Assembly: GCF_038022665.1 (NCBI RefSeq)
Contig: NZ_CP150629.1
Span: forward strand, 2,214,480 to 2,278,479
Reading direction: 5' to 3'
Length of the DNA stretch: 64,000 nucleotides
Source of the DNA: Methanolobus sp. WCC4
GTDB lineage: Archaea; Halobacteriota; Methanosarcinia; Methanosarcinales; Methanosarcinaceae
The notes under the pieces are model-generated. The model had not been told where the DNA came from, made no database searches, and saw only the letters and a list, made by a program, of their open reading frames with translations. Every line of letters starts with the position of its first letter. Position 1 is the first letter of the stretch. The position numbers were made by a program, and so were the translations under genes. Shown piece after piece: positions 1-64,000 of the stretch.

Positions 1-18
1 CCGCTATGGCCGCCAAAC
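1..18 (-). rRNA. rrf: 5S rRNA, 5' end only (cut by window edge)
   Basis: Read on the minus strand, bases 18 to 1 give TTTGGCGGCCATAGCGG, which carries the GGCGGCCATAGCGG start conserved in archaeal 5S rRNA. The rest lies off the left edge. The exact 5' end is uncertain by a few bases. It is the last visible gene of the rRNA operon and follows tRNA-Cys. Confidence 0.75.
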
Positions 19-43
19 TCTCTCATGATGAAGGTAAAGGTAA

Positions 44-115
44 AGCCAAGATCCGGATTCGAACCGGAATGGAATCGCTCTGCAGGCGATTGCGTAGCCG
101 CTCCGCCATCTTGGC
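44..115 (-). tRNA. tRNA-Cys (anticodon GCA)
   Basis: The minus strand folds as a full cloverleaf. The acceptor stem is GCCAAGA paired with TCTTGGC, the anticodon loop is CTGCAGA, and the T-arm is CCGGTTCGAATCCGG. The discriminator base is U, as expected for tRNA-Cys, and no CCA is encoded. It lies between the 23S and 5S genes in the direction of transcription and is probably cut from the rRNA precursor. Confidence 0.95.
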
Positions 116-161
116 AATGAGCGATTGATGAACGGATTCATACTATTTATACATTACCTTA

Positions 162-190
162 GATAACGTGTATATTAACATGCACATATC
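162..190 (-). other. 23S precursor processing stem, 3' arm
   Basis: This flank just past the 23S 3' end is complementary to the 5' flank at 3163-3189. Paired blocks are GATA, CGTGTATA, CATGCA and ATATC, broken by small bulges. Such long stems enclosing 23S are cut by the archaeal splicing endonuclease at bulge-helix-bulge sites. The pairing was done by eye, so exact bulge positions are inferred. Confidence 0.7.
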
Positions 191-196
191 AGATTT

Positions 197-3148
<2,952 letters not shown>

Positions 3149-3162
3149 TCCAGTGAGCGTCT

Positions 3163-3189
3163 GATATATGCATGCATATACACGATATC
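3163..3189 (-). other. 23S precursor processing stem, 5' arm
   Basis: This is the partner of the arm at 162-190. It lies between tRNA-Ala and the mature 23S 5' end, and closes a helix around the whole 23S domain. Confidence 0.7.
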
Positions 3190-3258
3190 ATTGCGGCCGT
3201 CGTTGCTTCGACCGCTTCATCCTTCCCCGGAGACATTACTCTCCAGGTGCACTATTAA

Positions 3259-3331
3259 TGGACTTGCAGGGATTCGAACCCTGGGCCTTCGCCTTGCAAA
3301 GGCGACGATCTTCCAACTGATCTACAAGCCC
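3259..3331 (-). tRNA. tRNA-Ala (anticodon UGC), 16S-23S spacer
   Basis: On the minus strand the acceptor arm GGGCTTG pairs with CAAGTCC through a G-U pair. The anticodon loop is TTTGCAA, giving UGC, and the T-arm is AGGGTTCGAATCCCT. The discriminator base is A and no CCA is encoded. A spacer tRNA-Ala is standard in euryarchaeal rRNA operons. Confidence 0.96.
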
Positions 3332-3387
3332 ATAGAAGATTCACTTAGAATCTTACCTTGTTATCTCGGATCTGACAGTTTTTCGAT

Positions 3388-3406
3388 TTCTGACCGGTAA
3401 GTGGTG
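3388..3406 (-). other. 16S precursor processing stem, 3' arm
   Basis: The sequence TTCTGACCGGTAAGTG lies about 25 bases past the 16S 3' end. It is complementary to CACTACCGGTCAGAA at 5028-5042 apart from one bulged base. Together the arms close the 16S precursor domain for endonuclease processing. Confidence 0.75.
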
Positions 3407-3430
3407 ATGGACTTTGTGTCCATCATGCTT

Positions 3431-4904
<1,474 letters not shown>

Positions 4905-5027
4905 TGTTGATCACACACAAAGGATTGTATTATGGAAGTCATTTAAGGAATCATTAGGAAAGAACTCTCACTAGAGATTCTTTACACATGCACATTAGTT
5001 GGTTAATTCCTTCATTTAGTAGTTATA

Positions 5028-5042
5028 CACTACCGGTCAGAA
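5028..5042 (-). other. 16S precursor processing stem, 5' arm
   Basis: This is the complement of the arm at 3388-3406 and lies about 125 bases upstream of mature 16S. Two further small hairpins sit upstream in the leader: GGACAGAA/TTCTGTCC at 5069-5088, and CCGCG/CGCGG near 5119-5135. Confidence 0.75.
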
Positions 5043-5156
5043 TTAACCGAACTGCCAAATCCAACGTCGGACAGAAACAGCTTCTGTCCCCACTAATAAG
5101 GCGGTGATCGTAAGTGTTCCGCGCGATTCACGCGGACTCCTTCAATGGTCATCATC

Positions 5157-5166
5157 GTATATATAC
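5157..5166 (-). promoter_or_regulatory. Candidate TATA box of the rRNA operon
   Basis: GTATATATAC on the minus strand would place transcription start near 5135-5140, about 95 bases before the 16S processing stem. No other TATA-like site is so well placed relative to the leader. The purine-rich sequence just upstream is only a loose BRE match, so the call is moderate. Confidence 0.5.
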
Positions 5167-5636
5167 CTTCCGAACGCTTGGTTCGAAGGCAAAGGATGAA
5201 CCTTTGGAGCATATAGATAATGCCCACTTATCGAGGAGATATCATCAAATATCTCCAAAAGGAGATACATGAAAGCCCTCCAAAACATCTCAGAGGGATT
5301 CTGTACATATCACACATAGTACATAAACCTAACCGATTTAATTAATTTAAATGTCCTGTAGAAATCCTCTAACATATGAGAGAATCATAGTCTAAAATTA
5401 CTAGATAATATTGATTTCATAGATTTTCTACAGAGCCGAAAAGTGTATTAATTATATATAGTCGCAGCATTCTGATTCCATTGCATGAGTGACACCTGTT
5501 CTACATGCACATTGTTCAAACCAACAGCAATCACATACGGTTTTTGCAGACGTGAGTCTCCGGTTGCAAAGGCAGGGTTTCCGGTAGTTCCCTCAAATGA
5601 GTGGTGTGGTCAACATGAACCCCCGAGCAGAAAAAC
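5167..5636. other. AT-rich intergenic stretch upstream of the rRNA operon
   Basis: No convincing gene is seen here. The stretch is AT-rich with several TATA-like strings (for example 5451-5460), which may include upstream rRNA promoters. No long repeat or structured RNA was recognised. Confidence 0.5.
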
Positions 5637-5867
5637 ATGATAGAATCATATGCAACTGAAGCAGCTACTTTCCTGATAGGAATCTTTGCATGTATAGTCA
5701 TAAGGACAAAACTCTGGTGGAAGAACAAGACCGTAGAAGAACAGAAATCCTTCGTCTACGAAGTTCTACAGTCACTGGAATATGGTAAGATTACCAATGC
5801 TAAACCGAAGAATCTGATAGAACCATACTTCTGCAGGTTTGAAAAACAGATGTGTCTACCAATCTAA
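5637..5867 (+). CDS. Possible small membrane protein of unknown function
   Basis: This frame encodes 76 residues with one hydrophobic stretch (about residues 8-24, ATFLIGIFACIVIRT) followed by a charged, Lys-rich tail. The ATG at 5637 has no clear ribosome site, and no family was recognised. It lies alone between the rRNA operon and tRNA-Ser. It could be a real single-pass small protein or chance reading frame. Conservation in related genomes would be needed to accept it. Confidence 0.25.
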   Translation: MIESYATEAATFLIGIFACIVIRTKLWWKNKTVEEQKSFVYEVLQSLEYGKITNAKPKNLIEPYFCRFEKQMCLPI

Positions 5868-5920
5868 GAAGATAGCAGAATTAGTATCATAACTTTTAAC
5901 AAAACAGAAAAATAGTTCGA

Positions 5921-6006
5921 CGCTGAGGGGGAGATTCGAACTCCCGCAGCGCGTTAGCACTACCGGTTTTCAAGACCGGCGCCGTAGTCCACTTGGCTAC
6001 CTCAGC
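5921..6006 (-). tRNA. tRNA-Ser (anticodon UGA)
   Basis: On the minus strand the acceptor stem is GCTGAGG paired with CCTCAGC. The anticodon arm CCGGT-CTTGAAA-ACCGG gives UGA. There is a long variable arm and a T-arm GGGAGTTCGAATCTCCC. The long variable arm and discriminator G identify a serine tRNA. No intron and no encoded CCA are seen. Confidence 0.95.
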
Positions 6007-6148
6007 ATGTCGGATGCTATCTTAATAGCGACCTAGGATATAAGGGTTTTGATTCAAAATCGATATTGACAGTAATTGTCTTAGATTCTGAAGAGGGAAT
6101 TGATGTGTAGTATAATGCGTAATATAAAGTGAAGTGAAAAGAGGAATA

Positions 6149-6904
6149 TTATTCCTCTGTTGCTTCAGCTTCTTCTTCCTCTGCAGGAGCTTCGGTTGCC
6201 TCAACTTCTGCTGTCTCAGGGACGTATGGGTGCTTCTCGATGTACTCAAGGTTTGGAATACCCAGCTTGTCGATAAGCTCGTTTGCGATGGTGAGTTTTG
6301 ATACAAGCCATCTCTGGTTGAATCCGAGCTCGATTGGGGTGTAGACCTTGATAAGGTCATCAGTTACCTCGATGTCGATCTCAGGCATACCTGTGTAGAG
6401 TGAGAGCAGACCCTGTGCCTTTGCGACAGGTTCCTCGATCTTCTCTTCGATGGTGTATTCGTATTCAACTTCCTTGCCTGCAAGTGCGTGGTTGAGATCT
6501 ATGCGTATCCTGCGGCCAATGACCTGGGAGATAACTCCGCGCCTTCCGTTAAGCTCAATTGGCATTCCAGTGTATGGTCTCTGGTCACCGAGCTGGTCCT
6601 TGATCTTTGTAACTGAGACAGTCTCTACAAGAGCAGGGTTGTGTGGTCCGAATGCCATTTCCGGTTCAATTGTGACAGTACCGGAGTATCCTACATCCTT
6701 ACCTACGAAATCCTCATCAAGGCCCTTGATAGTGTGACCGGAACCTACGATCACAACATCCCCGCCGTAAACGCCACGTGGGTTGAAGATGCCATTGTCT
6801 TTTGCAAGCTGTTCATCGGTAGTGTCGAAGATCTGTCCTTCATTGAACTTACCGGTATAGTTTATCTTTATGAAATCGCCTTTCTCAATAGTCAAATCGA
6901 TCAA
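6149..6904 (-). CDS. FKBP-type peptidyl-prolyl cis-trans isomerase (SlyD-like)
   Basis: This 251-residue protein catalyses cis-trans isomerisation of prolyl bonds and probably also acts as a folding chaperone in the cytoplasm. The FKBP core is residues 1-100 plus 135-155, with the motif KINYTGKFNEGQIFDTT near the start and GSGHTIKGLDEDFVG at 54-68. An insert-in-flap domain at about 85-135 marks the archaeal long FKBP/SlyD type. The C-terminal third (160-251) is the extra domain of archaeal 26-29 kDa FKBPs and ends in an acidic Glu/Ala tail. No ATG is available in frame before about residue 83, so the start is most likely the TTG at 6904. Confidence 0.92.
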   Translation of the reverse strand: MIDLTIEKGDFIKINYTGKFNEGQIFDTTDEQLAKDNGIFNPRGVYGGDVVIVGSGHTIKGLDEDFVGKDVGYSGTVTIEPEMAFGPHNPALVETVSVTKIKDQLGDQRPYTGMPIELNGRRGVISQVIGRRIRIDLNHALAGKEVEYEYTIEEKIEEPVAKAQGLLSLYTGMPEIDIEVTDDLIKVYTPIELGFNQRWLVSKLTIANELIDKLGIPNLEYIEKHPYVPETAEVEATEAPAEEEEAEATEE

Positions 6905-7054
6905 CTCGATATTATTTGATTAATAGTATGATCCTTCAATAGAACCTGTGAATTGAATTACCTGCACGCTATACTCATATGCCTTTAAGAATCTTTTGCC
7001 ACCGGAGCAGGAAAAAGACCTGAAAAGGTCAGAATCGACCATCTTATCAGAGTC

Positions 7055-7807
7055 TTAGAAAGTCTCATCCACAACAATACCCTTAACGAACTCCCTGTCA
7101 TCACCTTCAAGAAGTGTTACAGAGAACGGAGATTCCAGTATCTCCTCAAAACCGGGGAACATATTCTCAAAAGGAACCCTTGTATCATGCCAGTCCATCT
7201 TCCTGCTATGGCTCAGAACACCCTTTCCTTCACGGTACTTGTAATTGTCCCGCACCCTGCCGATCGCCACCTGCCTGTCGCACATGAGAGGGATCACAAT
7301 AAGATCATAGATCCTTATACCGTTCACAAAATGAAGCATATCCTTTGCCCAGATCTCAAGCATATCCACAGGAGGAGTGCTTATTCTTGCCAGCAGTGCC
7401 TTCTTCATCTGCTCCACCTTCTCGAACTCATCGAACTCATGCATGGTGGCATCGAACTGCTTGACCTCATCATCGAACTTCTGAAGCTTGCTGTTAAGAC
7501 TCTTCATCTTCCTGATCATCTCAGGCCTGTCCTTTGAATGATCGACATTCTTGAGCGCATCCTCGAACTCTTTCCTGAACCTCTTGTCGAAATCCCTGTA
7601 CTTATCACCAAAGTGCAGGTACTTCTTGTAGTTCTGTGGCTGATGTTTCATCTCCATCAGTTCGTTGCCAAAAAGATCCATGATATGCAGGTTAAGATCG
7701 AACGAGATGAAATCCCTCTCAATACAGGACTTCTCCTGCTGACCGCAATAACCAGTACGTACTACCCATGCATTGTTCCTGTGTTCGCGTACCATATCTC
7801 TCACCAT
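7055..7807 (-). CDS. Mrr-N/EVE-like (PUA-fold) protein with helical insert
   Basis: This 250-residue protein is of unknown function. Two conserved-looking blocks resemble the N-terminal domain of Mrr-type restriction proteins, an EVE/PUA-like fold: WVVRTGYCGQQ...CIERDFISFDL near the N-terminus, and IYDLIVIPLMCDRQVAIGRV...YKYREG...HSRKMDW near the middle-end. Between them lies a long charged helical insert (about residues 60-130) likely to form a coiled coil. No nuclease catalytic domain is visible. EVE-like domains in other families bind modified bases, so a nucleic-acid-binding role is possible but inferred. A second start at residue 5 (7795) has a better ribosome site (GGTGAG); the first ATG may be leaderless. 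Confidence 0.6.
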   Translation of the reverse strand: MVRDMVREHRNNAWVVRTGYCGQQEKSCIERDFISFDLNLHIMDLFGNELMEMKHQPQNYKKYLHFGDKYRDFDKRFRKEFEDALKNVDHSKDRPEMIRKMKSLNSKLQKFDDEVKQFDATMHEFDEFEKVEQMKKALLARISTPPVDMLEIWAKDMLHFVNGIRIYDLIVIPLMCDRQVAIGRVRDNYKYREGKGVLSHSRKMDWHDTRVPFENMFPGFEEILESPFSVTLLEGDDREFVKGIVVDETF

Positions 7808-7948
7808 AATGGATAATAGTTAGATATATCTAATAGAATGTGTCTTGTGATAAGATATTAAGCCAAATGATAAAAGAGGTTGCGGTGGAACAGAACCACA
7901 CAACACCCATTGATCCCTGCATCTCATACACCTGATCAGAAGACAAAT

Positions 7949-7957
7949 GCATAAAAG
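7949..7957 (+). promoter_or_regulatory. Candidate TATA box for the geranylgeranyl reductase gene
   Basis: The sequence GCATAAAAG lies about 29 bases before the ATG at 7982. No Shine-Dalgarno sequence precedes that ATG. The spacing fits a leaderless or nearly leaderless transcript. Confidence 0.4.
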
Positions 7958-7981
7958 CATAGATAAAAACACAAAACGACC

Positions 7982-9172
7982 ATGACCCCTGAAGACTCAT
8001 ATGATATCATCGTTGTCGGTGCAGGCCCGGCAGGCTCCACGGCAGCCATGTACGCAGCAGAGAACGACCTGTCCGTACTCCTTGTAGAAAAGAAGAAGGA
8101 CATAGGAGTACCGCTGCAATGCGGAGGTTTCCTCCCTCACTATCCTGTTCTGCAGGAACTCGTACCCAATGCAGAACTCCCGGTAACACTTGAAGAGATA
8201 CCGTCAAGTTGTATACATGCCACGGCCAGCTACCAGCGTTTCATAGCACCCAGTGGCCTTTCCAAAGGTTTTGACGTAGACGCCGATGCGATCGACAGAA
8301 GACGTTTTGATAAACACCTCGCAAGAGAAGCAGCAAGAGCAGGTGCAGAGCTACTTGTAGGAACGAATGTCACCGAGGTTAACGACACAAAACTCCTGAT
8401 GGACGGAGCATTCGGTGAGTTCGAGGTAGAAGGAAAAGTGATAATCGGTGCCGACGGCCCGAACTCCATAGTCGCAAAGGCCAGCAATATGTTACGTGAC
8501 GCTGACCCGATGGGAACAGGTACTGCCTTCGAATACGAGCTCAGCGGTGTGGACATAGACAGGGATGCAGTTGAGATGTACTTCGGCAAGGATTATGTCC
8601 CCGGAGGATACGCATGGATCATATCCCAGGGTGGAGATACAGCCAACATCGGGGTCGGCATCAGGGAAGCACTCTTTGAAGAGCACCTCTGCGCCAGGGA
8701 CTATCTAGAACGTTTCATGTACGAGCACCCCATAGCAAGCGAGAAGCTCAGCGGTGCATCCATAACTTCAGTTGTGGCTGGACTCGTTCCCGTAGGCGGG
8801 GCGCCAAAGGTGACCGCATCTCATAACACACTCATAGCAGGCGATGCTGCCGGACATATAATAGCAACCAACGGAGGAGGCATATCCACAGCAATGGTCG
8901 GTGGTAAACTTGCAGGAGAGACAGCATCAGATTTCCTGAAAGGAAAATGCAGGCTTCAGGAATACGAAACAAGATGGAGAGAGCAGATGGGACTTGAGAT
9001 CAAGACAGCAGTCTACGTCCGTAAACTAATGGATAAACTCATGCTCTCCGACAGGCTTATGACCACAGCTATTAAAATGATAAGTCCTGAACAAATGAAG
9101 GCCATACAATGCGGACAGCTTCCTGATCCGGTTAAAAAGACATTGATGAAGCTGAACGTGGGACTCAGTTGA
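7982..9172 (+). CDS. Geranylgeranyl reductase family FAD-dependent oxidoreductase
   Basis: This 396-residue flavoprotein belongs to the family that saturates the geranylgeranyl chains of archaeal membrane lipids, such as digeranylgeranylglycerophospholipid reductase. The N-terminal FAD-binding motif GAGPAG is at residues 13-18, followed by an acidic residue at the end of the second strand (VEKKK). LQCGG follows, then GADGPNS in the middle and GDAAGHI near residue 285, all normal for the family. Length is usual. Members also act on other isoprenoids, so the exact substrate is inferred. The gene overlaps the next one by a single base and probably shares its transcript. Confidence 0.88.
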   Translation: MTPEDSYDIIVVGAGPAGSTAAMYAAENDLSVLLVEKKKDIGVPLQCGGFLPHYPVLQELVPNAELPVTLEEIPSSCIHATASYQRFIAPSGLSKGFDVDADAIDRRRFDKHLAREAARAGAELLVGTNVTEVNDTKLLMDGAFGEFEVEGKVIIGADGPNSIVAKASNMLRDADPMGTGTAFEYELSGVDIDRDAVEMYFGKDYVPGGYAWIISQGGDTANIGVGIREALFEEHLCARDYLERFMYEHPIASEKLSGASITSVVAGLVPVGGAPKVTASHNTLIAGDAAGHIIATNGGGISTAMVGGKLAGETASDFLKGKCRLQEYETRWREQMGLEIKTAVYVRKLMDKLMLSDRLMTTAIKMISPEQMKAIQCGQLPDPVKKTLMKLNVGLS

Positions 9173-9528
9173 TGTACATATTCGTTTACGGAACCCTGAA
9201 AAAAGATTCAACGAATCATTATTTGTTAAATGGTTCAGAATTCATCTGTTCCACAGGAACAAAGGAGTCATACACCATGCTTGACATGGGACAATTTCCC
9301 GGAGTTCTCAAAGACGAATTACCAGAAGGGCATTCGGCATCAATACAGGGAGAGGTCTATGATGTCAACGAGCAAACACTCGGGAAACTCGATACCTATG
9401 AGGGAGACTGGTACTTCCGTGAAGAAGTGGAACTTGAAGCAGGGGTCACAGCACTGATGTATTTCCTCAGGAAGATACCACCGCTTGACTACAGGATAGT
9501 TCCTGAAGGGAACTGGACAGGTAGATAG
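9172..9528 (+). CDS. Gamma-glutamylcyclotransferase-like (AIG2/GGCT fold) protein
   Basis: This small protein of 118 residues has the GGCT signature FVYGTLKK near its N-terminus and a GEVYDV strand followed by LDTYEG, where the acidic residue matches the family's catalytic Glu region. Members release 5-oxoproline from gamma-glutamyl amines or remove modified amine adducts; the substrate here is unknown. The ATG at 9172 overlaps the TGA of the reductase gene, so translation is probably coupled. A TTG three bases earlier is less likely as the start. Confidence 0.8.
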   Translation: MYIFVYGTLKKDSTNHYLLNGSEFICSTGTKESYTMLDMGQFPGVLKDELPEGHSASIQGEVYDVNEQTLGKLDTYEGDWYFREEVELEAGVTALMYFLRKIPPLDYRIVPEGNWTGR

Positions 9529-9572
9529 CACCGGAACATCAGAACAGGAAAACAGAGGAAGTGGAGATATAG

Positions 9573-10190
9573 ATGCCAGACAATGATAACAGCATTCCAA
9601 TGTTCAAAGGAACCATAAGCTATGAGGCATTCGGGAACCTTTATCTCAACATAACCAACCAGTGCAGTGCAAACTGTGTTTTCTGCATCCGGGACCTGTG
9701 CGATGGCGTATATGGCTACAACCTCCGCCTTTCAAGGGAACCCACAGAAGAAGAGATAATCAGGGATCTTGAAGGCCATGACCTTCAAAAGTATCATGAG
9801 GTTGTATTCACGGGTTTTGGCGAACCGACCTGCCGTTTCGATACGGTACTTCACATAACGAAATGGCTTCATGACAAAGGCATCATTGTCAGACTTGACA
9901 CAAACGGCCATGCAGGCGTAATGAACCCCGGAAGGGATGTCGTCTCTGAATTAAAAGCTGCCGGACTCGACTCTGTTTCGATCAGTCTTAACGCCGAATC
10001 CGAAGAAAGGTATAATGAACTCTGCAAACCTGCTTTCATAGGATCATACGATGCAATGCTCGATTTCACAAAAAGATCAGTCCAGAAAGGAATTAAGACC
10101 CGGATGACAGTTGTTGGTGATACCGACGTTGACATCGATAAATGTGAAAGGATAGCAACCGGCCTGGGTGCTACCTTCAGGGTCAGATAG
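9573..10190 (+). CDS. Radical SAM protein, TatD-linked type
   Basis: This 205-residue protein has a cluster-binding motif CSANCVFC, with Cys spacing C-x3-C-x2-C, near residues 31-38. The GFGEPT motif follows near 81-86, and a conserved SISLNAES strand lies around residue 135. The shape matches the short radical SAM family often encoded beside or fused to TatD nucleases. No TatD gene is in this window. The reaction is unknown. It follows the GGCT gene by 44 bases in the same direction, with a GGAG-type ribosome site just before the ATG. Confidence 0.82.
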   Translation: MPDNDNSIPMFKGTISYEAFGNLYLNITNQCSANCVFCIRDLCDGVYGYNLRLSREPTEEEIIRDLEGHDLQKYHEVVFTGFGEPTCRFDTVLHITKWLHDKGIIVRLDTNGHAGVMNPGRDVVSELKAAGLDSVSISLNAESEERYNELCKPAFIGSYDAMLDFTKRSVQKGIKTRMTVVGDTDVDIDKCERIATGLGATFRVR

Positions 10191-10232
10191 ATCGAAAAGG
10201 ATCGGCCTGCATCATCAGACAAGTTCCGTTTC

Positions 10233-10859
10233 TCAGAAATACCTGAACAGATCATCCCTTTTTGCACTATGAAGTCGTTGCCTGATAAGTGACTTCAGGG
10301 CCTTCAGGTCACCTTTTTTAGCACACACAGGAGCTACCACATCAATCCACTGTTTCCATGGTGGCAGCATGTTCAGTTTGTCACATATCCCATCAAGGGT
10401 AGCATTAAGCTCGGAATCCTTTATCTTATCTGTCTTATTAACTGCAAGTATCGTATCTATACCAAGTTCCCGGAACAGCTCGAACAGTTCGATATCAATA
10501 GGGATCTCATTCCTGTTCTCCCATCTCCTGACTATATCAAGGAAAGTAGCACCATCGATCACCAGTACTGCAATGCTGATCCTGTCAGCATTCTGTTCGA
10601 TATAGCGTACTATCTGGTCCTTTACGATATCCTGTTTACGGTCCTTTACACCGCTCATAAAACCGAACCCCGGAAGGTCGGTTATAACCATATCGTCATT
10701 CTGTATGTGGGTCGGTTTCAATGTCACACCGGGACGCTTGCCCACCTTGACATTCTTACCTGTGATATTTCTGATGATAGAGGACTTCCCTACATTGGAC
10801 CTGCCTGCAAAAAGTACCTCGTAGTTCACACCTGTAAGTTCATTATTCTTTTTCGCCAT
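10233..10859 (-). CDS. engB: Probable GTP-binding protein EngB
   Basis: This 208-residue P-loop GTPase belongs to the TrmE-Era-EngA-EngB family, whose bacterial members take part in ribosome assembly. The G1 motif GRSNVGKSS is at residues 19-27, a PGVT motif at 43-46 acts as G2, and DLPG at 61-64 is G3. NKTD later is G4. The start at 10859 is chosen because residues before it belong to another frame of the upstream gene, and it gives the usual family N-terminus (MAKKNNELTG). It overlaps the end of the DHH gene by 17 bases, suggesting one transcript. Confidence 0.9.
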   Translation of the reverse strand: MAKKNNELTGVNYEVLFAGRSNVGKSSIIRNITGKNVKVGKRPGVTLKPTHIQNDDMVITDLPGFGFMSGVKDRKQDIVKDQIVRYIEQNADRISIAVLVIDGATFLDIVRRWENRNEIPIDIELFELFRELGIDTILAVNKTDKIKDSELNATLDGICDKLNMLPPWKQWIDVVAPVCAKKGDLKALKSLIRQRLHSAKRDDLFRYF

Positions 10860-11859
10860 TTTTCTCAACCTTCCCTTTACTTTTTTCCTCTCCGATGGCC
10901 CTGTCGAAGGCATGAAGGAAATCATCGAAGGACCCCTTTGGTATCCTGGCACCTGCAGCTGCTGCATGACCTCCGCCACTGCCACCGAACTGCGGAGCGA
11001 TACGCCGCAGCAGCATATTCAGGTCCACAGTGTCACGGGAACGGAAGCTAAGATCATAAACATTCCTCTTGTGCCTGAACTCTGCTGAAAGTCCAACATC
11101 TTTCTGCCCATAGGAAGCAGCATATATAGCAGATTTTGACATATAACCATGAGGGTCCACCACATATGCAAGGTTCCTGAGAGTCCTGACCTCTTTTTTT
11201 ACATGGATGCGCAGCTTTTCCTCAAGTTCAGCACCCTCTTTCGCATACCTGAGCAGGTTAGGTATCTCCGTAGGGATCTTGTCATGAGATAGCGGCAGGA
11301 CCATCTTTCTCTTAAAATCATAATTCCTGCCCGCATAGATGAGCGCCTGAATAAGTGTGCCTGCCTGAAAGAAAAGACTTCTCTTGTCCCAGTCAAGCAG
11401 CCACTCCTTTACAGATGGACTGTTATCGTAATAATCCCCAATCGCACCATATATCGCTACCCTTCGCATATCCCTGCTGAGCCTGTCCTCAAGGACCTTA
11501 TAGGTGAGTTCCGATGAACAGACGGTCAGGTCATGGTGTAGCCATTCAGGATGAACACATTTCTTCGGCAACGGATGATGATCGATATATGTAAGGTTCG
11601 CATTCTCGGCAATTTCTTCAAGCCGCCTGAAAAGTTTCGAACACTTGCTCTCATCAACTGCGATGTCACATATGATCACATTCCTGTACTCTTCAGCAAG
11701 GTCCAGCTCATCCACAACCCCGATAGGGGAAGTGAAATATACATCCGCATCAGGATAAGCACTCTTTGCAATAGCACCTGAGCATACACCATCCGAATCC
11801 CCGTGTGTCAGGATCAAAGAAGAATTGCGGCCATTCTCATGTTTACTTGATCGGGTCAT
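10843..11859 (-). CDS. DHH-family phosphoesterase (RecJ-like)
   Basis: This 338-residue protein has metal-binding motifs in family order: THGDSDG (Asp21, Asp23), CDIAVD at 64-69, DHHP at 93-96 and GDYYD around 140. A DHHA1-type C-terminal domain with GGSGGGHAAAAG follows. These domains form a Mn-dependent phosphodiesterase that acts on nucleic acid or small nucleotides. Archaeal proteins of this type include RecJ/GAN-like exonucleases and nanoRNases; which one this is cannot be told here. A TATA-like GTATATATAATG lies at about 11873-11884, close to the ATG. Confidence 0.86.
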   Translation of the reverse strand: MTRSSKHENGRNSSLILTHGDSDGVCSGAIAKSAYPDADVYFTSPIGVVDELDLAEEYRNVIICDIAVDESKCSKLFRRLEEIAENANLTYIDHHPLPKKCVHPEWLHHDLTVCSSELTYKVLEDRLSRDMRRVAIYGAIGDYYDNSPSVKEWLLDWDKRSLFFQAGTLIQALIYAGRNYDFKRKMVLPLSHDKIPTEIPNLLRYAKEGAELEEKLRIHVKKEVRTLRNLAYVVDPHGYMSKSAIYAASYGQKDVGLSAEFRHKRNVYDLSFRSRDTVDLNMLLRRIAPQFGGSGGGHAAAAGARIPKGSFDDFLHAFDRAIGEEKSKGKVEKNGEKE

Positions 11860-11923
11860 TGAAACATCCTGGAGTATATATAATGAATAAAGGGAATAGT
11901 TCCTCTTTCGTGTGAAATGACAC

Positions 11924-13207
11924 TCATAGTATTTTGTCTTTGGTATCCTTCAGGAAACCGGTGATCGAATCAAGGATGTCATACAGGAACTGTAGTTTTC
12001 CATGATCCTCTGTTTCTTCAGTTACACCCGTTTCCTCTGCATTGGTAGAAACGTCTTCTGAATAACCATCCCCATATGCATCTGCCGGATATTCTTCCTC
12101 ATAGGAACTTTCTATGACCTCAGCAGGGTCCCGGACCTTCATAAGCATCTTTTCTGAATAAACAGTACCCTCATACTCCTTTGAATCCACAAATCTTATC
12201 TGGGCCGGAGGAACGGTCACATCCCCTATCTTATCCATACGCATAGAATAGCTCAGTGATATGTTGTCCTCTGCCTTAAGGACACGACTCATACCTGTAT
12301 CACCGTCCAGAAGAACAGCACCCAGAGGAAGCTGGTCAGAGACTGTCACATGGGCTGCCCTGTCACCTTCATTCACTATATCAAGAATGACATCCACATT
12401 ACCATTGACATCGACCGCTGTACTCGATAAGGACTTGCTGGCAGTTATGAAAGGACCATGAACATCCAGAGTGGAATTGTTCAGTTCCCTTGAGTAGGTT
12501 CTTCCTTCATGCTCAACCGTTATCGAAGTCCCTGCAAGATCATAGGATCCTGGTTTCAAGGCCTTTATCGAGAATTCCAGTATCTTCTTTTCATAAGGGT
12601 CAAAAGAAACATTCCATACAGGGTCGGCATCCGGATCGAGTACGAATTCTACAGGAAGCTCCTTAGTGACAGTCACCCTTCCAAACGAATCGTCACCCTT
12701 GTTCTTCATTTCCAGAGTGAAGTATGCCCTTTCATCGATGTAGATCTCATCGCTGTGAAAAGATTCGAATTCAAAGGTTGCATTTATCCATGATATCCTG
12801 GTTGGGGTCAATGGCTCTGTAGAGTTAGCCACCTTAACACTTATTGTAGCGTACGGAGAAGATATATCATTACCTGTGATGATCTCAAGAGCTGTTACAT
12901 TCAACCGGTCATCAAAGGCGGTATTGTTGGAAAACTCGGTGTTGTTGGCCAGTATGGCCATCCATGAATCATCATATATACTCCCAATAGTGAGTACCAC
13001 ATAATCATTCTCAGTATCAAAAGCCTTTGCAGGAGAGAAATCAGAGGCCTTGATGAGATAACCGCTGTGATTTATCTCATCTCCCCAATAGAGGGTGTAC
13101 TCCTCGGCATCGAGCCATTCAACATCATCTGACTGTGCAGCTGCCACAATGCAGAAATTCATGAGCAGCACAGTCAGTGCTATTAACAGGAGTCTTCTCT
13201 GCCACAT
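11924..13207 (-). CDS. Secreted S-layer-like repeat protein without membrane anchor
   Basis: This 427-residue protein has a signal peptide (about residues 1-24) and an N-terminal domain starting DDVEW that resembles the start of its upstream neighbour. CARDB/DUF11-like beta domains of the COG1361 type follow, as in DVILDIVNEGDRAAHVTVSDQLPLGA. Such domains occur in archaeal surface proteins. An acidic linker (about 360-405) leads to a short amphipathic end, ILDSITGFLKDTKDKIL, with no transmembrane helix or PGF signal. It begins 7 bases after the neighbour's stop and looks like a shortened tandem paralogue that may be released or bound to its partner. Function unknown. Confidence 0.78.
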   Translation of the reverse strand: MWQRRLLLIALTVLLMNFCIVAAAQSDDVEWLDAEEYTLYWGDEINHSGYLIKASDFSPAKAFDTENDYVVLTIGSIYDDSWMAILANNTEFSNNTAFDDRLNVTALEIITGNDISSPYATISVKVANSTEPLTPTRISWINATFEFESFHSDEIYIDERAYFTLEMKNKGDDSFGRVTVTKELPVEFVLDPDADPVWNVSFDPYEKKILEFSIKALKPGSYDLAGTSITVEHEGRTYSRELNNSTLDVHGPFITASKSLSSTAVDVNGNVDVILDIVNEGDRAAHVTVSDQLPLGAVLLDGDTGMSRVLKAEDNISLSYSMRMDKIGDVTVPPAQIRFVDSKEYEGTVYSEKMLMKVRDPAEVIESSYEEEYPADAYGDGYSEDVSTNAEETGVTEETEDHGKLQFLYDILDSITGFLKDTKDKIL

Positions 13208-13214
13208 CGGGTAA

Positions 13215-14828
13215 TTACCTGCTGCGTCTGGATACTAAATAAACTGCAAACAGAGCCACGATCATTAGACTTGCCTCGAAACCCGGCTGAACCCTGGTAT
13301 CCTCGTATTCATCTTCATAATTTGTGGAACTATCGGAACTGCTGCTCTCCTGCTCATTGCTGGTTGAACTGCTATCAGAACTGCTACCTGCTGAACTATC
13401 AACTGTTTCAGGATTGGGGTCAAGGACTGTGATAATTGGCGAGTTGGATATCTTCTCACCTTTATAGTTCTCCATGTCGATAAAAGTAGCACTGGTCTCA
13501 GAAAGTTTCAATTCTCCTATATCATTGATCATGATCTTGTACGAGTAGGAATAGGATTTTCCGTTTACAGCCACATCATCAAAACTAAGGTCACCACTAA
13601 TGAAAGCTACACCATCTGGAATAATTTCCGTGGTGTGCACACTTGCATCCCTGTTACCCTGATTCTTTACAGTAACTGTCACAGTGCTCTCATTGCCAGG
13701 ATAGATCGTCCCAGGGTTCACTGTTTTAGTAAGGACGATATCAGGACCATTTATCTGTATACTAGGTTTGTCAGCTGTAAAAGTATAGGTCTCCCCATCA
13801 GGAGCAGTAAAAGTGGCAGTTGCTTCGGGAACTGTGTATTCGCCAGTCTTTATGGGTTTCAATGTATACTCGAATATCTTTGCCTTGGTTTCTTTTGGAC
13901 TAAAAGAGAGGGTTATTTCATCGTCAAGACTGTCCTGTATCTCAAGATCATCAGTAACTGTATTAGCCACCTTGACAGAACCCACACTATAGATACCATT
14001 GTTCCATATACTGACCGAAACATGTGCAGTCTCATCCATGTAGATCTCTTCGGTCACTGTCTTGGTAATAATAAGCTCAACAACTGGTTCTATAGTAATG
14101 GTCTTTGTTTCAGTATCCTCAAGGATCTCACCGTTGATATCCTCTGAACTCGTGGTTACATTTATCTCAACATCTGTCTCTTCCCAGTAATGCGGGATCT
14201 CAAGTTTGATATCTATTGTATCGAGTACTTCGTCTTCTTCGACAGATACATAATTATATGTAAGCTTACCATCAGCAAGCTCCATTCCATCCACATCGAT
14301 ATCCACATCCATATCATATGCCTTTGCGTCACCATCGTTGGTGATGTCAATGGTAGCTTCAATATATTGGTATGCAACTGTCCTTGGATCATACTCATCT
14401 TTCTCGGTCTCGACAGTGATATCCATTTCTGGTATACCCCTTTCATATACCTCGATAGAAGCGGTCGGATCCTCCATGTTACCTGTCCATTCATCTATGT
14501 TCAGATCCATTGACTTAACAAATATGCGTATGTCATCACCATTCTCAGTGTCACGGAACTCAAAGCCGGTTCCTGACTGAACAGGTGATTTATCTTCAAG
14601 AACGCCATTTCGATAGATGCCTATGCTGACAAAGCCACCTTCATCAAAGTCCTCTGCCTTTATAGTATAATCGTCAAGAGTGACAGTACCACCCCAATGA
14701 AGGGTCGCACTGGTAGACTTATCGTCACTCCATTCAATATCATCAAGATCATATGCAGCAGCTGAAGTGCTGAATAACATCAAGATAAAGACAACACACA
14801 ATAGATGAAAGAGATTATTATGTTTCAT
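13215..14828 (-). CDS. Surface protein with CARDB-like domains and PGF-CTERM anchor
   Basis: This 537-residue exported protein starts with a signal peptide (ending near SAAAYD). An N-terminal domain (LDDIEW...) is followed by several Ig-like/CARDB repeats of the COG1361 surface-layer type, for example ITKTVTEEIYMDETAHVSVSI. A Ser/Asp/Glu-rich linker precedes a PGF motif, a hydrophobic helix and a basic SRRSR tail. That tripartite end is the PGF-CTERM signal processed by archaeosortase A, which attaches proteins to membrane lipid. The chosen ATG at 14828 has AGTGAT before it; a GTG and an ATG lie just upstream. The downstream gene is a paralogue. Confidence 0.85.
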   Translation of the reverse strand: MKHNNLFHLLCVVFILMLFSTSAAAYDLDDIEWSDDKSTSATLHWGGTVTLDDYTIKAEDFDEGGFVSIGIYRNGVLEDKSPVQSGTGFEFRDTENGDDIRIFVKSMDLNIDEWTGNMEDPTASIEVYERGIPEMDITVETEKDEYDPRTVAYQYIEATIDITNDGDAKAYDMDVDIDVDGMELADGKLTYNYVSVEEDEVLDTIDIKLEIPHYWEETDVEINVTTSSEDINGEILEDTETKTITIEPVVELIITKTVTEEIYMDETAHVSVSIWNNGIYSVGSVKVANTVTDDLEIQDSLDDEITLSFSPKETKAKIFEYTLKPIKTGEYTVPEATATFTAPDGETYTFTADKPSIQINGPDIVLTKTVNPGTIYPGNESTVTVTVKNQGNRDASVHTTEIIPDGVAFISGDLSFDDVAVNGKSYSYSYKIMINDIGELKLSETSATFIDMENYKGEKISNSPIITVLDPNPETVDSSAGSSSDSSSTSNEQESSSSDSSTNYEDEYEDTRVQPGFEASLMIVALFAVYLVSRRSR

Positions 14829-14858
14829 AGACATCACTGACTTTTTCGATATAGATAA

Positions 14859-15359
14859 TTAGCATTTTGGATAAAGGGGTTTGAATCCCTGTAACTGAGA
14901 AGGTCTGTCAATGACCTTTGTCCTGGAAGTAGAGTCCGGGAGATTCATCAGGGAAGGACGCAGTATCATACCCGCAAAGTGGTCATCATTATGGCTGAAG
15001 CCATAACCCGATACCATTTGTCTTTCGGACCTTCTTGACTGGAATGCACCATGTTCACCTTTGGCCTGGTCTCTATGCTTTTCAGCCCCTTTCTTTGAGA
15101 GACCTGAATGCATGTCCCTCTCTTTGGACCTTAAGCCATCTTCCTTACCTCTGGTATACCTCTCCTTGACAAGTTCACCGAGTCCGGCCTCTCTGGCAAG
15201 GTCCTCCAGCATGGAATATCTTTCACTTACCCAGCCAAGCTCAGAATGCTTATGATAGCCTACTTCATATCCAAGTTCATAGACGTTGGTTGAGAGCTCA
15301 GTGATCTCTGCATCTGTTAGCTGAGTTTGCTCTTCCTTTTTAGCAAAGAATCTTACCAT
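14859..15359 (-). CDS. Hypothetical protein next to KaiC-like ATPase
   Basis: This 166-residue protein was not recognised. Residues 10-75 look like a folded helical domain (TDAEITELSTNVYELGYEVGYHKH...), whereas 75-166 are rich in charged and Ser residues and seem disordered. It starts 12 bases after the stop of the KaiC-like gene, so the two are probably cotranscribed and functionally linked. No membrane segment or signal peptide is seen. Confidence 0.65.
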   Translation of the reverse strand: MVRFFAKKEEQTQLTDAEITELSTNVYELGYEVGYHKHSELGWVSERYSMLEDLAREAGLGELVKERYTRGKEDGLRSKERDMHSGLSKKGAEKHRDQAKGEHGAFQSRRSERQMVSGYGFSHNDDHFAGMILRPSLMNLPDSTSRTKVIDRPSQLQGFKPLYPKC

Positions 15360-15371
15360 TCCTGAACACCA

Positions 15372-16115
15372 TCATTCAAGAAGACCACCGATCTTTAGTC
15401 CCTGATCACCAAAACTTACCTCACGCATGTTACAATCATGCTTTGTACCCCTCATTTTAATGATCTGCAATGCACGGGTCATTGTCTTATCATAGAGGAA
15501 ATTATGCATGAAAATAACACCATGGGCAGCAAACTGCTCTGTGGAATAAGCACTTGGTTCGGTCATTTCTGATATCAGGACAGTGGTACAACCCAGTTTC
15601 TTCAGGTTCCTTATGAAACGGCTCATCTCCTTTTCCTGAAGAGAGAGATCCCTTGTAGTGAACCTTATAGCAGATACTGAATCGATGACCAGCCTCTTAA
15701 CGTTATATTCGGCCACATAGGCTGCGATCTCCCTGAATACCATGGAAGGAGAAGGTGCTTCATGTTCTGCCGTTGTGCTGGTGACCTCGTAATCAGGAGT
15801 TATGTACTCGTTCATCTCATCCATGTAACCATATTCCATTCTTGGACCAAGGTCAGCGAAAAGTAATTTCTTCATTTTGATGAGAGTTAGTACGTTCAAC
15901 GAATAATTTGACATGTCATCGATGATGTTCTGGGGACTTTCGAGCAATGTCACATAAAGTCCAACCTCACCAAGAGCTGCACCCTGTGCCAGGTATTGAA
16001 CACAAAATGTTGTTTTACCACTGCCCGGTGGACCGCTTACCAGATAAACACGTTCAGCAAGCAGACCGCCCTGCACCAGTTCGTCAAAACCTTCTACACC
16101 TGTCTTTATCCTCAT
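15372..16115 (-). CDS. KaiC-like RecA-superfamily ATPase
   Basis: This 247-residue single-domain ATPase has a Walker A motif GPPGSGKTT at residues 28-36 and a Walker B strand VKRLVIDSVSAI near 140-150. The start FDELVQGGLLAERVYLVSG is typical of archaeal KaiC/GvpD-like proteins. Members are often regulators or signalling switches rather than clock proteins. It heads a two-gene unit with the unknown protein downstream and shares an AT-rich divergent promoter region (16116-16301) with the NIF3 gene. Confidence 0.87.
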   Translation of the reverse strand: MRIKTGVEGFDELVQGGLLAERVYLVSGPPGSGKTTFCVQYLAQGAALGEVGLYVTLLESPQNIIDDMSNYSLNVLTLIKMKKLLFADLGPRMEYGYMDEMNEYITPDYEVTSTTAEHEAPSPSMVFREIAAYVAEYNVKRLVIDSVSAIRFTTRDLSLQEKEMSRFIRNLKKLGCTTVLISEMTEPSAYSTEQFAAHGVIFMHNFLYDKTMTRALQIIKMRGTKHDCNMREVSFGDQGLKIGGLLE

Positions 16116-16301
16116 TAGCCATCCTCGAATATTTAATAATACAATATATAATATAATAATTGTTTATAATTATACAATGAACCTATTTGAATGCTTCGAT
16201 TGTATATATGCATATTTAATAAAAATGCATGAATAAATAGATATGTAACAAATACACAATTTCCCGACAGATTAAAATGAGTTCATAATCATTCCTCTTC
16301 T
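16116..16301. promoter_or_regulatory. Divergent AT-rich promoter region
   Basis: This stretch separates the KaiC-like gene (minus) from the NIF3 gene (plus). It is very AT-rich and holds several TATA-like runs on both strands, for example near 16142-16170 and 16200-16225. Individual start sites cannot be assigned. Confidence 0.45.
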
Positions 16302-17042
16302 ATGCAGTTAAAAGACATCATCCCGATCCTTGAAGAGGTAGCCCCTCCGGAGCTTGCTGAAGATTTTGACATTGGAAGGATAGGACTGACACTTGACCTT
16401 CAAAATGATGTTAAAAAGATAGCTGTAGCCCTTGATCCTACTGAGTACGTACTGAAAAGAGCTGCCATGATAGATGCGGATCTTCTCATCACCCATCACA
16501 CACTGATATTCCATTCTATCAATTGCATCAGCAAGGAACTGGCAGACAGCCTGAAAATAGCGCTGGACAATGGCATCTCATTATACTCGATGCATACGAA
16601 CTTCGACAAGGCTAAAGGCGGCATCAATGATGCACTTGCTAAGAGGATCGGGTTGTCAGATATACAGGAAACACCCATTGGAAGGATAGGAAAGATAAGT
16701 CCTTGTTCTGCAGATACATTTGTCAACCATATCTCAAAGAGCCTGGGTACACACGTCCAGTATACAGGTAACAGGGATGAGATCAGTACCGTGATGGTAT
16801 TTGGAGGTAGTGGTTTCAGGTCAGAGTATATTGATATGGCCAGGGAACTCGGAGCAGATGCATATGTATCATCTGAGTTGAAGCATGATATAATAAGGTC
16901 CTACAGTGATATGCTGCTGGTGGATGCTACCCACTATGCAACCGAAAATCCGGGGATGGAGGAACTATGCCCCGTTCTTCTTGAAAAGCTGAAGCTTGAT
17001 GTTGAGTTCATCGACCATGACCCACTTATCAGGACACTTTGA
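16302..17042 (+). CDS. NIF3-like dinuclear metal-centre protein
   Basis: This 246-residue protein belongs to the NIF3/YbgI family, which forms hexameric toroids with a two-metal site. Metal ligands can be seen in DLLITHHTLIF (paired His near residues 66-67), in the Asp of MHTNFDKA, and in DATHYATENPG near the C-terminus. Length is that of the basic single-domain form. The true substrate is unsettled for the family; GTP cyclohydrolase-like activity has been proposed for some members. The small gene downstream starts 13 bases after its stop. Confidence 0.87.
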   Translation: MQLKDIIPILEEVAPPELAEDFDIGRIGLTLDLQNDVKKIAVALDPTEYVLKRAAMIDADLLITHHTLIFHSINCISKELADSLKIALDNGISLYSMHTNFDKAKGGINDALAKRIGLSDIQETPIGRIGKISPCSADTFVNHISKSLGTHVQYTGNRDEISTVMVFGGSGFRSEYIDMARELGADAYVSSELKHDIIRSYSDMLLVDATHYATENPGMEELCPVLLEKLKLDVEFIDHDPLIRTL

Positions 17043-17055
17043 TAGCTGTGATAGT

Positions 17056-17238
17056 ATGGTGAAGGATACTGAAGAACAAAAGCACCAGGACAATGAAGAG
17101 ATCAGTGAGGATGAACTCGAGGAATTGCTCGAAAGACAGCTCAAGAAAAAAATAGATGATCCAAAGCACCGTGGATATGGCGACTATGAAAGAAGAAGGA
17201 TATACAGGGGACCCTCGGTTAAAAGGGACCCTGAATAA
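17056..17238 (+). CDS. Small highly charged protein of unknown function
   Basis: This 60-residue protein has an acidic first half (EEQKHQDNEEISEDELEELLERQLKKK), probably helical, and a basic second half rich in Arg and Tyr (DYERRRIYRGPSVKRDPE). The ATG at 17056 is preferred because earlier in-frame Met codons lie inside the NIF3 gene. It probably shares the NIF3 transcript. Not recognised as a named family. Confidence 0.55.
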   Translation: MVKDTEEQKHQDNEEISEDELEELLERQLKKKIDDPKHRGYGDYERRRIYRGPSVKRDPE

Positions 17239-17261
17239 GATACAAAACTCAATTCTAATTA

Positions 17262-17795
17262 CTATTGCCTGTTATCGATAACCTTCTTTCCGCATTCCTC
17301 AGGGACTATCGTAAGTTCCCCTCCCTCAAATTCATTTCTCAGAGGGTCGGTTCCGGCTATCCTGTCCAGCGTCACCGCCACAGCAGCAACCTCTGAATGT
17401 GGCTGGTTCCCAACTGCGACGTTCCAGTCGGCCATCTCATATATCTCGAACGGGACCTTTTCAGCACCTACGACGATCATGAGCTTGTCACATTCCTTTA
17501 TTTCAGGAACGGCATCAGGAAGGTTTATACCATACATGGACAGATGGCAGACCTTACCGCCATCCTCTTTCCATTTCCTGATCTCAGCCTTCCAGCTAAC
17601 ATTGTTCTTAGCATAGAAATCGCCACCCCATCTTGTGGAAACATCGGCTATATTGTCCGCAAGCTTCTGGTCATCCGATGCAAGGAGCATGCCCTTAGCA
17701 CCGAAGGCCCTTGCTGTCAGACCAACATGAGTGGTTATCCTTTTATCCCTCTGGGGACGATGACCCAGTCTTAAAATAACTATCTCTTCAGGCAT
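17262..17795 (-). CDS. trm56: tRNA (cytidine(56)-2'-O)-methyltransferase
   Basis: This 177-residue SPOUT-class enzyme methylates the ribose of C56 in the T-loop of archaeal tRNAs using S-adenosylmethionine. The N-terminal signature LRLGHRPQRDKRITTHVGLT (residues 8-27) is diagnostic for archaeal Trm56, and a knot region with KLMIVVGAEKVPFE and VAVGNQPHSEVAAVAV follows. Length is normal. It starts 5 bases after the stop of AMP phosphorylase and is almost certainly in the same operon. It converges on the small gene ending at 17238. Confidence 0.93.
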   Translation of the reverse strand: MPEEIVILRLGHRPQRDKRITTHVGLTARAFGAKGMLLASDDQKLADNIADVSTRWGGDFYAKNNVSWKAEIRKWKEDGGKVCHLSMYGINLPDAVPEIKECDKLMIVVGAEKVPFEIYEMADWNVAVGNQPHSEVAAVAVTLDRIAGTDPLRNEFEGGELTIVPEECGKKVIDNRQ

Positions 17796-17800
17796 ATCGA

Positions 17801-19321
17801 TCAGACTTCTGTGACGTCGGCTACCTTCTCAAGAAGCATTCCTTCTACGATTATCGGAAGGTCTTCCCTTGCACTCTTGATAGCTTCTGCAAGTTTCTCT
17901 TCCTTCTCGGCATAGATGGTCAGGACAGGGTTACCTTCTTCAACTGATTCACCACGCTTTTTGTGAATCCTGACACCTGCACCCTTGTCATTCGGCGCAC
18001 CTGCAAGTCTTGCGATCTGTACTATACGCTTGTTGTGGAACTCAAGGATATAACCATTGGTAGGTGCTGTGAGTTCTGCTGTGAACTGACCCACCTGAAT
18101 GTCCTTGTGGGTCACATCAGGATTACCGCCCTGTATCTCTATGATCTCTCTGAACTTGGCCAGTGCCTTGCCGTTCTTCAATGTCTCAATAGCAAGTTCA
18201 CGACCCTGTCCTTTTGCAGCCACTCCACCCATCTCAAGTAGCATACCCGCAAGGACAGCACTCTTCTCGATAAGACTGTTCGGACCTTCCATTGTTTCAA
18301 GGACCTTAAGAGCCTCTATGACCTCAAGTGCAGGACCTACTGTCCTTCCAACCGGAGATGCACCATAGGTAAGAGCACAATCCACATCCATACCAAGGCG
18401 TTCTCCAAGACTTATGAGGTCCCTGGCGAGTTTTCTTGCAGCCTTTACATCCGGTAGTTTCGTACCTGAGCCTGTAGGAAGGTCCATAACTACTTTCTGG
18501 GCACCTACAGCACCCTTCTTGGCCAGGATGGATGCCAGCAACTGGCAGTGAGGATCGATCGACAGCGGATACTCGATCCTTATGAGCTTATCATCAGCTG
18601 GTGCGATATTCGTTGCACCACCCCAGACAATGACACCGCCGACCTTTTCGGTCATTTCCTTGATCTGCTGTGCGTTGAACTCCACAGGAGCAAGGATCTC
18701 CATAAGGTCAGCCGTACCTCCTGCACCGGTTATGGCACGGGAACTGGTCTTAGGGATAAGCAGACCATTGGCTGCAACGATAGGAACAATAAGAAGTGAG
18801 ATCTTGTTGCCTGGAACACCACCTATCGAGTGCTTGTCCATTATAGGGGAGGTACTGAACTCTATACGTTCACCGGTCTCGATCATTGCCTTGGTGAGCC
18901 ATTCGGTCTCATCCTCGGTCATGTCCTTGATATAGGTAGCAGTAAGGAAAGCAGCAAGTTCGATGTCATTGAGGTTCTCCTCAACTATGTCCTTCACAAG
19001 CTCGTATATCTCGTCCCTTTCAAGCTTGTGTCCATCCATTACTTTCCTGATGATACGGGTGGATTTGGGTTTATCTGCAGGTTCGACCTCTACAGTCTCG
19101 GTCCATTCCTTCTTAAGCTGTTCCTGCACTTCATGATACAGCCCTACCATTCCGGGAGCTATCATATCCTCTGTAAAATCAACTATAGCTGTGAGTATGG
19201 TGTGGTCCCTTATCCTGACCCTGTCACCTTCGTTGACTCCCAGTTCCTTGGCATCAATGGTATTCAGAACCACTTTGTATTTGCCGACCTTGATATCAAT
19301 AGGCTGTACTTTTAACTGCAT
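17801..19321 (-). CDS. deoA: AMP phosphorylase
   Basis: This 506-residue enzyme belongs to the archaeal AMP/thymidine phosphorylase family. It cleaves AMP with phosphate to adenine and ribose 1,5-bisphosphate, the first step of the archaeal AMP degradation route leading to type III RuBisCO. The extra N-terminal domain (about residues 1-85, starting MQLKVQPIDIKVGKYKVVLN) separates it from bacterial thymidine phosphorylase. Phosphate-binding and catalytic segments DKHSIGGVPGNK and SSRAITGAGGTADLME are intact. A GGTGT element precedes the ATG. The other genes of the AMP pathway are not in this window. Confidence 0.93.
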   Translation of the reverse strand: MQLKVQPIDIKVGKYKVVLNTIDAKELGVNEGDRVRIRDHTILTAIVDFTEDMIAPGMVGLYHEVQEQLKKEWTETVEVEPADKPKSTRIIRKVMDGHKLERDEIYELVKDIVEENLNDIELAAFLTATYIKDMTEDETEWLTKAMIETGERIEFSTSPIMDKHSIGGVPGNKISLLIVPIVAANGLLIPKTSSRAITGAGGTADLMEILAPVEFNAQQIKEMTEKVGGVIVWGGATNIAPADDKLIRIEYPLSIDPHCQLLASILAKKGAVGAQKVVMDLPTGSGTKLPDVKAARKLARDLISLGERLGMDVDCALTYGASPVGRTVGPALEVIEALKVLETMEGPNSLIEKSAVLAGMLLEMGGVAAKGQGRELAIETLKNGKALAKFREIIEIQGGNPDVTHKDIQVGQFTAELTAPTNGYILEFHNKRIVQIARLAGAPNDKGAGVRIHKKRGESVEEGNPVLTIYAEKEEKLAEAIKSAREDLPIIVEGMLLEKVADVTEV

Positions 19322-19438
19322 TGTTACACCTTTATATTATACAGAAAAACGCATTAAGGGATAAATAGGTTTATGGTAAACTGAAAAATAAGAGAGGAAT
19401 ATCTGGAAAGAACCAGATATCAGATATGATACATGAAT

Positions 19439-19756
19439 TTAATCTTCAACCGGATCAGCAACCTCGCATTGTATGAATGAACCGGACCTGCTCCTTGCAG
19501 ATGAGCCGCTCTTACCTGTCAGGAAGTTCTTTGTTGTGCATGCCATCCACTTCCAGTGTAATACAACATGGATAAGTGAGAACGCAACCATAAGAAGACC
19601 TATCCACTCATGCATCTGGAGCAATTCCCTTCCATCAAACCCTAAGAAGCTTGAATGATGGCCTCCATACATCAGGACGACTCCTGTAACACTTACTATG
19701 ACCGACTGTGCTAATAACGGCATATCTACAATGTAATTCAATGTTGTCTTCTTCAT
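19439..19756 (-). CDS. Small membrane protein, DUF4405/cytochrome b-like fold
   Basis: This 105-residue protein has two clear transmembrane segments: MPLLAQSVIVSVTGVVLMYGG and WIGLLMVAFSLIHVVLHW. Conserved-looking His residues (GGHHS, MHEWIG, LIHVVLHWKW) resemble DUF4405-type four-helix proteins that can bind haem. The start at 19756 is chosen because AAGGAG precedes it by an optimal distance; the longer frame upstream reads low-complexity DNA. The tail after GKSGSS is Ser-rich and ends with acidic residues. Function unknown; electron transfer at the membrane is possible. Confidence 0.68.
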   Translation of the reverse strand: MKKTTLNYIVDMPLLAQSVIVSVTGVVLMYGGHHSSFLGFDGRELLQMHEWIGLLMVAFSLIHVVLHWKWMACTTKNFLTGKSGSSARSRSGSFIQCEVADPVED

Positions 19757-20175
19757 TTTTAAACTCCTTTTTTCCCTGTAATTTTCCTTTACTTTTCCTG
19801 TGACTGTGAAATGTTGTTGAAATGTTGTTGTTCTTATGAGATGAGTTGGATCGAGACCACATGCTGGTGTACGACATTTTGGTGGTACGTTGATGATGGT
19901 TTGTGGTTGGGTGGTGGTATGTTGGGTGGTGGTATCAGACATGTGATCTCGCAATTCCCAGATTCGGAAATGCAAATATAAAGATACTTACAATCAAAAA
20001 ACAAGTATAAAGCTTTAATTTGAAATTAGAACCATACAAAGCTTCTAAAACTTATTGTACATGGATAAATAGACATATACAGCAATAAAAGGAGTATAAA
20101 GCTTTATTCAACCATCCATACCCTTTGGTTAATAGCACCACTGCACTTAAAAGCAAACAGACATGATATTGCCAC
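19757..20175. other. Non-coding region with G/T-rich tract and repeated motif
   Basis: The first half (about 19800-19945) is a G/T-rich, low-complexity tract on the plus strand with many GGTGG and TTGGG units. The second half is AT-rich and carries AGTATAAAGCTTTA twice, at 20004-20017 and 20093-20106. The second copy lies about 80 bases before the deaminase ATG. No gene could be supported. Confidence 0.6.
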
Positions 20176-20652
20176 ATGAACAGGTTCATGGAAATAGCGA
20201 TCGATGAAGCACGCAAGGGAATGGAACACAACCACGGCGGACCCTTCGGGGCAGTTGTCGTGAAGGATGGAAAGATAGTTTCAAGAGCACATAACAATGT
20301 ACTGAGAACTAACGATCCCACATCCCATGCCGAGATACTTGCTATCAGGGAGGCATCTGCCGTACTGGAACGCTTTGACCTTTCAGATTGCCAGATATAT
20401 ACAAGCTCACAACCATGTCCTATGTGTCTTGCAGCCATCTACTGGGCACGCATCAGGACCGTGTATTACGGCTCTGACAAAGACGATGTGGCAGCCATAG
20501 GTTTCGATGACAGCCAGATCTACAATTACATCTGTAATTATGTTCGCGGAGAAGAGCAGGAAGCTGAGCCCGAGCTCATCAATATAGAAAAAGAGAAATG
20601 CCTCGAGCTGCTCGGAGAATGGGATGAGAAGACTGACAAACAGATGTATTGA
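20176..20652 (+). CDS. Nucleoside deaminase, guanine deaminase-like
   Basis: This 158-residue member of the zinc-dependent cytidine/guanine deaminase fold has the motif HAE at residues 51-53, with Glu53 as proton shuttle, and PCPMC at 80-84. Together they hold one zinc ion. The C-terminal end WDEKTDKQMY resembles the domain-swapped tail of GuaD-type guanine deaminases rather than tRNA adenosine deaminases. Guanine to xanthine conversion is therefore the best guess, though another base or nucleoside is possible. No partner gene is adjacent. Confidence 0.82.
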   Translation: MNRFMEIAIDEARKGMEHNHGGPFGAVVVKDGKIVSRAHNNVLRTNDPTSHAEILAIREASAVLERFDLSDCQIYTSSQPCPMCLAAIYWARIRTVYYGSDKDDVAAIGFDDSQIYNYICNYVRGEEQEAEPELINIEKEKCLELLGEWDEKTDKQMY

Positions 20653-20754
20653 CAGGAGATCATCCTTTACAGCTTTTGATATGATCCATATTATATATAT
20701 TATGAGATCATCATTATTTATTGAGTATCGAGCAGAATAACCAGGAGAGAAGAC

Positions 20755-21939
20755 ATGGAAATAGAACTATTCATACCAAGCATGATCTCACTGCTGATCA
20801 CCCTCTCACTGATGCTGATATTCGACTTCCTGTTCAGGAAACGGAACCTTTTCGCAAGGGAGAGGATAATACAGCAGCTTATCTTCGTTGCGATCCTTAT
20901 CACAGGACTTTTGTTTACCGTCTTCACCCTGCCGATAGATGTTGAAGACAAGAATCTGGTGCTTACCTTTGTCAGCATAATCATCGGTGCCATAATCGCA
21001 TTCTCATCAACGACCTTCGTGGCCAATGCAATGGCCGGGATAATGCTCCGGATGATCCTTCCATTCAAGGTCGGGGATTTCATCCAGACAGATGGTACTT
21101 ATGGAAGGGTGACCGAGATATACTTCCTGCACACCCAGGTGCAATCTGTTGACAGGGACCTTATCACCGTACCCAACCTGACACTGGTCTCAAAGCCCCT
21201 TAAGACCATAAGGTCATCCGGGACGATCATAACCACAAGCGTATCCCTGGGCTATAACATACCCCGAAAGGATATTGAGAAGGACCTTCTGAAGGCAGCA
21301 GAGATCACAGGTCTTGAGAATCCTTTTGTGCACATTGAAAAACTGGGAGATTTCTCCATAACCTACAAGGTAGGAGGATTGCTCAAGGATATCGAAGGTA
21401 TCATAACTGCGAGATCAGATTTCAGGAAAAATGTTCTGGACACCCTGCATGGTTCTGACATTGAGATAGTCTCCCCCACATATATGAACCAGAGAGTGCT
21501 CAGCGAGGATTACGTATGCCTGCCTCCAAGGGAAATATTCGAGGACAAGGATAAGAAGGAGCCTGAGCCTGAGGTGAAGACCGAGGATATTATATTCGAT
21601 AAAGCGATCATGGCGCAGATGCTTGACAGGATATACACTACAGCAGACGGGCTTTCTTCACGCAGAAAGAACATGGATGAGAAGATCAAGACCATCGCTG
21701 ACGAGAGCAAGCGTAATGAGCTGAAAGAACAACTATCCGTACTTGCCCTTAAAGATGAAGAATTAAAACCTGCCATACAGAACCTGAAAGATATTCCCGA
21801 TATAACTGCAATGCCTGATGAGAAAGATGACACTTATATCAGGATACTGGTCGATGCCGAGAAGGAGATAACCCTGCTGGACAACAGGCACATCGATATT
21901 GAAAAGAAGATCGATAAGGTACTGGAAAGGCAGGGATGA
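20755..21939 (+). CDS. MscS-family mechanosensitive channel
   Basis: This 394-residue membrane protein has three N-terminal helices (about residues 9-28, 40-60 and 68-100). The last contains the pore-type segment IIIGAIIAFSSTTFVANAMAG. The MscS beta domain follows, with PFKVGDFIQTDGTYGRVTEIYFLHTQVQSVDRDLITVPN. The C-terminal third (about 270-394) is highly charged and predicted to be helical coiled coil, longer than in basic MscS proteins. The role is probably release of solutes on osmotic downshock. It is followed 36 bases later by pheA. Confidence 0.9.
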   Translation: MEIELFIPSMISLLITLSLMLIFDFLFRKRNLFARERIIQQLIFVAILITGLLFTVFTLPIDVEDKNLVLTFVSIIIGAIIAFSSTTFVANAMAGIMLRMILPFKVGDFIQTDGTYGRVTEIYFLHTQVQSVDRDLITVPNLTLVSKPLKTIRSSGTIITTSVSLGYNIPRKDIEKDLLKAAEITGLENPFVHIEKLGDFSITYKVGGLLKDIEGIITARSDFRKNVLDTLHGSDIEIVSPTYMNQRVLSEDYVCLPPREIFEDKDKKEPEPEVKTEDIIFDKAIMAQMLDRIYTTADGLSSRRKNMDEKIKTIADESKRNELKEQLSVLALKDEELKPAIQNLKDIPDITAMPDEKDDTYIRILVDAEKEITLLDNRHIDIEKKIDKVLERQG

Positions 21940-21975
21940 AAAGATTTTTTAAATTTGCCGCTATTGAGGAACAGA

Positions 21976-22848
21976 ATGATAATTGGTGTACTTGGTCCCA
22001 GAGGAACCTATACTGAAAAAGCTGCAAGGCAATGGATAGAAAAGAAAGGACTTGAAGAGGATACTGTTCTTGAATATTGTGCAGACATACAGGATGTGTT
22101 CACCCTGCTCGGGGAAGGAGGATGCGACGTCGGTGTTGTCCCTCTGGAAAATTCTATCGAAGGGGCTGTCGGAGTCACTCTGGACATGCTGATGGAAGGA
22201 GATATACATATAATAGGTGAGACCATCGTCACGATCAAGCATTGCCTGCTGTCCAGAGGGAAAAAGGAAGATATCAGAGTTATACTATCCCATCCCCAGG
22301 GTATTGGCCAGTGTCGCCATTCCCTGAAAGAGCATTTTCCTGATGCTGAACTAAGGACAACAGGAAGTACATCCCATGCAGCAAAACTTTCCACTGAATT
22401 CGAGGAAATGGCTGCTATCGCTTCACCTGAGACCGCGGAGATGTATAACCTTAATATCATAATGCCTGACATCCAGGACCGTAAGCATAACCATACACGT
22501 TTTGTCGTCATTACAAGATCCGATGATATGCAGACTATGGAGGGACTGAAAGAGGATGCTGCGGACTGTTCCTACAAGACATCGATCATAGTCTATCTTG
22601 ACCGTGACCGCCCGGGTGCACTTTATTCCATACTGGGTGAGTTCGCAAAGAACGATATCAACCTTACAAGGATAGAGTCCAGACCTTCAAAGAGAGTACT
22701 GGGTGATTACGTGTTCTATATCGACTTCGAAGGAAATATAGACGATACAATTATAAAAGATACGATATATAATATTGAGCCACAGGTAGCGATGTTAAAA
22801 ATGCTGGGTTCATACCCTAAATTCGATTCCCACTGTGAATCGAACTAG
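21976..22848 (+). CDS. pheA: Prephenate dehydratase
   Basis: This 290-residue enzyme of phenylalanine synthesis converts prephenate to phenylpyruvate. The catalytic periplasmic-binding-like domain (residues 1-185) starts IGVLGPRGTYTEKAA and includes VPLENSIEGAVG and the TSHAAKL segment that carries the catalytic Thr. A C-terminal ACT domain (about 200-280) with the ESRP motif binds phenylalanine for feedback control. The ATG at 21976 is preceded by GAGG at good spacing, so it is preferred over an upstream TTG. Confidence 0.93.
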   Translation: MIIGVLGPRGTYTEKAARQWIEKKGLEEDTVLEYCADIQDVFTLLGEGGCDVGVVPLENSIEGAVGVTLDMLMEGDIHIIGETIVTIKHCLLSRGKKEDIRVILSHPQGIGQCRHSLKEHFPDAELRTTGSTSHAAKLSTEFEEMAAIASPETAEMYNLNIIMPDIQDRKHNHTRFVVITRSDDMQTMEGLKEDAADCSYKTSIIVYLDRDRPGALYSILGEFAKNDINLTRIESRPSKRVLGDYVFYIDFEGNIDDTIIKDTIYNIEPQVAMLKMLGSYPKFDSHCESN

Positions 22849-22892
22849 TATCTTTAAAAACACCTTTTACAGGAAATACAGGCAGTGCCAAC

Positions 22893-23789
22893 ATGGATGT
22901 AAGGGACTTCGTTAAGAAACAGGAAGCTGCACTTAAACGTTACCGCAGGATATACAAACTTCTGGACTTTATCGGGACAACGATCATCCTTTACCTGCTT
23001 CTTTTCTACATTGGTTTGGATGAGGTCTTCCAGTACCTGAGTAGCTTTGAGGTCAAGGCAGGCACATCCTATGATATACTGGGAATGAGCATCGCCTTTG
23101 AGACACTTGCCCTGACGATCATCGCTTCTTTTATATCTCTCATTGTCACCGTCCTGAGACACCTGCGTGATGACAGGACAAAAGCACTGTTCCTTATTGA
23201 GGAAAAATACCCTGAACTGCATGAAAGACTCAGGACGGCCTATGATAATGCAGGTGTTGAGAACCTGATAGTCACCGACCTGTTGAACTCAGTATCCCTG
23301 AAGATCAAGCAGGTTGCTTCATCCGCACTTCTCGTAAAAGGAAAAGTTGTGTTCGCACTTATCATCATTCTGGTTTCCAGTGCAACACTGGTCTACGTTG
23401 TTGATAACGACGTGCGTACAACCGGATTCACCCCCAAAGAGCTTGCAGAGATGATAGATGACGTAACAGGTGACGATAACGATAAACCGGATGATTTTGT
23501 AGTACTGGAAGGTGAAGACGATGACGAAGAAGGGAACTCAGGTTCGGAGGATCTGACAGGAGAAACGGCGATAATCGTGGTAGAAGGAACCGAGGTTGAC
23601 CTGACACTCCCGGCAGGAAGCGGAATAGGGTTCAGTAATCAGGAAGATGCTGAGGAAGCGGATGAGGATTTTGAACAATCCTCGGCCTACGAGATCAGTA
23701 TAATCTCATCACAATCATATTACGAAGAATTGCCTGAAGGCTATGAAAGCATCATCAAGTCCTATTTCGAGGAAATGGCAGGCAATTAG
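22893..23789 (+). CDS. Membrane protein of unknown function heading the MoxR operon
   Basis: This 298-residue protein has three likely transmembrane helices: about residues 26-45, 72-90 and 148-172. The first pair is separated by a short loop, and a soluble segment with conserved-looking charged residues (KALFLIEEKYPELHERLRTAYDN) lies between the second and third. After the third helix a long very acidic region (about 190-270, rich in Asp, Glu and Gly) probably lies outside the cell. It is directly upstream of the MoxR gene and is probably part of the same complex or pathway. Not recognised as a characterised family. Confidence 0.72.
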   Translation: MDVRDFVKKQEAALKRYRRIYKLLDFIGTTIILYLLLFYIGLDEVFQYLSSFEVKAGTSYDILGMSIAFETLALTIIASFISLIVTVLRHLRDDRTKALFLIEEKYPELHERLRTAYDNAGVENLIVTDLLNSVSLKIKQVASSALLVKGKVVFALIIILVSSATLVYVVDNDVRTTGFTPKELAEMIDDVTGDDNDKPDDFVVLEGEDDDEEGNSGSEDLTGETAIIVVEGTEVDLTLPAGSGIGFSNQEDAEEADEDFEQSSAYEISIISSQSYYEELPEGYESIIKSYFEEMAGN

Positions 23790-23852
23790 ATCACACAGAT
23801 AAATTCACATTCATCAATTACATTCACAGGACAAAGATAAAGGAGATAATAG

Positions 23853-24824
23853 ATGGCTAGCGACCTGAATTCAAGGGATATGTCCCAAACATACAAAATG
23901 GCTGGCGATATGTTCGCAACACTTTCCAATGAGATAGGGAAAGTCGTTGTCGGCCAGAAAGATTCAGTGGAACAGATCATCATTGCGATACTCTGTAACG
24001 GACATGCACTGGTAGAAAGTAACCCTGGTCTTGGAAAGACACTTACTATTTCCACAATATCAAAGGCAATGGACCTGAACTTCAGCAGGATACAGTGTAC
24101 ACCTGACCTGATGCCTGCAGATATCACAGGAACACATATAATAGAGGAAAGTAACGGACACAAGGAATTCAAGTTCGAACCCGGACCGATCTTTGCCAAT
24201 ATCGTACTTGCGGACGAGATCAACCGTGCCTCTCCTAAGACACAGTCAGCATTGCTTGAAGCCATGCAGGAGAAGCAGATCACTGTTGGTAACGACACTT
24301 TCATCCTTGAGCAGCCTTTCTTCATCCTTGCGACCCAGAACCCTATAGAGATGGAAGGAACATTCCCTCTCCCTGAGGCACAACTTGACAGGTTCCTGCT
24401 CAAGATCCTGGTGGACTATCCTACCTATGAGGACGAGATCGAGATCGTCAACCGTTATACGAAGTCCATAATGCCAGCTGTCAGCAAGGTGATCAACAAG
24501 AACACGTTGCTTGACCTGCAGAGACTCACAAGGGACGTACCTGTTGCCGATGACATCAGGAACAGGGCCATCCAGATAGTCATGTCCACCCGTATCAAGA
24601 GCGAATACATCGAGTATGGTGCTTCCCCGAGGGCATCGATCGGACTTATCCTTGCAGCAAAGGCCCGTGCACTGATCCAGGGACGTAATTTCGTCAGCGC
24701 AGAGGACATCGACGCAATGGCATATCCGGTGCTCAGACACAGGGTCGTACTTACCTTCGAAGCGGAAAGAAGGGGAGCAAGCACTGACCAGGTAATAAAG
24801 GGCATACTTGAGAAGATAAAGTGA
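23853..24824 (+). CDS. MoxR-family AAA+ ATPase
   Basis: This 323-residue AAA+ ATPase carries Walker A ESNPGLGKT at residues 55-63 and the Walker B/MoxR hallmark NIVLADEINRASPKTQSALLEAMQE around 115-140. It also has a sensor strand FILATQNPIEMEGTFPLPEAQLDRF and a C-terminal lid domain. MoxR proteins act as chaperones that insert cofactors or mature large complexes together with VWA proteins. The following DUF58 and VWA membrane proteins form the usual partner set. The target complex is not identifiable from this window. Confidence 0.93.
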   Translation: MASDLNSRDMSQTYKMAGDMFATLSNEIGKVVVGQKDSVEQIIIAILCNGHALVESNPGLGKTLTISTISKAMDLNFSRIQCTPDLMPADITGTHIIEESNGHKEFKFEPGPIFANIVLADEINRASPKTQSALLEAMQEKQITVGNDTFILEQPFFILATQNPIEMEGTFPLPEAQLDRFLLKILVDYPTYEDEIEIVNRYTKSIMPAVSKVINKNTLLDLQRLTRDVPVADDIRNRAIQIVMSTRIKSEYIEYGASPRASIGLILAAKARALIQGRNFVSAEDIDAMAYPVLRHRVVLTFEAERRGASTDQVIKGILEKIK

Positions 24825-24864
24825 ATTGGCATCTTTGCCGGGTAAGTCAAGCAGGGCACTTGCA

Positions 24865-25749
24865 ATGAGCGACAAGAGACATAACATCGATGTTGAATTC
24901 TTCAGACAGCTTGATCGTTTTACCTTCATGGTGAGGAAAAGGATATCAACTGCATATGCAGGTAGCAGACGCTCCATCCATAGCGGAAAAGGGCTGGATA
25001 CCATAGGTTACAGAAGCTATAACCAGGGAGATGAGCTCAGGTCCATCGACTGGAAAGCATATGCCAGGTCTGAGAAACTCTATGTTCGCCAGTTCGAGGA
25101 AGACAAGTCCCTGACAACACACATACTGCTCGACTCCAGTAAGAGTATGGACTATACTGGTGGAAAGGACCCCAGCAAGTTCGAATATGCAACCATGCTG
25201 GCAGCAGGTTTTGCCTATCTTGTCACCAAAGACAATGACAAGTTCGCCATATCCACGTTCTCAGAGGAGATCGATATCACAAAGCCCAGAAGGGGGAGGA
25301 AATATCTCCTCAACACCATCGAAAGGCTTGAGACCGCAAAGGTGGGCGGGAAGACCGAGATAGATGAATGTACAACCGTATATGGAAAGGCCATAAGCTC
25401 ACGTTCACTTGTTATAATCATCTCAGATTTCCTTCAGGACCCTAAGGAGATCGAATCAGCCATCTACCGTTTCGCTGACCATGACCTGATACTGGTACAG
25501 GTACTGGACAGAACAGAAAGCTCGCTTGTTATCCACGGCCATAGCAGGCTCATCGACCTTGAATCCGGTGTCAAGATGGACACATACATCAGCGAGGACC
25601 TCAAGAACCAGTACCAGAAGAAGCTTGACGAACATGTCAACCATATCGGCGATATATGCAGCAAGGTCGGAGCCGAGTTCTATACGTTCACAACAGATAT
25701 CCCGATATTCGATGCTTTCTTCCATACCATCAGCAGGAGGAAATGGTAA
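24865..25749 (+). CDS. DUF58 (VWA-like) protein, MoxR partner
   Basis: This 294-residue protein has the DUF58 signature YRSYNQGDELRSIDWKAYARSEK and a degenerate VWA/MIDAS strand HILLDSSKSMDYTG immediately after it. DUF58 proteins nearly always neighbour MoxR ATPases and are thought to bridge ATPase and membrane VWA proteins. The ATG at 24865 is chosen; an in-frame TTG at 24826 would add 13 residues but lacks a ribosome site. The stop abuts the next gene's ATG, so translation is coupled. Confidence 0.88.
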   Translation: MSDKRHNIDVEFFRQLDRFTFMVRKRISTAYAGSRRSIHSGKGLDTIGYRSYNQGDELRSIDWKAYARSEKLYVRQFEEDKSLTTHILLDSSKSMDYTGGKDPSKFEYATMLAAGFAYLVTKDNDKFAISTFSEEIDITKPRRGRKYLLNTIERLETAKVGGKTEIDECTTVYGKAISSRSLVIIISDFLQDPKEIESAIYRFADHDLILVQVLDRTESSLVIHGHSRLIDLESGVKMDTYISEDLKNQYQKKLDEHVNHIGDICSKVGAEFYTFTTDIPIFDAFFHTISRRKW

Positions 25750-27624
25750 ATGCCCTTTGAGACACCTCTTGCACTTGCAGCACTTGCAAGCATCATCCCT
25801 CTTATAATACTGTACCTGCTCAAACCAAAGCCACTTCAGGTACAGGTCCCTTCACTTATGTTCCTTCTCGACATCAAGGAAGAGAAGAAACGTTTCTACA
25901 CATCGATCACAAAACTCATCAAGGACCCACTTTTCCTTATACAGCTACTTGTGCTGATACTCCTTGCACTGGCGGCAGCAGCGCCATATCTCGAGACACA
26001 GGAAGCTCTCAGCGGCGAGCACACGGTACTTATCATCGACGCATCCGCAAGTATGCAGACAGACGACAGGTTCGACGATGCCATATCAAAGGCAGAGGAC
26101 TACGTCAGTAAGAAGAACAGCATCATCCTTGCAGAAAGCACACCTGTGACCATACTTGAAGGAGAAGGTTCGCAGGCAACCTACGATGCACTGGATTCCC
26201 TCGAAGCAAAGGCAACTGTGGCAGACATCTCAAGTGCTGTCTCAGCAGGTATGAGAATGCTCTCTGGAGAAGGCGGTAACATTGTGGTTATCTCTGATTT
26301 CGCCAGCTGGAACGGCGATGACCCTGTGAACGCCCTGAAACTGGCGGAATCATACGGCCTTACGGTACAGTTCGTCCTTGTGGGCAATGATGCTGATAAC
26401 GTAGGTTTCATACAGGGAAGCATCGAAGTCGAAGATGGCAGTTACACATACACAGGAGTTGTCAAGAACTACCATAACAGCCGACAGATAGTTGACATAG
26501 AAATAGAGAGACTCGACAGCGGAAAGACGAATACGGCATCCCTCAATATCCCTGCAAGGTCAACAAAACAGCTAAGGATCACAAGCCTCGGAACAGGGAT
26601 AACCGAAGTAAGGATAAAGGACGATGACAGCCTTCCGGCAGATAATATCGCCTACATATCCATCCCGAGGATATCTGACAGGGAACTGCTCTATGTCACA
26701 GATACCGATGACCTGCCATCAGAAGTGGCACTCTCGCTTATACCCAACATTGACCTCAAGCAGCTTGAAGGAATACCTGATGACCTTTCCGGATACAACA
26801 TCGTCGTTATCGCCAACAAGGAAAGAGCACTTGCAGGAAATGAGATCGCAACCCTCAGCAGCTATCTGAACAATGGCGGCAGGGCTGTTTTCATTGCCAG
26901 TGAGGCGTTATCATCTGAAAATGCCCTGACGGAACTGGAGGAACTGCTTCCTGTGAGACCGCTGACCGTTGAAGATGCGGAAGATGGTGTTACCCTTGAA
27001 GTGGTACAGGAAACAAGGCTCAGTGAGGACATCAAATACGAAGAGGTTGCCATGTATCAGTACCTCAACGTTACCGGTAGGATAGACTCCACCACTCTTG
27101 TGGCTACGGAAGAGGAAATACCGATGCTTGTATATGGTTCAGTTGGTGATGGTACAGTAGTCTATTTCGGTATCAATGACCTTACAGGTGAGGAAGCATG
27201 GAACAACTTCCACAACCTTCCTGAATACCCCGTGTTCTGGTTCAAGCTGGCAGGATGGCTGGGAGGCACGGGCAGCGTGCAGGAGTACAACCTCAAGACA
27301 GGAACTATCTCAGCCCTTGCAAAAGAACTGGAAATTACAACACCTTCAGGTACAGAGACCGTGAGCCGTGTCCTGTATGACCAGACAGGTGTATATAAGG
27401 TGGCAGGAAAGGAGATCGCTGTGAACCTGTACAACGATAAGGAATCTGACACCAGCCTTGAAGGGGACGATGTTATAGAACGTGCACAGGCAGACGATGA
27501 ACCGGGCCTTGTACGTGCAAGCTCCTACACGGCAAAGAACTATCTGGACACTTATATGATAATAATCGTTTTCGCACTGGTCATACTTGAACTGTTGATA
27601 ATAAGAAAGAGAGGTGAACTCTGA
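25750..27624 (+). CDS. BatA-like membrane protein with VWA domain
   Basis: This 624-residue protein opens with the BatA-type N-terminus: an aerotolerance-like segment PFETPLALAALASIIPLIILYLLKP, then a second helix LFLIQLLVLILLALAAAAPYL. A VWA domain follows with MIDAS motif DASASMQ (about residue 95). A CARDB-like beta region and a class I amidotransferase-like domain come next, ending in a C-terminal helix and RKRGEL. The middle of the protein probably lies outside the cell. Such proteins display the MoxR system's membrane-bound adhesion domain. Its last base overlaps the next ATG. Confidence 0.87.
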   Translation: MPFETPLALAALASIIPLIILYLLKPKPLQVQVPSLMFLLDIKEEKKRFYTSITKLIKDPLFLIQLLVLILLALAAAAPYLETQEALSGEHTVLIIDASASMQTDDRFDDAISKAEDYVSKKNSIILAESTPVTILEGEGSQATYDALDSLEAKATVADISSAVSAGMRMLSGEGGNIVVISDFASWNGDDPVNALKLAESYGLTVQFVLVGNDADNVGFIQGSIEVEDGSYTYTGVVKNYHNSRQIVDIEIERLDSGKTNTASLNIPARSTKQLRITSLGTGITEVRIKDDDSLPADNIAYISIPRISDRELLYVTDTDDLPSEVALSLIPNIDLKQLEGIPDDLSGYNIVVIANKERALAGNEIATLSSYLNNGGRAVFIASEALSSENALTELEELLPVRPLTVEDAEDGVTLEVVQETRLSEDIKYEEVAMYQYLNVTGRIDSTTLVATEEEIPMLVYGSVGDGTVVYFGINDLTGEEAWNNFHNLPEYPVFWFKLAGWLGGTGSVQEYNLKTGTISALAKELEITTPSGTETVSRVLYDQTGVYKVAGKEIAVNLYNDKESDTSLEGDDVIERAQADDEPGLVRASSYTAKNYLDTYMIIIVFALVILELLIIRKRGEL

Positions 27625-30074
27625 TGGTGCAGTTCGAGAACATAGAAGTATTGGCACTTATCGTACCTGTTGTCATTGCAGGCCTGTTCCTTATGAAAAG
27701 GAGTGAGAGGAAAGGCCTTGTTATCTCACGCATATTTGTCGCCATACTTCTGGTGACAGCCCTTGCATCACCTTTCACACTGGTACCAAGGGTCACGAGC
27801 GATGACAATCCAGACCTTGTTATAATCTCGGACGAGACCGACAGTATGGCATTGTTCGAGAATGATACATCTACCGAACTTTATGAAGCATTGACCTCAA
27901 AGACCCCCACATCACTTGTCAGGTTGACAGGTGAGAGCACTGCACTTGGAGATGCCATAGTACAGTATTCCACCGGCGAGAACCAGATAGTTCTTGTTAC
28001 CGATGGAAACAGTAACTCAGGAGAGGATCTTGAGGATGCACTACTATTCGCACAGGAGACAGGCACAACAGTCTACCTTGTACAGCCCGATCTTGAGGAG
28101 AACGACCTGAGCGTACAGATAGAAGGCGACAAGACGGTCACATACAAGAACGAGAACCAGTATGAGATCGTTGTTTCCCAGGCTATGGAAGAAGAGGTCT
28201 CATACAGCTATGAACTTTACAGTGATGATACGCTCATCAGAAGCGGCAAGGTCACACAGACCGAACGCGAGAAGAGGATAATCGTACCACAGGTGACATT
28301 CTCCAAACTTGGAGCACACACCCTGAAAGCTGTTATCAAACCTTCAGGTTCTGATGTAGATAATATCAATAATGTGTTCTACAAGTCGATCTATACAATC
28401 CCAAAACCGGACATACGTGCGATCAATCTTGACACAGGTTCCCCGCTTGGTGATATACTCCTGAACCTCTATGACGTGTCATCATCAGGAGAGCTCAATA
28501 ATATAGATGATAAAAAGGCGATCATCATCGACAACACTCATGCTAATACATTTACCGAGACCGAAGTACAGGAACTTAAAACCTACCTGAATGACGGAAG
28601 AGGGATCGTTGTGATCGGCGGAGACGGTTCTTACAATTTCGGCGATTACCTTGACTCACCAATAGAGGAAATACTTCCTGTGGTCTCAAAACCGACCGAC
28701 TGGAGCGGAGGCAGGAATATCGTACTTGTAATGGATATATCCCAGAGTACGGCTGCTCACCAGACACTTGATGACATACTTGGAAATGCCCTCTTCATAC
28801 TGAACAATGAAGACCTCAGGGATGCTTCACTTGGAGTTATCGCCTTTGGAAGTGAAGGTATGGATGTCTCAGGAGGACTTCTGTTCCTTGGAACAGCAGC
28901 CAATCTTGAGATGCTGGAAGAGGAGATCCTTACACTGACACCGGGTGCTACCAGTGAGACATCACTCGATCAGGGTCTTGTGATAGCTGAAGAATGGCTG
29001 GGAGATGAATCAGGAGAGCTGGAAATTATCATCATTTCAGACGGTGGCATCGAGAAATCATATGATGACAGTCTCGAGATAGCACAGGATATTGTAAATG
29101 AAGGTGTGAACCTCTACTATGTACACGTCAGGTCAAGTGCACCGTCACAGATAGATGACCGCGGTAATTTCTATGCAGAGGAACTCATGGACGAGGTCGG
29201 AGGGGTTTACTTCCATATAGAACAGGAAGAAAGAGCGAATATCCAGTTCGAGGACATTGAACCAGCAGATGAGGAAGAAGAGGAAACTGAAGCCGGAACC
29301 TTCCAGCTCATCGAATACAATACCAAGCATTTTATCACGAAGAACATCGAGCTTGATGGCAGTATCACAGGATACAATGATGTCACGCCAAAGGCCGGTG
29401 CTGACAGGGTCATCATCACCAGTACCGGAAAGCCGGTGCTTACCACCTGGAGATACGGTCTCGGAAGGGTGGCCGCCCTTACAACCGATAACGGACAGGG
29501 GGGAGACAACATGTGGGCCACGCAGATGTACTCCGGCAACAATTCAAAGCTGATCTCATCCACTGTGAACTGGGCTATCGGCAACCCAAGGGAGGAGACA
29601 GGTGCTGTTGTCGAGGCAGAGGACACATGGTATGGAACACCTGTGACGATCGAGCTCACAATGTACGATGAAGGCATCCCTACCCTGAAGCTTGATGACG
29701 ATGAGGTCGACCTTTCACTTACAGGCACGAATATCTATGAGGCTGTTATCGAGCCGGGTTCCATAGGTATACATGACCTTTCAGGTTATCCAGTTGCAGT
29801 GAACTATGCACTGGAGTACCGTGATGTAGGACTCAATGAGGAACTTCCGTCACTTATCAAGGCATACGGTGGAAGCACCTATACAGTGAATCAGGCAAGG
29901 AACAACCTTCTGGAAGAGGCTCAGGGTAATTCCGAGAAGCTGGTACGTGACAGTGTCAGCCAGAAGATCTACTTCCTGCTGGCAGCCCTAATCATCTTCC
30001 TTGGTGAGGTAATCCTGAGAAGGATAAGAGAGATCAGGGAAATGAAGAAGCTTGAACAGGAGATCAGGACATAA
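27624..30074 (+). CDS. Large VWA-domain membrane protein
   Basis: This 816-residue protein has two N-terminal helices (about 9-24 and 32-52) and a degenerate VWA-like domain (ISDETDSMALFEN). A glutamine-amidotransferase-like region follows, with GRGIVVIGGDGSYNFGDY. A second, better VWA domain has the MIDAS motif DISQST near residue 370 and the segment IIISDGGIEKSYDD. A beta region and a C-terminal helix (about 775-795) with a charged tail end the protein. This layout is common for the last gene of MoxR/BatA operons. TGATG overlap with the previous gene indicates coupled translation. Confidence 0.85.
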   Translation: MVQFENIEVLALIVPVVIAGLFLMKRSERKGLVISRIFVAILLVTALASPFTLVPRVTSDDNPDLVIISDETDSMALFENDTSTELYEALTSKTPTSLVRLTGESTALGDAIVQYSTGENQIVLVTDGNSNSGEDLEDALLFAQETGTTVYLVQPDLEENDLSVQIEGDKTVTYKNENQYEIVVSQAMEEEVSYSYELYSDDTLIRSGKVTQTEREKRIIVPQVTFSKLGAHTLKAVIKPSGSDVDNINNVFYKSIYTIPKPDIRAINLDTGSPLGDILLNLYDVSSSGELNNIDDKKAIIIDNTHANTFTETEVQELKTYLNDGRGIVVIGGDGSYNFGDYLDSPIEEILPVVSKPTDWSGGRNIVLVMDISQSTAAHQTLDDILGNALFILNNEDLRDASLGVIAFGSEGMDVSGGLLFLGTAANLEMLEEEILTLTPGATSETSLDQGLVIAEEWLGDESGELEIIIISDGGIEKSYDDSLEIAQDIVNEGVNLYYVHVRSSAPSQIDDRGNFYAEELMDEVGGVYFHIEQEERANIQFEDIEPADEEEEETEAGTFQLIEYNTKHFITKNIELDGSITGYNDVTPKAGADRVIITSTGKPVLTTWRYGLGRVAALTTDNGQGGDNMWATQMYSGNNSKLISSTVNWAIGNPREETGAVVEAEDTWYGTPVTIELTMYDEGIPTLKLDDDEVDLSLTGTNIYEAVIEPGSIGIHDLSGYPVAVNYALEYRDVGLNEELPSLIKAYGGSTYTVNQARNNLLEEAQGNSEKLVRDSVSQKIYFLLAALIIFLGEVILRRIREIREMKKLEQEIRT

Positions 30075-30338
30075 GCTGATCGCCTGAAGCTATTCACTTA
30101 TTTTACTTTTTTCATGCAGTCATACTTTATTTATTCATTTGTCAGATCTTATAAATATGACCTGTAACTTTATTTATCAGAACACATCATAATAAAATGA
30201 GTGAGTGTTAACAGATCGATGATATAATACAGTGGGACTATCATTTGATCATTGGTTCATTGTGAACATGACAGAGTCACAACCATAGTGGGATATGGAG
30301 CATTCTAAAAGGAATGCCACAAAGGGTAGATTCAAGTG
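30075..30338. promoter_or_regulatory. Intergenic region before the PAS histidine kinase
   Basis: T-rich runs just after 30074 (for example 30108-30115) could end the MoxR operon. TATA-like sites occur at about 30149-30157 and 30169-30176. A hairpin GCATTC/GAATGC lies at about 30301-30318, just upstream of the kinase start. No gene was supported. Confidence 0.4.
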
Positions 30339-32627
30339 ATGCAGGAACAGGTATTGAAAATACTGTTCATAGAGGACATGCCGGAAGATGTCGAACTGGC
30401 TAAAAGGAAGATAAGGGAGAGTGGCATCACTTTTGAAACATATGTTGCCGGGAACGAGGATGAATTCCTGAGAGGGCTATATAAGTTCAAACCCGACATT
30501 ATCATCTCGGATTATCTTCTACTGGAATTCGATGGCATGAAAGCACTTGAGATCACTCTCACCTATGACGATACCATCCCATTCATGATCCTTACCAGAT
30601 CTGCAAATGAAGAGCTGATAGTCGATGCCATGAAAGCAGGAGCTAATGACTACCTGTTGAAGGAACGTATCAACAGATTGCCCTTTGCCATAAAAGAAGC
30701 AATGGAAAAACGAAATGCTCTGAAAGAAACAAAAAAGGCAATTGGATCACTGGAATTCCTCTCCCAGATCATAGAACAATCACCTTATGCTGTTGTTTCC
30801 ACTGATATGCATGGTACGATAACAAGCTGGAATAAGAGTGCAGAGAGGCTTTATGGCTATTCTGCAAACGAGGCCCTTGGCCAGAATATATCACTCGTCT
30901 ACCTTGAAAGTGACTTTGTTATCCTTCAAAAAGATATCATTGAGCCACTTATCGAAAATGGATCTAACCATAAACAGGTTCGCCTGAAACGTAAAGATGG
31001 GACGACATTTACCGGTTCCCTGTCCCTCTGGACCATCAGGGGCCGAGCCGGACAGCCAATAGGAATGGTCGGATACGCCCTTGACATCACAAAAGAAAAA
31101 GAGGCAGAAAGTGCCCTAAAAGAAAGTGAGGAAAGATACAGGCTGCTTGCTGAGAATACACTGGATTGCATCTGGATGATGAATACCGATCTGGTCTTTA
31201 CCTATGTGAATCCGGCAATATACACCATGCTGGGCTTTACTCCTGAAGAATGGATCGGATCAAAACTAAGTGACCACTGTGATGAAGAGAACTTCAGGAA
31301 AATGCTTGGGTATGCACAGGCCGGAATGGCAGACCCCAATAATTTTACGAGTATCACATTCCAGACAGAGTTCTTTAACATAAATGGAAAGAGGGTGCCT
31401 GTTGAGATAATCGGGAAAGTGCTGACAGATGAAGACGGAAGAACCATTGCCCTTCAAGGTACTACAAAAGATATAACAAATAAATTACTCGCTGAGAAGG
31501 CATTGAAAGAAAGCGAGGAAAGACTCAAACTTGCAATGAAGGTCTCAGAACATGGTTTCTGGGAATGGGACATTGAAAGTGATAATTTCTACTTCAGCCC
31601 CGGTTCATATAAGATGTTCGGATATGAGGATGAAGAGTTCCCTATGTCCATTGAGAAATGGAAAGAGATGATGCATCCCGATGACAGGAAAAATATAATG
31701 CCGGTCATCATCAGGTCAATTGAAGAAGGAGGAGCCTTCAATTTTGAAATAAGGATGTTGACAATATCCGGAAAATGGAGATGGATACTGGCAAAGGGAT
31801 CCACATTCAAGGGGGAAAATAAGAACCGAAGAGCAATTGGAACCCTTGTTGACATAACTGAAAGGAAAAAAGCAGAAGAACAGATGATATTGGCAAGGAT
31901 AGCGGCAGAGGATGCGAATCGCTGCAAGAACGAATTGCTTGCGAACATGAACCATGAACTGAGAACCCCGCTTAGTTCAGTGATCGGTTATTCAGATGTT
32001 CTTCTTGACCCCGGGAATGATAATCTTACTAGCGAACAGAAAAAGCATTTAATGACCATTAATACTGCAGGCTGCAAACTATTGAACCTTGTCAACAATA
32101 TGCTCGACCTGGCACATATTGAATCGGATGATATGACGATCAGGTTCAGCAAATTCGATCCTGTCAAAAGCATTGAAAAGATGATCGAAGGAACAACTCT
32201 ACTTGCAAAGAAAAAGAGGATCACGATCGATGTCAATGTCCATGAGAACATTACAGATATCACTGCAGACATAGACAAGTTCAGGAAGATCGTCTACAAC
32301 CTTATAGAGAATGCTCTGAAATTCACACCAGAGAACGGAACGGTCACTGTAGATGTAATGATCAGGAATGACGATATCGAGGTCTCTGTTGAAGATACAG
32401 GGATCGGTATTAATGAAAGCGACAGGAAGAGGATATTCGATCCCTTTGTACAGGTAGATGGTTCCCACACGCGGGGGTTCGGTGGAGCAGGACTTGGACT
32501 GGTACTTGTAAAAGAATACCTGAAAATGCAGAAAGGAACGATCTGGGTTGAAAGTGAGAACGGAAAGGGTAGTAAATTCACATTCAGAATACCTGTGTCA
32601 CCTCTTTTCAGAGGTAACGATATATAG
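30339..32627 (+). CDS. Receiver-PAS-PAS-PAS histidine kinase
   Basis: This 762-residue soluble signalling protein starts with a receiver domain (residues 5-125; acidic pair Glu12-Asp13, phosphoacceptor Asp58 in IISDYLL). Three PAS domains follow at about 135-255, 262-380 and 392-510. A HisKA domain has the canonical H-box NMNHELRTPLSSVI (about 530-545). The HATPase carries NALKFTPENG, DTGIGI and GAGLGLVLVKEYL. There are no membrane segments, so it probably senses a cytoplasmic signal. The ATG at 30339 is chosen over the GTG three bases earlier. The partner regulator is not adjacent. Confidence 0.92.
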   Translation: MQEQVLKILFIEDMPEDVELAKRKIRESGITFETYVAGNEDEFLRGLYKFKPDIIISDYLLLEFDGMKALEITLTYDDTIPFMILTRSANEELIVDAMKAGANDYLLKERINRLPFAIKEAMEKRNALKETKKAIGSLEFLSQIIEQSPYAVVSTDMHGTITSWNKSAERLYGYSANEALGQNISLVYLESDFVILQKDIIEPLIENGSNHKQVRLKRKDGTTFTGSLSLWTIRGRAGQPIGMVGYALDITKEKEAESALKESEERYRLLAENTLDCIWMMNTDLVFTYVNPAIYTMLGFTPEEWIGSKLSDHCDEENFRKMLGYAQAGMADPNNFTSITFQTEFFNINGKRVPVEIIGKVLTDEDGRTIALQGTTKDITNKLLAEKALKESEERLKLAMKVSEHGFWEWDIESDNFYFSPGSYKMFGYEDEEFPMSIEKWKEMMHPDDRKNIMPVIIRSIEEGGAFNFEIRMLTISGKWRWILAKGSTFKGENKNRRAIGTLVDITERKKAEEQMILARIAAEDANRCKNELLANMNHELRTPLSSVIGYSDVLLDPGNDNLTSEQKKHLMTINTAGCKLLNLVNNMLDLAHIESDDMTIRFSKFDPVKSIEKMIEGTTLLAKKKRITIDVNVHENITDITADIDKFRKIVYNLIENALKFTPENGTVTVDVMIRNDDIEVSVEDTGIGINESDRKRIFDPFVQVDGSHTRGFGGAGLGLVLVKEYLKMQKGTIWVESENGKGSKFTFRIPVSPLFRGNDI

Positions 32628-32703
32628 GGACAGTGACAAAATGAATGTTAAGTGTGTTATGTGGGAAAGCTCTCAAGCATCGTAATGTAAGCGGAGTGTG
32701 AAT

Positions 32704-33288
32704 ATGAAAGTAAGTATCATAGGCGGACCAACTGGCAGTGGTAAAACAACATTGATACTTGACCTTGCAAAATACCTCAATTCTAATGGGGAGAAGATAG
32801 GTATTATAGTGCAGGAGACAGGAGAAGTGGACTATGATGAAAGGACACTCTCTGAACTGGGTATCAGTACAAAAGAGGTCAACAGTGTATGTATACCATG
32901 CTCTCTTGACACCGACATCAGAAGTAACCTGTTGATGCTGCAGGAAGAATCCGGGCCTGACACGGTCTTTATTGAGACCGAAGAGACCGTGCTTCCTCAC
33001 AAACTGAAAGCAGATATCGAAAGAATGGCACTTCATGATACGGAGTTACTTCCTGCCTTAGTAGTTGTCAATTCACCGGATTCTGAGACACGATCGGACC
33101 AGCTTACAGAATATGCCAGAAAGCAGCTTCAAGGTGCTGAAATTGTCTGTATCGATATGATAGAGGCGGATACGGCCAAGCATATAGCAGATGTCAGGAG
33201 TATGGTCCTGGAACTCAATCCGGCCGTAAAGCTACTTGAGTGCCCCAGGTCCAGAGATGAAACTTTCCTGAAAATGCTTCTCGAATAG
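32704..33288 (+). CDS. Small P-loop GTPase-like protein (CobW/HypB/UreG type)
   Basis: This 194-residue protein has a P-loop GGPTGSGKTT at residues 7-16 and a second motif region IIVQETGEVDYDE (about 34-46). There is a Cys in the position CIPCSL, resembling the C-x-x-C of metal-inserting GTPases such as HypB, UreG and CobW. A clear NKxD specificity motif is not seen; VVVNSPDSE occupies that area, so GTP preference is uncertain. The role may be metal or cofactor insertion. GGAG before the ATG at 32704 supports that start over the in-frame GTG. Confidence 0.72.
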   Translation: MKVSIIGGPTGSGKTTLILDLAKYLNSNGEKIGIIVQETGEVDYDERTLSELGISTKEVNSVCIPCSLDTDIRSNLLMLQEESGPDTVFIETEETVLPHKLKADIERMALHDTELLPALVVVNSPDSETRSDQLTEYARKQLQGAEIVCIDMIEADTAKHIADVRSMVLELNPAVKLLECPRSRDETFLKMLLE

Positions 33289-36333
<3,045 letters not shown>

Positions 36334-36366
36334 TAACTCTATAGAGATCCTCCGTGTTCAGCATAG

Positions 36367-36485
36367 ACCACAGATGAACGCAGATAAACACAGATTCAAA
36401 ATACGATATTCGTGTGACCTGCTAAAATTCTGTATCGCAGAGATTCAACTCCGAAGGAGATGAACGTATCTGCGTCATCTGTGGT
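36367..36485. repeat. Inverted-repeat element with ACCACAGATGAACGCAGATA arms
   Basis: The left arm ACCACAGATGAACGCAGATA (36367-36386) and the reverse complement of the right arm at 36467-36485 (ACCACAGATGACGCAGATA) differ by a single base. The spacer is about 80 bases. A further CACAGAT lies next to the left arm. The arms suggest a mobile-derived or structural RNA element rather than a protein gene. Confidence 0.75.
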
Positions 36486-36600
36486 TATTGTTGTATCTAT
36501 CAACGATAGGGCTCTACAGAAACAGAACCATTCTTTTTTATCCGTCGAGCTGCAGACAGTACCTCTATTTTTTTGCATTTATCTGCAGTACTTGGAACCC

Positions 36601-36608
36601 TTTATATA
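36601..36608 (+). promoter_or_regulatory. TATA box of the HTH regulator gene
   Basis: TTTATATA is preceded by GGAACCC, and its distance places the start site at about 36626-36630. A strong ribosome site GGAGGT lies at 36643-36648 before the ATG at 36654. Confidence 0.7.
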
Positions 36609-36624
36609 CAACTGTTGCTTTAGT

Positions 36625-36634
36625 ACAGTACTGT
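36625..36634. promoter_or_regulatory. Palindromic operator ACAGTACTGT at the start site
   Basis: This perfect 10-base palindrome lies right at the predicted transcription start of the HTH gene. The core CAGTAC also occurs at 36557-36562 and 36586-36591, upstream of the TATA box. A protein bound at the start site would block polymerase, so repression by the gene's own product is a reasonable inference. Confidence 0.6.
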
Positions 36635-36653
36635 CGAATAATGGAGGTATCAA

Positions 36654-37016
36654 ATGGTTGACTTTGCCTGTAAAGAGTTTGAGATCGAAGCTGTGATAAA
36701 ATGTGGTTTGAACCTTACGAAAGCCGAACTTCAGATATTGAAGTACTTCCTGCAGTACGGCCAGGACTGGCTTACAACGGAAACGATTGCCGAGGAGCTT
36801 GAGCTTAATCTCTCCACAGTCCAGAGAAGTGTCAAGAAGCTCTATGAGAGAAAGATACTCACCCGTTCCCAGAACAACATGGATGGCGGTGGATACTTCT
36901 TCGTTTACAGGATCCGCAGTAAGAAGGACATCCACGAACTCATCATGGAGATCGTCAACAGCTGGGTCAAGAGGGTTGACAGCGAACTCAAGTCATGGGC
37001 GGATGAGAACCAGTAG
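36654..37016 (+). CDS. Winged-helix transcriptional regulator (TrmB/MarR-like)
   Basis: This 120-residue DNA-binding protein has a helix-turn-helix around residues 24-75 (LTKAELQILKYFLQ...LTTETIAEELELNLSTVQRSVKKLYERKILTRS). A wing follows with GGYFFVYRI, and a C-terminal helix suited to dimer formation. It contains Cys6 and Cys17, which could sense redox state, but this is speculative. It lies 85 bases upstream of the NapH-like ferredoxin gene in the same direction, suggesting that it controls that gene. The palindrome at its own promoter suggests autoregulation. Confidence 0.85.
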   Translation: MVDFACKEFEIEAVIKCGLNLTKAELQILKYFLQYGQDWLTTETIAEELELNLSTVQRSVKKLYERKILTRSQNNMDGGGYFFVYRIRSKKDIHELIMEIVNSWVKRVDSELKSWADENQ

Positions 37017-37101
37017 AACGACAATACCTCACAGATCAAAAACATCCATTTAATTTAATAAACGAATCAAAAAACAGAAAAACAAAAAAAGGGTGATAAA
37101 T

Positions 37102-37716
37102 GTGCTGAAAATTACTCCACACCTTGGAATTCTCGTAGTTATAGTCTCGATCGCAGGACTCTGGTTCCCGCTGCTGGGATATTTCCTGCTACTTGTATTC
37201 GCAACGCTTATGGTCACAAGTTATTTCAGAGGAAGATGGTTCTGTGGTAACCTCTGCCCCAGAGGAAGTTTCAATGACTTCTGGGTCGGGAAGATAAGCC
37301 GCAATAGAAAGATACCCAACATCCTCAGAAGCTACTGGGTCAGGATACCTATTTTCATGCTTATGATGGGATTCATGGGTTACAGACTCCTCAGCACCCA
37401 GGGACTCATCAACCAGATCGGTATGGTCTTTGTCATCATGTGCCTTGTTACAACAACCATCGCACTGGTCACAGGAGCAGGCATCAGTCCACGTACATGG
37501 TGTACCTTCTGTCCAATGGGAACCGTCCAGAACCTCATCGGTGGAAGCAAGTACCAGCTCAAGACAGATGAATCAAAGTGTATCAACTGTAACAAGTGCG
37601 AGAAGGTCTGCCCAATGCAGCTCGATGTCCACACCAACAACGATAAGCCAGACTGTATCAAGTGCGGAAGATGCATCACAGCATGTCCAACAAAGGCACT
37701 GGCATTCAAAGCCTGA
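37102..37716 (+). CDS. NapH-like membrane protein with two 4Fe-4S clusters
   Basis: This 204-residue membrane protein has about four transmembrane segments (residues 8-25, 28-42, 76-92 and 100-122). Two CxxxCP-type motifs flank the helices, FCGNLCPRG and WCTFCPMG, as in NapH/CcoG/RdxA proteins. The C-terminal ferredoxin domain has CINCNKCEKVCP and CIKCGRCITACP, which bind two 4Fe-4S clusters. It probably carries electrons between a membrane donor and a cytoplasmic partner. GGTGAT before the GTG at 37102 favours that start over a GTG at 37093. Confidence 0.87.
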   Translation: MLKITPHLGILVVIVSIAGLWFPLLGYFLLLVFATLMVTSYFRGRWFCGNLCPRGSFNDFWVGKISRNRKIPNILRSYWVRIPIFMLMMGFMGYRLLSTQGLINQIGMVFVIMCLVTTTIALVTGAGISPRTWCTFCPMGTVQNLIGGSKYQLKTDESKCINCNKCEKVCPMQLDVHTNNDKPDCIKCGRCITACPTKALAFKA

Positions 37717-37748
37717 ACTTTTGGTTCAGGCTCTATTTTTGCTTTTTT
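37711..37748 (+). terminator. Hairpin and T-rich terminator
   Basis: GCCTGAA pairs with TTCAGGC around a short loop at 37711-37731, and the T-rich run TATTTTTGCTTTTTT follows. The stem overlaps the stop codon of the ferredoxin gene. Confidence 0.75.
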
Positions 37749-37791
37749 AGTGACATAAAAACGACCCCTGATCTAAAAACAAAGTAACCAT

Positions 37792-37950
37792 CCGCCGAAG
37801 GCGGCACATTCCTATGTTGCTAAACAGAAGGTTATTCCAGAGACCACTGTATTTTTGCTGAGAATCCTGCAGGAGACTTCAAAGAAAATTAGTCAATGTA
37901 TTGTGCGAATTATTTTGTTTGATCTTGTGGGAAAACGCCGGCTTCGCCGG
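37792..37950. repeat. Paired GC-palindrome element, copy A
   Basis: The unit opens with CCGCCGAAGGCGG (37792-37804) and closes with CCGGCTTCGCCGG (37938-37950). Between them lie about 133 AT-richer bases with no gene. The closing palindrome is followed by ACCCTTCGGACC. The same two palindromes in the same order recur at 60803-60948, with the closing one reverse-complemented. Confidence 0.65.
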
Positions 37951-37990
37951 ACCCTTCGGACCAGTCAAGTTATTCAAATTATTCAATTTA

Positions 37991-38485
37991 TCATTCCATT
38001 TCAGAATTGTCCTTACAGATACAGAACTCACAGAATGATATATTGGTCTCTGATTGCTTATCCTTGACAGGACAATAATAATGCAGTTCTTTCTGAGTTA
38101 TCCTCATACCACCCGGAAATACCATCCCGACCGGATGCAGTGGCTCTTTAACTATGAAGACAAGATAAGCAAGAACAAGCGTTGTGAATCTGGTCAGAGC
38201 TTCCCTCTTCCTGTCCTCAGAATAGCTTTTGTCCTTTATGCTATCCAGAAGAGAAGTATACTCCTGAACATCAAGTTCTTCTCCAATCTGAACCTCCCCG
38301 TGTCCTTTCAACCTGAGGAAGTTCTCGTAAAGGAAAGTGAAATAATCCGATGAATAGATGGTCTTGTATGGTTCAGGGACGTGCTCCACGGCTTCCATGA
38401 TGGCTGCTCTGGCAAGGCTCAGGTCCTCGTTTGAGATGTATCGGGCTTCTTTTTTTAGTTCGGTTAGGAGTTCAGACCTGTTCAT
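37991..38485 (-). CDS. DUF2115 family protein (UPF0305)
   Basis: This 164-residue protein belongs to a methanogen-restricted family of unknown function. The C-terminal part carries the family signature HPVGMVFPGGMRI...YYCPVKDKQ...FCEFCICKD, whose Cys residues (at least four) could bind zinc or an iron-sulfur cluster. The N-terminal half is helical (NRSELLTELKKEARYISNEDLSLAR). It has a divergent promoter region with the next gene and lies alone on its strand, so the neighbours give no clue to its job. Confidence 0.85.
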   Translation of the reverse strand: MNRSELLTELKKEARYISNEDLSLARAAIMEAVEHVPEPYKTIYSSDYFTFLYENFLRLKGHGEVQIGEELDVQEYTSLLDSIKDKSYSEDRKREALTRFTTLVLAYLVFIVKEPLHPVGMVFPGGMRITQKELHYYCPVKDKQSETNISFCEFCICKDNSEME

Positions 38486-38681
38486 GTGTTAGGATTTAGT
38501 CTTCGGTGAAAGTACATAAGTGTTTATTCTGTGGAGGAATTGTAATTAGAAGAAGATGGGTCTTAATTCAATGTTTACAGAAATCCCATATGAATAACAA
38601 ATATAACCTTTACATACATGTCTATCAGTGTCATACCTAACAGGTTTGAAAAAGAACCTATCTGACAATAACTATACCTGC

Positions 38682-39476
38682 ATGAAGAAAAACAAACAAA
38701 GGACCTTCACCATGAATCCCGGAAAGAAAAGGCGTGACTACAAAGATATTGAATCCATCTTTCTCTACAGGAAAGAGATCATCTTCAGGGAACACGCTGC
38801 CAAACTGGACATCTTTCAGGATGCAATAGGATTGTTGTTCTACCTTACAAAGATACTGAATGCCGGGTCCGTTGATGAGGTAAGAAGAACAGGCAAGATC
38901 CCTGATGGACCCGGGTCCATCATACCTGTGCTGTTCGAGCGGAATAACCACAATCTGATCGCTGCCTACAAACTTGCATGCTTCGGGCTGAACAATCCTG
39001 CTTACCTGACCCTGAGAACCGTTCTTGAAGGGATCACACAGATGTACCTGCTTCACCTGACCGACAGGGAGGCATACATATTCTACAGGTATCAGTTAGG
39101 CATACTTACGGAAGACGAGGAGAAGGAGCTGAAGAACAAACATCACTGGCTCAGGCCCTCAAGGATACGTGAGGTCCTTTACACAGGTGAGAAGAAGAAA
39201 CAGCTTGATGATTTCTATATACTCATCTCCAATGCAGCCCACCCCGGAGTAAAAAGAGCGATCGGTGATTTCGATTATCGTGAGGAAGTGACTGTTGATG
39301 TGCTATCCATTACCCTGGCCCTTACAGCTGCCAGTCTTATGACTGTCAGGGACATCTATTCTGATAGGATCGGTGTGGAAGAAGCAGAAGAGATCGATGA
39401 CATAGTTGAAAGGGTGGTACAGGAACTGAAAGGACCGGTGATGGATATCAGTCCGAATCATCCGGGTTTGAAATAA
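38682..39476 (+). CDS. Helical protein of unknown function
   Basis: This 264-residue mostly helical protein has no signal peptide. The middle part (about residues 90-150, YKLACFGLNNPAYLTLRTVLEGITQMYLLHLTDREAYIFYRYQ) resembles HEPN/DUF5677-like all-helical domains, though the match is weak. A TATA-like AAATATAACC near 38600 places transcription start near 38629, so the ATG at 38682 or 38712 is more likely than the GTG at 38628. Not recognised as a named family. Confidence 0.62.
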   Translation: MKKNKQRTFTMNPGKKRRDYKDIESIFLYRKEIIFREHAAKLDIFQDAIGLLFYLTKILNAGSVDEVRRTGKIPDGPGSIIPVLFERNNHNLIAAYKLACFGLNNPAYLTLRTVLEGITQMYLLHLTDREAYIFYRYQLGILTEDEEKELKNKHHWLRPSRIREVLYTGEKKKQLDDFYILISNAAHPGVKRAIGDFDYREEVTVDVLSITLALTAASLMTVRDIYSDRIGVEEAEEIDDIVERVVQELKGPVMDISPNHPGLK

Positions 39477-39540
39477 GATCATGTATTGGCATGGGGTTGG
39501 TAGTGAATAATTCCCCTCAACTCTATAAAAAGAAAAGAAG

Positions 39541-39855
39541 TTACAGGAACTCGATACTGACGCTTCCTGTATCTTTTGCAAGGGTACCCGACATGAAATC
39601 CGATTCGATGCAACAGACGTGCATCACTGCACAGGGCACAAGACATGTGGCGGTGCACCTCGCATCTTTGGCCTTTTGCATTACAAGATTATCCTTTATG
39701 TCAAAGAGATCCATCATATCTACTTCCAGATGAGACATCTTTTTGATCTTCTCACATGGGGTATCAATGTCAACAATTATCTTTTGACCCTCCTTTCTTC
39801 CCCTGACGATATGAGTGAAACCGCAGATCCCTGAATTGACCTTTACTTCTGTCAT
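39541..39855 (-). CDS. Small Cys-rich protein ending the methyltransferase operon
   Basis: This 104-residue protein has seven Cys residues: Cys11, Cys34, Cys67, Cys71, Cys75, Cys81 and Cys82. The cluster CTATCLVPCAVMHVCC suggests metal, iron-sulfur or corrinoid-thiol chemistry. It resembles short methanogen proteins found near corrinoid methyltransferases (a DUF6951-type call, recalled and not checked). It starts 18 bases after the activator gene, with a strong GGAGGAGGAT ribosome site, so it probably belongs to the same operon. Function unknown. Confidence 0.68.
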   Translation of the reverse strand: MTEVKVNSGICGFTHIVRGRKEGQKIIVDIDTPCEKIKKMSHLEVDMMDLFDIKDNLVMQKAKDARCTATCLVPCAVMHVCCIESDFMSGTLAKDTGSVSIEFL

Positions 39856-39873
39856 TGATATCCTCCTCCTGAC

Positions 39874-41520
39874 TTATGCCGAAAGACCTGAAAGCAGGCT
39901 TTCGTCCATGATCTTTATTTCTTTGTAGTCGATCGCATGCACCGGACACACACTAACACATCTTTTGCATGCCGTCCCCAGACATTTCTGAGTATTGTAC
40001 TTTGCAATGAGACCATCATCCGCTTTTATGAATATTGCCTGCTCAGGACATTCCTTTTCACATTTATGGCACATTATGCATCCAACTGCAAGTTCTTCAA
40101 GAGTGACACCTATGTCCTCTATCACTTCTACCGGAGCATCACCGGTCTCACTGATATCTTGCCGTTCCCTTTTCTCAAGCATAGGATATTCGACGGGAAT
40201 CGGGAGTTCAGGCAATTTGGACATCTTTAATAATTTTCTATACATCTCCATTGACATCCCCTCTGTCCAGTATCCCAGTTCACAGGCATAGAGCTTCTTG
40301 AAGTTCTCACTGGTTGCCATCATAAGATGATCGGCCTTTATATTCCCTGCCAGTTCGATCAGAGTATCAAGTTTAACCTTTTCAAGAACAATATCCCTTG
40401 CAAGGGATAGGGAGGTGTTCCCGAATTGCACTGTTCTCTTTGTAAAATCAGGACATGAACCTATCTTCCTTGCCTTGACAGGATTTACATAGGTTCCGGA
40501 AGCACCGCTCATATACATTGTTTCAAGGTCATCATAGGAGATACCTGATTCAAGTACCAGCGTTAACTGAGCTGCCCTTATGGCACCAATGGCCTTACCA
40601 GCTTCTTTTATGTCTTCTTCCGTTATCTCGATACCATCACCCAGTTCGATCCTTCCATATTTTAGTTTAGGAGGACTTGTAATGAGTCCGGTATCGATCG
40701 CAAGGGACAATATGGAAATAAGACCGGTTCCCGTGATACCAACCGGTACTACTTCCGATCCTTCAAGTATCATTCCGCTTATCGGATCGATCAAGTGTCC
40801 TTTTACGGTTTCCATGTTCTCATCCAGCACATATATTCTCCAGAGATTATTTTCCAGATCAACATCTGTGATCGCTCCCGGAGCTGCAAGCATACCACAA
40901 CTTATACCCTGACCTTCTATAGCAGGTCCCGCTGCAGCGCTCCCGGTGATGATCCTGTTGCCCACCTTAATGGCCATCTCAGCGTTCGTTCCGTAATCCG
41001 TTACAAGAGTTGGCTCTTCCTGGTCAAGGAAATCCGTCTCGACCATCATGGCAAGCGCATCAGCACCAATCTCATGTTCAATAGCAGGAGGGACAATTAT
41101 CATACATTTATCAAGTTTCAGATCCTTGTGGAATATATCCATAGCCGGAAATACCCGGGCATTACGTTCTACGTCACCTATCCCCAATCGATCCCGCATG
41201 TTCCTTCCTACATAGGCCAGATCACGAATCTCCGAGTTCTGGAAAAGAGATAGCTGTATCGGGTTTCCACAAACAGCGATCATTGATATCTGCGATGGAC
41301 CCACATCAAATCCTTCGATCATCTTCTCCACAGTATCTATGATGATACCGTGTGCTATATCCTCTCCAATGGATATTGCAAAGTCAAGATGATCCGTCAC
41401 GTTCCCACCAGGCAATGGATGTTTCATTGTCATTGAAGTCTTTATAACTTCTTTTATTTCCAGGTCGATCAGTTGCGCCCTGAAGCCGCTGGTTCCCACA
41501 TCTAACGCTATTCCATACAT
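39874..41520 (-). CDS. RamA-type corrinoid protein reductive activase
   Basis: This 548-residue protein is of the type that uses ATP to reduce inactive Co(II) corrinoid proteins to active Co(I) in methylamine, methanol and methylsulfide methyltransfer. The ASKHA ATPase part starts YGIALDVGTSGFRAQLID and has a second motif TLVTDYGTNAEMAIKVG. The C-terminal ferredoxin domain holds two 4Fe-4S clusters: CIMCHKCEKECP and CLGTACKRCVSVCP. GGGGGA before the ATG at 41520 supports that start. It begins one base after the URO-D gene stop. The corrinoid partner is probably the fused protein upstream. Confidence 0.92.
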   Translation of the reverse strand: MYGIALDVGTSGFRAQLIDLEIKEVIKTSMTMKHPLPGGNVTDHLDFAISIGEDIAHGIIIDTVEKMIEGFDVGPSQISMIAVCGNPIQLSLFQNSEIRDLAYVGRNMRDRLGIGDVERNARVFPAMDIFHKDLKLDKCMIIVPPAIEHEIGADALAMMVETDFLDQEEPTLVTDYGTNAEMAIKVGNRIITGSAAAGPAIEGQGISCGMLAAPGAITDVDLENNLWRIYVLDENMETVKGHLIDPISGMILEGSEVVPVGITGTGLISILSLAIDTGLITSPPKLKYGRIELGDGIEITEEDIKEAGKAIGAIRAAQLTLVLESGISYDDLETMYMSGASGTYVNPVKARKIGSCPDFTKRTVQFGNTSLSLARDIVLEKVKLDTLIELAGNIKADHLMMATSENFKKLYACELGYWTEGMSMEMYRKLLKMSKLPELPIPVEYPMLEKRERQDISETGDAPVEVIEDIGVTLEELAVGCIMCHKCEKECPEQAIFIKADDGLIAKYNTQKCLGTACKRCVSVCPVHAIDYKEIKIMDESLLSGLSA

Positions 41521-41521
41521 C

Positions 41522-42646
41522 TTAATTCCCCCTGTCAAAATAAGATCTCATTGATTCCCACAGAAGTGCCATCTCTTCCTGAGGTGTATCCAGTGGTATC
41601 TCACATCCAGTGGATAGGATGAATCCCCTTTCAGGAGCAGCATCCATACAACGATTCACTTCGGCAGCTATCCTGTCAAACCTTCCTGTATTGAATGCAT
41701 AGGGATTGATATTTCCCATCAGGCATATACCTGAATCACTGAAGTCTTTGAGATCTCTGAAACAATATCTTTCACTGCAACCAATATGCCTATGATTATG
41801 GACCTGCAGACAGTCGATCCCGTACTTTTGCCCCAGTGATTTCACATCTCCAAAGAAGAAATTCAAAGCATCAGGTTCAAGAGCCAGTTCCAGTTCGTGG
41901 AATGCATGGTTCGCACAGTTATGGGATATTACGTATCCCCCTCTTTCCTGTATGTGTGAATACATCTTCTTAGAATAATCAAAGCCGAATTCCTTTGCCA
42001 TTTCCAGGCTGAAAAGATCCGAAGTGCTCCCTCCGTTCTCAATAAATATACCATCTGCTCCTGCATCAAGCATCATGTCCGCAAAGGTGATGCAACTGTC
42101 AGTAAGAACATCAAGAAGTTCATGGAAATTATCGGGATCTTTCATCATTTCCATGAACATCCTGCTCCCATCCATTAACTGTGAAGCAAGCATGAAAGGA
42201 GTAAGTAGTGCACCGCTAATGAAAACCTCATCTCCAAGCTCTTTTTTTAACAAAGATATGGACTCTGCAATGGTCTTTGTCCTTTCTGAGCGTTCTATGG
42301 TACCCGGATCAATGTTCTCATATTCTTTTGCAGAATTTAGAGGAAAGGTGGCTATTGAAGGATAAGAATGTCTCTTGATGTTTATTTTTGCCCCAAAAGC
42401 CTCCGCTTCCACAAGCAAACATCCCCATGGGGACATTACATTGTCATGGTGATACATTTCCCTTGCTAATATCTGTGCTCTGGCAATGCCTTTTGCAGAA
42501 TAGTAAACATCCTCCATGTTTGTATTCATCTTCTCGAGCACCGCATCACCAGCTCCGAACCACAGATACCCCAGTGGCATCCTGTCCACTTCTTTCATTT
42601 CAAGAGCGTTGATAAAGCGCTCCCTGGAGGTCATCTCATCAACCAT
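41522..42646 (-). CDS. UroD-type methylcobamide:CoM methyltransferase-like protein
   Basis: This 374-residue protein has the uroporphyrinogen decarboxylase fold used by MtaA, MtbA and MtsA to move methyl groups between corrinoid and coenzyme M. The probable zinc ligands are in SHNCANHAF and in the C-terminal STGCEIPLDTP motif. The N-terminus TSRERFINALEMKEVDRMP is typical. It has no corrinoid domain of its own, so it should act on a separate corrinoid protein, perhaps the fused one encoded upstream. The exact methyl acceptor is not proven. It starts 12 bases after the chaperonin gene. Confidence 0.85.
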   Translation of the reverse strand: MVDEMTSRERFINALEMKEVDRMPLGYLWFGAGDAVLEKMNTNMEDVYYSAKGIARAQILAREMYHHDNVMSPWGCLLVEAEAFGAKINIKRHSYPSIATFPLNSAKEYENIDPGTIERSERTKTIAESISLLKKELGDEVFISGALLTPFMLASQLMDGSRMFMEMMKDPDNFHELLDVLTDSCITFADMMLDAGADGIFIENGGSTSDLFSLEMAKEFGFDYSKKMYSHIQERGGYVISHNCANHAFHELELALEPDALNFFFGDVKSLGQKYGIDCLQVHNHRHIGCSERYCFRDLKDFSDSGICLMGNINPYAFNTGRFDRIAAEVNRCMDAAPERGFILSTGCEIPLDTPQEEMALLWESMRSYFDRGN

Positions 42647-42658
42647 TTTAACTCCCCC

Positions 42659-44317
42659 TCAGGACTTTTTCAATACGATCTTGTCAATTCTCAATATATT
42701 GCTTACAGCCTCGGTAGCTGCGATAACAGCCATTTGTTTAATGCTGAAAGAATCATATACAGGAGGGTTGTTAGGAACGACATTTCGGCTTTGATCGATC
42801 CTGCAGTCAATTCCCTTGTTATAGGAATTGAGCATTCTCGTTACCGCATCTACCTCATTGAGACCCACGTTTCGTGCAAGTGTTCTAGGGATCTCTTCGA
42901 GGGCGTTCGCATATTCAATAACTGCGAGTTGCTCTTTCCCTTCGATGGTGGAAGAATACTGCCTGAGCATCTGTGAGAGCACAAATTCAACATCCCCTCC
43001 TCCTCTTACGGCAAGAGGATTCTTCAGTATGAATGCAGCATTATTGACTGCATCATCCACTGCCTCCTCGATCTTTTCAAGACCATACCTGAAAGGCTCC
43101 CATATCATGATAGTGGATATCAGCTGATCACTGACAGAGAGGAAAAGGAAATGCTCATCGTTTCTTTTTACGACCTCTGCCTCATCGGCAAAGCCCAGAT
43201 GATCAAGCATTATATCGTCCCTGATGGAAAGAATGCTTGCACCTGTTGCCTTTGAGACCATCTCCATATCCCTCAGTTTTAGTTTCTGGAAAAGCAGTAC
43301 ACCATGTTTTGCAAGTGAGCCTTCCACAGATTCGTCCACCTCTCCTTCACAAAATACAAGCTTAGCCCCGGAATCAATTATCTTCTGTGACATGACTTTC
43401 AGATTTCTTTCCTGTCCCTGAAAGATAAGCCTTGGATCGGCGAGATCGTCTATCCGTAGATTGCGCTGTGAATTTATGATCTTGCTTTCAAATTTCACAT
43501 TGCCGTTGATCATAAGTACGCTTGTATTTTCCAGATGCCAAGGCATGTCTGATCTTGCAGGTCTTTCATCAAGGACCATTCCGGAAATAGATTCTATAGA
43601 GGGAGAACCTACCTTTTTTATGACTTTGACATAGTCGTTGAGATCTATGTGAGCATCACCATGGATATCCCGGATCTTAGAAAGTGTCTCAAGAACGATA
43701 TCTGCTATTATCCTTGCCTGATGTGGCTCAATACCTTTACCCAGAGAGGCATTCTCTATTACAGAATGCAGGTCATTTTCAGAACTTATCCGAATGCTCT
43801 CATAGTTCAGGATATCGTAAGCCTTGTTCAGAGCAAGCTGGTATCCTTTTATGATGGTTGTAGGATGCAGGCCGATATCCATGAGCTTAGCAGCATTCTC
43901 GATAAGAGAAGCAGCTATTATCACTGCGGTCTTTGTACCGTCACCACACACCCTGTCCATGGACATGGCAAGCTTTTTGAGAGAAGTGATCACCGGATGC
44001 AGCACATCTATCTGTTCAATTATCGTCTTCCCGTCACTTGTAAGATAAACGTCGTCTGTGGGACTGATTATTATCTTGCTGGATCCCCGTGGTCCAAAAG
44101 ATGAAACAAGGAGGTCCTTGATATCCCTGGAAGCCTGTAGCATCTCATGGACGAGACCATCTTCTTCAACATCCTCCCTGACCCCGATACGACCACGCAC
44201 ACTCTGACGCAGGGCATCCATATCATCCAGTGCGTTCATAGTGTTCATGTTCCCTGCGTTTATAGTGCTCATATTTCCCGCATTCATATAACCCATATTT
44301 TCCAGTGAAGTGCTCAT
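42659..44317 (-). CDS. Divergent group II chaperonin (thermosome-like)
   Basis: This 552-residue thermosome/CCT-family protein is strongly divergent. Recognisable motifs are FGPRGSSKII (for GPKGMDKML), LTSDGKTII, CGDGTKTAV (ATPase), the apical-lid region KFESKI...DLADPRLIFQGQERNLKVM, EEAVDDA (in place of ERALEDA), RGGGDVEF and the end SATEA-like ATEAVSNILRIDKIVL. The RGGTEHVIDE block is replaced by WEPFRYGLEK. An unusual N-terminal run of repeated NAGNM units (residues 13-28) precedes the domain. It overlaps the HyuA-like gene by four bases. It is clearly not the housekeeping thermosome, and its place among methyltransferase genes suggests it helps fold or assemble these proteins. Confidence 0.85.
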   Translation of the reverse strand: MSTSLENMGYMNAGNMSTINAGNMNTMNALDDMDALRQSVRGRIGVREDVEEDGLVHEMLQASRDIKDLLVSSFGPRGSSKIIISPTDDVYLTSDGKTIIEQIDVLHPVITSLKKLAMSMDRVCGDGTKTAVIIAASLIENAAKLMDIGLHPTTIIKGYQLALNKAYDILNYESIRISSENDLHSVIENASLGKGIEPHQARIIADIVLETLSKIRDIHGDAHIDLNDYVKVIKKVGSPSIESISGMVLDERPARSDMPWHLENTSVLMINGNVKFESKIINSQRNLRIDDLADPRLIFQGQERNLKVMSQKIIDSGAKLVFCEGEVDESVEGSLAKHGVLLFQKLKLRDMEMVSKATGASILSIRDDIMLDHLGFADEAEVVKRNDEHFLFLSVSDQLISTIMIWEPFRYGLEKIEEAVDDAVNNAAFILKNPLAVRGGGDVEFVLSQMLRQYSSTIEGKEQLAVIEYANALEEIPRTLARNVGLNEVDAVTRMLNSYNKGIDCRIDQSRNVVPNNPPVYDSFSIKQMAVIAATEAVSNILRIDKIVLKKS

Positions 44318-46248
44318 ATTACCCTCCTGGGGGAACCAACAGCGACCCCTACTATCTTTGTCTCAAGGGGTATCGTTCCAATACTCCCTACATTATTGCA
44401 TTCAAGATCGAACCTTACATTGTCCATACTCAGACCGTAACCTGACATATACTCTGAAACTGTGTTATTGACAAGGGAATTTGCCGTGTCAAGAGCCTCC
44501 TGATAATCATCGAACATCTGTCTTCCTTTTTCAGAGAAGACCAGATACTGTGAGCTGCCAGGGCTGGCAGGTCTTATCAGTATTTCTTCCCTGTACACCA
44601 CATTACCCACAAGGGCACCTACAGCGTTACCAACTTCATGGTACTGCGGAAGCCTTATGTCCGCATCGATGAGATATTTCATATCTTTCAGATATGGGGC
44701 TACAGGAGCGCCCACCATTACAACGGGCGTCTTTATCGTGAATTTCATTAGTTCTGTGCCGTCCAGTATTTTCGCCAGATCGGTTTTCTTCACTTTATCT
44801 GCACAGTGTGAAATGAGATTGAGTACGATCTCCCTTGCCACATCTTCCTTGAGTGTGGTGCAAAGATCAAAGGGTCCCATAGAAGTATATTCTGAAAGAA
44901 GAGCTGCTCCAAGCATCGATGCACTGGAATCCCATCTTGTATAGTCACCTATCACATGCAGGACATCGGTCGGGGTGAAGCCTACCTGTCTCACATATCT
45001 CTTCTGTATGAGGTCTCTCAGGATACCTTCGAACATCAGAGCATGTTTATTTGTCTTTGCGGCAATATCCGCTATAGAAGATGGTTCGTCTGTGATCGCA
45101 TCGAATATTTCCATCTCTTCTACCTCCAGTTCAGAGGCATGCAGTGAATGGGACTTTGTTCCATTGGACATGAAGAATGTTGTTGGCTGGATGATGTCAC
45201 TCATTATTCGCTTTGAGATCCTTTCAGCATTCTGCAATTTGCTTATTATGGAAGGGAATTCGGCAGCGCAAAGACATAGTGGTATCACCCTGTTAGGTCC
45301 CATACGCGCTTTTTCCTTCATCCATACATGACTGTCCCCTCCAATGGCAGAAGTGTTCATCTTGATAGCCTTGACCATTGTATGCCAGTCACCTACCACA
45401 GCACCTGAACTGCTGATAGCAGGCAGCCCGTCGAGGATCATAGAGATATCCGTACTCGTACCTCCCACATCCACGGTCAGGCATTCCTTAAGTCCTGTCA
45501 GATGTGCAGCTCCCAGCAGACTTGCGGCGGGTCCGGAAAAAATGGATTCCACTGGTTTTTTGAGTGCCTCTTCTATCCTGACAAGCGATCCATCACATCT
45601 CATCATCATCAGGACCGAATTGATGTTCTTATCCTGCATCACAGACCTCACAGACCTTATGAACTGGTCTATTACCGGGATCAACTGGGCATTAAGAAGT
45701 GCGGTCAAAGCCCTTTCGTAAGCTCCGAGCTCCATGGAAAGCTCATGTCCGCAAACAACGGGATGATCTGTCAGGTCCTGTATTATCTCCTTGATAATGA
45801 GTTCGTGCTCCGGGTTGCGTACTCCAAAATATGATGATATAGCAAATGAGGAGACCTTATGCTGGTTCATTGTAACAAATTCTTTTACCTTCTTCAGGTC
45901 ACCCAGAGGTTCCACTTCATTTCCATCGGCATCATGCCCGCCTTCTATGGAAAGAATATGATCAGTGGGAATCTTTCGGGATATATTGTAACCGACGAGT
46001 ATGAGACCTGCAGGATATCCCTTACCCTCCAGCGTGGTGTTAGTAGCAAGTGTGGTGGATACTGAAGTGAATCTTACATTAGCAAGATGTTCGGCCTTAA
46101 GGCCGTCAATTGAACTGACAATGCCCCTTATCAGATCAGGATATGTCGTAAGCGATTTGTTTGAATCTATAATAGATCCATCTTCAAGATCCATGATCAC
46201 GGCATCAGTATATGTGCCGCCTGTATCTATTCCTAGCCCGAGATTCAT
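44314..46248 (-). CDS. Hydantoinase A-like (HyuA) ASKHA-fold ATPase
   Basis: This 644-residue protein belongs to the hydantoinase/oxoprolinase family, whose members couple ATP hydrolysis to opening of cyclic amides such as N-methylhydantoin. The phosphate-binding motifs GLGIDTGGTYTDAVIMD (residues 4-20) and LTVDVGGTSTDIS are intact. A winged-helix-like stretch (SSIADIAAKTNKHALMFEGILRDL) and the VVMVGAPVAPYL adenosine-region motif follow. No HyuB subunit gene is nearby, so a role as true hydantoinase is uncertain. Like RamA it is an ASKHA protein and might act on the corrinoid protein. GGTGAT before the ATG at 46248 sets the start. Confidence 0.85.
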   Translation of the reverse strand: MNLGLGIDTGGTYTDAVIMDLEDGSIIDSNKSLTTYPDLIRGIVSSIDGLKAEHLANVRFTSVSTTLATNTTLEGKGYPAGLILVGYNISRKIPTDHILSIEGGHDADGNEVEPLGDLKKVKEFVTMNQHKVSSFAISSYFGVRNPEHELIIKEIIQDLTDHPVVCGHELSMELGAYERALTALLNAQLIPVIDQFIRSVRSVMQDKNINSVLMMMRCDGSLVRIEEALKKPVESIFSGPAASLLGAAHLTGLKECLTVDVGGTSTDISMILDGLPAISSSGAVVGDWHTMVKAIKMNTSAIGGDSHVWMKEKARMGPNRVIPLCLCAAEFPSIISKLQNAERISKRIMSDIIQPTTFFMSNGTKSHSLHASELEVEEMEIFDAITDEPSSIADIAAKTNKHALMFEGILRDLIQKRYVRQVGFTPTDVLHVIGDYTRWDSSASMLGAALLSEYTSMGPFDLCTTLKEDVAREIVLNLISHCADKVKKTDLAKILDGTELMKFTIKTPVVMVGAPVAPYLKDMKYLIDADIRLPQYHEVGNAVGALVGNVVYREEILIRPASPGSSQYLVFSEKGRQMFDDYQEALDTANSLVNNTVSEYMSGYGLSMDNVRFDLECNNVGSIGTIPLETKIVGVAVGSPRRVI

Positions 46249-46294
46249 TATTATCACCTTTCATATGGAGCGTTTTTATTTGGAGGTGGGTGGT

Positions 46295-46318
46295 ACCCCC
46301 TTTTGTGGAGATGGGGGT
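46295..46318 (-). other. Hairpin upstream of the HyuA-like gene
   Basis: On the minus strand ACCCCC pairs with GGGGGT around a 12-base loop. It lies 47 bases before the HyuA ATG, in the 159 bases separating that gene from the fused methyltransferase. It could be a leader structure or part of an RNA-processing site. Confidence 0.45.
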
Positions 46319-46348
46319 TAGCACCTCGATGGATGTAGACCTCATAGA

Positions 46349-46391
46349 GTGATCTTTAGATCACATATGAGAATAAAAAAAGGAAAAGCAG
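46349..46391 (-). terminator. T-rich terminator after the fused methyltransferase gene
   Basis: On the minus strand the stop is followed by CCCCCTGCTTTTCCTTTTTTTATTCTC (46366-46396), a poly-T run as used for archaeal termination. A hairpin GTGATCT-AGATCAC at 46349-46364 lies just beyond. Termination here may be partial, leaving the downstream genes at lower expression. Confidence 0.55.
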
Positions 46392-46407
46392 GGGGAAGTT
46401 GTCCTGC

Positions 46408-48312
46408 TTATCCGAAATGCTGTTTCTGAAGATCCGGACCCAGTTCCTTAACTACGTCCACCATTGCCTTCACAGTGCTGAGAGGTCCTCCTGGTGGGAT
46501 CTCACAACCAGATGCCATGACAAACTTGGACTGCAGGCTGTTCTCCTTGAGTGTCGGAAGAACATCTCTAAGCAGCTGTTCAGTGTCTGTCCTGATCTTC
46601 TGCACACCTTCTGCAGAGCCATCCATGAAATCAACAGGGTTGATCTCACCCATGAGGCAGCATTCATGACCATACTTTGGAATAAGGTCTGCCATTCCCT
46701 GAGAGCCCTTGCTCCTGAGTTTTGGATAGTATGCGTAGCTGTACAGCTTTGTTCCGAACTTTGTGATCTGTGTATCAAAGTGTACTGCATCTGCACAGTT
46801 GTGAATGATGTATGGCTGGTCGTACTGCTTGAAGATCGGCAGGTGCTGGTCGTATACGAACTTACCGTCAAATTTCCAGTAGTCATCTTCGTCCATGATC
46901 ACATTGTTGGACCAGAGGTTGTCGATACAAAGTGCATTACAGGCACCCTCTTCAAAGAAGAGCTCAGATACCTGACAGATGTAGTCAGTACATTTCTGGA
47001 CCGCTTCAAGCACAACATCAGGATGTGTCTTCATGTCCATCAGGACACGGTCTGCACCCATAAGCTGTGTAAGGGTAAGAAGTGGTCCTTCATGGAATCC
47101 GACAAATGGTGTATCCAGTTCCTTGTTAAGTTTCTCAGTAGCGGCCTTGGAAGCCATTATAAGCTCATAGGCGCGGGTTCCTTCCTTGACCTCAGGGACC
47201 TCGATCTGTTCATATGCCTCAAGGTGTCCTTCTGATGATGGTGTGTCATCTTCAGGGTACTTGATCTTACATCCGAAGTCAGATGATGTTGCTGAAAGGT
47301 CTATGAGACCGACGAACATGTCCGTATCCAGATACTTCGATCCAAGGTAAGCACTCTCGACGAACGCATTGATGTCAGTAGCATACTGTTTGTAGTTAAC
47401 ATCAGCGAATTTCCTCAATACACCACATGCCAGAGGATATACAGGCAATCTGTCAACCTTTTTGTCACCCATTGCTGCCAGTGTCCTGTCCATATGGGTC
47501 ATTTCTTCTTTTGTCTTGACAGCTACACTCTCAAAGTCCGCAATGATCTGTTTTGCAGTTTCCAGACCGATGTCTGTCTTTCCTTTAACTGTCTTCTTGG
47601 ACAGGATCTCTCTATACTTGACCTTAGCAAGTGAGATCTTCTCCTCGCTCCATCTCTGCTCAGCAGGAGCGAGGTTGCTTACAGCTTCCTTTGCCCATTC
47701 TGTAGCCGCCATGGAATCAGGGTGTGTGGAGTCTGCAGTGATCTGTTCTGCAAATTCAGGGGAAACAGGTGCTCCTCCTACCATTACAATGAGAGAATCC
47801 CTGAGACCTTCCTCCTGCAGTATCTCGATCACTTTTTCCATGTTTGTCATGGTAGTGGTCATCAAGGCACTCATAGAGATTATGTCTGCTTTCTTCTCCT
47901 TTGCTACATCTACGAATTTCTGGACCGGCACATCGTGACCCAGATCGACCATGTCGAAGCCTGCTGCGGACATCATTGTCTTGACAAGGTTCTTTCCTAT
48001 GTCGTGTACATCTCCCTCGATGGTTCCTATAACACCTATAGAACGCTGTTCTCCTCCACCTACTTTCATATGTGGGGTCAGGATGTCCATACCTGCATAC
48101 ATGGCACCAGATGCGATGAGCAGATGTGGTACAAAGGCTTCTCCCTTTTCGTAATTGTCACTTACAATGGTCATTCCCTTTGCAAGTCCATCCACAATTG
48201 CCTCGTAAGGATCAACACCTTCATCTAAGGCTTGTTGTGCAAGTTCTTCTGCCAGGTCGTCGTCGCCTTCGACCACAGCTTCCGCTAATTGGTTTAAAAT
48301 TGCTGTACTCAT
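46408..48312 (-). CDS. Fused corrinoid protein-methyltransferase (MtsD/F/H-like)
   Basis: This 634-residue protein joins a corrinoid-binding half to a UroD-type methyltransferase half. Residues 1-85 are the helical cap, and 90-215 the B12 domain with motif GDVHDIG at 100-106 and axial ligand His103. Residues 270-634 are the methyltransferase domain with the zinc ligands in IIHNCADAVHF and SGCEIPPGGP. This fusion is known from methylsulfide methyltransferases (MtsD, MtsF and MtsH) of Methanosarcina. It should demethylate a small methylated compound, probably a methylated sulfur compound, and pass the methyl to coenzyme M. GGAGGT precedes the ATG. The substrate is not proven. Confidence 0.92.
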   Translation of the reverse strand: MSTAILNQLAEAVVEGDDDLAEELAQQALDEGVDPYEAIVDGLAKGMTIVSDNYEKGEAFVPHLLIASGAMYAGMDILTPHMKVGGGEQRSIGVIGTIEGDVHDIGKNLVKTMMSAAGFDMVDLGHDVPVQKFVDVAKEKKADIISMSALMTTTMTNMEKVIEILQEEGLRDSLIVMVGGAPVSPEFAEQITADSTHPDSMAATEWAKEAVSNLAPAEQRWSEEKISLAKVKYREILSKKTVKGKTDIGLETAKQIIADFESVAVKTKEEMTHMDRTLAAMGDKKVDRLPVYPLACGVLRKFADVNYKQYATDINAFVESAYLGSKYLDTDMFVGLIDLSATSSDFGCKIKYPEDDTPSSEGHLEAYEQIEVPEVKEGTRAYELIMASKAATEKLNKELDTPFVGFHEGPLLTLTQLMGADRVLMDMKTHPDVVLEAVQKCTDYICQVSELFFEEGACNALCIDNLWSNNVIMDEDDYWKFDGKFVYDQHLPIFKQYDQPYIIHNCADAVHFDTQITKFGTKLYSYAYYPKLRSKGSQGMADLIPKYGHECCLMGEINPVDFMDGSAEGVQKIRTDTEQLLRDVLPTLKENSLQSKFVMASGCEIPPGGPLSTVKAMVDVVKELGPDLQKQHFG

Positions 48313-48738
48313 AGTTTACCTCCAAGGTTTAGGTTTTTTGAACAGTGAGTCTCCAATCTTCACTGTTAACAAATAACACTATTTCACTTTTCGTATATAT
48401 CATAACCTCTGGTTATTTATTAACAGCATTAATATTATGAATTGCACCGCTGTTTGAAAGGAACCGTGATCCAATGAATGAACACAATCGAATTAACGCC
48501 GTTAATCGATGGAAAGAACTCAAATGAGATCAATGGCATTGATCTGATCAATGGCTCTTATCTTATGAATACAAGAACAGAACACATTCAGACAGGGTAT
48601 TCCGGATCAAAACAATTAAGATCAAAACCAATATGATTGAAAAACACAAGCAAATTATAAGCAAACTATCAGTGAAAATTTAAGCAACAAATACAGAATT
48701 ATAGCAGGGACCAATATGCTATATATGATATTCTGACC
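48313..48738. promoter_or_regulatory. Promoter and palindrome-rich region of the fused methyltransferase gene
   Basis: This 426-base region lies between the HTH regulator and the methyltransferase genes. On the minus strand a TATA box lies at about 48391-48400. It is flanked by the near-perfect inverted pair GTTAACAAATAAC (48365-48377) and GTTATTTATTAAC (48412-48424). A hairpin AACAGTGA/TCACTGTT (48341-48348 and 48360-48367) lies in the leader. Upstream lie two palindromes, ATTAACGCCGTTAAT (48492-48506) and GATCAATGGCATTGATC (48528-48544), with GATCAATGGC repeated at 48546-48555. They are good candidates for operator sites of the neighbouring regulator. Confidence 0.65.
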
Positions 48739-49524
48739 TCAGATACCAGGCACTTCTTCAGATATTTTTCTGAAGAACTTGTACATATCCTCTCCCCACA
48801 TCAATGCATTTGTTTCAAAACTCAGCATAGCATGATTGTGGAACATGCCTGTTTTGTAGAACAGGGTCAGTGAAAGGAATTTGTCTGTCACTACGCTGGA
48901 AGCAAAATCTATATCGCCTTTATAGACAAAAAGTTCGGTATTATTCATTCCGAGATAATCCTGCAGTTGCTCAAAATACTCCGTTTCAAATCTTTCAAAA
49001 ACAGGCTCCGTTATTATTAATGAGATCCGGACACCTTTCCTGGCAAGCTCGATGTACTTGTAGGGATAAGCCGGGCTGAATGAAGAAGAGATCTCCATGA
49101 TGTATTTTGACTGTATGAGATTGTCAGTGAACTTTTTCGGTAGTTCATACATACGATTAAGTTCCGGCTCAACGATCTCACATGAGCCCAGTTCTTCAAT
49201 TCTCTCAAGAAGATGTGCCGGGATACCTTGTACTTTATGGTTCTCCCAGTATTGTTTATTGTCTTCAAAGACCATTAAGGTGTTTAAAAGAGGGATCATT
49301 TTCTTTACAATCACCTCTCCAAAACCGGAGAGTTTGTAATAATCATTCTCATAAAGTATTATGCCCTGGTCGATGAGGATCTTGATCTGTGTCATCATGG
49401 CACTGGAAGTAACATTGAGTGTGGTCTTGATCTCATCGATGTTCATAGGCCGTTCTATTAGCAGGATGAGGAGGTCTTTTCTTTTGTCGGATAGAAAAAG
49501 AGTGCCTAAAAGAGCCAGTTTCAT
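48739..49524 (-). CDS. Msr-family HTH transcriptional regulator
   Basis: This 261-residue regulator has an N-terminal winged helix (about residues 9-75: DKRKDLLILLIERPMNIDEIKTTLNVTSSAMMTQIKILIDQGII) and a C-terminal sensor domain of the DUF1724 type (about 95-250, ending SFETNALMWGEDMYKFFRKI). Regulators of this type (Msr) activate specific methyltransferase genes in Methanosarcina. The start overlaps the stop of the sensor kinase gene by four bases, so sensor and regulator are coexpressed. The most likely target is the fused methyltransferase gene that follows. The signal is unknown. Confidence 0.9.
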   Translation of the reverse strand: MKLALLGTLFLSDKRKDLLILLIERPMNIDEIKTTLNVTSSAMMTQIKILIDQGIILYENDYYKLSGFGEVIVKKMIPLLNTLMVFEDNKQYWENHKVQGIPAHLLERIEELGSCEIVEPELNRMYELPKKFTDNLIQSKYIMEISSSFSPAYPYKYIELARKGVRISLIITEPVFERFETEYFEQLQDYLGMNNTELFVYKGDIDFASSVVTDKFLSLTLFYKTGMFHNHAMLSFETNALMWGEDMYKFFRKISEEVPGI

Positions 49525-52073
49525 TTTATCATCTCACGTTTTGACAAATTGGGAGAATCATCTTCCACAACATCTATTGGGAGCTTTATGTGGAATGTGG
49601 TTCCTTTACCCTTTTCACTTTCGATCCAAATATAGCCTTTATGTGCAAGGATTATGTCCTTACAGATATAGAGACCGGATTCAAGTCCCTGATACATTCG
49701 ACTCATTGAGTCCTCCATCTGGTAGAATTTCTGGAAGATATGTGGTATAAGGTCTTTCTGTATACCTGGTCCCGTATCACTTATTCTCAAGTGCAGATGA
49801 TCACTTTCTTCACTTGCGTCTATGTTTATCCTTCCACCTTCAGGAGTGAATTTTATAGCATTATCTATAAGAATTATCAATGTTTGGGTCAGTTTGTCCT
49901 TATCAGATATTATTGCCGGTAATCCCTCAGGTACATTAACCTCTAGATCAATTCCTTTCTCATCTATCAGCAATATCAGATTCATCAAAGCCTCGGATAT
50001 AAGTTTATCCACATGAGCCCGGGAAAAAGTATATACTATCTTTCCAGCCTGCTCCTGGCTCATATACAGAAGTGAGTTTACCAGACGCTTTAACCTTGCA
50101 GAGTTGATCAACACGGAATCGATAGCTTTTGCCTGTTGTTCATCAATGGACATGATCATCTCATCATCAAGGATACTGCACTCTGAGAGTTCAGGACTGT
50201 ATATATCTTCCAGCCTTTCTGTAATGAATTCTGTTTTCATTCTACTGATGGACCTTAGTTCCTCATTTGCCAGCTTCAGTTCATCGGAATATTGCTTCAA
50301 TGCATCCTCTATTTGTTTTCTTTGAATAAGGTTCCACATACCCTGCATCAGTAAGGTAAGCTGACGCAGATCGGATCCATCATAATCCTCTGATTTGTTG
50401 CCAACACCTGCAACTGCAACTATATGGTCACCATCGAAGATTGGGATGTTCATATGCCTTGTGAGTTTAACGTGGTCCTCAGGATATCCTTTTTTTGTTG
50501 GGCTGGGAAGAGAGTAATCATTTGTTATTATGGGTTTGCGTTGCCTTACTGCTTCACCCCACAACCCGGTGGTCTTGATAGGATACACAAAGCGTTTATC
50601 TTTGATACCACATTCTCTCATAGCGCTTTTTGACCAGGAATGCATAATAAGGGCTGTTTCATCAGCATTCATGAACGCAAGGTAACCAAGTGAACTTTCT
50701 GTGAGCCTTACAGCTTCTTCCCTTGCAAAGTCTGTAATTTCATTCAATGATGCACCGGCCATACTATTAAGTTTAACAAGTGCTTCCAGCCTTTCCCCTT
50801 CAAGATCGCGTATCTTTTCCGCTTTTTTGCGCTCACTGATGTCCCTGGCAACGGATAGGATGGTTTTTTTCCCATCATATATCATGAATCGTGCGCTGAC
50901 TTCCAGCGGTATCTTCCTGCCGTCCCTATGTATCGCCTCGGCCTCATATATCGCTCTTCCATCTGTTTCAATATCCCTCATTAACTTCGAAACACGGCGT
51001 ACATCTTTTGAGGGTACTATATCAGAAGGACACGTATTCAACATCTCAGACCTGCTATATCCCAATGCATCAACGACAGCCTGATTCACAGCAATTAATC
51101 TGCCAGTGAGGGAACTGATGTAGATCTGGTCATTTATATTATTGAGGACAACCTTGAGCTTTTGCTCTGATTCAATGGCATCATCCAATACCCTCTTGTT
51201 GTTTATCGCGATAGCCGCAAGATTGGCGTTCGCTTTAAGGATATCTATCTCTTCTTTTGTAGGATTATGTGGCTCAGGGAAGTACATTCCAAATGTCCCA
51301 AAGACCTCATTATTCGAACTTATTATAGGCTCACAACAACTAGCCCTCAGGCCCGCCTTAGACGCCAGTTCCTTTAGATCATCCCAGTAAGGATGCTCCA
51401 TTATGTCCTCTACAACAACTCTTTTCCCTGTATGAACAGCTGTTGAGCAGGAGCCAATGCCTTCGCCTATAGGTAGTCCTTCAATAGCTTTTTTGTAGAA
51501 ATGAGGAAGATGAGAAGAAATAGCATGAACCAGATGCTTCTTTTCCTTGTCCAGTAACATGACAAAACTTATTGCTTCCGGCACAATTCTTTCTGTCGAT
51601 CTCACCAGACGCATAAGAACATCATCCAGAGTTGCACCTGATGCCAGGGCTTCAAGAACCTGATTGCGGCAATCAATAATTGTTTCTGAAAGCTTTCGCT
51701 GGCTTATATCAAGAACGATTCCTTCATATAACCGGATATTCCCTTCCTCATCCCTTCGGACTATTGTCCTGTCATCAATGAACCTGACCTCACCTGATGC
51801 TGTCAGTATCCTGTACTCCTGGATGAAATTATCGACACCTGTTTCAGAGTATTCTGCAACTTCTCTGCGTACATTCTCAATGTCATCAGGATGGATGATA
51901 TCGTCATACTTTAATCTGCCCGATAGGAAATCTTCGGGCGAATATCCAAACTGTCTGATATTCTCTGATACAAATTCTACTGGCCACCCTTCTTCCGGCT
52001 TCCATATGAAAATAGTTACAGGGCTGTCATTGATTACTTTTACAATTTCCGAATTTATATCGAGTTGTGTCAT
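49521..52073 (-). CDS. PAS-GAF-PAS-GAF sensor kinase-like protein (MsmS/RdmS type)
   Basis: This 850-residue soluble sensor has PAS 1 (about 10-125), GAF 1 (about 130-290), PAS 2 (about 305-420), a second GAF of the GAF_2 type (about 425-585), and a degenerate kinase module (590-850). The second GAF has Cys488 in SAMRECGI and His540 in TRHMNIPIF. A Cys in this GAF of MsmS-type sensors holds haem; whether Cys488 is that residue is not known. The H-box HELRTP is absent (position occupied by LEDIYSPELSE) and the G2 box reads GLESGLYI rather than GxGLGL, so normal His phosphorylation is doubtful. The N and G1 boxes remain. Confidence 0.9.
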   Translation of the reverse strand: MTQLDINSEIVKVINDSPVTIFIWKPEEGWPVEFVSENIRQFGYSPEDFLSGRLKYDDIIHPDDIENVRREVAEYSETGVDNFIQEYRILTASGEVRFIDDRTIVRRDEEGNIRLYEGIVLDISQRKLSETIIDCRNQVLEALASGATLDDVLMRLVRSTERIVPEAISFVMLLDKEKKHLVHAISSHLPHFYKKAIEGLPIGEGIGSCSTAVHTGKRVVVEDIMEHPYWDDLKELASKAGLRASCCEPIISSNNEVFGTFGMYFPEPHNPTKEEIDILKANANLAAIAINNKRVLDDAIESEQKLKVVLNNINDQIYISSLTGRLIAVNQAVVDALGYSRSEMLNTCPSDIVPSKDVRRVSKLMRDIETDGRAIYEAEAIHRDGRKIPLEVSARFMIYDGKKTILSVARDISERKKAEKIRDLEGERLEALVKLNSMAGASLNEITDFAREEAVRLTESSLGYLAFMNADETALIMHSWSKSAMRECGIKDKRFVYPIKTTGLWGEAVRQRKPIITNDYSLPSPTKKGYPEDHVKLTRHMNIPIFDGDHIVAVAGVGNKSEDYDGSDLRQLTLLMQGMWNLIQRKQIEDALKQYSDELKLANEELRSISRMKTEFITERLEDIYSPELSECSILDDEMIMSIDEQQAKAIDSVLINSARLKRLVNSLLYMSQEQAGKIVYTFSRAHVDKLISEALMNLILLIDEKGIDLEVNVPEGLPAIISDKDKLTQTLIILIDNAIKFTPEGGRINIDASEESDHLHLRISDTGPGIQKDLIPHIFQKFYQMEDSMSRMYQGLESGLYICKDIILAHKGYIWIESEKGKGTTFHIKLPIDVVEDDSPNLSKREMIK

Positions 52074-52437
52074 GTAGTACCATCATATAACTGGATCAAG
52101 TAAATGCTCGGAATACACTTTAAGGATATATCGATTACTTGATATTTAATATATTATATGGTCAGGAGGATACCTTCTACTCAAAATTGAATAAAGTGAA
52201 TTGTGAGCCTATTTGACGATCCCATCCACCTTTTCACGTAACAGAACAACATTTTCTGGCATGACCCTGTTCTTGGATTTTTTGTCCTGCTTCTTGAAGA
52301 TGAGATACCTGTCATAGGATATCAGGTTCATCTGGTTGCCACATTTATAGCTCTGGGAAATATCTACTTGCATCAAGAAAATAGATGCAAATAGAATATT
52401 TCCAGCTTATTAGATATAAACAAAAAGTATACAGGCC
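52074..52437. other. Intergenic stretch with one possible very small gene
   Basis: Most of it is AT-rich and unmarked, with the kinase promoter probably near 52136-52156, where TTGATATTTAATATATTATATGG is read. The only protein-like segment is described separately at 52209-52373. Confidence 0.5.
52209..52373 (-). CDS. Possible 54-residue protein of unknown function
   Basis: A frame on the minus strand runs from ATG at 52373 to TAG at 52209 and encodes a 54-residue polypeptide with coding-like composition. It begins MQVDISQSYKCGNQMNLISY and continues with a basic stretch (FKKQDKKSKNR) and a hydrophobic-charged end (VVLLREKVDGIVK). There is no clear ribosome site, so it may be a decayed remnant. 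No family was recognised. Conservation between species would decide. Confidence 0.35.
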   Translation of the reverse strand: MQVDISQSYKCGNQMNLISYDRYLIFKKQDKKSKNRVMPENVVLLREKVDGIVK

Positions 52438-53751
52438 TCATGCTGTCATGAAACCTATACTGTAGTATTCTCCTTTATATTGTACCGCATAGATACCAGT
52501 AAGGAATTCTGTTGTGCGTTCCCATTCATCATAATCTGCTTGTACTATCTCCCCCGTTTCGATCGCTTCTTTTAATGCAGGATACTTGTTCATTTCCTCT
52601 TCCGTAATGACAATGAACTCATCAGGTTCCTCATACAAAGAGTCTGCATCAATGTATTTAGCGTTGATATGGGATTGCATGCTCATTAAAAAGAACGAGC
52701 CAGAAATAACTATTAGTGCTGCAAGGGAGATTGCAAGTGTCCTTGATACGAATCTCCATGACATGTTCCTGAAAAATATTATTGCTATGCTGAACAGGAA
52801 TAAAAAAACCAGGATCGTCACGTAAAATGAATCAGGTGGATGTATTCCTTCAAGGATGTACCCACTCAGGAAAAAGGTGACAATCCCTATCATGAAGAAC
52901 AGCAGGTCCTTTTTCCCTTTTTCCGGGTTCTCAATTGCTTTTTTTCCAACTGCGACCAAGAAAACAATTGATACGATGAATACCAGTATTGCCAGGAAAA
53001 CCCCACTTTGAGCAATCAGTTCTTCATAACGATTTTCTCTTCCGGGCATTTCATCCCGTGTCCAATGTTCTATATCGAAAGCACCACTACCATAGACAAT
53101 GAACTGTTCAGGACCGTCCTCACCACCAAAAACGATGAACCATGTATTGTCGAGGATCTCCGCCTTTTCCATATCTCCTATCCAGATCCCATAATGATCC
53201 GCATATTGTGTTGCAAGAAGAATTGCTTCTTCTCTGGTGGTTATGGGACCTTCAGGCAGCTCTTCTGTATCCTGTACTTTTTCGTCTCCCTGTACTTTAG
53301 CGATCTCTTCAACGATGCTACCCTTATCTGAAACAGGGTGTTTTCTCGGCTCCCCAACTGTAACCCTGAATGTGTTTGTATCAAGGTCTTCATCTTTTAG
53401 CATCAAAATGACAGTCTCATCAGCAGTAAATCGGACCTCATCCTCCATCTCCACATTTGTTCCTATAAATGTCTGAATCCTTATCGTATCAGTTTGCAGC
53501 GGATGCATCAGCCATTCGTGTACTTCCACAGTTACCACAGAGTGATCATAGAGTACTTCGATATCAGTTACCGTTCCGACAACAATTCTATCCGAATGTT
53601 CTACCTGGTAAGGTATTTCACCGGATTCAGCGATCAGCGCAGCATTTGCTGTAGGCGCAACCAAAACTAAAGCAAAAAATAGATTTGTCAGCAGCAAAAG
53701 AATTTGTAGGGATATTTTGATTTTGGGAACCTTATGCTTCTGTATTTTCAT
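52438..53751 (-). CDS. Exported membrane protein of unknown function
   Basis: This 437-residue protein starts with a signal peptide (residues 12-36, LLLLTNLFFALVLVAPTANA). A soluble beta-rich domain follows (about 40-240; ADETVILMLKDEDLD is one strand region). Then come four transmembrane segments (about 252-272, 286-303, 310-330 and 338-360) and a short C-terminal soluble end (about 370-437). The extracellular part resembles other archaeal lipid-anchored or surface proteins, but no family was recognised. GAGGGG precedes its ATG, and it starts 1 base after the upstream gene's stop, so both are cotranscribed. Confidence 0.7.
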   Translation of the reverse strand: MKIQKHKVPKIKISLQILLLLTNLFFALVLVAPTANAALIAESGEIPYQVEHSDRIVVGTVTDIEVLYDHSVVTVEVHEWLMHPLQTDTIRIQTFIGTNVEMEDEVRFTADETVILMLKDEDLDTNTFRVTVGEPRKHPVSDKGSIVEEIAKVQGDEKVQDTEELPEGPITTREEAILLATQYADHYGIWIGDMEKAEILDNTWFIVFGGEDGPEQFIVYGSGAFDIEHWTRDEMPGRENRYEELIAQSGVFLAILVFIVSIVFLVAVGKKAIENPEKGKKDLLFFMIGIVTFFLSGYILEGIHPPDSFYVTILVFLFLFSIAIIFFRNMSWRFVSRTLAISLAALIVISGSFFLMSMQSHINAKYIDADSLYEEPDEFIVITEEEMNKYPALKEAIETGEIVQADYDEWERTTEFLTGIYAVQYKGEYYSIGFMTA

Positions 53752-53752
53752 A

Positions 53753-54211
53753 TTATCCCCTCAGGTTCATGACACTTGATGCTTTCAGGCATTTTCCTGT
53801 AACTCCGGCCTTTTTCCCATCTATGTCAATTCCCCTGATCTTCAGCCTGTCGTCTTTCATCACGCTGCAGATTCCCGGATATATGACCGTGACTTCTTTT
53901 CCTTCATGTTCTGCCAAAAATACACTTTCATATTTACTTCCCAGTTCCCCCAGAACAACAATGATCGGAATTCCAACAAAAAAAGTGGGTACTTTGTAGA
54001 TGCTTGAATTTGTGAGTACACAGACTTCAAGCTCTTCGAAAGCCTGCTCTTCTGTTTTTGCGTTCCCTGAAAGAAGTCTGCTGAAAATTAGCAGCGAGAT
54101 GATCATCAAAGCAGCAATTATGCCCCATAGCAACTGGCCGACAAAAAGAGCAAATACTAAAGAAGTGAATGTCAGGATAGCTGCGATAATTGTTTTATAT
54201 TCATTGGTCAT
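53753..54211 (-). CDS. NfeD-like small membrane protein
   Basis: This 152-residue protein has two or three N-terminal hydrophobic helices (TIIAAILTFTSLVFALFVGQLLWGIIAALMIISLLIFSRLL) and a C-terminal soluble beta segment (about 95-150, EGKEVTVIYPGICSVMKDDRLKIRGIDIDGKKAGVTG) that loosely resembles an OB-like fold. The NfeD name is only a guess from this layout. It forms a unit with the membrane protein gene that follows. The ATG at 54211 is preferred over a TTG 18 bases earlier. Confidence 0.5.
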   Translation of the reverse strand: MTNEYKTIIAAILTFTSLVFALFVGQLLWGIIAALMIISLLIFSRLLSGNAKTEEQAFEELEVCVLTNSSIYKVPTFFVGIPIIVVLGELGSKYESVFLAEHEGKEVTVIYPGICSVMKDDRLKIRGIDIDGKKAGVTGKCLKASSVMNLRG

Positions 54212-54229
54212 GGTCAAAGTGATCCCCAA

Positions 54230-54612
54230 TGGAATACTGATTATAAATTATATAACCATATCTAAAATTTAAGACATTATATGTTGTTTTGTTTAGTATG
54301 TGTTGCTAGCGGCAATTCTTTGAATTACAAGCCCAATTTACCGGTAGGCCAGGTGTCTGTAATATTACATTTGAGTTACGATCCTGGTTGTAATTAATCC
54401 TCAAACGTTTTTTTAAATATAATATTATAAACACATTTAATAAGCATGAATGCATATTAGGTGCCGTAGGTTTTGGACGGAAAATAAGAACCGAGAGATT
54501 TAAAATAAATATTTCTTTGACTGTATTTTGAGGGACTGTTTAGTATACGTTAGAGATGTTCGAATAGACATTATTAGTGATAATCATGACTTTTTCACGG
54601 AGCTGTAATTAA
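54230..54612. promoter_or_regulatory. Divergent intergenic region before gyrB
   Basis: An AT-rich stretch separates the membrane-protein pair from gyrase. It contains a perfect palindrome TGTAATATTACA (54358-54369), TATA-like runs around 54415-54432 and 54509-54517, and GGAG at 54599-54602 before the gyrB ATG. No gene was found. Confidence 0.5.
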
Positions 54613-56517
<1,905 letters not shown>

Positions 56518-56539
56518 GGTACGTCGGAGGTGAGGAAAA

Positions 56540-59050
56540 ATGGCAGATAATATTGATAATGATAAAGTTCAGGGCAATGACCCGAACACACCGGAAGATG
56601 AGCTTCCTTTTGACATCCAGCCAACTGACACCGGCGAGAAGATCATACCGATCCTCATAGAGGACGAGATGAAGAACTCGTTCATGGACTATGCCATGAG
56701 TGTTATCGTCAGTCGTGCATTACCCGATGCCAAGGACGGTCTGAAACCGGTTCACCGCAGAATACTCTATGCAATGAAGGAAGGTGGGATCACCTATGAC
56801 AAGGCTTACAAGAAGTCTGCCCGTGTAGTGGGAGACGTTCTCGGTAAGTACCACCCTCATGGTGATACTGCAGTATACGATTCCCTTGTCAGGATGGTAC
56901 AGGACTTCTCACTGAGATATCCTTTCATAGACGGACAGGGTAACTTCGGTTCAATTGATGGTGATTCCGCAGCAGCCATGCGTTACACTGAGGTTCGTAT
57001 GGACAGGATATGTGATGAGATGCTCCTTGATATCGATAAGGACACCATCGCAATGCGTCCGAACTACGACGGTTCACTTGAAGAGCCTGTAGTGCTTCCG
57101 GCAAAGCTTCCTAACCTGCTTATCAACGGCTCTACAGGTATCGCTGTGGGTATGGCCACCAATATGGCACCTCACAACCTTACAGAGGTCATCGATGCGA
57201 CCAGAATGCTCATCGACAACCCAGATGTCACGATACCTGAACTTATGACAGCCATCAAGGGACCTGATTTTCCTACCGGTGGTGTGATACTCGGTAAACA
57301 GGGTATCAGATCTGCCTATGAGACAGGTCGTGGCAGGGTCAAGATAAGGGCTGTAGCCGAGATAGAGGAGATGAAGAAGGACAAGTACCGGATCATTGTC
57401 ACAGAACTACCTTATCAGGTCAACAAATCAAAGCTCATCGAGGATATCGCGGCCCTTGTCAGGGAAAAGAAGATAACAGGAGTATCCGACCTGCGTGATG
57501 AATCCGATCGTGAGGGCATACGTGTTGTCGTGGAACTTACCCGCGGGACCAATGCGAATGTGGTCCTCAACCAGCTCTACAAGCACACACAGATGCAGAC
57601 AACTTTCGGTATCATCAACCTTGCACTTGTGGACGATGTCCCAAGGGAACTTAACCTGAAAGAGATACTTCGCATCTATCTGGAACACCGTATCGATGTG
57701 ATCCAGAGGCGTACACAGTTCCTTTTGAAGAAGGCAGAGGACAGGGCCCACATACTCAAAGGACTGAAGATCGCACTTGACCACCTGGATGAAGTGATCT
57801 CCCTGATCCGCTCTTCCAAGACAGTAGAGGATGCAAGGGAAGGACTTATCTCCAAATTCGGACTCGACGAGATACAGGCAAAGGCAATCCTCGATATGCG
57901 CCTGCAGAAGCTCACCGGTCTTGAAAGACAGAAGATCGATGACGAGTTCGATGAACTGCTCAAGCAGATCGCAGAATACAAGTCCATCATCGAGAGCGAT
58001 GAGAAGAAATATGGTATCATCCGGGATGAACTCTCAGACCTGAGAGAGAGTTTCGGTGACGAACGAAGAACCGCTATCAAGTCATCTGTAGAGGAACTTG
58101 AGACAGAGGACCTTATTCCTGAAGAGGATATGGTGGTAACGATCACCAACAGCGGTTACATCAAGAGACTTCCTGTTGATACATATTCCAAGCAACACAG
58201 GGGAGGAAAGGGTGTGATCGGAATGGACACCAAGGAAGAGGATTTCGTGGTGGATATCTTCGTTGCCTCTACCCATAATTATATTATGTTCTTCACCAAC
58301 ATGGGTCGTGTACACTGGCGTAAGGTATATGAGATACCCGAAGGCAGCAGACAGGCACGTGGCAAAGCGATCGTGAACCTGCTTGAACTGGGAGAGGATG
58401 AGCTTGTCACCGCAATGATACCTGTGAGTGAGTTCAAGGAAGACCAGTATCTCTTCATGGCAACTTCCACAGGTACGATCAAGAAGACACAACTCTCTGA
58501 TTTCAGTAACCCACGCAGGAAAGGAATAATCGCCATAAACCTTGTTGAAGATGATGAACTCGTGAATGTCGCACTGACAGACGGTTCCAGGGACATGGTA
58601 ATGGTCTCAAGACACGGAAAGGCGATACGCTTCAATGAAGAAGAAGTACGTGTGATGGGACGCAGTGCCAAGGGTGTCCGTGGAATGAACCTCGAAGAGG
58701 GAGACCTTGTGGTAAGCCTTGATGTTGTGGACGAGACCGCTTCACTTCTTACGGTGACCGAGAATGGTTTTGGTAAGAGGACCGAGTTCACGGAATACAG
58801 GTCGATGCACAGGGGCGGACGTGGTGTTATAACCATAGTCACAAGCCTGCGTAACGGACCGGTCATCAACGTAAAGGCAGTACACGAGGATGATGACGTC
58901 ATGCTGACCAGTTCCGAAGGCATCATAATCCGTATTCCGGTAAAGGATGTCCGTATCCAGGGCAGGAACACGCAGGGTGTGAAGATAATGGATGTCCGCG
59001 CCAGCGATAAGGTCGTTGGAGTGGCAAGAATAAAGGCTGAGGAAAAGTGA
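56540..59050 (+). CDS. gyrA: DNA gyrase subunit A
   Basis: This 836-residue subunit cleaves and rejoins DNA. The catalytic residue is Tyr149 in [11 protein letters not shown] winged-helix region carries [19 protein letters not shown] and a coiled coil (about 390-480) follows. The C-terminal beta-pinwheel (about 520-830) has the GyrA-box-like HRGGKGVIG, close to the canonical QRRGGKG, which supports negative supercoiling. The start [17 protein letters not shown] adds an acidic extension of about 30 residues compared with bacterial GyrA. GGAGGTGAGG before the ATG is an excellent ribosome site. Confidence 0.97.
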
Positions 59051-59051
59051 T

Positions 59052-59081
59052 GTTAATGCTTTTAAGCATTAACTTTATTTA
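59052..59081 (+). terminator. Hairpin with T-rich tail after gyrA
   Basis: GTTAATGCTT pairs with AAGCATTAAC around a 2-base loop (59052-59073), then TTTATTTAG follows. It probably ends the gyrase transcript before pdxS. Confidence 0.65.
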
Positions 59082-59133
59082 GTTAACTGAGTAGCTAGGC
59101 ATTAAATTCGTATAACAGATTCAGGATGATATT

Positions 59134-60030
59134 ATGGAACTTGAGAAATTAAGACATGGTACCGAGCTTATCAAGCGCGGCTTTGCAAAGATGCAGAAAG
59201 GCGGCGTTATTATGGATGTCGTGAACGCCGAGCAGGCAAAGATCGCAGAAGAAGCAGGCGCTGTTGCTGTAATGGCACTTCAGGCTGTACCTGCTGATAT
59301 CAGGAAGGAAGGCGGAGTTGCCAGGATGGCAGACCCGCAGATCGTCTCAGAGATCATTGATGCTGTGACCATCCCTGTTATGGGAAAGGCACGTATCGGT
59401 CACTTCGTGGAAGCTGAGATCCTTGAAGCTCTTGGTGTTGACATGGTTGACGAGTCCGAAGTACTCACACCAGCAGACAACAAGTACCACATCGACAAGA
59501 CAGAGTTCACCGTTCCTTTCGTATGTGGTGCAAGGAACCTTGGTGAAGCACTCCGCAGGATTAACGAAGGTGCTGCTATGATCCGTACAAAGGGCGAGGC
59601 AGGTACCGGAGATGTCAGCGAGGCTGTCAAGCATATGAAACAGATACTGGGAGAGATCCGTGCGCTTAAAGGCATGACAAAGGAAGAGCTCATTGCCGTA
59701 GCACGTGAGATCGAAGCACCTATCGAGCTTGTCATGGAAACAGCAGAGATGCAGCGTATCCCTGTAGTTAACTTCGCAGCCGGTGGTGTTGCAACACCTG
59801 CAGATGCAGCTCTTATGATGCGCATGGGCGCTGACGGTGTCTTCGTCGGTTCAGGTATCTTCAAGTCAGAGAATCCTGAAATGATGGCAAAGGCTATCGT
59901 CGAGGCTGTTAACAACTACGACAACCCTGAAGTGCTTGCAAAAGTATCCAAGGGAATCGGCGCAGGAATGAAAGGTATCAGCGTTGACTCAATCCCTGAT
60001 GCAGACATTCTGCAGACCCGTGGATGGTAA
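59134..60030 (+). CDS. pdxS: Pyridoxal 5'-phosphate synthase subunit PdxS
   Basis: This 298-residue TIM-barrel subunit makes PLP from ribose 5-phosphate, glyceraldehyde 3-phosphate and ammonia delivered by PdxT. Hallmarks are [23 protein letters not shown] (about 48-70), catalytic Lys in VMGKARIGH (about 82), the second Lys in [13 protein letters not shown] (about 150), and [20 protein letters not shown]. Length is normal. pdxT follows after 62 bases. Confidence 0.97.
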
Positions 60031-60092
60031 ACCCATCCCAAATTCTTTTTTATTCTAATATTCTAAAATTCTAACATACTAACGTGATATTC

Positions 60093-60686
60093 ATGAGGAT
60101 CGGTGTTATTGCTATTCAGGGAGACGTCTCCGAACACGTGGAAGCCCTCGAAAGAGCACTTGATGAACGAGGAGAACAAGCCGAGATAGTCACTATCAAA
60201 CACAGCGGTATCGTCCCCGAATGTGATGCACTGGTACTTCCCGGCGGAGAGAGCACAACCCTTGGAAAACTGCTCATGCGCGAGGGAATTGCCGATGAGA
60301 TCCGCGATATGAACGCCTCCGGTAAACCCATTATGGGAACCTGTGCCGGTCTCATATTGCTTGCATCTGCAGGCGATGAACAGGTAGCAAAGACCCACCA
60401 GCACCTCCTGGGACTCATGGACACACAGGTCAACAGGAACGCATTCGGAAGACAGCGCGATTCCTTTGAGATAGGACTTGAGCTTCCGTTCCTCAATGAA
60501 CCATACAACGCAGTCTTCATCAGAGCACCCGGAATAATCGATTCCGGGAATGATGTCACAATCCTTGCAAGGATAGATGATATGATCGTGGCTGCCGAAC
60601 AGGGCAATGTTCTGGCACTGGCCTTCCATCCTGAACTTACATTTGATACCAGGGTTCACCAGTATTTCCTTGACAAACTGTTCTAA
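60093..60686 (+). CDS. pdxT: Pyridoxal 5'-phosphate synthase subunit PdxT
   Basis: This 197-residue glutaminase subunit supplies ammonia to PdxS. The class I amidotransferase triad is visible: Cys in GTCAGLILLA (about 79), and His and Glu in FHPELTFD near the C-terminus. The motif LPGGESTTLGKL at about 46-57 forms the oxyanion region. The ATG at 60093 has CGTGAT just before it, matching the 16S tail, so an upstream GTG at 60084 is less likely. Confidence 0.95.
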   Translation: MRIGVIAIQGDVSEHVEALERALDERGEQAEIVTIKHSGIVPECDALVLPGGESTTLGKLLMREGIADEIRDMNASGKPIMGTCAGLILLASAGDEQVAKTHQHLLGLMDTQVNRNAFGRQRDSFEIGLELPFLNEPYNAVFIRAPGIIDSGNDVTILARIDDMIVAAEQGNVLALAFHPELTFDTRVHQYFLDKLF

Positions 60687-61194
60687 GTTGATGCAGGTAT
60701 TTTCTGCAATGTAGAGATCCTGTTAATTGCAACGTGAAACAGCAATTTTGAATAAACGTATAATTTCAATAGTCTTTAAGATAGTAGCAAAGAAGGAGAG
60801 TGCCGCCTGCGGCGGGTAGACACATTGTTCTTTGCTCGCCAATGACCTTTTGTAAAACTATCAGAAACGAAGGTCACAGTTAACAATAGTTTGGATGATA
60901 GGAAGTTATGAATAACTAAAACCATCCCATAGGGTCCGGCGAAGCCGGCATGGTCCGAAAAGGTGGATCAAATAATCTGTTGCCTTTAACTCTTTTTCTA
61001 AATACCACTATTAAAGAACACGATATTTCCATGAAATTGATAGTCTGCAACCGTGCATGCACAACTAATGATCCATTCAGAGAATGAAAAATGCTCATTG
61101 CATCAACATCCCACTCTTCCAACACCTAACGAAAACCTTTAAACTCCATTGGCACCGATTATCATGTGCTTTTAGTTATAATGAGGTGACATCA
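60687..61194. other. Intergenic region with GC-palindrome element and promoter
   Basis: No gene was found. The middle holds the second palindrome element (60803-60948). A TATA region with BRE (CGAAAACCTTTAAACT, 61130-61145) places transcription start near 61166, and GAGGTGA precedes the next gene. Confidence 0.6.
60803..60948. repeat. Paired GC-palindrome element, copy B
   Basis: The unit opens with CCGCCTGCGGCGG (60803-60815) and closes with CCGGCGAAGCCGG (60936-60948), the reverse complement of the closing palindrome of copy A. The length of 146 bases is close to copy A's 159. The AT-rich middle shares no obvious long match by eye. Confidence 0.65.
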
Positions 61195-61602
61195 ATGGTA
61201 AAATTAAGTGACGAGATGAAAGCAGAATATGCAAAGATGAAGATATTCCCATTCGCAACTGCATCAAAGGATGGCGTTCCAAATGTCATTCCTATTGGAA
61301 TGTGCTTCCTTCAGGAAGATGCAGAGACGATCTGGATCGTTGACAACTTCTTCAACAAGACAAGGGAGAATCTGGCTGAGAATCCAAAGGGTGCCATCTA
61401 TGTGTGGGGACCTGATATCCAGGGATGCTTCCAGATAAAAGGTGACATCGAGGTCATAGACAGCGGTGAGGAATACGACACCATGTACAAGATGGTAAAG
61501 GCAAGAGGAGAGCACTTCCCTGCAAAGTTCCTGGTAAAAATGAAGATCACTGAAGTCTTCGAGTGCAAAGGCGGACCAGGAGCAGGTGACAAGTTACTTT
61601 AA
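61195..61602 (+). CDS. FMN-binding split-barrel protein (PNPOx-like)
   Basis: This 135-residue protein has the pyridoxamine-phosphate-oxidase-like fold: short N-terminal helix (LSDEMKAEYAKMK), then FPFATASKDGVPNVIPIGMC and WIVDNFFNKTRENLAENPKGAIYVWG, usual for the flavin-binding barrel. It does not carry the full PNPOx length or motifs, so its flavin or F420 cofactor and substrate are uncertain. The ATG at 61195 is chosen because GAGGTGA precedes it; longer frames upstream read the leader. It lies 508 bases after pdxT, but on its own promoter, so no direct pyridoxal link should be assumed. Confidence 0.84.
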   Translation: MVKLSDEMKAEYAKMKIFPFATASKDGVPNVIPIGMCFLQEDAETIWIVDNFFNKTRENLAENPKGAIYVWGPDIQGCFQIKGDIEVIDSGEEYDTMYKMVKARGEHFPAKFLVKMKITEVFECKGGPGAGDKLL

Positions 61603-61625
61603 GTAACTTCCATCTCTTTTTTACT
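61591..61625 (+). terminator. Palindrome and T-tract after the PNPOx-like gene
   Basis: AAGTTACTT and AAGTAACTT form a stem across the stop codon (61591-61609), and CTCTTTTTTAC follows. A second inverted repeat GAACATACAT/ATGTATGTTC at 61655-61664 and 61681-61690 with an AT-only loop may serve both convergent genes. Confidence 0.6.
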
Positions 61626-61710
61626 TGATCTGTTCTTCTTTTATTGGGAAAAAGGAACATACATTATATTAAAATAAAAAATGTATGTTCTTAACGTTCC
61701 AGCTGTTGTG

Positions 61711-62793
61711 TTATTCCATTGATTCAGCTATCTGTACTATCTCATCTTCTTCAAGGACTCCGGTAATGCTCATGATCACATCCCCGGTTTCCCATTGCAG
61801 CATCATGGTACCGCCATACATGGAATAGAGTTCACCTTCTACCCCATTGATGGAAACGGTTTCACTTTCCACCATTGGAGATAGGGAGTTCGAATCATTT
61901 TCGCCATCATAGAAACTCTCAGATATCAGAATAAGCAAATCTTCACTTGAATAGAACAACGTGACCGATTCTTTCAGACCGGCTGTCAGTGAGTTGGCAC
62001 TGTATGTAACATGGTCCAGCTCATACCCTTCCGGCACATAGGATGGAACAAGTATCTCGAATTCAGAAGCATCCTGTGCTTCTTCAAGTGTCATCTCCAC
62101 AGGAAGCAGATCCTCGAAATCATCGATCTCAATGACCTCTGCACCTTCAGGGATCTCAAACTCGAACTCATCATCAGATATTCCCTTGTTCACTTCAAAG
62201 TCCCTGTATTCCACAGTGATCTGATATGTATCCTCTGTTCCCATTTCAATTTTCAGCGGTGTCCATGTCTCTTCATCGACCCAGACCTTCATGTCAGAAC
62301 CGAATAGCTCCTCATCCTCTTTTGGGACCAGCTTTAGCACAAACGTATCCCTTCCGCCGAACTCTTCTGTTCCCAGTAGTGAGACATCAGTTTCGTTCAA
62401 AAGACTTCCAATGACAGCTGCATAATCCATTTCGAGATTGTCAGGAGTCTCTGGCAATGCCATTATGGTGACCTGATCATTTATCGGATCATAGGTCCAT
62501 ATTTTCTCCCCGTTTGAAACCGTGATCTGTCCTGCCATCTCTTCCGGCAGGATCGTAACACTTTTCATCTTGTCGGGATTTTTCTGGACCATCTCATATT
62601 CCATTTCCTGAACGTTACCATCCATTGAAGTTGTCATATGGACCGTTGCAGAAGTATCCTCTATGTTTGCCTGTTTCTCCTGCATCTTCTCAGCTATCTG
62701 ATCAGCGGTCAGATCCCCACCTATACAACCTGAATTGAAAAGTGCTAAGCACATCAGGAATAATACTAACAATATCTTACATTTCATTTTCAT
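61711..62793 (-). CDS. LolA-like lipoprotein
   Basis: This 360-residue exported lipoprotein has a signal peptide with lipobox-like end FNSGCIGG (Cys about residue 23). Residues 30-215 form a LolA/LppX-type beta domain (MTTSMDGNVQEMEYEMVQKNPDKMKSV... IWTYDP), and 225-360 resemble a DUF4367-like domain with ILVPSYVPEGYELDHV. Such proteins may bind lipids or hydrophobic ligands at the archaeal membrane surface. Two Met codons at the start make the exact N-terminus ambiguous by two residues. It converges on the PNPOx-like gene and has no obvious operon partner. Confidence 0.82.
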   Translation of the reverse strand: MKMKCKILLVLFLMCLALFNSGCIGGDLTADQIAEKMQEKQANIEDTSATVHMTTSMDGNVQEMEYEMVQKNPDKMKSVTILPEEMAGQITVSNGEKIWTYDPINDQVTIMALPETPDNLEMDYAAVIGSLLNETDVSLLGTEEFGGRDTFVLKLVPKEDEELFGSDMKVWVDEETWTPLKIEMGTEDTYQITVEYRDFEVNKGISDDEFEFEIPEGAEVIEIDDFEDLLPVEMTLEEAQDASEFEILVPSYVPEGYELDHVTYSANSLTAGLKESVTLFYSSEDLLILISESFYDGENDSNSLSPMVESETVSINGVEGELYSMYGGTMMLQWETGDVIMSITGVLEEDEIVQIAESME

Positions 62794-63034
62794 TCATCCA
62801 CTCATTAATTGTCATTAGACATGCCCCATAAACAGAAAATAACAGGACATTACGAATATTAAATATAATTTTCAAATAAAGTGTAGATATTAGTGAAATA
62901 ATTATATATAGTTATTATGGCCAAAAGTTCCAACTATGGACAATTGATCGAATCCAAGGTGAGAACAGAAAAATAACAGGCTCACAGGGTTTCCCTGTAA
63001 CCGGATAGTGAAATAAAAAAGAATCTAAAGAGGA

Positions 63035-63478
63035 TCAATCACACTCTTCTTTCAAAGATTCCCTTATCGCTTCGATCTTTTCCTGATCGAACAGACCCTC
63101 AACCTCATCACACATTGAAAGGATGCGTTCCATATCAGAAACCTCGGGGTCGCCGTGGAAATAGTCATCAAGGGAACAGATATCGAATATCTTGTCCAGA
63201 GACCGGATCTCTTTGTTCAGTTCTTCCGGAACCTCCATGAACATCTCTACCGTATCCATAAGGCAGGTATAATTGTGGTTGTAGGGTTCCATGTCATACA
63301 GATAGCAAAGGGCAACAAGATATCTTTCGAGTGCAAGCGAGGCCACATTGAAGACCACACTGTGGTCCTGTCCTTCACGCTGGAACTGCCTTGCTCTTCG
63401 AAGATAGGCTTTTGAATCACGATATTCCGTTTCAAAATCCTCGAATCTTGACCTCTTATCCATAAGTTCCAGTCTCAT
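63035..63478 (-). CDS. HEPN-like helical protein
   Basis: This 147-residue all-helical, acidic protein has a segment SLALERYLVALCYLYDMEPYNHNYTCLMDTVEMF (about 47-80) that resembles HEPN domains, where paired helices surround a long loop. The HEPN catalytic motif RxxxxH is not evident, so RNase activity is uncertain. No MNT antitoxin gene is adjacent. GGAGGAAACA precedes its ATG. T-rich runs after the stop at about 63008-63022 could end the transcript. Confidence 0.6.
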   Translation of the reverse strand: MRLELMDKRSRFEDFETEYRDSKAYLRRARQFQREGQDHSVVFNVASLALERYLVALCYLYDMEPYNHNYTCLMDTVEMFMEVPEELNKEIRSLDKIFDICSLDDYFHGDPEVSDMERILSMCDEVEGLFDQEKIEAIRESLKEECD

Positions 63479-63615
63479 ATTGTTTCCTCCGGTCCGTCCT
63501 GTAAGATAAATGATAATTTCGTTTTTGACACGGAATGCTATTTCCGTATAATACTATTTATAAATTGCTGTTGAAACAGGAGTTAAAAAATAAAAATACA
63601 GGACAGAACTTTATC

Positions 63616-64000
63616 TCAGTCAAGTCTCTGCCCACAGTTCATACAGAACTTCTCGCTGCCCTCGGCCTCCCTGCCACACTGAGGACACTTCTTCTTACCA
63701 CCACCGATATTGGAACGCTGGATAACACTATCCTGTATAGTGGTGGTATTACTGATATTGTAATGGGTCACGGAGTCATCCACAAAGAGCTTGACATCCG
63801 TTCTCTTCTCTATCTCCTCGATGATCTTATGGTAGAATCCTGTAAGGGCTTCCTCTTTCTCAGCCCATGCCTTTACTATAAGTCTGGACTTGCGTTTACC
63901 GACAACCTCGATATAAGCGGCATATTTCATGCCTGCAACACCCTCGGCATAGAACCTTGCAACACCGGTGAACAGTTGCTGTGTCGAAGTTATCTCAGGA
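63616..64000 (-). CDS. Zinc-ribbon protein, 5' end cut by window edge
   Basis: At least 127 residues can be read. The frame stays open to the right edge, and the residues before the internal ATG at 63930 (ITSTQQLFTGVARFYAEGVAG) look coding, so the start is off the window. The last 30 residues form a zinc ribbon: CPQCGREAEGSEKFCMNCGQ. The preceding segment is a mixed alpha-beta domain (SRLIVKAWAEKEEALTGFYHKIIEEIEKRTDVKLFVDD). Not recognised further. Confidence 0.75.
   Translation of the reverse strand, partial: PEITSTQQLFTGVARFYAEGVAGMKYAAYIEVVGKRKSRLIVKAWAEKEEALTGFYHKIIEEIEKRTDVKLFVDDSVTHYNISNTTTIQDSVIQRSNIGGGKKKCPQCGREAEGSEKFCMNCGQRLD

Follow-up and report, generated by a model that had tools for sequence, protein, structure and literature searches.

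Why should a methyl-transfer gene cluster in Methanolobus carry a chaperonin gene of its own? The question arises from a window of 64,000 nucleotides (the whole stretch of DNA analysed, from Methanolobus sp. WCC4), in which eight genes occupy positions 39541-52073 of the minus strand. A check of open reading frames, together with Pfam and NCBIfam profile searches, found all eight and assigned them to families, bearing out a sequence-only reading that had listed eight genes on one strand and guessed at their families:

49521..52073, minus strand: RdmS/MsmS-like sensor kinase, 850 aa, with PAS, GAF and HATPase_c domains
48739..49524, minus strand: Msr-type transcription regulator, 261 aa, with a FilR1_middle domain
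46408..48312, minus strand: mtsD, 634 aa, a corrinoid protein (residues 1-210) fused to a URO-D methyltransferase (270-624), from B12-binding_2, B12-binding and URO-D domains and a tree
44314..46257 (likely ATG at 46248), minus strand: HyuA-like ASKHA ATPase, 644-647 aa, without a HyuB partner, with Hydant_A_N and Hydantoinase_A domains
42659..44317, minus strand: divergent group II chaperonin, Mts-linked, 552 aa, Cpn60_TCP1
41522..42646, minus strand: URO-D family methyltransferase, 374 aa, MtaA/MtbA-like but below their cut-offs
39874..41520, minus strand: RamA-type corrinoid reductive activase, 548 aa, with two 4Fe-4S motifs, TIGR04270
39541..39855, minus strand: DUF6951 Cys-rich protein, 104 aa, DUF6951 profile

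The HyuA and chaperonin genes overlap by 4 bp (44314-46257 against 42659-44317), 12 bp separate the chaperonin and UroD genes, and 1 bp lies between the UroD stop (ending at 41522) and the RamA ATG (41520); the four-base overlap and the spacing of 12 bases or less from HyuA to RamA in the sequence-only reading are therefore both correct. The sensor kinase and regulator genes also overlap by 4 bp. The remaining gaps measure 426 bp between the regulator and the fused gene, ~160 bp between the fused gene and the HyuA ATG (46248), and 18 bp between RamA and the DUF6951 gene, so that a single transcript for the cluster is no more than a possibility. The gene arrangement is nonetheless far beyond chance, since 10 genera share it and the 4-bp overlap of HyuA with the chaperonin is also found in 16 relatives.

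The fused protein identifies the locus. Its N-terminal corrinoid domains are joined to a C-terminal URO-D methyltransferase, it is 78% identical to the M. acetivorans copy G074:C1:1019012-1020907 (locus L110), and in a tree it groups with the M. acetivorans MtsD clade that includes this copy, not with MtsF or MtsH; genome G074 was taken as M. acetivorans from its mtsF-mtaCB2 gene order. By sequence, the fused protein is an MtsD orthologue, with dimethyl sulfide:CoM methyl transfer as its predicted activity, and the eight-gene cluster is the mtsD (dimethyl-sulfide methyltransferase) locus in its Methanolobus form. It had been thought to lie outside the known Mts systems, a view that is overturned by this orthology and by the M. 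acetivorans mtsD (MA0859) and mtsF (MA4384) loci, which share the RdmS-like kinase and Msr regulator and have HyuA and the same chaperonin clade adjoining (L110, L111). The window differs from M. acetivorans in having three further genes, for the UroD methyltransferase, RamA and DUF6951, within about 3 kb, and in packing the genes from HyuA to RamA tightly; the Methanosarcina genes are more widely spaced, with a CobW GTPase after the chaperonin. On the best explanation as a whole, to which we give an even chance, the locus would strip dimethyl sulfide or methanethiol of methyl groups with the help of a redox sensor, a regulator and a corrinoid-maintenance set.

No HisKA domain was found in the sensor kinase by domain search, as in the RdmS class; its residue C488, in the last GAF domain, is invariant, and the protein is 63% identical to the kinase that lies upstream of the mtsD locus in M. 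acetivorans. The UroD methyltransferase keeps an HxC...C zinc-type motif, and RamA scores 737.8 bits against TIGR04270 (cut-off 500), with its C-terminal 4Fe-4S motifs present. In the DUF6951 protein C11, H15, C34, C67, C71 and C81 are invariant, and its predicted model, of moderate confidence, had no PDB match with E <= 0.001.

The chaperonin matches Cpn60_TCP1 over residues 66-551 (E 4.5e-113) and falls below the NCBIfam thermosome cut-offs (TIGR02339, 326.5 vs 671.1; NF041082, 329.7 vs 450). It forms a clade of its own, found among the genomes examined only in Methanosarcinaceae, with no member outside the family in a 393-genome sample of the phylum. Members are 44-100% identical to one another and about 30%, at most about 32%, identical to ordinary thermosomes. 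Like the thermosome and CCT, they have the Cpn60_TCP1 fold, an apical protrusion region, the catalytic Asp (D422) and the nucleotide-sensing Lys (K194), the last two invariant in 57/57 sequences, and GPxG and GGG motifs that are invariant or nearly so. Unlike them, they have no GGM C-terminal tail and carry an N-terminal extension of about 40 residues, and the ATP site reads GDGTK in all 57 sequences (GDGTKT) in place of the canonical GDGTT(S/T) phosphate loop, whereas the three ordinary thermosome genes of the window's genome all have GDGTT. The dN/dS of the clade is 0.09-0.11, which denotes purifying selection. The protein is, by its sequence, a group II chaperonin, for which a two-ring assembly with ATP-driven lid closure is predicted; the GDGTKT change may signal that ATP hydrolysis is altered or weak.

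In relatives, the chaperonin does not stand apart from methyltransferase genes: 58 of 60 chaperonin ORFs, from 10 genera, have a fused corrinoid-methyltransferase gene on their own strand no more than 3.1 kb away, and contig ends truncate the remaining two. The idea of a divergent group II chaperonin private to a methyl-transfer cluster is thus borne out by its own clade and by this conserved linkage. Co-occurrence, counted over 112 family genomes, tells the same story: all 47 chaperonin-bearing genomes have the fused gene, none of the 59 genomes lacking the fused gene carries the chaperonin, and the pattern repeats inside mixed genera. Six genomes with the fused gene and no chaperonin were apparent counter-examples, dismissed on inspection because contig ends lie beside the fused or HyuA gene. 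Several fused copies have no adjacent chaperonin (the MtsH-type L132 and L137, L167 and L170), each in a genome with a chaperonin elsewhere; the absence at L170 of genome G084, where there is no run of N, is a true local one, and that genome has another copy.

Because the chaperonin is never found without the fused enzyme in ten genera, a dedicated folding machine is suggested, and we consider it about as probable as its negation that the Mts-linked protein is a group II chaperonin dedicated to a single client, the fused corrinoid/methyltransferase (MtsD, and in Methanosarcina MtsF as well). The chaperonin would enclose the 70-kDa, two-domain MtsD in an ATP-driven cycle, and enclosure would lead to folding or assembly of the enzyme, possibly in a state ready for corrinoid uptake. 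The next step, loading or reactivation of the corrinoid protein, would fall to HyuA, RamA and, in many relatives, a CobW-type GTPase. A variant that seems quite unlikely would have the clade do no general folding and serve as a cofactor-handling machine that, with Lys K129 in its phosphate loop, would hold or reopen one corrinoid methyltransferase for cobamide insertion or replacement, together with the HyuA-like ATPase, the CobW-type GTPase and RamA.

Linkage alone is as compatible with shared regulation as with a folding client. The chaperonin could be an auxiliary thermosome subunit, induced when methyl sulfides are the growth substrate, that joins the ordinary thermosome in mixed assemblies and assists a broad range of proteins under sulfide or thiol stress. 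Three ordinary thermosome genes in the genome would allow mixed rings, and the homogenised copies of Methanosarcina, described below, fit an interchangeable subunit pool. The distance from ordinary subunits (about 30% identity), the changed ATP site and the missing GGM tail speak against this, as does the strict association with the fused gene in all ten genera, which would not be expected of a general stress protein; we regard the auxiliary subunit as unlikely.

Gene order bears on which protein of the locus would be the client of a dedicated chaperonin. Directly after HyuA stand 40 of the 60 chaperonin ORFs, and with their 4-bp overlap in the window and the 16 relatives the two genes look translationally coupled. 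Actin-fold proteins are classic clients of CCT, the eukaryotic relative, and the actin-fold ATPases of the locus (HyuA-like and RamA) might be the clients instead of MtsD. Yet 17 chaperonin copies, in genera g4, g5 and g13, directly follow the fused gene with no HyuA between, which makes the fused protein the constant partner; RamA is likewise not always present, and the HyuA family occurs in 104/112 family genomes, over half of which have no chaperonin of the Mts-linked clade. An actin-fold client is therefore distinctly unlikely, and HyuA was rejected as the chaperonin's constant partner. Nor is HyuA the operon's own extra ATPase: the window's genome has seven full-length paralogs at varied sites.

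HyuA itself matches Hydantoinase_A over the first half of that domain only and has a winged-helix-like insert at about 379-426. Its ASKHA motifs are invariant, and its predicted fold matches, along its length, acetone carboxylase beta, N-methylhydantoinase, Apc and caprolactamase subunits (TM 0.52-0.64), as would suit an ATP-dependent enzyme, possibly with the chaperonin, acting on an N-methyl lactam, hydantoin or ketone. These enzymes act together with a partner subunit or domain, and the sole Hydantoinase_B in the genome is fused within a 1221-aa OplAH-type gene at 693 kb, about 1.56 Mb away. Hydrolysis of a hydantoin or N-methyl lactam was accordingly rejected for want of HyuB, the activity on a cyclic N-methyl compound proposed in the sequence-only reading is unlikely, and a catalytic HyuA as a whole is highly improbable. 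Five of the seven paralogs lie within 8 kb of corrinoid genes, and bacterial glycine-betaine methyltransferase loci also carry ‘HydA’ (PMC9768040), which together point to a plausible accessory role in corrinoid systems. For the HyuA copy next to mcrA (L115), a link to Mmp10 was rejected, its neighbour being a TIGR04083 radical SAM enzyme.

Group II chaperonins are mostly seen as generalists. A parallel to the Mts-linked protein is offered by MmoG and MimG, group I chaperonin-like proteins encoded in bacterial soluble di-iron monooxygenase operons. In both cases a private chaperonin sits in one metalloenzyme's operon, and the gene studied here is strictly linked to one enzyme operon; MmoG and MimG are bacterial, of group I and have a non-haem iron client, whereas the Mts-linked chaperonin is archaeal, of group II and has a putative corrinoid client. 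If our reading is true, the clade would be a natural example of a group II chaperonin with one client, in which client recognition could be studied, and the route from dimethyl sulfide to methane would gain a maturation step that it has lacked so far; producing MtsD or MtsF in a foreign host may require the chaperonin gene. The reading would also explain what the surplus chaperonin genes do in M. acetivorans, a methanogen amenable to genetics, with five group II chaperonin genes (Maeder 2005, ‘Novel chaperonins in a prokaryote’, as cited in PMC5220055). Genome G074 has two copies of the Mts-linked clade, one at mtsD and one at mtsF; these would be the two extra genes beside three ordinary thermosomes. 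They would correspond to Hsp60-4 and Hsp60-5, for which, to our knowledge, neither a function nor an Mts link has been reported; the clade is wider than this one species, spanning 10 genera. A search of the accessible literature found no paper tying mtsD or mtsF to a chaperonin or thermosome and no biochemical or genetic test of the Mts-linked chaperonin, though an earlier remark on the linkage may exist in subscription papers.

The client-dedicated reading also draws on Methanosarcina, where the mtsD-side and mtsF-side chaperonin copies evolve in concert, as if they were a shared product. Within one genome they are about 96-97% identical, and the MtsD and MtsF enzymes about 55%; chaperonin dS is 0.14-0.20 between copies in one genome vs 0.75-0.91 between species, and the AU test rejects a grouping of the mtsF-side copies as one clade (p 3e-71). 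The pattern could instead reflect repeated duplication, which is conceivable because homology in most pairs extends hardly beyond the ORF. Published expression data also count in favour of the client-dedicated reading: when HdrED is repressed, the longest unbroken run of co-regulated genes is MA4384 (mtsF) to MA4394 (PMC11619418), a stretch in which gene order places the mtsF-side chaperonin (L111). Draft assemblies under-report the chaperonin, probably because near-identical copies break contigs.

All eight genes that the sequence-only reading had described in the operon are present and correctly placed, as checked against the ORFs, and its assignments were borne out by domain searches. These returned a kinase-like sensor, an Msr-type regulator, a corrinoid/URO-D fusion, a HyuA-like ATPase, a TCP1-type chaperonin, a URO-D methyltransferase, RamA and a DUF6951 protein, the outermost two lying at:

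49521-52073, minus strand: GAF/PAS kinase-like sensor (domain search)
39541-39855, minus strand: DUF6951 protein

The HyuA and chaperonin genes overlap by 4 bp, 12 bp separate the chaperonin and UroD genes, and UroD ends 1 bp before the RamA ATG. The DUF6951 protein and its relatives share an invariant C/H/C/C/C/C set (alignment A2) suggestive of a metal or Fe-S site.

By sequence, the operon is an mtsD locus. A tree built from 61 fused proteins placed the window's fused protein in the clade of the copy at G074:C1:1019012 (78% identity), in a genome taken to be that of M. acetivorans C2A. The kinase upstream of that mtsD-like gene is 63% identical to the window kinase and matches RdmS (MA0863), an H-box-less kinase (PMC11784639); the domain search likewise found no HisKA match in the window kinase. 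Its C488, in the last GAF domain, is invariant in 9/9 mts-linked kinases aligned, and such a sensor, with a GAF cysteine and no HisKA, is as expected of the RdmS/MsmS redox sensor class. The second locus of the same genome (L111) runs regulator, fused gene, chaperonin, CobW GTPase, MtaC, MtaB, in agreement with the msrC-mtsF-mtaCB2 order described previously (PMC11619418). Since mtsD genes at 78-81% identity have been published from Methanolobus (PMC10762971) and the locus matches mtsD, its methyltransferase part is already known.

In 112 genomes of Methanosarcinaceae, the relatives of the window chaperonin fall into two well-separated groups, its own clade (~44-100% identity) and ordinary thermosomes (~30-32%); three of the latter accompany it in the window's genome. 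Its named relatives at 66-89% identity are Methanolobus in every case, and no clade member was found outside Methanosarcinaceae among 393 genomes across the phylum. The protein scores well below the curated thermosome cut-offs. The alignment shows that the clade keeps the catalytic Asp, the nucleotide-sensing Lys, GPxG and the region of the apical protrusion, has GDGTK in place of GDGTT in 57/57 sequences, carries an N-terminal extension and lacks a GGM-rich C-tail. A rival explanation is that the protein is an induced general thermosome subunit; the changed ATP site, the missing GGM tail and the low identity to ordinary subunits tell against it. The dN/dS of the window chaperonin against close relatives is 0.09-0.11, and the gene is therefore under purifying selection.

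Genes were mapped over as much as 20 kb around nearly every clade member, giving 60 chaperonin ORFs, broken copies included. A same-strand fused corrinoid/URO-D gene lies 113-3078 bp away in 58/60, and the other two are on contigs that start at HyuA. Ranked from most to fewest genomes, the neighbours are the fused gene, HyuA, Msr regulator, kinase, URO-D, RamA, CobW-type GTPase and DUF6951. All 47 genomes with the chaperonin have the fused gene (47/47), and 59 have neither. Six have the fused gene only; these are uninformative because each fused gene lies near a contig end, with 0 to ~1.2 kb beyond the last Mts gene. Fused genes with no local chaperonin, in genomes holding a copy elsewhere, are MtsH-type (L132, L137) or at L167 and L170. 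These counts are not independent because the genomes are related; the pattern repeats inside genera with both states (g1, g6, g7, g10, g11, g13). Draft assemblies G087, G092 and G096 (L156-L162) break at the expected chaperonin position, probably through the collapse of near-identical copies from two loci, and draft genomes will under-count the gene. Broken copies with internal stops occur at mtsF-type loci (L130 in G083, L131 in G080), each genome also having an intact copy.

Same-genome chaperonins beside mtsD and mtsF are mostly 96-97% identical in Methanosarcina and in genus g5, with a range of ~88-99.6% and the lowest values coming from g5 genomes that carry a third copy, whereas their fused partners are only ~53-56% identical. 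Synonymous distance is 0.14-0.20 within genomes (0.003 in G007) versus 0.75-0.91 between species. Most copies cluster by genome, and a tree test rejected a single clade of mtsF-side copies. The stretch of homologous DNA usually has its start no more than ~35 bp from the ATG and its end no more than ~200 bp from the stop; the G074 stretch takes in the CobW gene region as well. Gene conversion between copies is likely, and repeated duplication could also account for the likeness; under either, the same type of chaperonin stands beside mtsD and mtsF, although their enzymes differ greatly.

Because the fused Mts protein is the constant partner, we propose, at roughly even odds, a dedicated chaperonin that would fold or assemble MtsD and MtsF or make them ready for their cofactor. 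Its clients would be MtsD/MtsF, on which it would carry out a folding or cofactor step, perhaps cooperating with HyuA, RamA and the CobW GTPase. We count as support that MA4384-MA4394, which by gene order holds the mtsF-side chaperonin, is the longest contiguous regulated cluster after HdrED repression (PMC11619418). Alternatively, the chaperonin may serve the actin-fold ATPases: it directly follows HyuA in 40 of the 60 ORFs. Against this, 17 copies come straight after the fused gene, HyuA not being interposed.

The simplest reading of the HyuA-like protein is a putative accessory ATPase of corrinoid methyltransferase systems. The family (E <= 1e-60) occurs only in Methanosarcinaceae within the phylum sample, and 104/112 Methanosarcinaceae genomes have it. 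The window's genome has seven full-length genes plus one OplAH-type fusion, which alone contains Hydantoinase_B. Five of the seven copies have a corrinoid-domain gene no more than 8 kb away, three of these five being clustered, against a chance expectation of ~6% per independent site (reckoned from 13 corrinoid sites). For the AlphaFold model of the window protein (mean pLDDT 87.7), the matches are subunits of acetone carboxylase (beta), N-methylhydantoinase, Apc and caprolactamase; the corrinoid activator RACo is a weaker match. A 'HydA' is also present in glycine-betaine methyltransferase loci of bacteria (PMC9768040), and the hydantoinase-annotated MA4395-MA4396 lie downstream of mtaCB2 in M. 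acetivorans (PMC11619418). One paralog in the window's genome (L115:8280-10328, ~1.52 Mb) directly follows mcrA and a TIGR04083 peptide-modifying radical SAM gene. A tandem pair of HyuA-like genes recurs away from corrinoid genes in Methanosarcina and genus g7 (L133, L136, L142, L145, L149); in L133 a pyruvoyl-dependent arginine decarboxylase is close by, in L136 a KsgA-like gene.

Two further genes lie near the operon:

32698-33288, plus strand: CobW-type G3E GTPase, 196 aa, ~6 kb from the operon
37093-37716, plus strand: NapH-like membrane protein with Fer4_5 and two 4Fe-4S motifs, close to the operon

The GTPase, on the strand opposite the operon, resembles the GTPases located after the chaperonin gene elsewhere in Methanosarcinaceae, and the NapH-like gene adjoins a small MarR/DnaD_N-type regulator. 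DUF6951 is also found away from mts loci (L139, L148), adjoining a bile-acid-type symporter and a universal stress protein in L139.
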